Shown piece after piece: positions 1-35,803 of a DNA stretch of 35,803 nt (position 1 is its first letter; each line of letters starts with the position of its first letter). The DNA is from Bacillota bacterium (GTDB lineage Bacteria; Bacillota; Clostridia; Peptostreptococcales; Anaerovoracaceae), in NCBI GenBank assembly GCA_029006195.1, contig JAQXGH010000029.1:1-35803 (forward strand), in the 5' to 3' direction. The notes beneath the pieces are model-generated. The model worked only from the letters and a program-made list of their open reading frames with translations, was not told the origin of the DNA and ran no database searches. A program made the position numbers and the translations under genes.

Positions 1-891
1 TGCAGATAGAGTGTGGTATTTAACACGCCTTCCTTCTGACGCTAGAATTCCAAACTGAAGAGGTGTTACAGAAAGTGCCGATGTGGTGATTTCAGTTACG
101 CCGTTTTCTTTATGTATGTGCTGCATATGAGTGTGGCCACTTAAATAAAGGTGCACGCCGTATTCTTCAAAAAGCGCACGAAGCTCCTTCGCCTGCACGA
201 TGGTAAAACCGTCAGCGAACATAATCGTATCATATATAATCTGGTGGCCGGCAGCCCATACTGCCATATGGTTTTCCTTGGCATCGACAAACTGCGTGCG
301 TATCCACGCTAAAGTCTCATCTGAGATATTGCACTCAGATTCAGTATTAGAATCGATCATCAGAATGCGCAGGGTATCGCTTGCCTGATATACATAGCTT
401 AAAGACGATTTATCCTTGGCTAGTGCCTGCGAATATCCGAAATCTTTATAGGTATCCATAAACTGTTCGCCGTTAAAATCTGGAGTAATGTCATGATTGC
501 CAGGTGTAACGATTACATCGATACCGGCTTCTTCGATTGACCTAAGCTTGTCAGCAATTGCCATATGATCTCGCTCATCGCCATTAAACGATATGTCTCC
601 TGTAAGTATTAAAATTTCGGGATTCTGGTTAATCACAGCCCTAATGAATTCATCCGTCAGCTCTTCTGAGCGCTCTAAGATTTTGCCATCATTTGACTCT
701 AAAATCGCTTCATATTCGGTATCGCTCATGTCATTTTCTAAAGCCAAGTAGTGTATATCTGTGGCAATAGCTGCATAGCAATTAGCCTTTGGAACTGATA
801 ACTTATCGTAAATTACGTAACCTATGGTGACGAGTATCAGAAGTATGGTGAATGTTGCGATAAAATATTTAATTACCTTATTTAGATTCAT
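1..891 (-). CDS. Membrane-anchored metallophosphoesterase (C-terminus beyond window)
   Basis: Reading the minus strand from ATG at 891 gives 297 open codons that run off the left edge, so the C-terminus is missing. Residues 4-30 form one hydrophobic segment after a short Lys-containing N-terminus, which suggests a membrane anchor or uncleaved signal with the catalytic domain outside. The calcineurin-like signature is visible in order: ATDIHY (D-x-H) near residue 44, GDISFNGD near 98, GNHD near 131, and SGHTH close to the window edge. Together these supply the usual two-metal site. The family includes cyclic nucleotide phosphodiesterases and other phosphoesterases; the substrate cannot be read here. 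The start overlaps the stop of the upstream regulator remnant by 14 bases, so the two were once co-translated. The family call is firm, the substrate is unknown. Confidence 0.85.
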   Translation of the reverse strand, partial: MNLNKVIKYFIATFTILLILVTIGYVIYDKLSVPKANCYAAIATDIHYLALENDMSDTEYEAILESNDGKILERSEELTDEFIRAVINQNPEILILTGDISFNGDERDHMAIADKLRSIEEAGIDVIVTPGNHDITPDFNGEQFMDTYKDFGYSQALAKDKSSLSYVYQASDTLRILMIDSNTESECNISDETLAWIRTQFVDAKENHMAVWAAGHQIIYDTIMFADGFTIVQAKELRALFEEYGVHLYLSGHTHMQHIHKENGVTEITTSALSVTPLQFGILASEGRRVKYHTLSA

Positions 892-1375
892 GATGTTTGA
901 GGAAATTCTCATAAGGGCAGTCTGCCATGAAAGTCCCGCTAAAGAGTGCAGAAAGTTCGAGCCAAGGCTTAAGCTCATATGACTCCTGCTTTTTTAGGTA
1001 CATATACCTGTCTTCGAAAGTCGATGCATCAATGCTGACATAATCTTCGTTCAATCTATATCTGTCGCGTTCTCTAACAATGCAGCTTTCGCCAGTGGAT
1101 GTAATTCCGGCAGCGCTGTCTAAAGCCTTTCGCAGTACAGAAAGTGAAACATTGAAATTGTTAGCACCGGCAGAAGCATTGCTCTTATCAAATAGCTTCT
1201 CGATAATGTAATCCTTAGTGATGGAGCGACCTCTATTCACAACAAGAAGCTGCAAAAGCCTCAGGCTAGAGGATCTCTTAATTGTGAGAGGAATGCTGTT
1301 ATATGAAACTGAGAAGTTATCATAGTCGAAACTATGCCTATCTTTCTTTATTTTAAAAATGGTATAATAGGACAA
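878..1375 (-). pseudogene. SARP-type winged-helix regulator remnant, truncated at both ends
   Basis: The minus frame from about 1330 down to the stop at 878 encodes about 150 residues. They look like an OmpR/SARP winged helix (LLQLLVVNRGRSITKDYIIE, then NFNVSLSVLRKAL) followed by the first part of a bacterial transcriptional activator (BTAD) domain (SIDASTFEDR, then GTFMADCPYENF). The BTAD domain normally runs for many more residues, but here it stops at once. No ATG with a ribosome site lies upstream. The only in-frame candidate is a TTG at 1375 with no Shine-Dalgarno sequence, and further upstream the frame is antisense to the ligase gene. I infer a regulator that lost an N-terminal (perhaps receiver) domain and the end of its activator domain. 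A short functional DNA-binding protein from TTG 1375 is possible but less likely. Confidence 0.55.
1360..1368 (+). promoter_or_regulatory. Extended -10 promoter for the STAS-ligase gene
   Basis: TGG-TATAAT at 1360-1368 is a perfect extended -10 element, 32 bases before the ATG at 1401. No good -35 box is visible, as is common when the TGn extension is present. An AAAGG ribosome site follows near 1387-1391. Confidence 0.6.
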
Positions 1376-1400
1376 AAGGGAAAATGAAAGGACGTAAAGT

Positions 1401-3287
1401 ATGAGAATATTTGAAAGTAAAACAGGAAATACCGTTACTTTAAGACTTAGAGGAAGACTCGAAGTTAATACTGCTGAATATCTCCGTGAAGCGATGAAAA
1501 AGATCGACACAGAGAATGAGAAACTGGTTTTAGATCTTTCCGAACTCGAATATATCTCTTCTGCGGGTATCAGAGAGCTGATGATTTGCCAGACAAAAAT
1601 GGGCAAAGGCAATATGGATATCATCAAAATATCCAAGTCTATTATGGAAACATTTGAACTCACAGGTTTTGACGACATTCTGCCGGTATCCCGAGAAGAT
1701 ATAGAAGTGCCTTCGTATATGGGCGTATCTTTCAAGTCATTTATTGAGAGAAAGGCACGCACATGCGGAGATAAAGTGGTAATCGTAGACTCAGATAGAG
1801 AATGGACATGGGAGCAGATCGACAAATGCGCCCAGATTATGGCTGTGGACCTGTCATATATGGGAGTTAAGAAAGGCACAAGAGTAGCACTTTGTGGTGC
1901 CAATTCAGTGGGCTGGATCATCTGTTTCTTCGCACTTCAGAAACTGGGTGCAATGGCAGTACTCATCAACTTCGCTCTCAAACCATCAGAAGTAGCTACA
2001 ATATCAGAACTTGGTGACATAAACTACCTTTGCTATGGTGAAATGACTGCAATGGATGATGAATTCACATATATCAAGGAGGTAAGAGCTTGTCATGAGA
2101 ACAAGATCACAAACTTCTTTAGCCTCCAGAGCCCTATCATGTACCTGCAGCGTTTAGGCGAATATGAAATCGTTAAGAACTATTATCATGAGCCAATTGA
2201 CGCGGATGCACCAAGCGTAATGTTATATACATCGGGTTCAACAGGTAAGCCAAAAGGCGTTATCCTGTCCTCATATAATCTGCTCCGTTCAGCAGATGTA
2301 AGCCGTCAGGCACAGAAACTTACAGAAGACGACCGTCTCTGTCAGGCACCACCGCTTTTTCATATATTCGGTCTTGTATTTGGCCTTCTGTCATTCCTTT
2401 TGGCAGACGCCAAAGTCTTTCTGCCGGATACAGTGAAGAGTGACGAGCTTCTGAGAACTATCGAAGAGAATAAGTGTACGGTATATCATGCCGTTCCTAC
2501 AATGATGTTAATGCTTCTGGGAAGCAAAGACTTCACACCTGAGAAGGTTTCATCCGTTAGATGTTCAATGCTTGCTGGAGCTCCTACAAGCCCGGCTCAG
2601 ATGGAATACATGCAGAAACTTATGCCGGGTAATCATTTCATGCAGGTTTACGGACTTAGTGAAATTGCGCCGGCAACAATAACAGAATATGGAGATACTC
2701 AGGATCACCTGCTCAATACTGTAGGTAAACCTGTTATCTGCTGCGAACTTATGATAAGAAATGTCGAAACAGGTAAGGAATGTGCTCCTGGAGAAATGGG
2801 AGAAATACTTATCAAGGGATTCAATATGATGCTGGGATATTATAAGCTGCCGTATGACAGTCAGCCTATCGATGCAGATGGATGGCTCCGTTCAGGTGAC
2901 CTGGGCATCATAACTGAAGACGGATACCTTAAGATTTCAGGAAGATTAAAGGAACTCATTATCCGTGGCGGTGAAAATATCGTGCCTAACGAAATCGCTG
3001 ATGCTATCGTTAAGATGGATGAAATAGAAGATGTTAAGGTAGTAGGCGTACCTAGCAAATTCTATGGAGAAGAAGTGGCAGCATGCATCAGACTCAAAGA
3101 GGGTGCAGAATTTGACGAAGAGAAGGCTAGAGACTTCCTGTCAAAGGAACTCGCTAAGTATAAGATCCCATCATACTTCTTTATTTACGACAAGTTCCCT
3201 ACACTTCCAAGCGGTAAGATGGATAGCGTTCGTCTTAAGAAGGAAGCTGCAGAAAGAACAGCAGAGTCAGCTGAAATTACAGATTAG
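1401..3287 (+). CDS. STAS domain-acyl-CoA/AMP-dependent ligase fusion
   Basis: This 628-residue protein joins two families that are normally separate. Residues 1-100 are a STAS (anti-sigma-factor antagonist) domain: the core LDLSELEYISSAGIREL at 44-60 aligns with SpoIIAA so that Ser54 matches its phosphorylated Ser58. Residues 108-615 are an adenylate-forming ligase: TSGSTGKPKG at 277-286 (ATP loop), YGLSE at 417-421, SGD at 498-500, GRLKELIIRGGENI at 514-527, and PSGK with Lys606 as the likely catalytic lysine. All core motifs are intact, so activation of a carboxylate as acyl-AMP and then acyl-CoA is likely; the acid is unknown. The STAS part could place the enzyme under serine-kinase or partner-switch control, which is inference. 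No kinase or phosphatase partner lies nearby. An HD-domain gene follows after 31 bases. Confidence 0.85.
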   Translation: MRIFESKTGNTVTLRLRGRLEVNTAEYLREAMKKIDTENEKLVLDLSELEYISSAGIRELMICQTKMGKGNMDIIKISKSIMETFELTGFDDILPVSREDIEVPSYMGVSFKSFIERKARTCGDKVVIVDSDREWTWEQIDKCAQIMAVDLSYMGVKKGTRVALCGANSVGWIICFFALQKLGAMAVLINFALKPSEVATISELGDINYLCYGEMTAMDDEFTYIKEVRACHENKITNFFSLQSPIMYLQRLGEYEIVKNYYHEPIDADAPSVMLYTSGSTGKPKGVILSSYNLLRSADVSRQAQKLTEDDRLCQAPPLFHIFGLVFGLLSFLLADAKVFLPDTVKSDELLRTIEENKCTVYHAVPTMMLMLLGSKDFTPEKVSSVRCSMLAGAPTSPAQMEYMQKLMPGNHFMQVYGLSEIAPATITEYGDTQDHLLNTVGKPVICCELMIRNVETGKECAPGEMGEILIKGFNMMLGYYKLPYDSQPIDADGWLRSGDLGIITEDGYLKISGRLKELIIRGGENIVPNEIADAIVKMDEIEDVKVVGVPSKFYGEEVAACIRLKEGAEFDEEKARDFLSKELAKYKIPSYFFIYDKFPTLPSGKMDSVRLKKEAAERTAESAEITD

Positions 3288-3318
3288 AGGTTTTGCAAGA
3301 AATGAATAAAGGAGCGTT

Positions 3319-3975
3319 ATGAATTACGAAGAAATAAAACAGAATGATACTATAAATACATACATAAGAACTGCAGATGAATCTCTGAATGCACTAGGTT
3401 TCACTGAACATAGCTTCGCTCATGTTACACTGGTAGCCGAAAGAGCTGGATATATAATGGAAACTCTGGGATATTCGGCAAGATATGTTGAGCTTACAAA
3501 AATTGCTGGATATATGCATGACATAGGCAATCTGGTAAATAGAGTGGATCATAGCCAGAGCGGTGCTGTAATGGCATTTAGAATTCTGGATCACAGCGGA
3601 TTTATTCCTGAAGAAATAGCTCCTATTGTATCTGCGATCGGTAATCACGATGAGGGCACAGGTGTACCTGTAAGCCCTATGGCTGCAGCCCTTATATTGG
3701 CAGATAAGAGCGATGTTAGGAGAACTCGCGTACGTAATCAGGAAAAGAGTGAATTTGATATCCATGACAGAGTTAACTATTCAGTTACTAAGTCAGAACT
3801 TAAAATCAATGAAGCTCACACTATCGTTAAACTGAAATTAACTGTTGATGTACATTACAGTTCGATCATGGAATTCTTTGAAATCTTCATGCAGCGTATG
3901 ATTTTGTGCCGTAAAGCAGCTGAAACACTTGGTCTGGAATTCAAATTAATTATCAATGAACAGCAGCTTATTTAG
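3319..3975 (+). CDS. HD-domain phosphohydrolase
   Basis: The 218-residue protein shows the metal-binding pattern of the HD superfamily: His35, the MHDIG motif with His67-Asp68, His78, His110-Asp111 (GNHDEG) and Asp129 (LADKSD). This arrangement suits a metal-dependent phosphohydrolase acting on a nucleotide or phosphoester. The C-terminal 80 residues form a less conserved alpha/beta extension. A GGAG ribosome site lies 4 bases before the ATG, and the gene follows the STAS-ligase fusion closely, so the two are probably one operon. The substrate is unknown. No signal peptide or membrane segment is seen, so the protein should be cytosolic. Confidence 0.8.
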   Translation: MNYEEIKQNDTINTYIRTADESLNALGFTEHSFAHVTLVAERAGYIMETLGYSARYVELTKIAGYMHDIGNLVNRVDHSQSGAVMAFRILDHSGFIPEEIAPIVSAIGNHDEGTGVPVSPMAAALILADKSDVRRTRVRNQEKSEFDIHDRVNYSVTKSELKINEAHTIVKLKLTVDVHYSSIMEFFEIFMQRMILCRKAAETLGLEFKLIINEQQLI

Positions 3976-3976
3976 T

Positions 3977-4018
3977 AAAGTGTAAGCTATAAAAACTCAA
4001 ACTGTTAGAATACACTTT
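3977..4018 (+). terminator. Weak hairpin after the HD gene
   Basis: AAAGTGTA (3977-3984) pairs perfectly with TACACTTT (4011-4018) across a 26-base loop, and only a short T tract follows. It directly follows the HD stop codon. The long loop makes termination uncertain. Confidence 0.3.
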
Positions 4019-4022
4019 TGTA

Positions 4023-4037
4023 ATATTGGGCCAATAT
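4023..4037. promoter_or_regulatory. Palindrome upstream of the ECF gene (copy 1)
   Basis: ATATTGG-G-CCAATAT is a perfect 7-base inverted repeat. It shares the core ATTGG/CCA with a second palindrome at 4112-4127, so the pair may be operator sites for one regulator. Confidence 0.35.
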
Positions 4038-4097
4038 GCCGAATTGTACATACTAAAATATTAAAATCTGTCCATTTTATTAGGTAGAGATTTAAAT

Positions 4098-4127
4098 TAT
4101 AATGTACTATAGGAATTGGCCAGTTCC
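4098..4127 (+). promoter_or_regulatory. -10 box and operator-like palindrome for the ECF operon
   Basis: TATAAT at 4098-4103 is a consensus -10 with no clear -35. Eight bases downstream, GGAATTGG/CCAGTTCC (4112-4127) is a 16-base near-perfect palindrome with one G-T mismatch. It would lie at the transcription start, a typical repressor position. Confidence 0.45.
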
Positions 4128-4168
4128 CTTAAATACTCACTGTAAGATAGATAGGGGGATGAATAAAA

Positions 4169-4699
4169 ATGAATAATAATCAAACTACCGCAGACAGAAC
4201 GAAAATGCTGGTAATAAGTGCACTGTTCATCGCGCTTACTTTTGTCGCAACCATGTTTATTAACATTAGGTTGCCGATTATGGGAAACGGAGGACTTATC
4301 CATCTGGGCAATGTACCTCTCTTCCTTGCAGCCTTTGTATTTGGCAGAAAGACTGGTGCGCTGGCAGGAGCTTTCGGTATGGGTTTATTTGACCTGATTT
4401 CAGGCTGGACAGCTTGGGCGCCTTTTACTTTTATCATTGTAGGCGCTATGGGCTATGTTAGTGGACTTATCGGAGAAAAATGGCAGGTAAACAATACTCT
4501 TAAGTATACAGTCGCTGTTATCGTTGCCTGCATAATTAAAATCGTAGGCTACTATTTCGCAGAAGTAATTCTGTATCATAACTGGATCATTCCACTTGGT
4601 TCAATTCCAGGTAATGTTATCCAGGTGCTTGTTGCGGGAGTTATTGTGATTCCATTTGCAGGCAGACTCGCTAAGATTGCCAGATCAATGGGACTTTAG
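4169..4699 (+). CDS. ECF transporter S component (substrate-binding membrane subunit)
   Basis: The 176-residue protein is almost entirely hydrophobic with five or six membrane segments, the normal size for S components of energy-coupling-factor vitamin transporters. The motif GGLIHLGNVPLFLAAFVFG at about 36-54 followed by a Gly/Ala-rich helix and a Trp-rich loop matches the family. The S component binds the vitamin and works with shared EcfA/A'/T subunits, which are not in this window, so a group II (shared-module) transporter is likely. The ribosome site is AGGGGG about 11 bases upstream. An aminotransferase follows 17 bases later. That partner enzyme handles amino groups with PLP and belongs near pyridoxamine-pyruvate transaminases, so a B6 vitamer is one possible cargo; this is inference only. 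Confidence 0.85.
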   Translation: MNNNQTTADRTKMLVISALFIALTFVATMFINIRLPIMGNGGLIHLGNVPLFLAAFVFGRKTGALAGAFGMGLFDLISGWTAWAPFTFIIVGAMGYVSGLIGEKWQVNNTLKYTVAVIVACIIKIVGYYFAEVILYHNWIIPLGSIPGNVIQVLVAGVIVIPFAGRLAKIARSMGL

Positions 4700-4716
4700 A
4701 AAAAAGAAGGGTAGAT

Positions 4717-5844
4717 ATGTATAAGATTATGACAGCTGGACCTTCACAGGTCAGAGAAAATGTAAGAATGGCGAGAGCTCTGGAAACAACTAATCCAGAT
4801 ATCGACGTGGATTTTGTGGAATATTACAAGAGCTTATGCGATAAACTCCAGGCGATGGTAAATTCAACAGGCACTGCTTATATCCTTGGCGGAGAAGGCA
4901 TCCTGGGATTAGAAGCAGCATGTGCTTCACTTACTGAGCCTTCTGACAGAGTTCTGGTATTGGATAATGGTGTTTTCGGACACGGATTTGCTGACTTCGT
5001 TACAATGTATGGCGGACAACCGGTATTTTTTGAATCAGATTATAAAAAGGCTATAAGCGCTGACGAGCTTCGCGCTTTCCTGGAAAAGGACAGCGATTTT
5101 AAGTATGCCACAGTAGTTCACTGCGATACACCAAGCGGGATGTTAAATCCTATCGATGAAATTTGTCCGGTATTAGCAGAGTATGGAATTCTGACAGTTG
5201 TTGATTCAGTAGCTGGAATGTTTGGCGAACCTGTTGATGTTGATGGCAGTCAAATCGATATCCTGTGCGGCGGATCACAGAAGTGCATGAGTGCTCCTCC
5301 GGGACTGACTATGGTTTGGGTAAGCGATAAGGCTATGGAAGCTATGCTGGCTAGAAAGACTCCGATTAGATCATTTTATGCTAATCTGCTTACATTCAGA
5401 ACTTACTACGAAGATAAATGGTTCCCATACACAATGCCGATTAGCGATATCAACGGACTTGGTGTAGCTATCGATAACATTCTGGCTGATCCGGATATAT
5501 ATGATAGACACGCTAAGATCGCATCAGCTACTCGTCAGGCGGTTACTGAAGCTGGACTGACAATGTACGCAGATGGTGCGTATTCAAATACTGTTACAGC
5601 TATTGAAGTACCTGAAGGAACAACTGATAAGGCTATCCTTAAGGTTCTTAAAGAAAAATATGGCATCATGATTTCATCATCATTTGATGTTTTCGCAGGT
5701 AAGCTTATCAGAATAGGGCATATGGGTGAAAGCGCTAACGCTGCGGACACTCGTCAGACTCTGGCGGCTCTTGATGATGCTTTTGCTATGGAAGGTATAA
5801 GCCTTAAGTGCAGCCTGGCAGCAGCATTTGATAAGGCATTATAA
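4717..5844 (+). CDS. Class V PLP-dependent aminotransferase
   Basis: The 375-residue protein has the alanine-glyoxylate/serine-pyruvate aminotransferase layout: an N-terminal TAGPSQV (6-12), a Gly-rich ILGGEGILGLEAA segment (56-68), the PLP ring-stacking or ring-nitrogen region VVDSVAGMFG with Asp163, and Lys189 in GGSQKCMSAPPG as the Schiff-base lysine. The C-terminal IRIGHMGE motif is also typical. It most likely transfers an amino group to pyruvate or glyoxylate; the amino donor cannot be read. The class includes pyridoxamine-pyruvate transaminase, which is attractive because an ECF S component sits directly upstream in the same operon. A shared terminator follows. Confidence 0.85.
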   Translation: MYKIMTAGPSQVRENVRMARALETTNPDIDVDFVEYYKSLCDKLQAMVNSTGTAYILGGEGILGLEAACASLTEPSDRVLVLDNGVFGHGFADFVTMYGGQPVFFESDYKKAISADELRAFLEKDSDFKYATVVHCDTPSGMLNPIDEICPVLAEYGILTVVDSVAGMFGEPVDVDGSQIDILCGGSQKCMSAPPGLTMVWVSDKAMEAMLARKTPIRSFYANLLTFRTYYEDKWFPYTMPISDINGLGVAIDNILADPDIYDRHAKIASATRQAVTEAGLTMYADGAYSNTVTAIEVPEGTTDKAILKVLKEKYGIMISSSFDVFAGKLIRIGHMGESANAADTRQTLAALDDAFAMEGISLKCSLAAAFDKAL

Positions 5845-5861
5845 GATAAAGGTAAAAATAA

Positions 5862-5890
5862 AAAAACGCCGCAAGTAGCGGCGTATTTTA
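5862..5890. terminator. Bidirectional terminator between aminotransferase and prfC
   Basis: CGCCGC (5867-5872), a 5-base loop and GCGGCG (5878-5883) form a GC-rich hairpin flanked by an A tract on the left and TATTTTA on the right. It can stop transcripts arriving from both converging genes. Confidence 0.85.
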
Positions 5891-7471
5891 TTAGATATCT
5901 TCCTGGATGTCGAGAGCTTCAACAAGCTGCATGTCAGGATACTTCTGAACGTAGAAATTCAGAGTGAACTGGTTAGGGAAGAGGATAAGAGGTCTCTTCT
6001 TAGCGTCAAATACCAGTTTAAGTCTTGAGTCAAGCGTGCGCTTGATTTCGTCAAGGTCGTCTGTGAGAACCCATCTTGCCAGTGAGTAGTCCAGAGGTTC
6101 CTTACGAATATCTGAGTTGTATTCGTTCTTAAGTCTATATTCAAAAACTTCAAACTGCAGCTGACCAACAGCGCCCAGAATTACTTCATTGTATTCAGTT
6201 CTGTAAACCTGAACAGCGCCTTCCTGAACCAGCTGATCCACGCCCTTGTTGAAGTGCTTAGCCTTCATCGTATCCTTAGCTGATACCATCATAAAGAGTT
6301 CAGGAGGGAATGTAGGCAGCGGTTCGAAGAAGATAGGCTCCTTAGTAGTTGTAATTGAATCACCAACCTGATAATTGCCTGTATCGTAAATACCGATGAT
6401 ATCGCCAGCATATGCTTCGTCAACTGTTTCTCTCTCGTTAGCGAAGAGCTGTGTTGACTGTGAGAGCTTGATCGGTTTACCTGTTCTGGAGAGCTGAACT
6501 GTCATGCCTCTTTCGAACTTACCCGAGCAGATTCTCAGGAATGCCAGTCTGTCTCTATGTGCAGGGTTCATGTTAGCCTGAATCTTAAAGATGAATCCTG
6601 AGAAGAAATCATCTTCAGGGTTAACTTCGCCATCTATTGTCTTTCTCGCACCTGGAGCAGGGGACATTTCGAGGAAGTGGTGAAGGAAGGGTGTAGTACC
6701 GAAGTCCGCTAAGGCTGAACCGAAGAAGACTGGTGACAGCTGACCTGCGTCTACCATTTCTCTGTCGAATTCATTACCTGCGCCTTCTAGAAGTTCGATT
6801 TCATCTCTGAGTTCGCTGAGTGAATATCCAGGAAGGATTTCCTCGAGTTCCGGACCGAATACTCCGTCTTCGCCAAGTTCTATAACATCTGTCTGCTTGC
6901 CCTGATCATAGAGATAAACCTTGTTTTCGAGCATATCGTAAATGCCCTTGAAGTTAAGGCCTGATCCGATGGGCCAGGTTACAGGTGTTGAAGGGAGTCC
7001 CAGAACATCCTCAAGCTCCTGCATAAGATCCAGTGGATCTCTAGCTTCTCTATCGAACTTGTTCATAAATGTGAATACAGGGATACCTCTCATTGAGCAT
7101 ACCTTAAAGAGCTTCTTAGTCTGAGCTTCTATACCCTTAGCTCCGTCGATAACCATTACAGCACTGTCTACTGAAGTCAGTATTCTATAAGTATCTTCAC
7201 CGAAGTCGTTATGGCCCGGTGTATCCATGATTGAGATGATTTTACCATCATATTCAAACTGCATTACAGATGATGTTACTGAAATGCCACGCTTTTTTTC
7301 TATTTCCATCCAGTCGGATGTAGCAAACTTATCTGTTCTTCTGGCTTTAACAGTACCTGCTTCTCTGATAGCGCCTCCGTGCAGGAGCAGCTTCTCGGTA
7401 AGAGTTGTTTTACCAGCATCCGGGTGTGAAATTATACCAAATATTCTTCTTGAACTAATATCCTGTTTCAT
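5891..7471 (-). CDS. prfC: Peptide chain release factor 3
   Basis: The 526-residue protein is a translational GTPase that recycles RF1/RF2 from the ribosome after peptide release. The N-terminus carries the G1 motif SHPDAGKTTLTEK (15-27), the RF3-typical ATSDWMEIEKKRGISVTSSVMQF region (switch I/G2), DTPGHNDF (G3) and MNKFDRE (G4). The following domains and the GQLQFEVFEYRLKNEY segment near residue 440 match RF3 rather than EF-G, as does the total length. An AAAGGAA ribosome site precedes the ATG. The gene is monocistronic between two terminators. Confidence 0.96.
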   Translation of the reverse strand: MKQDISSRRIFGIISHPDAGKTTLTEKLLLHGGAIREAGTVKARRTDKFATSDWMEIEKKRGISVTSSVMQFEYDGKIISIMDTPGHNDFGEDTYRILTSVDSAVMVIDGAKGIEAQTKKLFKVCSMRGIPVFTFMNKFDREARDPLDLMQELEDVLGLPSTPVTWPIGSGLNFKGIYDMLENKVYLYDQGKQTDVIELGEDGVFGPELEEILPGYSLSELRDEIELLEGAGNEFDREMVDAGQLSPVFFGSALADFGTTPFLHHFLEMSPAPGARKTIDGEVNPEDDFFSGFIFKIQANMNPAHRDRLAFLRICSGKFERGMTVQLSRTGKPIKLSQSTQLFANERETVDEAYAGDIIGIYDTGNYQVGDSITTTKEPIFFEPLPTFPPELFMMVSAKDTMKAKHFNKGVDQLVQEGAVQVYRTEYNEVILGAVGQLQFEVFEYRLKNEYNSDIRKEPLDYSLARWVLTDDLDEIKRTLDSRLKLVFDAKKRPLILFPNQFTLNFYVQKYPDMQLVEALDIQEDI

Positions 7472-7546
7472 AATTTATTCCTTTCGCAACATCTGTAGAT
7501 TTTACCACATTTTAAGCCTATTAGGAAGGACTCACAGGTAATAAAA

Positions 7547-7580
7547 AACTCCGTGAGAGTAGTACACACGGAGTTATTAT
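7547..7580 (-). terminator. Terminator of the sodium:solute symporter gene
   Basis: AACTCCGTG (7547-7555) and CACGGAGTT (7567-7575) form a perfect 9-base stem with an 11-base loop. On the minus strand it is followed by a T run, so it fits the symporter transcript, which ends at 7596. Confidence 0.85.
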
Positions 7581-7595
7581 TTTTAGTTGTTTTTC

Positions 7596-9059
7596 TTACA
7601 GCTTACCAGCTGAATTTCTCTGCTTAAGTTCCTGTTTAACGCCATCGACGATAACAGTACCGTCTTCCATGATTTCTACCTGGTGCTTCTTCTTATCAAC
7701 AGCATTTACAACGAAGAAGATAACAGCACTTACCAGGATACCGTACATGATAGGTGTAGTTGCTGCCATACCATCCTTGATCATAAATATTACTACAGTG
7801 ATGAAGCTGCCCAGAAGTGAAAGCAGGCCAGCCTTGGCACTTACCTTCTTCAGAAGGAATGCGAATACCAGTGGAACGAAGATACATCCTGACAGGAATG
7901 CGTAAGCTACATCCAGTGCAACCAGTACGCTCTGGATCCAGAGTGCACAAACGATAGCAACAAGACCAGTAACTATAGCCAGTCCTCTAGTGATAAGAAC
8001 GCCTTTCTTTTCTGAGTAGTTCTTGTTTCCGCCTAAGATGAGATCGTTAAAGATTACAGTTGCTGTACCCATGATTTCACTTGATGCAGTTGACATTACT
8101 GCAGCCAGTGCAGCAGCGAGCAGTACGCCACGTACGCCAGTTGGTGTGAATGTTGTTGTTGCTGTAGCGAATGCCAGAGTAGGGTCTTCCATATTTGGCA
8201 TTGCGATGTAGAGGCACATACCTAAAACTGTTATAGCCAGAGCATAGATGAAGATGTATGCTGCAGCCATCATTGTGCCGCGTCTAGCAACCTTAGGACT
8301 CTTAGCTGTGAACGCTCTCTGCCAGATATCCTGACCAACCAGGAATCCTGGAGTATAAAGCAGGATGTAAGCTATGATCTTAGGTGCTCCGATGCTTGTG
8401 ATGTCCCAGTGAGTTGCTGGAACTGATTCGATAAATGTTCCGAATCCGCCGATACCGTGAATAGCCATAACTGGGCAGATGATGATAACGCCGACTGTCA
8501 TGATAAGGAACTGGATAATGTCAGTGTAAGTAACAGCCCACATACCGCCGATTACAACGTAGAGAAGAACTACGAGTCCGCCGATGAGCATTGATACCTG
8601 CAGAGACCATCCGAACATTACGTTCATGATAGTGCCGGCTGCTACAACCTGAACAACGGCAACCATGAAGAGGTAAACTACCATTACCAGTGAACTGAGA
8701 AGTCTAGCCTGTGGTCCATAGAACACACCGAAACCTTCGCATGCACTGAGGATTCTCATGTTTGTAAGCTTAGTTCTAAGAAGTAAGCTGAGTAAGAAGA
8801 TACTTACAGCGAAGATACCACCGAGCCACAGTGCGCTGATACCGAAGTTGTAGCCCAAAGTCGCGCCACCAGTAGTGAGGGCACCGCCGATTACACATGC
8901 TGCCATTGCAGCTGTGAAACGCCAGATACCTATATTTCTGCCGGCAACCATGAAGTCTTCTGTTGTCTTAGTTTTCTTAGCTGTCCAAATACCTACTACA
9001 ATAAGTGTCAGTAAGTAAGCAATAACTATTATGATGTCTAGTGTAGTGAAATTAGCCAT
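7596..9059 (-). CDS. Sodium:solute symporter family transporter (SSF)
   Basis: The protein has about 13 hydrophobic segments and the SSF pattern. It opens with LDIIIVIAYLLTLIVVG, followed by the TEDFMVAGRN loop, an alternating Gly/Ala/Thr stretch (GGALTTGGATLGYNFG) and the VIGGMWAVTYTDIIQFLIM segment that is diagnostic for this family. SSF members carry sugars, proline, pantothenate, carboxylates or similar solutes with Na+; the substrate is not deducible. I place the start at ATG 9059 because GGAGGAGAG lies immediately upstream; an earlier in-frame ATG at 9086 has no ribosome site and would put that sequence inside the coding region. The length is then 487 residues. A good promoter lies at 9098-9126 with an operator-like palindrome inside it. 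Confidence 0.9.
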   Translation of the reverse strand: MANFTTLDIIIVIAYLLTLIVVGIWTAKKTKTTEDFMVAGRNIGIWRFTAAMAACVIGGALTTGGATLGYNFGISALWLGGIFAVSIFLLSLLLRTKLTNMRILSACEGFGVFYGPQARLLSSLVMVVYLFMVAVVQVVAAGTIMNVMFGWSLQVSMLIGGLVVLLYVVIGGMWAVTYTDIIQFLIMTVGVIIICPVMAIHGIGGFGTFIESVPATHWDITSIGAPKIIAYILLYTPGFLVGQDIWQRAFTAKSPKVARRGTMMAAAYIFIYALAITVLGMCLYIAMPNMEDPTLAFATATTTFTPTGVRGVLLAAALAAVMSTASSEIMGTATVIFNDLILGGNKNYSEKKGVLITRGLAIVTGLVAIVCALWIQSVLVALDVAYAFLSGCIFVPLVFAFLLKKVSAKAGLLSLLGSFITVVIFMIKDGMAATTPIMYGILVSAVIFFVVNAVDKKKHQVEIMEDGTVIVDGVKQELKQRNSAGKL

Positions 9060-9097
9060 TCTCTCCTCCAATAAATTAATATACAAAATACTTTATA

Positions 9098-9126
9098 AGT
9101 ATACATATTCATATGTGAATAGTCAA
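9098..9126 (-). promoter_or_regulatory. Symporter promoter with Fnr-like palindrome in the spacer
   Basis: On the minus strand TTGACT (9121-9126) and TATACT (9098-9103) are 17 bases apart, close to consensus. The spacer contains TATTCA-TATG-TGAATA (9106-9121), a 6-base inverted repeat with a 4-base centre, the geometry of Crp/Fnr sites. A bound regulator would block RNA polymerase. The neighbouring Crp/Fnr gene is the natural candidate. Confidence 0.7.
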
Positions 9127-9163
9127 ACGAAAATGGCTGAATTTCTAGGAATTATACATATAT

Positions 9164-9826
9164 TTATATATAGAGATCGAAATGGTTTCTGTTTGTCTTG
9201 AGAATGCCTTCTTTTTGCAGTTTCGAAAGCTCAACCGACATTGCAGCTCGTTCTACGCAGAGAAAATCCGCCAAGTGCTGTCTATCGTAAGGAATATCAA
9301 AATGCAGGCTTTCCTGCCTTATAGATTCTGCTGACAGGTAAGAGAGAAGTTTTTCTCTTGTTGTTCTCTGGCTCATATGCGTGATTTTGTCGTTTAAAAT
9401 CAAAATCTTCTTAGCGAGAACTGCAACCAGATTACGAGTGATTCTCTGATGATGCTCACAGCTGTTTGAGCAAGATGATAGAAGTCTTCTGACTTCTACC
9501 AACATAATTTCACAAGGCTCTTCTGCTACTACGCTTATGTTCAGAACTGTGCCAGGGGTAGCGGCATATGGTTCACCAAAGAAATCGCCGGGAATGCAGT
9601 TGGAAAGAATGTTTCTGTGTCCCCAAAGATCCTCCTGAATGATAAGTGCTTTTCCGCTGAGAACTAGCCCCATCTGAGTGGTTGATTCACCAGCACGGAA
9701 TATGTATTCGCCAGCCTGCTTTTTTATTACAGCGCCATTAACACAATGTATCGTTGCCAGAATCTCTTCTTCTGTTAAACCATTAAAAAACGGGCATGCT
9801 CTTAATAACTTCAAATGCTGTCTCAT
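9164..9826 (-). CDS. Crp/Fnr-family transcriptional regulator
   Basis: From ATG 9826 the protein has 220 residues: a cyclic-nucleotide-binding-like beta-barrel (about 5-120, with GEYIFRAGE and IPGDFFGEP motifs), a long dimerisation helix, and a C-terminal winged helix with YDRQHLADFLCVERAAMSVE as the DNA-reading HTH. I prefer ATG 9826 to an in-frame ATG at 9850 because AAAGGAG lies at the right distance before 9826. Cysteines are scattered but there is no Fnr N-terminal Cys cluster, so the ligand or signal is unknown. The symporter is encoded just downstream on the same strand, and the oxygen-defence operon lies behind it on the other strand. Control of the symporter and of itself is likely. 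Confidence 0.88.
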   Translation of the reverse strand: MRQHLKLLRACPFFNGLTEEEILATIHCVNGAVIKKQAGEYIFRAGESTTQMGLVLSGKALIIQEDLWGHRNILSNCIPGDFFGEPYAATPGTVLNISVVAEEPCEIMLVEVRRLLSSCSNSCEHHQRITRNLVAVLAKKILILNDKITHMSQRTTREKLLSYLSAESIRQESLHFDIPYDRQHLADFLCVERAAMSVELSKLQKEGILKTNRNHFDLYI

Positions 9827-9845
9827 ATTAACTCCTTTGTTAGAT

Positions 9846-9897
9846 ATCAAACATTAATGTATGATTTGATTATAATAAAGCGGAATTAATTTGTGAA
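9846..9897 (-). promoter_or_regulatory. Promoter and inverted repeats upstream of the Crp/Fnr gene
   Basis: On the minus strand TTCACA (9892-9897) and TATAAT (9869-9874) are separated by 17 bases. At the presumed start lies ATCAAA (9846-9851) ... TTTGAT (9865-9870), half-sites similar to Fnr ATCAA/TTGAT, spaced by 13 bases. The perfect palindrome ACATTAATGT (9851-9860) is nested inside. This placement suggests autoregulation. Confidence 0.5.
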
Positions 9898-9900
9898 TAA

Positions 9901-10011
9901 TTTTGTTATAAAGAACCTATAGATTTCGCGCAGATGATAGCTTTCGGCCTTATCTGGATCGGAATCGTCATTTTCACGATAGGGCAGTTCAAAAACCTAA
10001 AAAAGCAATAA
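9901..10011 (+). pseudogene. rarD-like (EamA family) 3' fragment
   Basis: A plus-strand frame of 36 codons ends at TAA 10009-10011 and reads YKEPIDFAQMIAFGLIWIGI followed by a hydrophobic tail and basic end. This matches the last transmembrane helix of RarD-type permeases, which end with a Glu-Pro or similar motif, a Phe-x-Phe/Leu-Ile-Trp helix and a short basic tail. An in-frame stop at 9898-9900 cuts it upstream, and no start or ribosome site exists. It is the stump of a gene deleted when the Crp/Fnr region and the rubrerythrin operon came together. Confidence 0.6.
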
Positions 10012-10025
10012 AATGCACAAATTTA

Positions 10026-10034
10026 TGATATACT
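10026..10034 (+). promoter_or_regulatory. Extended -10 promoter for the rubrerythrin fusion operon
   Basis: TGA-TATACT at 10026-10034 is an extended -10 element 34 bases before the ATG at 10069. No convincing -35 is visible. GGGAGGAG (10054-10061) is the ribosome site. Confidence 0.6.
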
Positions 10035-10068
10035 AATTTAAAAATAAAGAAAAGGGAGGAGTATTCAT

Positions 10069-11253
10069 ATGGATCCACGTACAATGTTCAAGCTGTCATA
10101 CGGACTTTTTGTTTTGACTGCTAAGCAGGGCGATAAGGACAATGGCTGCATTATAAATACAGCTATACAGGCAGCATCAGAACCAAATCAGATAAGCATT
10201 TGCGTTAACAAAGCGAATCTGACTCACGATATTGTTAAGGAAACAGGAGAATTTACTGTTTCGATTATCAGTAAGGATGCGACATTTGATCTCTTTAAGC
10301 GATTTGGCTACCAGTCAGGTAGAGATGTTGACAAGTTTGCAGATTTTGCAAGTGTGAAGAGAGGCGATAACGGCATCTACATCGTTACTGAAGGAACAAA
10401 TGGATATATCTCAGTGAAGGTTGAGAAGACAGAGGATCTGGGATCGCATACTATGTTCATCGGTACTGTTACTGATATGGACAGCCTTTCGGACACTGAA
10501 TCCGTAACTTACACATACTACATGGATAACATCAAGCCAAAGCCTGAAATGGTAGGCAAGACGCCAGCTGGTCAGACAGTATGGCGCTGCAGAATATGCG
10601 GATATGAGTATGTTGGAGAAGAACTTCCGGAGGACTTTATTTGTCCTATCTGTAAGCATCCGGCAGCTGATTTCGAGAAAGTTGAAGTAAAGGAAGCAGT
10701 CAAGGAGGAAAAAATGGCTAACAAGTACGCAGGAACTAAGACTGAGAAGAATTTATGGGAAGCATTCGCTGGCGAATCAATGGCTAGAAACAAGTACACT
10801 TATTTCGCTTCAGTAGCTAAGAAGGCTGGATACGAACAGATCGCAGCTTTATTCTTAAAGACAGCTGATAACGAGAAGGAACACGCTAAGCTTTGGTTCA
10901 AGGCTCTTGGCGAACTTGGTGATACTCCGGCTAATCTGCTTCACGCGGCAGAAGGCGAAAACGCTGAATGGACTGATATGTACGATAGAATGGCTAAGGA
11001 AGCTGAAGAAGAAGGTTTCCCTGAACTGGCAGCTCAGTTTAGAGGCGTAGCAGCTATCGAGAAGGAACACGAAGAAAGATATCGTGCACTGCTTCACAAT
11101 GTTGAAGAAATGGAAGTATTTAAGAAGAGTGGCGTAACTATGTGGGAATGCAGAAACTGCGGACATATCGTAGTTGGCACAGAAGCGCCAAACATTTTCC
11201 CAGTTTGCTCACATCCACAGGCTTACTTCGAAGTTAGAGCTCAGAATTTCTAA
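10069..11253 (+). CDS. Flavin reductase-rubredoxin-rubrerythrin fusion
   Basis: Three modules lie in one 394-residue chain. Residues 1-155 are an FMN-binding flavin-reductase-like domain. Residues 171-204 are a rubredoxin (Cys174, Cys177, Cys192, Cys195). The first two modules together equal the high-molecular-weight rubredoxin that passes electrons from NAD(P)H systems. Residues 216-394 are rubrerythrin: a diiron four-helix bundle with Glu236, Glu269, His272, Glu331 and His334 visible, then a C-terminal rubredoxin. That last centre has Cys361, Cys364 and Cys380, but the fourth ligand is Phe377 in a FPVC motif where CPVC is expected. The chain should reduce hydrogen peroxide in the cytosol with a built-in electron relay. 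A strong internal ribosome site before Met216 may also yield separate rubrerythrin. A desulfoferrodoxin gene follows after 18 bases. Confidence 0.9.
10702..10716 (+). promoter_or_regulatory. Internal ribosome site and ATG for stand-alone rubrerythrin
   Basis: AAGGAGG at 10702-10708 stands 5 bases before an in-frame ATG at 10714, inside the linker between the rubredoxin and rubrerythrin domains. The protein from that ATG begins [13 protein letters not shown], like a normal rubrerythrin. The site decides whether one or two products are made. Confidence 0.65.
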
Positions 11254-11271
11254 GAAAAAGGAGGGTGTGAT

Positions 11272-11640
11272 ATGAAGATATATAAGTGTGAAATTTGCGG
11301 TAGAATCATTGATGAACTGACTGCAGGCGCAGGCGTTCCGGTTTGCTGCGGTAAGCCAATGACAGAAATGATTCCGGGAACTTCAGACGGAGCAGCTGAG
11401 AAGCATGTACCGGTTTACGAAGTAGAAGGAAACAAGGTATCAGTTACAGTAGGTTCAGTAGCACATCCAATGGCAGACGTTCATTATATTGAATGGATCG
11501 CTATTGAAACAACTTCAGGAATGCAGAGAAAGATGCTGAAACCTGCACAGGAACCTAAGGCAGATTTCTTAATGGCTGAAGGTGAAGAATTAGTTGCTGT
11601 ATATGCATACTGTAATCTTCACGGATTTTGGAAGGCATAA
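11272..11640 (+). CDS. dfx: Desulfoferrodoxin (superoxide reductase)
   Basis: The 122-residue protein has an N-terminal desulforedoxin centre (CEIC near 6-9 and the adjacent CC near 25-26) and a superoxide reductase domain with EKHVP, VAHPM, DVHYIEW and the C-terminal YCNLHGFW. These supply the four histidines and one cysteine of the active iron, together with the conserved Glu-Lys pair. It reduces superoxide to hydrogen peroxide without making oxygen; the rubrerythrin encoded just upstream can then remove the peroxide. The operon order and short spacing fit a joint oxygen-stress unit. AGGAGGG precedes the start. Confidence 0.95.
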   Translation: MKIYKCEICGRIIDELTAGAGVPVCCGKPMTEMIPGTSDGAAEKHVPVYEVEGNKVSVTVGSVAHPMADVHYIEWIAIETTSGMQRKMLKPAQEPKADFLMAEGEELVAVYAYCNLHGFWKA

Positions 11641-11649
11641 ATAAGAATT

Positions 11650-11682
11650 AAAAAAGCACGCGTTTTATATGCGTGCTTTTTT
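11650..11682. terminator. Bidirectional terminator, dfx / NhaC-type antiporter
   Basis: GCACGC (11656-11661) and GCGTGC (11671-11676), extended by A/T pairs to 11 bases, form a hairpin with a 9-base loop and flanking A and T runs. It serves both converging genes and overlaps the end of the antiporter coding region. Confidence 0.85.
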
Positions 11683-13230
11683 ATTTACTCTCGTAAGGAT
11701 GAATATTGTAATAAATAGCATAATTGCCAGAGCAGCATAAGCTATTAAGAGACTGCCTGTGAGGCCTTTAGCAATATATGCGATTACGGCCATTACACCG
11801 CAGATTGCTGCGTATGGAATCTGTGTTTTGACGTGGTCTAAAATTGCAATGCCGCCACTCATTGAGGCAACGATGGATGTGTCTGCCAGTGGTGAACAGA
11901 GTGCGCCGAGGGCTCCTGCTGCAACCATAGCTGAAAGGCACATGGAAAGGTCAGCGCCAGTCGCTAATGCGAACGGTACGATAACAGGTGTCATAACCGC
12001 ATAAGTTGTCCAGCCGCCGCCGATGGCAAATGTCATTCCGCTGCAGATCAGAAGCAGAAGTGCTGGAATGAGGAATACAGGAACTGTATCTCCGAAGAGA
12101 GAAATCATGAAGTCTGCGATTCCCATTGATTCCGAAATGCTTCCCAGTGTCCAGCCAAGTGAAAGTACGCAGAGCGCATAGAACATTGACTTGAAGCCTG
12201 TGATGATAGCATTGATCAGTTCGCCAACTGTTGCCAGCTTCCTCAGATTCAGATAGATTACTGTGATTATTATTGAGCAGATAAAGCCTGACAGGATAGC
12301 AGGGATGCCGTCCATTTCGTTTACTGTTCTAACTACGCTGTGATGCTGGAAGAATCCGCCTGACTGCATCATGAACAGTACTACTGATGTGATCAGAATA
12401 GCGATAGGGATGATGAGGTCCTTAGCCTGACCCTTTGAGATTTCCAGGCTGGCGAAATCGTCTTCATCAGATCCGCTGAAAGTATTATCCCAAAGTTTGC
12501 CTGTTGTTTCCGCTCTAAGTTCTGCCTTTCTCATAGGTCCTATATTGATGCCGAAAATCGCAACTGAGAAGAGCATTACTATGGAAGCGATGGCAAAGAA
12601 GTTGTTAGGGATGGAACTGAGATAAACCATATAAGTGTTTTTGTCAATTCCTGCGCTTACCAGGCTGGCCCCAAGCATTGAGCATACGAAAGCTGCCCAG
12701 CTTGAAATTGGTGACAGCTGACATGCAGCTGCAGTGACTGAATCCAGATAATAAGTAAGCTTTTCTCTAGCCATCTTGTTCTTGTCGCAGATTTCCTTGT
12801 TGATTGTACCATTGATAAGCAGGTCAAAATAATCATCTACGAACATAAAAGAGCCTAAAACGCATGTTAGTATTCCGGCTTTACTCTTAGTATTGATCTT
12901 TTTGATAAGAAGGTTTGCAAAAGCTTGTGATCCGCCTGATTTAACAAGCAGACCGAGCATGCCGCCTATTAGAATTATGACGAGTAGCAGCATGCAGTTG
13001 TCGGGGTCTGTGATTGCCCCTGCTACGAAATTGCCATCCTCATCTGTAGTGCCTGCCAGTGTAACAAGCAAAAGCTTCAGTGCTTCAAGTGGCACGAAGT
13101 GCGTTTTAAGCAGTACACCGAGGATGACCCCGATCGATAACGACAAAAGAATTTCTCGTGTAATTATTGCCAGTGCAATGGTCACGAGCGGTGGAACGAC
13201 CGACCAGAAAGTTAAATCTAAAAAATCCAT
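11665..13230 (-). CDS. Na+/H+ antiporter, NhaC family (first copy)
   Basis: The 521-residue protein has about 11-12 membrane segments and the NhaC-type motifs SFMFVDDYFDLLINGTI in the first half and FAIGGGWTTYAVMTPVIVPFA in the second, within the IT/NhaC arrangement of two inverted halves. Family members exchange Na+ for H+ or amino acids/carboxylates (malate-lactate or arginine-ornithine type), so the precise cargo is open. I use ATG 13230 because AAGGAGAAG lies directly upstream; the earlier ATG at 13251 has no ribosome site. It is single between two terminator or promoter regions. A second family member of 452 residues lies at 30928. Confidence 0.85.
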   Translation of the reverse strand: MDFLDLTFWSVVPPLVTIALAIITREILLSLSIGVILGVLLKTHFVPLEALKLLLVTLAGTTDEDGNFVAGAITDPDNCMLLLVIILIGGMLGLLVKSGGSQAFANLLIKKINTKSKAGILTCVLGSFMFVDDYFDLLINGTINKEICDKNKMAREKLTYYLDSVTAAACQLSPISSWAAFVCSMLGASLVSAGIDKNTYMVYLSSIPNNFFAIASIVMLFSVAIFGINIGPMRKAELRAETTGKLWDNTFSGSDEDDFASLEISKGQAKDLIIPIAILITSVVLFMMQSGGFFQHHSVVRTVNEMDGIPAILSGFICSIIITVIYLNLRKLATVGELINAIITGFKSMFYALCVLSLGWTLGSISESMGIADFMISLFGDTVPVFLIPALLLLICSGMTFAIGGGWTTYAVMTPVIVPFALATGADLSMCLSAMVAAGALGALCSPLADTSIVASMSGGIAILDHVKTQIPYAAICGVMAVIAYIAKGLTGSLLIAYAALAIMLFITIFILTRVNKKARI

Positions 13231-13564
13231 TTTCTTCTCCTTTTTTAACAAAATTGGGTTGGTTTATGGTGTCGTTTTTTTCTCTATTAAATTGTTCCTT
13301 TCTGGTTGCTCAGCTTTCGCATTAGATTACATAAGTGGAACTTAATCCCTTATGCCATTTAATAATATCAGAAAATAACGACAATTTCTTTAACAAAATT
13401 GCTGGTTTAGTACCATTAATTTGTCTATAACCCATATGGGCCATGGAAAGGTACCCATATTTTGCACAATAGTTTGAGTGGATAAAAGCTTTTGCTGGTG
13501 GTAGAATGAGGGGCAAGCAGTAATCACAATTCATGCCAATAATATTAAAAGGAAGGACAATCAA
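13231..13564. promoter_or_regulatory. Intergenic control region with inverted repeat and extended -10
   Basis: This 334-base divergent gap holds no gene that I can support. ATATGGG (13434-13440) and CCCATAT (13454-13460) form a 7-base inverted repeat 13 bases apart; the left arm is itself part of the palindrome CCCATATGGG (13431-13440), and CCATGG and GGTACC fill the centre. Downstream, TGG-TAGAAT (13499-13507) is an extended -10 element for the MoaE-like gene, putting the repeat about 55-80 bases before the start, an activator position. No Moco riboswitch is recognised. Confidence 0.45.
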
Positions 13565-13960
13565 ATGAAACAGAAGCCGTCAATGGACAAATGGTTAGAA
13601 GAAGCGAAGGCGCATGAGAGCGCATCTAAGTGCGGAATGTACCTTACACATAATGGAGTTGTTAGGGAAACAGCCAAGGCTAAGGTAAGACAGGGTGTGT
13701 CCGACACTAAGCCAATTAGAGCCGTTGAATTCTCATACTATGCAGCTAAAGTTGATGCAGCTATCGCTAAAGCATATCAGATGGAGGGAATTTACTACAT
13801 TAAAGTATGGCTTAATGAAGGCGAGGTACCGGTTGGCGGTGATCTTATGTATGTTCTGATAGGCGGGGATATCAGACCGCATGTTATAGATTGCCTGCAG
13901 GCTCTTGTAGGTGAAATCAAGAACAACTGTGTTATTGAGAAGGAAATAGAGGAGGATTAG
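13565..13960 (+). CDS. MoaE-like molybdopterin synthase large-subunit homologue
   Basis: The 131-residue protein resembles MoaE: SKCGMYLTHNGVVR near 20-34 matches the Gly-x-x-x-x-Phe/His-x-Gly-x-Val-Arg region, and the body has the alpha/beta pattern of the family. In MoaE this chain carries the site where MoaD sulfur is inserted into precursor Z. Here the C-terminal part reads VPVGGDLMYVLIGGDIRPHV, where classic MoaE has an invariant Lys and Arg segment, and I cannot place those catalytic lysines with confidence. No MoaD or other moa gene lies beside it. It is translated with the next gene (stop TAG, then two bases, then ATG). The call is a homologue, possibly with a shifted role. Confidence 0.6.
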   Translation: MKQKPSMDKWLEEAKAHESASKCGMYLTHNGVVRETAKAKVRQGVSDTKPIRAVEFSYYAAKVDAAIAKAYQMEGIYYIKVWLNEGEVPVGGDLMYVLIGGDIRPHVIDCLQALVGEIKNNCVIEKEIEED

Positions 13961-13962
13961 GA

Positions 13963-14511
13963 ATGAATAAGTATGCTTTTTTAGAAAACGTGCCTGGACT
14001 TTCAGTTGATAATTATGTAGGCGTGTTTAATGATGGTGAGTGGGAAAACATAATTGCTGGATGCGACGGCGTTGATGCGGTTATGGATTATGCTAAGAAG
14101 CTCATTTCTGAAGGCGCTGAACTTATCAACTTATGTGGCGATTTCACAGAGGAGAACGTTAAGGAGCTTGAAGCTTTTGCACCTGGTAAGGTAACAGCTC
14201 ACTATGCAGCATATACACCTAAGGAAATGGCTAAGCTGGAAGCATTATCACAGTATGTTGAATATGTAATGATTATCTTCGGCAACGTTGAGGAGCCTCA
14301 TCTTGTTGAACTGAATTCTCCAGAAATGCACACTTGCGCAGTATTCGTAAAGGATGTTGATATGGCCGTTTCTGTTGCGCAGGAATATGCGAAGAAGGGC
14401 ATTGATGGAATCGAACTTTGCAGTGGTTTCCATGAAGAAGAAACAAATAAAGTTATCGCAGCTGTAGAAGAAATCGATTCTAAGGTTCCTGTTGGATCAA
14501 ACGGACTTTAA
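13963..14511 (+). CDS. Tandem DUF6506-like protein
   Basis: The 182-residue protein contains two copies of a short alpha/beta unit. Copy one has YAKKLISEGAELINLCGDF (43-61) followed by EENVKELEA; copy two has YAKKGIDGIELCSGF (142-156) followed by EEETNKVIAAV and the ending KVPVG (174-178). The ELCxGF...KVPVG pattern is that of the DUF6506 family, usually one copy of about 100 residues, so this looks like an internal duplication or fusion. Cys58 and Cys153 are equivalent. No function is established. Translation is coupled to the MoaE-like gene through a GAGGAGG ribosome site inside that gene's end. Confidence 0.6.
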   Translation: MNKYAFLENVPGLSVDNYVGVFNDGEWENIIAGCDGVDAVMDYAKKLISEGAELINLCGDFTEENVKELEAFAPGKVTAHYAAYTPKEMAKLEALSQYVEYVMIIFGNVEEPHLVELNSPEMHTCAVFVKDVDMAVSVAQEYAKKGIDGIELCSGFHEEETNKVIAAVEEIDSKVPVGSNGL

Positions 14512-14532
14512 ATAGATTGGTACAAATAAAAA

Positions 14533-14562
14533 TGCGCTGACAAAGGTCAGCGCAAATATTTT
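14533..14562. terminator. Bidirectional terminator, DUF6506-like / ATP-grasp
   Basis: TGCGCTGAC (14533-14541), loop AAAG, GTCAGCGCA (14546-14554) form a perfect 9-base stem with a T run to the right and an A-rich tract to the left. It separates converging genes. Confidence 0.88.
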
Positions 14563-14567
14563 TTTAA

Positions 14568-15761
14568 CTACTTGAGTGCAGTTACTTCCTTGTAGAATGC
14601 ATCCATGTCTTCCTTTTCTGAGAAGTTAATGAGGAACATGTAGTTACCCATAGCTCCTGAGAGTGCATCTGAAACAGGGCAATCCATCTTGATGCTGTCA
14701 GCGTACTTCGCGCGGATTTCGTCACGGCTCATTACGTGGTCGAGTCCGTCACGCAGTCCGATGAATGCGCAGTAGTAATGTTCGCCTTCTTCGATTTCAG
14801 TCTTATCGAATGCGATCATGTCAGCGAAGATCTTGTAAACGTTAGTTGAGTTAGCGAAGTTCAGCATATCTGGAGTGTTACCGCCTGATGGTCTCATGTT
14901 AACTTCCAGAGCAACAACTTCTCCCTTCTTGCCAAGGCCCTTCTGGTCTTTCTGGAGACGGAAGAATTCGAAGTGAACGAAACGGCTCTTAACTTCGAAG
15001 CTCTTAACAGCTGCACGGCCATACTTCTTAACATCTTCAGGAAGGTTCTTCTGGATGTAGTAGATTGAGTCAGTAGCGTTATTTACTACGTCAACCAGAG
15101 CCAGAACCGTTACGTTACCTGATTCGAAGAGAGGTTCTCCCTTTGAGTTGATGATTGCATCGTATGAGCAGATTTCGCCGAAGATGTATTCTTCCATGAT
15201 GAACTGAATTGAGTCATCCTTTTCTGAGAAGAAAACGTCTAATTCTGCGTCATTTTCGATTCTATATGTAAGGCTAGCGCCCACACCGTTATCTGGCTTA
15301 GTGATTACTGGATAACCAACTTCCTTGATGAACTTCTTACAGCCTTCAAGTGTATCTACCATATGGTAGCGAGCTACAGGAATGCCAGCCTTTTCATAGT
15401 AAGCCTTCATGCCTGATTTGTACTTGATTCTAGCCATATCTTCATTCTTGAAGCCTGATGTGATATTGAATTCTGTACGGAGGTTAGCGTCGTTTTCAAG
15501 CCAGTATTCGTTGTTTGATTCCAGCCAGTCAATCTTACCGTACTTGAATGAGAAGAATGCTACTGCACGGAATACTTCGTCTTCGTTTTCGAGACTGTTT
15601 ACTTTATAGTACTCGTTAAGTGAATCTCTCAGTTCCTGAGTCAGCTCATCATATGGGCATTCGCCGATACCCAGTACGTTCAAGCCGTTGTTCTTCAGTT
15701 CACGGCAGAACATCCAATAGTTTGTTGGAAAGTTTGGTGAAATAAATACAAAATTCTTCAT
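14568..15761 (-). CDS. ATP-grasp carboxylate-amine/thiol ligase-like protein
   Basis: The 397-residue protein starts with a Rossmann-like half (FVFISPNFPTNYWMFCRELK, then VLGIGE) and continues into an ATP-grasp fold. YPVITKPDNGVGAS at about 150-163 is the ATP-binding Lys/Gly-rich loop, MEEYIFGE near 190-197 follows, and ALEVNMRPSGGNTPDM near 298-313 carries the Glu-x-Asn Mg2+ site. ATP-grasp enzymes activate a carboxylate as acyl phosphate and join it to an amine or similar group; the substrates here are unknown. It is the last gene of a three-gene minus-strand cassette with two esterase-fold proteins, 46 bases after the middle one. The fold is certain; the reaction partner is not. Confidence 0.82.
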   Translation of the reverse strand: MKNFVFISPNFPTNYWMFCRELKNNGLNVLGIGECPYDELTQELRDSLNEYYKVNSLENEDEVFRAVAFFSFKYGKIDWLESNNEYWLENDANLRTEFNITSGFKNEDMARIKYKSGMKAYYEKAGIPVARYHMVDTLEGCKKFIKEVGYPVITKPDNGVGASLTYRIENDAELDVFFSEKDDSIQFIMEEYIFGEICSYDAIINSKGEPLFESGNVTVLALVDVVNNATDSIYYIQKNLPEDVKKYGRAAVKSFEVKSRFVHFEFFRLQKDQKGLGKKGEVVALEVNMRPSGGNTPDMLNFANSTNVYKIFADMIAFDKTEIEEGEHYYCAFIGLRDGLDHVMSRDEIRAKYADSIKMDCPVSDALSGAMGNYMFLINFSEKEDMDAFYKEVTALK

Positions 15762-15807
15762 AGCTTCTATCCCTCTCTATAAAATAAATCCTATTAAATA
15801 CGGGTTA

Positions 15808-16557
15808 TTAAACCAAGTATGGCAGGAAGTATTCAACCTGCTTGTACCACCAGTCCCAATCGTGGTTGCAGTCAAAGCCCCAGTAATCGTACCATATAGG
15901 GATCCCCAGTCTATCTGTGATGCTCTGCAGGTTTCTAGTGTATTCAGGCTGTTCCCAAGCACCCTGACCTACACAGATGATACCCTTGTTCTGTCTGTAC
16001 ATCTGAACGTATTCGTGATCTTCAGGCATGTTTGACAGGAAGTGAACCGGTGAATTGTTGTAAAGAATGTCATCCACATATCCGTCGAAACCGAAATCAA
16101 CAGTGTAGATACCGGAAAGTGCCAGTGTCTTCTTGAAGATCTGTGGGAAGCGGAAATAGAGGATAGCTGCGTGAGTAGCACCCAGGCTAGCGCCGTAAGT
16201 CATGATGCCTTCGTTATCAACATCGAAGCCGGAAGCGCGAGCGATATCCTGCATGAATGGAACCATTTCATTAACAATGTAGAAGATCCATGCTTCGTAG
16301 CGTTCAGCACGCCATCTAGGATCCCCATCCTTGTTTGACCATGTTTCAGCGTCGATAGTATCTATAGTAAACACCATACATCTGCCATCGTCAATAAACG
16401 GTCTGAAGTAGTCGATCATCTTAAAGTTTTCGAAATCTACGAATCTGCCATCCTGACATGGAATGAAAAGGATCGGCTGACCTGCGTGGCCGTAGATTTT
16501 GCATTCAACGTCTTTGCCGAGGATTTCACTATATCCTCTAACGTATTCTATTTTCAT
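15808..16557 (-). CDS. Esterase family alpha/beta hydrolase (PF00756-like)
   Basis: The 249-residue protein has an alpha/beta hydrolase core with the nucleophile motif YGASLGA, Ser124, and a C-terminal DCNHDWDWW in which His232 is the likely catalytic base. It lacks a signal peptide, so it acts in the cytosol. The shape resembles the esterase D/Fes/IroE-type family, members of which hydrolyse acyl esters. Its ATG overlaps the stop of the upstream hydrolase gene in an ATGA arrangement, and its ribosome site (GAGGAGG) lies within that gene, so translation is coupled. The substrate is unknown. Confidence 0.8.
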   Translation of the reverse strand: MKIEYVRGYSEILGKDVECKIYGHAGQPILFIPCQDGRFVDFENFKMIDYFRPFIDDGRCMVFTIDTIDAETWSNKDGDPRWRAERYEAWIFYIVNEMVPFMQDIARASGFDVDNEGIMTYGASLGATHAAILYFRFPQIFKKTLALSGIYTVDFGFDGYVDDILYNNSPVHFLSNMPEDHEYVQMYRQNKGIICVGQGAWEQPEYTRNLQSITDRLGIPIWYDYWGFDCNHDWDWWYKQVEYFLPYLV

Positions 16558-17396
16558 ACTGCATCCTCCTCAGGTAAATCACACTTTATTTGATTTTCTC
16601 TAGCTTCTCTGGCGAGTTCTTCTTCTAAACGGTCTACGCGGTACATAAGGGTCTGAATAGCGAAAGGAAGCTGTTTTTCCCAGCTGGCTTCACAGTGTGA
16701 ACCTTCAGGTACCATTCTGCTGTTTACACATACGCCCTTACGGTATGCTGTGTTGACAATATCAAAGAAAAGACTGAGTTTGTCGTAGTATGCAGATGTT
16801 TCGTATTCGCCAAAATCAATGTATAGGTCTGTTACATGGTCGACCTCGGTATTCTTAATAAGCTCTTTAAGCTTTCTTGGTGCAACCCAGATCGAAGGTG
16901 ACATGCTCATGGCTCCGGAGAAAACATCATTTCTCGCAAAGACTGCATAGAGGCTCATGAGTCCGCCCATGCTGCTTCCGCCTATATAAGTGAATTCTCT
17001 ATCTGGAAGAGTAGGGTAGTTAGCATCGATATAGGGCTTCAGTGTTTTAATGTACCAGTCTAATGTGATGTCGCCTTTGCCTTTAATGTGTCCATAGATA
17101 TCATCGCTAAAATCATATGGTGAATATTCCTTGAGCCTGCCGTGATCAGGGCTGTGATTGCATTCAACTGCAACAACCATTAGCTGAACTTCGTTGTTAT
17201 CAAGGTATTCCTTCATTCCCCATGATTTCCCGTATGTGGCATGGGTGTCAAAGAAGACATTATGTCCGTCAAACATATAAAGCACCGGATATCTTAATCC
17301 TGGGTCATCTTCGTATGAATCGGGTACATATACATAGACTTTTCTCTTCTCTTTTCCCGTTAAAGGTGGGATCTGAATATCCCAAAATTTGATCAT
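16554..17396 (-). CDS. Esterase-fold alpha/beta hydrolase
   Basis: I start this 280-residue protein at ATG 17396, which has a GGGAG site; a longer frame from 17483 would run through the promoter region. It shows RKVYVYVPDSYEDDPGLRYP near 18-37, DGH at 43-45, the nucleophile elbow GGSSMGG with Ser142, and GSHCEASW with His234, the full pattern of the putative esterase family to which trilactone esterases such as Fes and IroE belong. No secretion signal is seen. It heads the esterase-esterase-ATP-grasp cassette. A charged C-terminal helix (about 253-270) may mediate oligomerisation. Ester hydrolysis is well supported; the ester is not identified. Confidence 0.83.
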   Translation of the reverse strand: MIKFWDIQIPPLTGKEKRKVYVYVPDSYEDDPGLRYPVLYMFDGHNVFFDTHATYGKSWGMKEYLDNNEVQLMVVAVECNHSPDHGRLKEYSPYDFSDDIYGHIKGKGDITLDWYIKTLKPYIDANYPTLPDREFTYIGGSSMGGLMSLYAVFARNDVFSGAMSMSPSIWVAPRKLKELIKNTEVDHVTDLYIDFGEYETSAYYDKLSLFFDIVNTAYRKGVCVNSRMVPEGSHCEASWEKQLPFAIQTLMYRVDRLEEELAREARENQIKCDLPEEDAV

Positions 17397-17413
17397 AAAA
17401 AGTACTCCCAAAA

Positions 17414-17476
17414 AGTTTGTTGTTAAAGATGAAATATACCATAAAACTTGTGTTTTTGCAACAAACTGGGTATTAT
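17414..17476. promoter_or_regulatory. Divergent overlapping promoters inside a 9-base inverted repeat
   Basis: Rightward: TTGTGT (17448-17453), 17 bases, TATTAT (17471-17476), for the glutaminase. Leftward: TTGCAA (17456-17461), 17 bases, TGG-TATATT (17433-17438), for the hydrolase cassette. The two overlap. AGTTTGTTG (17414-17422) and CAACAAACT (17459-17467) form a perfect inverted repeat around the leftward -10 and within the rightward spacer, so one bound protein could control both directions. Confidence 0.6.
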
Positions 17477-17505
17477 ATTCCATATAAGAGGAAGGATATT
17501 TAAAT

Positions 17506-18510
17506 ATGAATAATGTTAGCTATGAATTAAGAGATAAAGATAAGGCTACCGCAATCATTGAGGAAGCAATGAAGAAGGCAGCCAAAAAGATAACTAAAGG
17601 CCATGTTGCTACTTACATTCCGGAGCTTGGTAAGGTGGATCCTAACCAGCTTGGAATTTGCGTGCTCCCTGTTGAAGGAGAGAAAATCTGCCTTGGTGAT
17701 TATGACAAGCGCTTCACTATCCAGTCAGTATCAAAGATTATTATGCTGATTATGGCTCTTGAAATCTGCGGAATCGATAGAGTTACAGAAATCGTAGGTG
17801 CTGAACCTTCGGGTGAAGCCTTCAACTCACTTGTAGAACTGGACAGAGAAGATTCCAGACCTTATAATCCGCTGATCAACTCAGGAGCTATCGCGGTATG
17901 CGGTATGCTGATAGACGAGATATCATTTCAGGATATGCTGAGATTTACGAGAAAGATCTGCTGTGATGAGGACATATTTATGGATAGAGATGTGTTTGAA
18001 TCAGAAATGAGGACATGCTCCAGAAACAAATCCATAGCATATCTTTTAGAAAGTAAGAATATTATCAAGAGTGATGTGGATGATACCCTTAAGTTCTACA
18101 CTAAGTGCTGCTCAATGAGCGTCACTGCAGAATCTCTAGCACATATGGCCAGAGTTTTAGCAAACGACGGCGTGAGTATGGTGTCAAAGAAACGTTTCAT
18201 GTCATCAAGAACAGCTAGAATCGTTAAGACTCTCATGCTGACTTGCGGCATGTATGACGGATCGGGTACATTCGCGATCACAGTTGGTATCCCGTCAAAG
18301 TCAGGTGTAGGTGGCGGACTTATGTCGGTATCAGATAAGCGCGCAGGAATCGGAGTGTTCAGTCCGGCTCTTGATTCTAAGGGGAACAGTATCGCTGGTG
18401 TTGATCTTCTGGGAAGAATTGCCAGCAAGCTCAGACTCAATCTGTTCTATGACCCTGAATGGACAAAGGACGACCATGAAACTGTAGGTAAGGAGATTAT
18501 CCAGACTTAG
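17506..18510 (+). CDS. glsA: Glutaminase
   Basis: The 334-residue enzyme hydrolyses glutamine to glutamate and ammonia in the cytosol. It belongs to the serine beta-lactamase-like glutaminase family: YIPELG with Tyr37, QSVSK with the catalytic Ser74-x-x-Lys77 pair, RPYNPLINSGAI near 117-129, and a C-terminal SGVGGG motif near 266. The length is a little above the usual 305-310, from an N-terminal extension and a short tail. It is monocistronic: a promoter lies at 17448-17476 and a terminator follows. AGAGGAAGG precedes the start. Family and reaction are firm. Confidence 0.95.
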   Translation: MNNVSYELRDKDKATAIIEEAMKKAAKKITKGHVATYIPELGKVDPNQLGICVLPVEGEKICLGDYDKRFTIQSVSKIIMLIMALEICGIDRVTEIVGAEPSGEAFNSLVELDREDSRPYNPLINSGAIAVCGMLIDEISFQDMLRFTRKICCDEDIFMDRDVFESEMRTCSRNKSIAYLLESKNIIKSDVDDTLKFYTKCCSMSVTAESLAHMARVLANDGVSMVSKKRFMSSRTARIVKTLMLTCGMYDGSGTFAITVGIPSKSGVGGGLMSVSDKRAGIGVFSPALDSKGNSIAGVDLLGRIASKLRLNLFYDPEWTKDDHETVGKEIIQT

Positions 18511-18534
18511 TTCGATGCATAATTAATATAGCAA

Positions 18535-18562
18535 AAGCCGGGAGTGATCTCGGCTTATTTTG
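18535..18562. terminator. Terminator, glsA / sigma-54 activator
   Basis: AAGCCGGGA (18535-18543), loop GTGA, TCTCGGCTT (18548-18556) form a hairpin with one G-T pair, followed by ATTTTG. It overlaps the stop codon of the converging regulator and probably works in both directions. Confidence 0.75.
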
Positions 18563-20003
18563 TTCTAAGTCTTCTATATAATGTAGATTCGCTAATACCC
18601 AGAGCATCTGCTGCCTGACGTTTACCTTCGAGTGTCCAGCCGTATGAATCCAGGGCTCTTTTTATGATTTCTTGCTCCGCCTCGGCGAGTTGCTCCTTTA
18701 GATTGCCTATAGACGATACGACAGGGCTCGCCTCTGCAAAGGCTTCAGGCTCCTTCTCGGTGATCCTTTCCGGAAGGTCCACTAAGCGTATGGCGTTGGT
18801 TGTCGTCATGTTGATCGCGTATTCTATTACATTTTCCAGCTCTCTGACGTTGCCGGGCCACTTGTAACTCAGGAGTGTAGCCTTTGCGCCTGGCTGAATG
18901 AAGTAGACTGGCTTTCCCAGCTTCGATGAGAATTTGTCAATTGCGTGATTCAGCAGGAGTTCAATGTCATCGGGACGCTCTCTTAAAGCAGGAATCTTGA
19001 TCGGAATAACGTTAAGCCTGAAGTAAAGATCTTCTCTGAATTGCTTTTCGGCGATAAGCTTTTCTAGATCTTTATTGGTAGCTGAAATAACGCGAACATC
19101 GATGTCGATAGGTTTAGTGGCGCCTATTGGATCTATCTGATGGTTCTGCAGGGTGGTCAGGAGCTTAGCCTGGAGGTGAAGCGGCATATCGCCGATTTCA
19201 TCCAGGAATATCGTTCCGCCTTCAGCTAGCTGAAATTTGCCTAGCTTGCCACTTCTTTCTGCTCCGGTAAATGCCCCTTTGACGTAACCGAATAGTTCGC
19301 TTTCTAGAAGTGTCTCTGGAATAGCAGCGCAGTTAATGCTTATGAAAGGCTTGTTTTTTCTGGGACTTTCTGTATGTATTGCACGGGCTAGAAGGTCCTT
19401 GCCTGTTCCGCTTTCACCGGTAATTAAAATGGTGGAATCGCTTGATGAGATCTGCATAGCTCTTTGCTTTAATAACATCATGGCAGAACTTGTTCCGATT
19501 ATAGTGTCAAAAGATGTGTTGCTTTCTCCTGGCAGCAGCGACTCGATTTTGTCCTGTAATTTAATATTGCTGATTTCGGCTTCATATTTACCGGATATGA
19601 GTTCGGCCATACTGCGAAGGAAACTTGTGAATTCGTTTACTTTTGACATTATAAGCTGTCTCTGCGTTTCAGTAAGTGCGATCAGACCGATAAGTCCGAC
19701 AGCTTCCCCGCCAAGTCTGATTGGGCAGCACAGTTCGGCTTTCTCATCTTCCATTGCTCTGTAGTTTGGATCAAGGAGAGGATTGAAATTTATGTATTCG
19801 TGATTTTCTCTGAGGCATGTTGCGTAAACCAGATTACCATTTAAGTCTCCGTTCTCTTCATATTCGCCTATTTTCTCATAGTACCTTCCAGTACCTCCAA
19901 TTATCATAAGGTTTTCATCTACTATTTCAGTTTCCAGTTCTATAGCTGCGGTAATAGCTGTTGCAGCCTGCTGGACTGTATCCTTGATCATAAAAAGTGA
20001 CAT
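18555..20003 (-). CDS. Sigma-54-dependent activator with N-terminal GAF-like sensor
   Basis: The 482-residue protein has three parts. Residues 1-140 are a GAF-like sensor with Cys63, Cys92 and Cys93. Residues 165-400 are the sigma-54 AAA+ domain: Walker A GESGTGK (196-202), the sigma-54 contact loop GAFTGA (243-248), Walker B IFLDE (265-269) and an arginine finger region. Residues 440-482 are a Fis-type helix-turn-helix (AADALGISESTLYRRLR). It binds enhancer DNA, senses a small ligand through the GAF-like part and opens sigma-54 promoters by ATP hydrolysis. It diverges from the aminotransferase-dehydrogenase operon, and three identical-type palindromes plus a -24/-12 site lie between them, so it should control that operon. 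AAAGGAG precedes ATG 20003. Confidence 0.93.
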   Translation of the reverse strand: MSLFMIKDTVQQAATAITAAIELETEIVDENLMIIGGTGRYYEKIGEYEENGDLNGNLVYATCLRENHEYINFNPLLDPNYRAMEDEKAELCCPIRLGGEAVGLIGLIALTETQRQLIMSKVNEFTSFLRSMAELISGKYEAEISNIKLQDKIESLLPGESNTSFDTIIGTSSAMMLLKQRAMQISSSDSTILITGESGTGKDLLARAIHTESPRKNKPFISINCAAIPETLLESELFGYVKGAFTGAERSGKLGKFQLAEGGTIFLDEIGDMPLHLQAKLLTTLQNHQIDPIGATKPIDIDVRVISATNKDLEKLIAEKQFREDLYFRLNVIPIKIPALRERPDDIELLLNHAIDKFSSKLGKPVYFIQPGAKATLLSYKWPGNVRELENVIEYAINMTTTNAIRLVDLPERITEKEPEAFAEASPVVSSIGNLKEQLAEAEQEIIKRALDSYGWTLEGKRQAADALGISESTLYRRLRTK

Positions 20004-20023
20004 GGCAAGCTCCTTTCATTCTT

Positions 20024-20083
20024 ATTGTCAATTATGACATTGATTGTCAATTTTGACAATAAGATATTGTCAAAATTGACAAT
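20024..20083. promoter_or_regulatory. Three palindromic enhancer (UAS) sites
   Basis: Three 18-base sites share the consensus ATTGTCA-n4-TGACAAT: ATTGTCAATTATGACATT (20024-20041), ATTGTCAATTTTGACAAT (20043-20060) and ATTGTCAAAATTGACAAT (20066-20083). Their starts are 19 and 23 bases apart. They lie 50-110 bases before the -24 box, where sigma-54 activators bind, and directly upstream of the activator gene itself, so autorepression is also possible. Confidence 0.85.
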
Positions 20084-20130
20084 GTTTGTGATGAAATGTC
20101 GATAAATTACCGTTTTTTGGTGCGAAAAAG

Positions 20131-20147
20131 TTGGCATCAAAATTGCT
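20131..20147 (+). promoter_or_regulatory. Sigma-54 promoter of the aminotransferase operon
   Basis: TTGGCAT, five bases, TTGCT at 20131-20147 matches the -24/-12 consensus TTGGCACn5TTGCT with one change. The GG (20133-20134) and GC (20145-20146) dinucleotides are 12 apart, as required. Transcription should start near 20158. Confidence 0.88.
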
Positions 20148-20208
20148 TTATATATAAGCATGAAAATCATAATAATAAATTATTACATAATTGTTAAAGG
20201 AGATAGAA

Positions 20209-21612
20209 ATGATTACAGATAAGTTAAGCCCGTACAGATTAGTAACAGTTGAAGAATTAGCTAAGCTTAGAGCTAGAGAAAATGAAACATTCATGAAGAG
20301 AACTCCTAAGAGTAAGGCTCTCTTTGATGCAGCTCATCAGAATCTGCTTGATGGTGTTCCAATGCCATGGATGGCAGACTGGGGAACAGATCATCCGATT
20401 TTCCTCGAAAAGGCTAAAGATGCTAGATGCTATGACGTGGACGGCAACGAATACATAGACTTCTGTCTTGGTGATACTGGCGCTATGTTTGGTCACTCAC
20501 CAGATGCTACTGCAGCAACAATCGCAGAAAGAGCTTACATGGGTATTACTACAATGATGCCTACAGAAGATGCTCTTGAAATCGGTAAGGAACTGGCAGA
20601 AAGATTCGGACTTCCTACTTGGCAGGTTGCAATGACAGCGACAGAAGCTAACAGATACGTTATCAGAAACTGCAGAACATTAACTGGCAGACCTAAAGTA
20701 CTGGTTATGCAGGAATGCTACCATGGTTCACTTGATGAAACACTTCCACATATCGGCGAAGACGGTAAGCTTTGCCTTAGATCACCATGGGATATGAATC
20801 CTGGTCTTCCTAAGGATCAGCTGACTAGAGTAGTTGAATTCAACGATGTTGAAGCTCTCGAAAGAGAACTGGCATATGAAGACGTAGCTTGCGTTCTGCT
20901 GGAACCAGTTATGACAAACTGCGGTATGGTTCTTCCTGATGAAGGTTATCTGGATGCTGTTAGAGAGCTTTGCACAAAGTATGGCTCATACATGGTCATC
21001 GACGAAACTCATACAATGTCAGAAGGATGGGGCGGCTACACTAGAGCTCACAATCTCAAGCCTGACTTCGTAACTCTCGGTAAGTCAATCGCTGGTGGTG
21101 TTCCTATCGCTGTATATGGCTTCACTAAGGAAGTTACAGATAAGATCGGAACTATGTATGGTAACGGCGGCGTATCAGACCCAATGGGTATCGGCGGTAC
21201 TCTGGCTGCTAACCAGTTCGCTATCGCTTGCATGAGAACTCAGCTTTCAAAGGTTGCTACTAAGGAAGCTTATGAAAGAATGTTTGCTGGCCTTAACAGA
21301 CTGGCTGACGGCATCGAAGCAGTTTTAGCTAAGTACAATGTACCTTGGTCACTGACTAGATCAGGCGCTAGATGTGAACTGCAGTTCATGCCAACAAGCC
21401 CGATCAATGGTACTGACGCTAAGAACAACTTTGACTGGGAACTCATGTACTACACTCACATTTACCTCCACAACAGAGGTATTGTAATCACTCCGTTCCA
21501 TAATATGATGCTGGTATCACCTGTAACTTCAGATGAAGATATCGATAAGCTGATCCAGTGCTGGGATGACTGTCTTAAGGAACTGACAGAAGTTGGTACT
21601 TACAATAGATAA
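20209..21612 (+). CDS. Class III PLP aminotransferase, glutamate-1-semialdehyde-aminomutase-like
   Basis: From ATG 20209 the protein has 467 residues. It follows the class III pattern: a DVDGNEYIDF beta-hairpin, the PLP-phosphate region MTATEANRYV, VMQECYHGSLD, the Asp-containing MVIDETHTMSEG and the Schiff-base lysine in TLGKSIAGGVPIA. An in-frame TTG at 20191 would put the GGAG ribosome site inside the coding region, so I reject that start. The protein has an unusual length of N-terminus compared with HemL, and it lies with two dehydrogenases rather than haem genes, so it more likely deaminates an amino acid or amino alcohol. The substrate is unknown. The sigma-54 promoter lies 62-78 bases upstream. 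Confidence 0.88.
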   Translation: MITDKLSPYRLVTVEELAKLRARENETFMKRTPKSKALFDAAHQNLLDGVPMPWMADWGTDHPIFLEKAKDARCYDVDGNEYIDFCLGDTGAMFGHSPDATAATIAERAYMGITTMMPTEDALEIGKELAERFGLPTWQVAMTATEANRYVIRNCRTLTGRPKVLVMQECYHGSLDETLPHIGEDGKLCLRSPWDMNPGLPKDQLTRVVEFNDVEALERELAYEDVACVLLEPVMTNCGMVLPDEGYLDAVRELCTKYGSYMVIDETHTMSEGWGGYTRAHNLKPDFVTLGKSIAGGVPIAVYGFTKEVTDKIGTMYGNGGVSDPMGIGGTLAANQFAIACMRTQLSKVATKEAYERMFAGLNRLADGIEAVLAKYNVPWSLTRSGARCELQFMPTSPINGTDAKNNFDWELMYYTHIYLHNRGIVITPFHNMMLVSPVTSDEDIDKLIQCWDDCLKELTEVGTYNR

Positions 21613-21622
21613 AAAACGATTT

Positions 21623-21656
21623 GGGGGTGGCGGTAACTGCTGCCATCTCCTTTTTT
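21623..21656 (+). terminator. Hairpin with T run after the aminotransferase
   Basis: G-rich arm 21623-21634 pairs with 21639-21650 through three or four G-T pairs, followed by six T. It may be a partial terminator that lowers, but need not stop, transcription into the two dehydrogenase genes. Confidence 0.6.
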
Positions 21657-21696
21657 ATGCAAATTTTTAAGTAAATATATAGGGAGGAAGGTATCT

Positions 21697-22473
21697 ATGA
21701 ACATGTTTTCGCTTGAAGGCAAGGTTGCGGTAGTAACTGGAGCATCACAGGGCCTCGGTCTTGAAACAGTTAAAAGATTTAATGAAGCTGGCGCAGATGT
21801 TATAATGGCAGATATAAAAGACTGTGCAGCTCTGGCAGCAGAAATTGGCGCTGACTTCATTCAGTGTGATGTAAGCAAAGAAGAATCCGTTGCAAACTTA
21901 ATGAAGACAGCAGCAGATAGACATGGTAATCTCGATATAGTAGTTAATAATGCGGGCATTATCTGTCCAGAAGAAAGAATCGAAGATGCTGAGCAGAAAA
22001 CTTACGAAGCACTCTTCCACATAAATGTAATGGGAGTTGTGTTCGGCATGAAGTACGGTCAGAAATATATGAATGATGGTGGTGTTATACTTAACACAGC
22101 ATCAAATTCAGCTAATGGTGACTACTCAGGCTACGGCCCGTACATTATGAGTAAGATCTCAATCGTTGGTCTCACTAAGGTTGCGTCGATCGAACTAGCA
22201 CCAAGAAACATCAGAGTAAACTGCATCTGTCCAAACACAATGGATACACCTATGGCGTATGCAGACGGATGCGAAACAGAACTTAACTGCATGAAGATAC
22301 AGACTCCACTGGCTCGTATGTGCGATCCTAAGGAAGCTGCTGCTTTATTCCACTTCCTGGCATCAGACGACTGCAGATATATTACTGGAGAAGACATTTA
22401 TATCGATGGTGGACTCAAGGCTGGTCCAGCTGAACAGCTGATAGATGCAGTACTTAAATCATTAGAAGTTTAG
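21697..22473 (+). CDS. Short-chain dehydrogenase/reductase (SDR), first of two
   Basis: The 258-residue protein is a classical SDR: TGASQGLG (15-22) is the cofactor glycine motif, NNAG the structural motif, an Asn-Ser region (NTASNSA) precedes, and YIMSK supplies the catalytic Tyr-x-x-x-Lys. The Asp after the second beta strand (MADIKD) favours NAD(H). It oxidises or reduces an alcohol/ketone of unknown identity. A GGGAGGAAGG site precedes ATG 21697. The second dehydrogenase starts 12 bases after its stop. Together with the aminotransferase it fits a pathway where an amino group is removed and a hydroxy group is handled. Confidence 0.88.
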   Translation: MNMFSLEGKVAVVTGASQGLGLETVKRFNEAGADVIMADIKDCAALAAEIGADFIQCDVSKEESVANLMKTAADRHGNLDIVVNNAGIICPEERIEDAEQKTYEALFHINVMGVVFGMKYGQKYMNDGGVILNTASNSANGDYSGYGPYIMSKISIVGLTKVASIELAPRNIRVNCICPNTMDTPMAYADGCETELNCMKIQTPLARMCDPKEAAALFHFLASDDCRYITGEDIYIDGGLKAGPAEQLIDAVLKSLEV

Positions 22474-22485
22474 GAGGAAGAAGAA

Positions 22486-23286
22486 ATGGCAAAAGGCTTT
22501 ATTAATTTCGAAGGACAGGTTGCACTCGTAACAGGTGCAGGCAGCCCTACAGGCATAGGTTTTAACGCAGCGAGAATAATAGGCGAATGCGGTGGTAAAA
22601 TCGCAGTGGTTGCAACTACAGAAAGAATCTATCAGAGAGTAGAAGAACTCGAGGCTTTAGGCATAGAAGCTAAGGGCTACATCGCTAACCTTATGGACCG
22701 TCAGCAGGTAAATGATATGGTCAAGGCTGTTATCGCTGACTTTGGCAAAATTGATGTACTTGTAAACAATGCCGGCATGGTGCAGGTTGGTGTGGAAGAA
22801 GACTTCTCAGGTTTCCTGGAAATGACTTATGAAAGCTGGGATGATTCTATCGATCGTAACCTGAACATTCCGTTTAACGTAACAAAGGCAGTTCTTCCTT
22901 ATATGGTAGAAGCTAATTACGGCAGAATCGTTAACACTTCAAGTGTAACGGGTCCTATCGTAAGTAACCCTGGTGAAGGTGCTTATTCAGCTGCAAAGGC
23001 TGCAATCCTCGGTATGAGCCGTGCTATCGCTATAGAATTTGGTGATAGAGGAATCACAATCAATAACGTACTTCCGGGATGGATCGGTACAGCGGCACAA
23101 ACTGAAGCGGAAGCGGCTGGTGGATTAAACACTCCACTTAGAAGAAGTGCACGTGCTGAAGAAGTTGCTAATGCTATCGTTTTCCTGGCATCAAAAGAAG
23201 CTTCATACATTACAGGTGAGGCTATAGTTGTTGATGGCGGTAATACAATTCAGGAGTATAAAGGCCCGTCAGAACTATATTATTAA
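22486..23286 (+). CDS. Short-chain dehydrogenase/reductase (SDR), second of two
   Basis: The 266-residue protein has the SDR glycine motif TGAGSPTGIG (16-25) with an insertion compared with the usual TGxxxGIG, NNAG near 100, NTSSVTG with the active Ser, and YSAAK as the catalytic Tyr-x-x-x-Lys. The C-terminal YITGEAIVVDGGNT is typical of FabG-like members. The second beta strand ends in VATTERI rather than Asp, which leans to NADP(H). It is in one operon with the preceding SDR (GGAGGAAG site). The pair may form two steps or a heteromer; the substrate is unknown. Confidence 0.88.
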   Translation: MAKGFINFEGQVALVTGAGSPTGIGFNAARIIGECGGKIAVVATTERIYQRVEELEALGIEAKGYIANLMDRQQVNDMVKAVIADFGKIDVLVNNAGMVQVGVEEDFSGFLEMTYESWDDSIDRNLNIPFNVTKAVLPYMVEANYGRIVNTSSVTGPIVSNPGEGAYSAAKAAILGMSRAIAIEFGDRGITINNVLPGWIGTAAQTEAEAAGGLNTPLRRSARAEEVANAIVFLASKEASYITGEAIVVDGGNTIQEYKGPSELYY

Positions 23287-23302
23287 AAATTTAACAAAGT
23301 CT

Positions 23303-23338
23303 AAAAGGGGGCTTTTGTGCAAAAAGCTCCCTTTTTAA
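23303..23338 (+). terminator. Terminator of the aminotransferase-SDR operon
   Basis: A 14-base stem, 23303-23316 with 23322-23335, contains one G-T pair and a 5-base loop, and is followed by T-rich sequence. It closes the sigma-54 operon. Confidence 0.85.
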
Positions 23339-23386
23339 GTGCAAAACGTCATTTTCAGAAAATTTTGTGTTTTTTTAACAAATCTG

Positions 23387-23416
23387 TTGACTTCCACTTA
23401 GGGGAAAGTTTTATAA
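23387..23416 (+). promoter_or_regulatory. Sigma-A-type promoter of the redox operon
   Basis: TTGACT (23387-23392), 18 bases, TTATAA (23411-23416). It lies 46-75 bases before the first gene, which has GGAGG as ribosome site. No -24/-12 motif is seen, so this operon is outside the two sigma-54 switches. Confidence 0.6.
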
Positions 23417-23461
23417 CACAATTGAGGCAAATTTAGTTAATGGTATATTAGGAGGAAAAAC

Positions 23462-23974
23462 ATGGCAGCTAAAGGTTGTAATTGCGAAGCAAACAGAAGA
23501 GAGCAGTTCAAGGAACTGGAACCTGTTATGCAGAAATTAGCTGACGTTCCAGGCAGTTTGATAACGATCCTTCAGGAAGCTCAGGGAATTTATGGCTATC
23601 TTTCAACTGAGCTGATTAATTACATTTCAGAAAGAACAGGGATCACTCCAGCGAGAATATATGGAGTAGCAACATTCTACGCGCAGTTCAGACTACAGCC
23701 GATAGGAAAGTATCTGATCATGCTCTGTAAGGGAACAGCGTGTCACGTTAATGGTGCGGATATGATAGAAGAAGCTATCTGTGATCACCTTGGTATCGTA
23801 GATGGAGAAACAACAGAAGATGAAATCTTCACACTTAATAATGTAGCTTGTCTGGGTTGTTGTTCACTTGCTCCAGTAATGATGATCAGAAGTGCAGAAG
23901 GCGATGAGACTTTCGGCAACCTCACTAAAGATAAAGTAATCAAAATTCTTGATGATCTTAAAGAAAGAGCTTAG
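23462..23974 (+). CDS. NuoE-like [2Fe-2S] subunit of a flavin oxidoreductase complex
   Basis: The 170-residue protein is the thioredoxin-like [2Fe-2S] subunit known as NuoE, HydC, HylA or StnA in different complexes. The cluster ligands are Cys89, Cys94, Cys130 and Cys134 (CKGTAC and CLGCC). The N-terminal helical part GIYGYLSTELI, then GVATFYAQF, is also typical. It partners with the NuoF-like subunit, 11 bases downstream, to connect NAD(H)/FMN with the iron-sulfur chain. The operon has no hydrogenase gene. Cytosolic. Confidence 0.92.
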   Translation: MAAKGCNCEANRREQFKELEPVMQKLADVPGSLITILQEAQGIYGYLSTELINYISERTGITPARIYGVATFYAQFRLQPIGKYLIMLCKGTACHVNGADMIEEAICDHLGIVDGETTEDEIFTLNNVACLGCCSLAPVMMIRSAEGDETFGNLTKDKVIKILDDLKERA

Positions 23975-23985
23975 GAGGTAAGGAA

Positions 23986-25734
23986 ATGAGAATCGTAGTA
24001 GGACAGGGCAGCTGTGGCGTAGCAACTGGAGCTAAGAAAACAGCTCAGGAATTTGAAAATATATTAAATGAAAACAAAATGGATATTCCTGTTTCAGTAA
24101 CAGGCTGTATTGGTACATGTTATCTTGAACCGATCGTTGATATCTATAATGATGACGAAGAACTTACAAGATACGTAGGAGTTCAGCCTGCAGACGTAGA
24201 GGCAATATTCAAATCACATATAATTGATGGCAAAGTATTAGAAGAAAAGGCGATCACAGCAGACGATAGCCTTTTCCTCGAAAAGCAGGAAAGAATCGTT
24301 CTCAGAAACTGTGGCGTTATCAATCCTGAAAATATAGATGAATACATCGCACGCGGTGGATATAAGGCAATCGAGCATGCACTTAAAGACCTCACTCCTG
24401 AAGAAGTAATTGAAGAAATCAAGATTTCAGGCCTGAGAGGTAGAGGTGGTGCGGGCTTCCCAACATGGTTCAAGTGGAACGCAGCTAAGGAAGCTCCAGG
24501 ACATGAGAAGTATCTGGTATGTAACGCCGATGAAGGTGACCCAGGTGCATTCATGGACAGATCAGTACTGGAAGGTGACCCACATTCACTTCTCGAAGGC
24601 ATGATCATCGCAGGTTATGCCATGGGTGCAAGTGAAGGTATCATTTACTGCCGTGCTGAATATCCACTGGCTATCAAGAGACTTGAAATAGCAATGGCTC
24701 AGGCTAGAGAAAGAGGCCTTCTGGGCAAGAAAATCTTTGGCAGAGGTTTCGATTTTGACATCTCCATCAAGGCTGGTGCAGGCGCATTCGTATGCGGCGA
24801 AGAAACTGCACTCATCGCTTCACTTGAAGGTCAGAGAGGTATGCCTAGACTTAAGCCTCCATTCCCTGCAGAACAGGGTTACTGGAGAAAGCCAACTGAT
24901 ATCAATAATGTAGAAACACTGGCTAACGTTCCATGGATCCTCATAAACGGGGGTAAAGCTTTTGCAGAATACGGCACTGATAAGTCATCAGGTACTAAGG
25001 TATTCGCACTGGCTGGTAAGATCAAGAGAGGCGGCCTGGTAGAAGTTCCAATGGGAATGACTCTCCGTGACATCCTCTTTGGCATCGGCGGCGGAATCAA
25101 GAATGACAGAGAGTTCAAGGCAGTTCAGATGGGCGGCCCTTCAGGCGGATGTATTCCGGCTGAGCTCATCGATACTCCTGTAACATATGAAGATATTTCA
25201 AAGACAGGCGCTATCGTTGGCTCCGGCGGTATGATAGTAATGGACGAAGATACTTGCATGGTTGATATGGCAAGATACTTCCTCAACTTCACAAGAGACG
25301 AATCATGCGGCAAGTGCACATACTGCAGAGTAGGCACTAAGAGAATGCTCGAGATCCTGGAAAGAATCACTGAGGGTCAGGGCAAGCCTGGCGACATCGA
25401 ACTTCTGGAAGAACTGGCTAGTAAGATCAAGGACGGTGCGCTTTGTGGTCTGGGACAGACAGCACCAAATCCTGTTCTCACAACAATCAAGTATTTCAGA
25501 AACGAATACGAAGATCATATCTATAGAAAGAAATGTACTGCCAAGTCATGTAAGGCACTCATTTCCTACGAAATCACTGATGCGTGCAAAGGCTGCACAG
25601 CCTGCACTAAGAAGTGCCCTGTTAACGCAATTTCAGGTTCAGTTAAGAAAAAGCACGAAATCGATATGGAACTTTGCGTTAAGTGCGGCAGATGTGCAAG
25701 CAGCTGTAAGTTTGATGCAATAATTAAGAAGTAG
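23986..25734 (+). CDS. NuoF-like FMN/NAD(H)-binding subunit with ferredoxin tail
   Basis: The 582-residue protein has a thioredoxin-like [2Fe-2S] N-terminus (Cys10, Cys41, Cys45), the NADH/FMN domain with GRGGAGFP (152-159) and CNADEGDPGAFMDR near 182-195, an SLBB segment, the [4Fe-4S] motif ESCGKCTYCRVGT and, at the end, two ferredoxin-type [4Fe-4S] motifs (CKGCTACTKKC and CVKCGRCASSC). This is the diaphorase subunit of HydABC, HylABC and StnABC type complexes, where it is the site of electron bifurcation or confurcation. The next gene starts 10 bases downstream. It should oxidise or reduce NAD(H). Confidence 0.93.
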   Translation: MRIVVGQGSCGVATGAKKTAQEFENILNENKMDIPVSVTGCIGTCYLEPIVDIYNDDEELTRYVGVQPADVEAIFKSHIIDGKVLEEKAITADDSLFLEKQERIVLRNCGVINPENIDEYIARGGYKAIEHALKDLTPEEVIEEIKISGLRGRGGAGFPTWFKWNAAKEAPGHEKYLVCNADEGDPGAFMDRSVLEGDPHSLLEGMIIAGYAMGASEGIIYCRAEYPLAIKRLEIAMAQARERGLLGKKIFGRGFDFDISIKAGAGAFVCGEETALIASLEGQRGMPRLKPPFPAEQGYWRKPTDINNVETLANVPWILINGGKAFAEYGTDKSSGTKVFALAGKIKRGGLVEVPMGMTLRDILFGIGGGIKNDREFKAVQMGGPSGGCIPAELIDTPVTYEDISKTGAIVGSGGMIVMDEDTCMVDMARYFLNFTRDESCGKCTYCRVGTKRMLEILERITEGQGKPGDIELLEELASKIKDGALCGLGQTAPNPVLTTIKYFRNEYEDHIYRKKCTAKSCKALISYEITDACKGCTACTKKCPVNAISGSVKKKHEIDMELCVKCGRCASSCKFDAIIKK

Positions 25735-25744
25735 GAGGAAAGAT

Positions 25745-28700
25745 ATGCAGTATTATAGCCTTAGTATAGATGGCAAGGAAGTTCAGGGTGTACCTGGACA
25801 GACTATATTAGAAGTATGCAGAGAAAATGATATCTTTATCCCTACACTCTGCTACGACGAAAGAACAAGAATTTACGGATCATGCGGAATCTGCGTTGTA
25901 GAAGTAGACGGCAACCCTAAACTGGTAAAAGCCTGCGCTACAGCCATCGCGCCTAAGATGATCGTAAAGACAAATACAGAAAGAGTAATCGAATCAAGAA
26001 AGACAAATCTCGAACTTCTTCTGTCAAACCACACTGGTGACTGTAGACCACCATGCGTTCGTGCGTGTCCTGCACAGACAGACTGTCAGGGCTATGTTGG
26101 TCTTATCGCTAACGGAGAATATGGCAAGGCATTAGAACTTGTTAAGGATAGACTTCCGCTGCCAGCATCACTTGGTAGAGTTTGTCCACATCCTTGCGAA
26201 AAAGATTGCAGAAGAGGTCTTATCGATGAACCTATCTCAATTCAGATGCTCAAGCGTTTCGTTGCTGATAAAGACCTGGCAGGCGATGAAAGATTCGTAC
26301 CAGAAATCGGTAAGGAAACAAGAAAGAGAGTTGCAATAATCGGTGGCGGCCCTATGGGTCTTTCCGCAGCATATTTCTTAAGACAGATGGGTCATGGGGT
26401 AACTATATATGAAGCAATGCCTAAGCCAGGCGGAATGCTTAGATATGGTATCCCTGAATATAGACTTCCGAAGGCTGTACTGGAAGACGAAATCAAAACT
26501 ATCCAGATGATGGGCGTTGATATCCAGTGCAACACAAAAATCGGTGAAGATATTTCATTCGAAGCTATTCAGGCAGATTACGATGCGGTACTTCTGGGTA
26601 TTGGAGCGTGGGTATCAACAGGCGTTGGTTGCCCTGGTGAAGACGCAGAGAACATTATTGGCGGTATCGACTTCCTCAGAAGAGTTGTTAGAAACCAGCC
26701 AATGCACCTGGGTAAGAAGGTTGCAATCGTAGGCGGCGGTAACACAGCAATGGATGCGTGCAGAACTGCTGTCAGACTGGGAGCTGATGAAGTTTACAAT
26801 ATTTACAGAAGAACTAAGGACGAAATGCCTGCTGACAGAGTGGAAATTGAAGAAGCTGAAGAAGAAGGCGTAATCTTCAAGAACCTTACTAATCCTATCG
26901 AATTTGTGAAGGATGAAGATGGAGCTGTTAAGCAGGTTAGACTTCAGTGCATGGACCTTGGTGAACCTGATGCATCAGGAAGAAGAAAACCTATACCTGT
27001 TGAAGGCAAAATCGAAACACTTGATGTTGACACCGTGATACTGGCTATCGGACAGGCGGTAGATGCTAGCTTCTTTGACTGCGACAAGACAAGAAAGGGA
27101 GGCATTGCCTATGATACTGAAACATTCATGACAAGCATCCCTGGCGTTTTCGCAGGCGGTGACTGCGGTAATGATAAGATCAGCATTGCTGTAGAAGCTA
27201 TCGCTGATGCTAAGAAGGTATCAACAGTAATCGATGAATACCTGGCTGGCGTTAAGGTTAAGTATGAAGAACCATACTTTGTACATAGAGATGACATAAC
27301 AGAAAAGACATTCGAAGACAGAGAAAGAATGTGCAGACCTGAAATTCCTCAGCTTTCAGCTGAAGAAAGAAAGAACAACTTCAGTGAAGTAATCCCTGAA
27401 GGATTCACAGAAGATCAGGCTGAAGAAGAAGCAAACAGATGTCTGGAATGCGGATGCCATGACTACTTCGAATGTAAGCTGGTTTCGCTTGCAAACGAAT
27501 ATGAAGTTAAGCCGGAAAGATTCGCGGGTGAAAAGAACATTATCGAATACGAAGATGAACATCCATTCATTCTCAGAGACCCTAATAAGTGCATCCTCTG
27601 CGGCAGATGCGTTAGAGTATGTGCACAGGTAATGAGAATCGGTGCTTTAGGTCTTGTTGGCAGAGGATTTGATACTGTTATCAAACCTAATATGGAAAAA
27701 GCCCTCGCAGAATCAGGCTGCATCTCATGTGGACAGTGCGTAACAGTATGTCCAACAGGTGCACTTCAGGAAAAGACTTCAATCGCAAAGGCTGTACCGC
27801 TCAAGAAGGAAGAAACAGTTACAACATGTCCTTATTGTTCAATCGGATGTACTATCGTACTGGAAACATGCGGTAACCTGCTTATTCGTGCGGTACCTGA
27901 TAAGAATGGTGCAGTAAACAAGGGTATTTCATGCGGTAGAGGTAAATTCGGCTTCGACTGCGCAACTTTAGAAAACAAGCTTATGCTGCCGCTCGTTAAG
28001 GGCAAGGACGGCTTCAGAGAAACAGATTATCATGAATCACTTACTCTGATCGCTAAGAGAATGCAGTCAGTAGCAGCTAAGTACGGCAGAGATGCAATAG
28101 GGGTTTCAATTTCAGATAGATTCACAAACGAAGAAGCATACGCTATGAAGAGAATGGCAGAAGCAATGGGAGCTAAGGTATTCTCAGCAAACAGCATAAA
28201 GAGCGGTATGGAACCGGTTCTCGGATTTGATGCTTCACCAAATACTATCAGTGAACTGGATAGTACAGATTTCATCCTGGTGGCTGGTTACAGCCCTAAG
28301 GATAACCCGATTATTCAGGTAAGACTTAAGGTTGCCGTAAATAACGGTGCTAAAGTAGTAGTTGTAAATCCTAAGGAATCACCGATCTCAGTTCCAGGTC
28401 TTGTTAAGGAAGTTTATACTGATGACCTGACTCTTCTGAAGGAAGTAGCAAAGGCTATAGTAGACATCAAGGGCAAGCAGGATATCCCAGGCTTTGATAA
28501 GTTCGCGAGATCATTAAGAAAGATCGAGCCAAGCGAAGAAGCTATTGAAATCGCTAAGATGTATGTTGAGGCTAAGAAGGCGATGATCGTATTCAGCCAG
28601 CACAAGATCACAGTTGAAGCGGCTACACTTCTGGCAAATATGGCTGTTGCTTCAGGTCACATCGGTGGACCAAGAGACGGTATCCTTCAGCTTAAGGGTA

Positions 28701-29257
28701 AGAATAATGGCCAGGGCCTCATCGATATGGGTATCACAGAAGGTATCGAAACAATGGAAGACCTCAAGGCAATGCTGGTATTCGGCGAAGAATTTGATAT
28801 CGATCCAGATCAATTCGACTTCCTGGCAGTATGTGATACACATATGACACAGCTCGCAGCTAAGGCTGACGTTGTACTCCCATGTAATGGTTTCGCAGCG
28901 GTAAGGGGTACATTTACAAATACAGAAAGAAGACTTCAGCGCGTTCGCAGGGCAATAGATGAAGGCCTTGAAATGAGCAACTGGGAAGTTGCCAAGTCTA
29001 TTGCTCACATATTCGAAGTAGACTGTGAATGGGAAAGCACAGCTGACATAAGAGATGAAATGGAACTTACAGTACCTAAGTACACTAAGGCTGTAGTGGG
29101 ACAGATTCTCGGAGGCGTTCTTACTCCAGAAAATATCTGCATGCAGCCTATCAAGGGAAATGATTTCGCGGATATCAACCCTTGCACAGACAGCTTAATG
29201 AATGTAATTTCAGAAAGACTGCCACAGCGTGCTAATCCAACAGATCCAGTGAAATAA
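25745..29257 (+). CDS. [2Fe-2S]-GltD/NfnB-[4Fe-4S]-NuoG/FdhA-like redox fusion
   Basis: The 1170-residue chain has five parts. Residues 1-75: plant-type [2Fe-2S] ferredoxin, Cys36, 47, 50, 64. Residues 95-190: Cys-rich GltD entry domain. Residues 195-505: FAD/NAD(P)H oxidoreductase with GGGPMG (200-205), GGGNTAMD (330-337) and the NADP-type YRRTKDEMPA (354-363). Residues 610-675: two [4Fe-4S] clusters (CILCGRC and CISCGQC). Residues 695-1100: molybdopterin oxidoreductase fold with a CPYCSIGC...SCGRG cluster, but the position where FdhA carries Cys or Sec reads SANSIKSGM (814-822), so a Mo/W ligand is absent, as in NuoG. The C-terminal cofactor-binding domain is also missing. With its NuoE- and NuoF-like partners it resembles Sporomusa-type Nfn transhydrogenases, linking NADH, NADPH and ferredoxin; this function is inference. 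Confidence 0.85.
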   Translation: MQYYSLSIDGKEVQGVPGQTILEVCRENDIFIPTLCYDERTRIYGSCGICVVEVDGNPKLVKACATAIAPKMIVKTNTERVIESRKTNLELLLSNHTGDCRPPCVRACPAQTDCQGYVGLIANGEYGKALELVKDRLPLPASLGRVCPHPCEKDCRRGLIDEPISIQMLKRFVADKDLAGDERFVPEIGKETRKRVAIIGGGPMGLSAAYFLRQMGHGVTIYEAMPKPGGMLRYGIPEYRLPKAVLEDEIKTIQMMGVDIQCNTKIGEDISFEAIQADYDAVLLGIGAWVSTGVGCPGEDAENIIGGIDFLRRVVRNQPMHLGKKVAIVGGGNTAMDACRTAVRLGADEVYNIYRRTKDEMPADRVEIEEAEEEGVIFKNLTNPIEFVKDEDGAVKQVRLQCMDLGEPDASGRRKPIPVEGKIETLDVDTVILAIGQAVDASFFDCDKTRKGGIAYDTETFMTSIPGVFAGGDCGNDKISIAVEAIADAKKVSTVIDEYLAGVKVKYEEPYFVHRDDITEKTFEDRERMCRPEIPQLSAEERKNNFSEVIPEGFTEDQAEEEANRCLECGCHDYFECKLVSLANEYEVKPERFAGEKNIIEYEDEHPFILRDPNKCILCGRCVRVCAQVMRIGALGLVGRGFDTVIKPNMEKALAESGCISCGQCVTVCPTGALQEKTSIAKAVPLKKEETVTTCPYCSIGCTIVLETCGNLLIRAVPDKNGAVNKGISCGRGKFGFDCATLENKLMLPLVKGKDGFRETDYHESLTLIAKRMQSVAAKYGRDAIGVSISDRFTNEEAYAMKRMAEAMGAKVFSANSIKSGMEPVLGFDASPNTISELDSTDFILVAGYSPKDNPIIQVRLKVAVNNGAKVVVVNPKESPISVPGLVKEVYTDDLTLLKEVAKAIVDIKGKQDIPGFDKFARSLRKIEPSEEAIEIAKMYVEAKKAMIVFSQHKITVEAATLLANMAVASGHIGGPRDGILQLKGKNNGQGLIDMGITEGIETMEDLKAMLVFGEEFDIDPDQFDFLAVCDTHMTQLAAKADVVLPCNGFAAVRGTFTNTERRLQRVRRAIDEGLEMSNWEVAKSIAHIFEVDCEWESTADIRDEMELTVPKYTKAVVGQILGGVLTPENICMQPIKGNDFADINPCTDSLMNVISERLPQRANPTDPVK

Positions 29258-29303
29258 ACATATTAATAAATGGTTATTGGTGTATTTTATGGAGGGTTGG
29301 TAT

Positions 29304-30668
29304 ATGTTAGAAAATGGTATTACCCGCGACTTTATATTAGAGAACATATCGGGAATAATAGTTACAGATACCGATGGTAAAGTACTTTATTACAATCAGG
29401 ATGCCGCTAAGTATTTCGTTATACCTCTTGATAGCGTCATCGGAACTGATATTTCGGTAGCTTTTCCTGAGTCTAAGATGCCGGAAGATCTGTTTATTGA
29501 TGAACCGAAGCCGGTTTACTATCACACTGAAATCGGCATTGGAGTATCGGTGCATGTTCCTTTGTTTGATGAGGGTAAAAGAATTGGGCTTTTGGAATAT
29601 GACCTTTTATCAAACCCTAGACTTCTATATGAATTCCCTAACAGCTATTCGAGATTTCTTGATGATGCTCTTAAAAGCATCAGGTTCAAGATGAGAGGTC
29701 AGGGCGTTGAAGCCAGATATACCATAGATAGTATAATAGGCCACTCTAAGCAGATAGATAATCTGAAGAAACAGATAGCTGTCGCTGCTAAGTCGAATTC
29801 GCAGGTAATAATTACAGGCGAGACAGGAACTGGTAAAGAAATGGTAGCTCAGGCTATTCACAATTTGAGCGAACGCAGAAATCACAAGATGATTTCGCTC
29901 AATGCGGCAGCCATTCCTGAAAATCTAGTGGAATCAGAACTTTTCGGATATAGAGAAGGTGCATTTACGGGCGCTAAAAATGGAGGAATGAAGGGTAAGT
30001 TCGAACTTGCAGACAAAAGTACGCTTTTCATCGATGAAATCAGTAAACTTCCTCTTGCTGTACAGCCGAAACTTCTCCGTGTCCTTCAAGAGAAATGCAT
30101 AGAGCCAATAGGTTCTGACGAAGTTATTCCTGTGGACGTTAGAATAATAGTAGCAACTAACGAAGATCTTAGGGCTCTTGTTGAACAGGGTAAATTCCAG
30201 GCTGACTTATATTACCGTATCAACGTACTTAATATACAGACGCCGCCGTTAAGATCCAGATTTGAAGATTTGCCTGACTTGATGATGGCAAAGATAGATG
30301 AACTGAATTATCTTCTTGGCAAAAATATAACCGGTGTTAACCCGCATGTTTACGAGGAAATTTCTAAGTATAACTGGCCTGGAAATGTCAGAGAACTACA
30401 TAACAAACTTGAGCAGGCCATGAACTACGCTCAGGGAGAAGAACTTCAAGTAGAAGATTTCTTCTGGGATGAATCAACACCGTTAAACACCAGAGTTGTA
30501 TTTGATGTTGATGAGAAACCTATTGATGCAGTACGTGATAAAGCCGAGAAAGAATTGATAATCAGAGTAATCGAGCTCTGTAACGGCAATAAATCTGAAG
30601 CTGCGAAATACCTGAAAATAAATAGAACATTACTTTATCAAAAGATGAAAAGATTAGGAATAAAGTAA
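29304..30668 (+). CDS. Sigma-54-dependent activator with PAS sensor
   Basis: The 455-codon frame (454 residues) from ATG 29304 follows a GGAGG site; an earlier ATG at 29277 has no such site. Residues 8-105 are a PAS domain (IIVTDTDGKVLYYNQDAAKYF). Residues 140-375 are the sigma-54 AAA+ module: Walker A GETGTGK (172-178), GAFTGA (219-224), Walker B LFIDE (241-245) and NWPGNVRELHN. The C-terminus has a Fis-type helix-turn-helix (NKSEAAKYLKINRTLLYQKM). It should sense a ligand or redox state through PAS and activate the sigma-54 promoter at 30859, just downstream, for the NhaC-amidohydrolase operon. Confidence 0.93.
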   Translation: MLENGITRDFILENISGIIVTDTDGKVLYYNQDAAKYFVIPLDSVIGTDISVAFPESKMPEDLFIDEPKPVYYHTEIGIGVSVHVPLFDEGKRIGLLEYDLLSNPRLLYEFPNSYSRFLDDALKSIRFKMRGQGVEARYTIDSIIGHSKQIDNLKKQIAVAAKSNSQVIITGETGTGKEMVAQAIHNLSERRNHKMISLNAAAIPENLVESELFGYREGAFTGAKNGGMKGKFELADKSTLFIDEISKLPLAVQPKLLRVLQEKCIEPIGSDEVIPVDVRIIVATNEDLRALVEQGKFQADLYYRINVLNIQTPPLRSRFEDLPDLMMAKIDELNYLLGKNITGVNPHVYEEISKYNWPGNVRELHNKLEQAMNYAQGEELQVEDFFWDESTPLNTRVVFDVDEKPIDAVRDKAEKELIIRVIELCNGNKSEAAKYLKINRTLLYQKMKRLGIK

Positions 30669-30674
30669 GCTACA

Positions 30675-30708
30675 ACACTGTATGTTTATACATACAGTGT
30701 ATTTTTTT
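30675..30708 (+). terminator. Terminator of the PAS activator gene
   Basis: ACACTGTATG (30675-30684) and CATACAGTGT (30691-30700) form a perfect 10-base stem with a 6-base loop, followed by ATTTTTTT. Confidence 0.9.
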
Positions 30709-30726
30709 ACATACACGCCCTGAAAA

Positions 30727-30850
30727 CGTTGAAAAATGAAGGGTCTGAAGAGTGTTAATATTCTGACAACTCAAAGTGTCTGTTTTGAAATACAGTCTCC
30801 AAACAGGCACAAAGGCTACAATCGTTGAAAAATAGCGGTTTGTAGCCTTT
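30727..30850. promoter_or_regulatory. Enhancer-like region: two inverted repeats and a direct repeat
   Basis: GTGTCTGTTT (30776-30785) pairs with AAACAGGCAC (30801-30810) with one G-T mismatch. AAAGGCTACAA (30811-30821) pairs perfectly with TTGTAGCCTTT (30840-30850). CGTTGAAAAAT occurs at 30727-30737 and again at 30823-30833, 96 bases apart, the second copy inside the second repeat's centre. The region lies directly before the -24 box. It is the natural place for activator binding, though the second repeat is very close to the promoter. Confidence 0.55.
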
Positions 30851-30858
30851 GCGTAAAC

Positions 30859-30879
30859 TTGGCACGCTAGTTGCTTTTT
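30859..30879 (+). promoter_or_regulatory. Consensus sigma-54 promoter of the second NhaC operon
   Basis: TTGGCACGCTAGTTGCT at 30859-30875 matches TTGGCACn5TTGCT at every fixed position. GG (30861-30862) and GC (30873-30874) are 12 apart. Transcription should start near 30886, 42 bases before the ATG. Confidence 0.95.
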
Positions 30880-30927
30880 ATATAGGTACGTTATAATACT
30901 CACTATTCTTTACTTAAGGAGGATGTT

Positions 30928-32286
30928 ATGGATAATTATGGTATTATCAGTATCCTGCCGGTATTAGTTGTTATCGTTACCGCAGTAATTACCAAAAGAG
31001 CTCTCGAATCACTGTTCCTGGGAACAATCACAGCAGCTATTATCATTGCAAAGGCTGCATTCTGGGGCACATGGTTCGAACACACAATCTCAGAAGTAGG
31101 AGCTAATGCTGGATATATCATCATGTTTGGTATGTTCGGCGCATTCATCCGTATTCTGGACACTTCCGGTGCTGCTATGGGATTTGCAGACATCGGCGTT
31201 AAAGTTGCCAATGGTCCTAAGAAGACACAGATTTTCGCATGGATCCTTGGTATCATAATCTTCGTAGAAGACTACCTCAATGCACTTGGCGTTGGTGTAG
31301 CAATGAGAACACTAACTGACAGATGGAAAATCTCAAGAGAAAAACTTTCGTTTATCGTTAACTCAACTGGGGCTGCAGTATGCGTACTGGTTCCATTCTC
31401 AACTTGGGGCGTTCTCTACTGTACTCAGATCGATCAGGTTGGAGCATTCGATAACATGACTGGTGTTCAGGCTTATGTACATTCAATTCCATTCATGCTT
31501 TACTCATGGATCGCAGTAATCATCGTTCCTCTCTTCATTCTGAAGGTTATTCCACTCTTCGGACCAATGAAGCAGGCTGAACTTAGAGCACAGAACGAAG
31601 GTAAAGTATTCCCTGAATGGTATTATGAAGATAAAGAAGAGGTTGAAGAATTAGAAAACACTCAGAAGAAGTGCAGCGCTATCAACTTTATCATTCCTAT
31701 GATTGTACTGTGTGTAATCGCTATTAAGACTGGCGATATCACTCTCGCAGTTATCATCTCATGCGTAGTTACATTCCTTATGTTAGCTGTACAGAGAAAG
31801 ATGAGTCTGGCTGAATTCTGTGACTGCATCCTCGGCGGTTTCAGTGACATGATGTATGTAACAATGCTGGTACTGATGGCATTTGAACTGGCTACATTCA
31901 ATGATGAACTGGGTCTGACTCCATTTGTAATCGACGCAGTACAGCCTGTAATGAGCCCAGCACTCTTACCAGTTGTATCATTCCTCGTAGTAGCTGCTCT
32001 GTCATTCGCAACAGGAAGCTTCTGGGGTGTTGCAGCTATTTCATTCCCAATCATTCTGCCTCTGGCAATCGCACTGGGAACTAACCCATTCATCGCAATC
32101 GGCGCAGTTGCATCAGCAACTTCATTCGGAAGCCACGCTTGCTTCTACTCAGACGCAGTAACAGTAACCTGCGCAGCTACAGGCATTAAGAACATAGACT
32201 ACGCTAAGACCTCAATACCTCTTATCATGCTGCCATTTGCACTTGGTGTCATAGCATTCGCTATTGTAGGTTTCGTATTTAACTAA
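30928..32286 (+). CDS. NhaC-family antiporter (second copy), sigma-54-controlled
   Basis: The 452-residue membrane protein has about 11 hydrophobic segments and NhaC signatures: IIIFVEDYLNALGVG near 108-122, VPFSTWGVLY near 154-163 and FATGSFWGVAAISFPIILPLA near 356-376. A charged loop of about 40 residues (KVFPEWYYEDKEEVEELENT) lies in the middle. Family members exchange Na+/H+ or organic solutes. Being alone with an amidohydrolase under a ligand-sensing sigma-54 activator makes solute uptake or exchange more likely than simple pH control. It is about 70 residues shorter than the copy at 11665-13230 and is not a recent duplicate. AAGGAGGATG is the ribosome site. Confidence 0.87.
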   Translation: MDNYGIISILPVLVVIVTAVITKRALESLFLGTITAAIIIAKAAFWGTWFEHTISEVGANAGYIIMFGMFGAFIRILDTSGAAMGFADIGVKVANGPKKTQIFAWILGIIIFVEDYLNALGVGVAMRTLTDRWKISREKLSFIVNSTGAAVCVLVPFSTWGVLYCTQIDQVGAFDNMTGVQAYVHSIPFMLYSWIAVIIVPLFILKVIPLFGPMKQAELRAQNEGKVFPEWYYEDKEEVEELENTQKKCSAINFIIPMIVLCVIAIKTGDITLAVIISCVVTFLMLAVQRKMSLAEFCDCILGGFSDMMYVTMLVLMAFELATFNDELGLTPFVIDAVQPVMSPALLPVVSFLVVAALSFATGSFWGVAAISFPIILPLAIALGTNPFIAIGAVASATSFGSHACFYSDAVTVTCAATGIKNIDYAKTSIPLIMLPFALGVIAFAIVGFVFN

Positions 32287-32320
32287 CTAGATGGTTTGAC
32301 TTATACAGGAGGTCTGATTT

Positions 32321-33952
32321 ATGGGAATTGCAGATAAAGTTATAAAGAGTAATCTGATTTTTACTGCATGTGATGATGAACCGATCAGCGGCGCAGTTAT
32401 CGTAAACGGCAATAAAATCACAGCTGTTGCCTCTGATGCGGAGGTTGACGCTTACATTGGTGCAGAAACTGAAGTATACGAATATAAGGATCAGCTTGTA
32501 ATGCCGGGTCTCATAGATGCACACGAACACCTCTGGTGGGGTGCGGTTGCAGACAGCCCTCATATGGTGGATATTACTTCATCAACATCAGAGGAAGAAG
32601 CTGTACAGATGATCAAGGCTTATGCAGATGCTAATCCTCAGGAAAAGAGAATTAGAGGCTTCGGATGGTTCCCTTCAAACTGGAACGACGATCCTCTGCC
32701 TACGAAGAATTCACTGGATGAGATTATTTCCGATAGGCCTGTATATATGCTGGCAGCAGATGCACATACAGGTTGGCTGAATTCGCTGGCACTTGAGGAA
32801 TCCGGTTACTATCCAGGAATGGAACTGGATGGCGGTTCAATAGGCATTGATGAAAACGGAGAAATGAACGGTCTGATCTTTGAACCGGATGCACTTATTC
32901 ACGCATGGAATAAGCTCTATGCTTTTCCTGAAGAAGAAGTTGAAGGAATCGTCGATGCCTTTATGGCAGGCCTTGCATCATATGGCGTTACTTCAATAAG
33001 CGAAATGAGCGCAGATGCATACAATGATGAAATTCATAAGAGATATCAGATGTTCCAGAAAATGGCTGATGAAGGTAAGATGACTTCAAGAGTTCATGCT
33101 TATACTAAACTCATGAAGATGACCGACTTCACTACTGCTAAGGAATGGGCTGAAGAATTTAGTGGCGGAATATTCAAAGTATCTGGTCTTAAGGGCTTCC
33201 TGGATGGCGTAGCTTCAACATATACTGCTTATCTTAAAGAACCTTATACAGATAGAACTGATACATGTGGCGAAGGAGTTCCGCTCGCTACTAAGGAGTC
33301 GCTTGAAGCCAGCGTAATAGCAGGTAATGCTGCAGGACTTCCGGTTAGAATTCATGCAATCGGTGACGCTGCTGTAGCTATGGCTCTGGATGCTTATGAA
33401 TGTTCATTAAGGGCAAACGGAAATCATGGCCTTGTTAATACAATTGAGCATATAGAAACTGCAGATCCTGCTGATATTCCTAGATTTAAGGAACTTGGCG
33501 TTTTGGCATCAATGCAGGGCGAACACATTCCTCTTGATGCAGACGAGAAGGTAATAAGAATGGGACCTGAAAGAACAAGATGGCAGTGGCCGATCAAGTC
33601 ATTCCTTGATGCAGGAGTAGACGTTGCATTCGGCACAGACTATCCGATTGTAAGATATAATCAGTTTGTTGGAATTTACTCAGCTATTACTAGAGAAAAT
33701 TATGATGGAACTCCATCAAATCAGGGACTTAGTGATGTTGAAAAGATTACACTTCCTCAGGCTCTTAGAGCTAACACAATGGGTGGTGCTATCGCATACA
33801 GCAGACCTGATGAAATCGGATCTCTTGAAGCTGGTAAACTTGCTGATATAATTGTTCTTGATAGAGCCCTGTTCGGACAGGACGTAAGCGAAGTAAAGAA
33901 TGCTAAAGTTGTTCTTACAATGATGGACGGCAAGATCACTTATAAGGCTTAA
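32321..33952 (+). CDS. YtcJ-type metal-dependent amidohydrolase
   Basis: The 543-residue protein belongs to the Amidohydro_3/YtcJ branch: MPGLIDAHEHLWWG holds the metal pair His68-x-His70, RIHAIGDAA and IEHIE supply further histidine ligands, FGTDYPIV carries the catalytic Asp, and GSLEAGKLADIIVLD closes the composite beta-sandwich. Family members hydrolyse C-N bonds in small amides and cyclic amides. It follows the NhaC gene after 34 bases with its own GGAGG site, so the pair likely takes up and splits one nitrogen compound. The compound is unknown. Confidence 0.88.
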   Translation: MGIADKVIKSNLIFTACDDEPISGAVIVNGNKITAVASDAEVDAYIGAETEVYEYKDQLVMPGLIDAHEHLWWGAVADSPHMVDITSSTSEEEAVQMIKAYADANPQEKRIRGFGWFPSNWNDDPLPTKNSLDEIISDRPVYMLAADAHTGWLNSLALEESGYYPGMELDGGSIGIDENGEMNGLIFEPDALIHAWNKLYAFPEEEVEGIVDAFMAGLASYGVTSISEMSADAYNDEIHKRYQMFQKMADEGKMTSRVHAYTKLMKMTDFTTAKEWAEEFSGGIFKVSGLKGFLDGVASTYTAYLKEPYTDRTDTCGEGVPLATKESLEASVIAGNAAGLPVRIHAIGDAAVAMALDAYECSLRANGNHGLVNTIEHIETADPADIPRFKELGVLASMQGEHIPLDADEKVIRMGPERTRWQWPIKSFLDAGVDVAFGTDYPIVRYNQFVGIYSAITRENYDGTPSNQGLSDVEKITLPQALRANTMGGAIAYSRPDEIGSLEAGKLADIIVLDRALFGQDVSEVKNAKVVLTMMDGKITYKA

Positions 33953-33970
33953 ATTGTTTCTTGTTAATTA

Positions 33971-34002
33971 AAAGGTTCGTCTTACGGATGAACCTTTTTC
34001 TT
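33971..34002 (+). terminator. Terminator of the NhaC-amidohydrolase operon
   Basis: AAAGGTTCGTC (33971-33981) pairs with GGATGAACCTTT up to 33997 through an 11-base stem with one G-T pair, followed by TTTTTCTTTT. Confidence 0.85.
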
Positions 34003-34024
34003 TTAGCTAAAAAGGAGAAGAATT

Positions 34025-34540
34025 ATGTTTAGAGAAGTATTCAGAGACAAGAGGCAAATCATGACCCTGGAGCAGAATGAGGAAATCCTTACTAAGGCTA
34101 AGGCTGGCATACTCAGCGTTCATGGTGATGATGGTTATCCATACGGAGTCCCTCTTAATTTTGTTTATGCTAACAATAAACTGTATTTCCACTGCATGCC
34201 GGAACATGGACATAAGCTGGATGCTATAAAAAGAGATCCTAAGGTATCATTTTCTATCATATATAAAGATGACGTTGTAAAAGAAGAATATACTTCATAT
34301 TTTCAGAGCGTTATAGTTTTCGGACGTGCTCGCATTGTAGAAGATGTTGAAGAAAAGATCGCTATGCACGAAATCCTGGTAAAGAAATATATGCCTGAAC
34401 TCTGGGAAGGCTGCTATGAAATTTTCAAAGACCGTATAGCTTGGATGGGCGTAATCGAAGTTGAAATCGATCATATCTCTGGAAAACAGGCAATTGAACT
34501 TGCTGTTCCGGGCTTTGTGCTTGAAGAGCTTAGAAAGTAA
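34025..34540 (+). CDS. Flavin-binding PPOX/NimA-like protein
   Basis: The 171-residue protein has the split-barrel flavin-binding fold of the pyridoxamine-5'-phosphate oxidase family: GILSVHGDDGYPYGVPLNFVY, followed by KLYFHCMPEHGHKLDAIKRDPKVSFSI, in which the His in the GHK motif occupies the NimA active-site position. The NimA/PPOX branch reduces small molecules with FMN; some reduce nitroimidazoles, but neither resistance nor another substrate can be claimed here. It stands alone between a terminator and the urease promoter. AAAGGAGAAG precedes the ATG. Confidence 0.82.
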   Translation: MFREVFRDKRQIMTLEQNEEILTKAKAGILSVHGDDGYPYGVPLNFVYANNKLYFHCMPEHGHKLDAIKRDPKVSFSIIYKDDVVKEEYTSYFQSVIVFGRARIVEDVEEKIAMHEILVKKYMPELWEGCYEIFKDRIAWMGVIEVEIDHISGKQAIELAVPGFVLEELRK

Positions 34541-34550
34541 TTGGTATAAT
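34521..34550 (+). promoter_or_regulatory. Urease operon promoter
   Basis: TTGAAG (34521-34526), 18 bases, TGG-TATAAT (34542-34550) combines a fair -35 with a perfect extended -10. The -35 lies in the end of the upstream gene, so the urease operon has its own promoter. Confidence 0.7.
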
Positions 34551-34595
34551 TATTAATAATAAATAATTAACACTATTATTTAAGGAGATATTATT

Positions 34596-34955
34596 ATGAA
34601 GCTTACTACTAAAGAACAAGAGCGCGTGCTTCTTTTTGGCGTTGCTGAAATCTCAAGAAGAAGATGGAGAAGAGGCGTTAAGCTCAACTACATCGAAGCT
34701 TCTGCAATTATAATGGACGAACTTCTCGAAAGAGGTAGAGCGGGCACAAATGATATCGGTGAACTTATAGAGATAGGTTCTCAGATAATCACAGCAGAAG
34801 ACGTAATGGAAGGTACACCTGCGTTAATGCCGTGCATTATGTTCGAAGTTCAATTCCCTGATGGTAATAAGCTGGTTACAGTGCATGATCCAATCAGATT
34901 AGAAAAGAAGGAAGAAGCAATTCCTGTGGAAGAACTTCTCTCCATGACATATTAA
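34596..34955 (+). CDS. ureA: Urease subunit gamma
   Basis: The 119-residue protein matches Ure[21 protein letters not shown] at the N-terminus, [23 protein letters not shown], and [14 protein letters not shown] near 90-103. Normal UreA ends close to this point at about 100 residues, so the last 17 or so residues are an extra tail ([16 protein letters not shown]). It is a structural subunit of urease, which splits urea to ammonia and carbamate. GGAG precedes ATG 34596, and ureB follows after 22 bases. Confidence 0.95.
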
Positions 34956-34977
34956 CATCGGAAAGGAAGGTAACAAT

Positions 34978-35349
34978 ATGACACATCCAATTGGTGAAAT
35001 CATTTTCGCTGACGGCGAAATTGAAATCAACAGCGGTAGAGAAACAAAGAAAGTTACTGTTACTAATTCCGGTGACAGAACAATTCAGGTCTGCTCACAC
35101 TACCATTTCTTCGAAGCTAATAACGCGCTGAAGTTTGATAGAGAAGCGGCATTCGGCTATAGACTTGATATTCCTGCTGGTTCAGCTATCAGATTCGAAC
35201 CGGGCGAAGAAAAGGAAGTTCGGCTCACAACATTCGCAGGAGAAAGAAAACTCTACGGATTCCAGGGATGGACTATGGGATGCGTAGATGATCCTAAGGT
35301 TAAAGAAGCAGCTATCGCGAAAATGAAGGAAGCGCTTAAGGAGGATTAA
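34978..35349 (+). CDS. ureB: Urease subunit beta
   Basis: The 123-residue protein carries the UreB hallmarks: [39 protein letters not shown] at about 40-60, and [24 protein letters not shown]. It is slightly longer than the usual 100-105 residues because of a C-terminal helix-forming tail. It completes the structural trimer with UreA and UreC. GGAAAGGAAGG precedes the ATG, and ureC starts 1 base after its stop. Confidence 0.95.
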
Positions 35350-35350
35350 A

Positions 35351-35803
35351 ATGGCAGTAAAGTTAACACGTCAGGAATACTGTGAGCTTCACGGCCCTAC
35401 AGTCGGTGACAAGCTTCATCTTGGCGATACAGGTCTGATCGCTGAAATTGAGAAAGACTATTGCGCTGGCACTTATGGCGATGAAATGACATGGGGCAGC
35501 GGCAAGACAGATAGAGACGGCATGGGTCAGCAGGCAGGTCTTCCTGTCGAAGGCACTGACGTATTAGACGTAGTTGTAACATGTGCCACTATCATCGATC
35601 CAATGCTCGGAATTATCAAGGCTGACATCGGTATCAAGGATGGCAGGATCGTTGGCATCGGTAAATCAGGAAATCCAGACACAATGGACATTACTCCAGG
35701 CCTCGTTGTAGGCGTTGGTACAGAAGAAGTTTGTGCTGAAGGCCTCATCGTAACTCCTGGCGGAATCGACGTACACATTCACTTCGAAAGCCCGGGACAG
35801 GCA
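35351..35803 (+). CDS. ureC: Urease subunit alpha, N-terminal part (runs off window)
   Basis: The first 151 residues of UreC are present: [25 protein letters not shown] at the start, [41 protein letters not shown] and [17 protein letters not shown] at the edge. The HIH pair gives two nickel ligands of the active site. The usual sequence after these is T-H-I-H-[FW]-x-x-P-Q-Q, so Val before HIH and ESPGQ after are departures. The carbamylated lysine and the remaining ligands lie beyond the window. GGAGG occurs inside the end of ureB, so translation is coupled. Confidence 0.95.

Follow-up and report, generated by a model that had tools for sequence, protein, structure and literature searches.

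Organization of the stnABC locus

The window analysed here is a 35,803-nucleotide stretch of a Clostridia genome (Anaerovoracaceae), and positions 23462-29257 of its + strand hold three adjacent ORFs that exactly fill the interval in which a preliminary description had placed a NuoE-like, NuoF-like and large fusion operon, an arrangement with which the Pfam domains also agree. These ORFs, which we name stnA (ORF1, 23462-23974, 170 aa), stnB (ORF2, 23986-25734, 582 aa) and stnC (ORF3, 25745-29257, 1170 aa), are separated by spacers of 11 and 10 bases, and their adjacency and order are kept in 40 of 40 loci inspected, in one of which (L086) StnB is split into two ORFs. A terminator-like hairpin with a T run (23303..23335, + strand; MFE -19.0 kcal/mol, z -3.56, equal stability in 0 of 200 shuffles) separates stnA from the SDR gene upstream, which suggests that stnABC starts its own transcription unit. 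Downstream, a gene for a sigma-54 activator with PAS, AAA and Fis-HTH domains (29277..30668, + strand; PF00158, PF02954, PF00989) starts 19 bases after stnC and is followed by a second hairpin and T run (30675-30700); it is possibly co-transcribed with stnABC.

Domain content and diagnostic residues

StnA is a thioredoxin-like, NuoE/HydC-like [2Fe-2S] protein (PF01257, E 5.4e-48) with cysteines at 89, 94, 130, 133 and 134, whose best PDB matches are 9bov_C (184 bits) and Sporomusa ovata StnA (8oh5_A, 168 bits), and by homology it would be the gating subunit of a bifurcating module. StnB is NuoF/HydB-like, combining a Nuo51 FMN-binding domain (PF01512), an NADH_4Fe-4S domain (PF10589) and a C-terminal 4Fe-4S dicluster region (Fer4), and its best PDB match is 8oh5_B (927 bits, residues 1-579), with lower scores against hydrogenase B subunits (731 bits and below) and formate dehydrogenase (FDH) beta (436 bits). 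A motif check and alignment to 8oh5_B found the NAD/FMN motif and C-terminal clusters kept, such that the features of the bifurcating module (StnA [2Fe-2S], StnB FMN/NAD site, C-terminal 2x[4Fe-4S]) are present as judged by cysteines, motifs and alignments to 8oh5_A and 8oh5_B.

The N-terminal half of StnC carries a [2Fe-2S] domain (5-78), a GltD-type Fer4_20 (100-177) and Pyr_redox_2 (195-489), and its C-terminal half an Nqo3-type dicluster (607-674), a molybdopterin Fe4S4 domain (690-738) and a molybdopterin oxidoreductase domain (749-1086). This layout matches the GltD/NfnB-type NADP domain, plant-type ferredoxin, [4Fe-4S] clusters and NuoG-like part read earlier from the sequence. Its PDB matches, 9bov_A (1044 bits) and 8oh5_C (998 bits, covering residues 3-1113), span nearly the whole chain. 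The preliminary description had also singled out the joining of subunits into one 1170-residue chain; we rejected this as a novelty because the published S. ovata StnC is likewise a single fused chain, 1172 aa long and arranged in the same way.

StnC carries all of the diagnostic residues K170, C114 and R240 (R239 in S. ovata), and K170 and R240 are invariant in both alignments that we inspected (19/19 rows of A1, 18/18 of A2), while invariance of C114 holds for A1 only and not for A2. Also invariant across the 19 rows of A1 are 27 StnC cysteines, and an NADP-type GGGNTA motif lies at residues 330-335. K170, the lysine at cluster C7, is strictly conserved in Stn, and Nfn carries Glu at that position (PMC10482914), as does the NfnB encoded elsewhere in this same genome.

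Family placement and proposed mechanism

S. ovata StnABC (8oh5) and 9bov take the top two places among the PDB matches of StnA, StnB and StnC alike. The preliminary description had proposed phylogeny as a check, and in a quick StnB tree (SH-aLRT as the sole support type, some long branches, no S. ovata row) one branch with SH-aLRT 99 sets 8 HydB rows apart from 60 rows of Stn, so that the StnB of the window falls among other Stn. Also on the Stn side is Desulfosporosinus sp. BG with a StnC of 1204 aa, the length listed for its Stn in Table 1 of Kremp 2020. Gene order, domains, family placement and diagnostic residues, as observed here, thus agree with the Sporomusa-type Nfn family named at the outset, and we consider it highly probable (roughly 90%) that the three genes encode a StnABC (Sporomusa-type Nfn, Nfn-Bfu) transhydrogenase coupling NADH, NADPH and ferredoxin.

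Cofactors, electron path, bifurcation and reaction can be proposed by analogy with the S. ovata enzyme. In the GltD-like part of StnC, a non-bifurcating FAD would trade hydride with NADP(H), and the StnC Fe-S chain would hand electrons singly to the StnB FMN. The StnAB module would couple NAD(H), acting at this FMN, to ferredoxin, acting at the StnB C-terminal clusters, with the [2Fe-2S] cluster of StnA as the presumed gate, for a predicted net reaction of 2 NADP+ + NADH + Fd(red) <-> 2 NADPH + NAD+ + Fd(ox). In StnC, the FdhF-like C-terminus is catalytically dead and probably has a structural role.

Some Stn operons, one of them in an Oscillospiraceae member, encode a StnC without the FDH-like domain, a domain that S. 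ovata Stn needs. Among the StnB tree rows, 16 have a short StnC (600-830 aa) and 44 a long one, which takes at least 7 changes by the fewest-changes count, and chains of 891-999 aa are here counted as long because of where this cut was set. Such natural StnC chains would be a test of whether the domain is truly needed for assembly.

Genomic neighbourhood and candidate regulation

No counterpart of the sigma-54 activator was found directly beside Stn in the flanks of 40 relatives, and by this sequence comparison its gene appears to stand outside the conserved Stn operon. Window-like SDR, NhaC-like and amidohydrolase genes were likewise not seen in the 40 loci (flanks up to 8 kb, some ended by the contig), where, Stn itself aside, window genes were matched only at 22-27% identity and, in locus L085, by one sigma-54 regulator of another type, three ORFs from Stn and 46% identical. 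Sigma-54 control of stn was considered and is not supported, as the two best -24/-12 sites precede other genes rather than stnA, namely a transaminase gene (site at 20132, 1 mismatch) and the NhaC-like gene (site at 30860, 0 mismatches), and the 23 sites found at <=2 mismatches are within chance (mean 18.2, sd 4.4). A distant neighbour encodes a DNA polymerase delta-like protein, according to one family scan.

A Rex-operator-like palindrome (23280..23297, + strand) overlaps the SDR gene at its end; with 1 mismatch, it is the sole window site within one mismatch of TTGTTAANNNNTTAACAA, and 2 of 100 shuffles had such a site. The genome also has a gene with a Rex-type N-domain, and the palindrome is at best a weak candidate for a control site of stn. 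At <=2 mismatches, Rex-like sites occur in 6 of 38 stn upstream regions (mononucleotide shuffling gives about 0.8% per region), and within the genus only 3 of 21 upstream regions (window included) have one, with a different palindrome, TTGTATACAA, in 11 by a by-eye count. Rex control of stn in general is at most faintly indicated by these counts.

Co-occurrence with NfnAB

Elsewhere in the same genome (contig C44) we found a canonical-looking NfnAB pair adjoining the end of a gene resembling pyruvate:ferredoxin oxidoreductase. Across the genus, StnC was found whole or in clear part in 31 of 37 genomes (5 of the 31 partial) and NfnA in 29 (including 2 partial matches), with 25 of the 37, like the window's genome, having both Stn and Nfn.

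In a phylum sample, Stn and Nfn avoid each other, both occurring in 11 genomes against 48 expected, by a Fisher test whose assumption of independent genomes does not hold. Ten of these 11 have StnC-like proteins at 38-42% identity, counted as Stn, and the eleventh is the window's own genome. StnC was called from matches starting within the first 60 query residues at >500 bits (G300, with no N-terminus, was dropped), and scoring covered, for each genome, the two top candidates from a first look, such that some StnC could be missed. The gene for CdhC/acetyl-CoA synthase (ACS) was found in 0 of 41 genus genomes by a search whose sole positive controls were two methanogens.

We tentatively, and with considerable doubt, suggest that this genus is one in which Stn/Nfn exclusion has broken down, a small genome keeping NfnAB and a separate StnABC, which perhaps run opposite ways or answer to different redox control (the Rex-like site before stn) and together act as a regulated valve linking NADPH, NADH and ferredoxin. 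Given the strong avoidance seen in the rest of the sample, a genus with both transhydrogenases offers a natural setting for asking what makes cells retain the one system or the other.

Alternative readings

Because the same cell also encodes an NfnAB of canonical appearance for this reaction, Stn could have shifted in partner or direction, leaving a Stn-built complex of conserved fold that uses a different third partner or does not bifurcate (e.g., an NADPH-dependent oxidoreductase like Nso). The joint occurrence here and in 25 of the 37 genomes of the genus fits such a shift, as does the difference in catalysis between Pyrococcus furiosus NfnI and NfnII given in a passage of Kremp 2020, from which it follows that doubled systems can diverge. 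We nevertheless think it improbable, since every diagnostic residue and StnC cysteine tested is kept, as are the StnB NAD/FMN motif and C-terminal clusters, and none of the window's extra genes is kept beside Stn in 20 genus loci inspected.

Far less probable still is a bifurcating NAD-dependent formate dehydrogenase in which an FdhF-like subunit is joined to NuoEF partners. From residue 561 onward StnC shares 32-34% identity with four selenocysteine FDHs from the same order, and it has a partial TIGR01591 match under the family cut-off. However, the Sec-His catalytic motif is absent from this part, the segment before and at it being deleted or replaced relative to 4/4 of these FDHs, the scores of FDH chains are much lower than those of Stn chains, and S. 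ovata Stn had no formate activity (PMC7483475), such that the preliminary reading of the operon as lacking an active formate dehydrogenase is upheld. We give just as little weight to an electron-bifurcating hydrogenase of the HydABC kind: StnA is HydC-like and StnB HydB-like, but StnB and HydB stand apart in the tree, and Pfam reported no H-cluster domain (PF02906) in StnC, as the absence of a hydrogenase noted earlier would have it. PF02906 was also not found in the window's 85%-complete genome, although 35 of 41 genus genomes have a match. The StnABC transhydrogenase reading is therefore retained; since that enzyme is already described, our result chiefly broadens the range of Stn to include a lineage whose genomes yielded no acetyl-CoA synthase gene.

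Comparison with known systems

S. ovata StnABC (PDB 8oh5/8oh9; PMC7483475, PMC10482914) has the same gene order and domain order as the window operon and nearly equal lengths (178/584/1172 aa vs 170/582/1170 aa), and the two StnC proteins have in common K170, C114, the Arg near FAD and the inactive FdhF domain. Unlike S. ovata StnABC, the window operon adjoins SDR genes and a sigma-54 regulator rather than a Wood-Ljungdahl cluster, the context in which Stn was characterised and which was not found for this lineage; its genome, in which the ACS gene was not found, also has NfnAB. The complex in 9bov/9bp5 (chains of 1178/584/176 aa) is the closest solved relative of StnC and StnA, and as Table 1 of Kremp 2020 gives 1178 aa for Caldicellulosiruptor StnC, we infer, from equal length only, that the 9bov large chain may be of that origin. 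For StnB and StnC, the match ranking just behind the two Stn complexes is NfnABC (9n5u; 963/602/154 aa), which has the same three-part layout but a shorter C-terminal part and lower scores (StnC 633 bits, StnB 796 bits).

NfnAB (PDB 5jca, NfnI; 4ylf, which we take to be the Thermotoga enzyme) resembles Stn in its GltD-like NADP(H)/FAD domain and net reaction. It differs in that no homologue of NfnA (PyrK-like) was found among the three operon genes, in that StnC here has Lys, not Glu, at position 170 where NfnAB has a Glu cluster ligand, and in that NfnAB bifurcates at the FAD of NfnB and not at FMN (PMC10482914). Within the HydABC/BfuABC superfamily, as set out in passages of PMC9304861, Nfn-Bfu is a named Type 1 member and StnAB corresponds to the bifurcating BfuBC core, with the third-substrate domain serving NADP(H) in Stn and H2 in HydABC.

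Operon structure and family placement

Reading the open reading frames of the window revealed three close-packed genes in the same orientation on the forward strand, stnA (23462-23974, 170 aa), stnB (23986-25734, 582 aa) and stnC (25745-29257, 1170 aa), confirming the adjacent genes of the preliminary description, with whose domain assignments the Pfam domains agree. Compared against all PDB sequences, the 1170-aa protein had its best matches in 9bov_A (1044 bits) and 8oh5_C (998 bits), both spanning almost the entire chain, followed by 9n5u_A of NfnABC (633 bits), 4ylf_B (314 bits), which we take to be NfnB, and a formate dehydrogenase alpha chain (282 bits). The 582-aa protein ranked 8oh5_B (927 bits), 9bov_B (890 bits) and 9n5u_B (796 bits) above hydrogenase B subunits (at most 731 bits) and a formate dehydrogenase beta subunit (436 bits), while the top PDB matches of the 170-aa protein were 9bov_C and 8oh5_A. 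Entry 8oh5 is the StnABC of S. ovata (data availability section of PMC10482914), a complex described in PMC7483475 and PMC10482914, which give its StnC as a 1172-aa fusion of [2Fe-2S], GltD, NuoG and inactive FdhF domains. Because that protein already joins the same parts, one long StnC chain is the standard form; the 1170-residue fusion noted earlier is real, but the joining of subunits shares the S. ovata layout and is not special.

The suggested kinship with Stn was also borne out by phylogeny for StnB, using a quick tree of 68 rows (SH-aLRT, no bootstrap, no S. ovata row, three long-branch rows) in which a single branch (SH-aLRT 99) has 60 Stn-type rows on one side and 8 HydB rows on the other. 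The StnB of the window belongs to a clade of 10 rows (99), nine from its genus, its own among them, and one named MAG.

Distribution, genomic context and candidate regulatory sites

The window's genome, a 1.69-Mb MAG, carries a single StnC whose closest named relatives (~64-79% identity) belong to Bacillota MAGs, including Clostridiales Family XIII and Emergencia (Anaerovoracaceae), several of them from horse, goat and water-buffalo guts. Among 37 genus genomes, StnC was found in 31, nearly complete in 26 and partial in 5 (by hand reading of the match listing), and stnABC was contiguous in all 40 inspected loci, 20 of them from the same genus, with flanking genes that differ from the window's. 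The genome also encodes formyl-THF synthetase and RnfC (452 bits, above cut-off), the latter present in 14 of 41 genus genomes. CdhC/ACS was detected in none of the 41 genus genomes, the window's included, in a search where just two methanogens among the controls scored positive, and the [FeFe]-hydrogenase domain, present in 35 of 41 genus genomes, was not found in the window's; since this MAG is just 85% complete, gene absences in it are not firm. Several genus members encode a GltD-like protein of ~620 aa in the same stretch as an [FeFe]-hydrogenase catalytic domain (12558-15505 on contig C55 of genome G013, fetched loci L204 and L206, and similar ones), a pairing that is possibly an NADP-linked hydrogenase. 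A putative urease cluster, its subunits read by eye, starts at 34596-35803 of the window and runs off the contig end.

Terminator-like hairpins lie between the upstream SDR genes and stnA, and after the sigma-54 regulator (29277-30668) downstream of stnC. A perfect sigma-54 -24/-12 consensus match (30860-30875) precedes an NhaC-like gene, and just upstream an 11-base inverted repeat found by eye (30811-30850) could be a candidate activator site for that regulator. The gap between a class-III transaminase (20191-21612) and a divergently oriented sigma-54 activator (18555-20003) holds a long AT-rich inverted repeat (20043-20083) and a further sigma-54 site, this one with a single mismatch (20132-20147). 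Upstream of stnA, near the stn start, 11 genus members (loci L062-L071 and L081, by eye) carry a palindrome, TTGTATACAA, unlike the weak Rex-like palindrome of the window (23280..23297), and this difference suggests that stn may be under different regulators inside one genus.

Co-occurrence of Stn and Nfn

The window's genome also holds an adjacent NfnAB-like pair (519-1367 and 1348-2769 of locus L002, contig C44), in which the NfnA-like protein matched 5jca_S (NfnI; 285 bits) and 4ylf_A (236 bits) and the NfnB-like protein 4ylf_B (556 bits) and 5jca_L (482 bits); upstream lies the end of an ORF that reads by eye as pyruvate:ferredoxin oxidoreductase. Across 48 acetogen genomes, Stn and Nfn are reported to be close to mutually exclusive, with two named as having both (Kremp 2020). 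In our phylum sample of 398 genomes, StnC occurred in 77 and NfnA (E 1e-45 or better) in 248, and the two systems avoid each other, co-occurring in 11 genomes where 48 would be expected (p 3.6e-22 in a Fisher test that takes the genomes as independent). In all of these 11 except the window's genome, the only StnC-like proteins are distant ones, at 38-42% identity. Within the genus, StnC and NfnA occur together in 25 of 37 genomes and, among the 15 with completeness of 90% or more and contamination of 5% or less, in 12. For the order outside the genus, hand reading of the match listings gave StnC in 15 of 24 genomes, NfnA (E below 1e-70) in four, and both in one (G059). No prior report of this pattern in the genus was found in the two Stn papers or in search listings of open-licence PMC papers.

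Comparison with characterized complexes

By homology we infer an electron route whose steps have been proposed or shown for S. ovata: electrons from NADPH would enter the FAD of StnC, pass one at a time through the StnC clusters to the FMN of StnB, and from there reach NAD+ and, through StnA gating, ferredoxin, with the overall route predicted to be reversible. Residues reported as important in S. ovata StnC are Lys170, a strictly conserved ligand of cluster C7, Arg239 and Cys114 (PMC10482914). The window's StnC carries K170, C114 and R240 (offset by one in the alignment), and neither K170 nor R240 varies in either StnC alignment (19 and 18 rows). C114 is invariant only in the first, in which 27 StnC cysteines are invariant; this variability agrees with the remark in PMC10482914 that Cys114 is not strictly conserved. 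Where the window's StnC has Lys170, the NfnB of the same genome has Glu, an Nfn feature according to that paper.

Compared with four selenocysteine formate dehydrogenases of the same order, the C-terminal FdhF-like part of StnC has the Sec-His segment missing or replaced, in keeping with the earlier view that the operon holds no active formate dehydrogenase. In all eight loci retrieved for an apparently short StnC, stnA and stnB adjoin stnC, with StnC lengths of 681-700 aa in seven and 803 aa in one. Adding named loci gives 16 tree rows with StnC of 675-803 aa (L186-L193; L158, L161, L164, L166, L170, L171, L173, L178), in which the FdhF-like domain is wholly or for the most part missing, 14 of them ending at most 28 residues past the second dicluster motif; the long/short label changes at least seven times on the quick StnB tree. 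Deleting the FdhF domain is reported to leave no active complex in S. ovata (PMC10482914), whereas these operons, whose complexes are predicted, naturally do without most or all of it.
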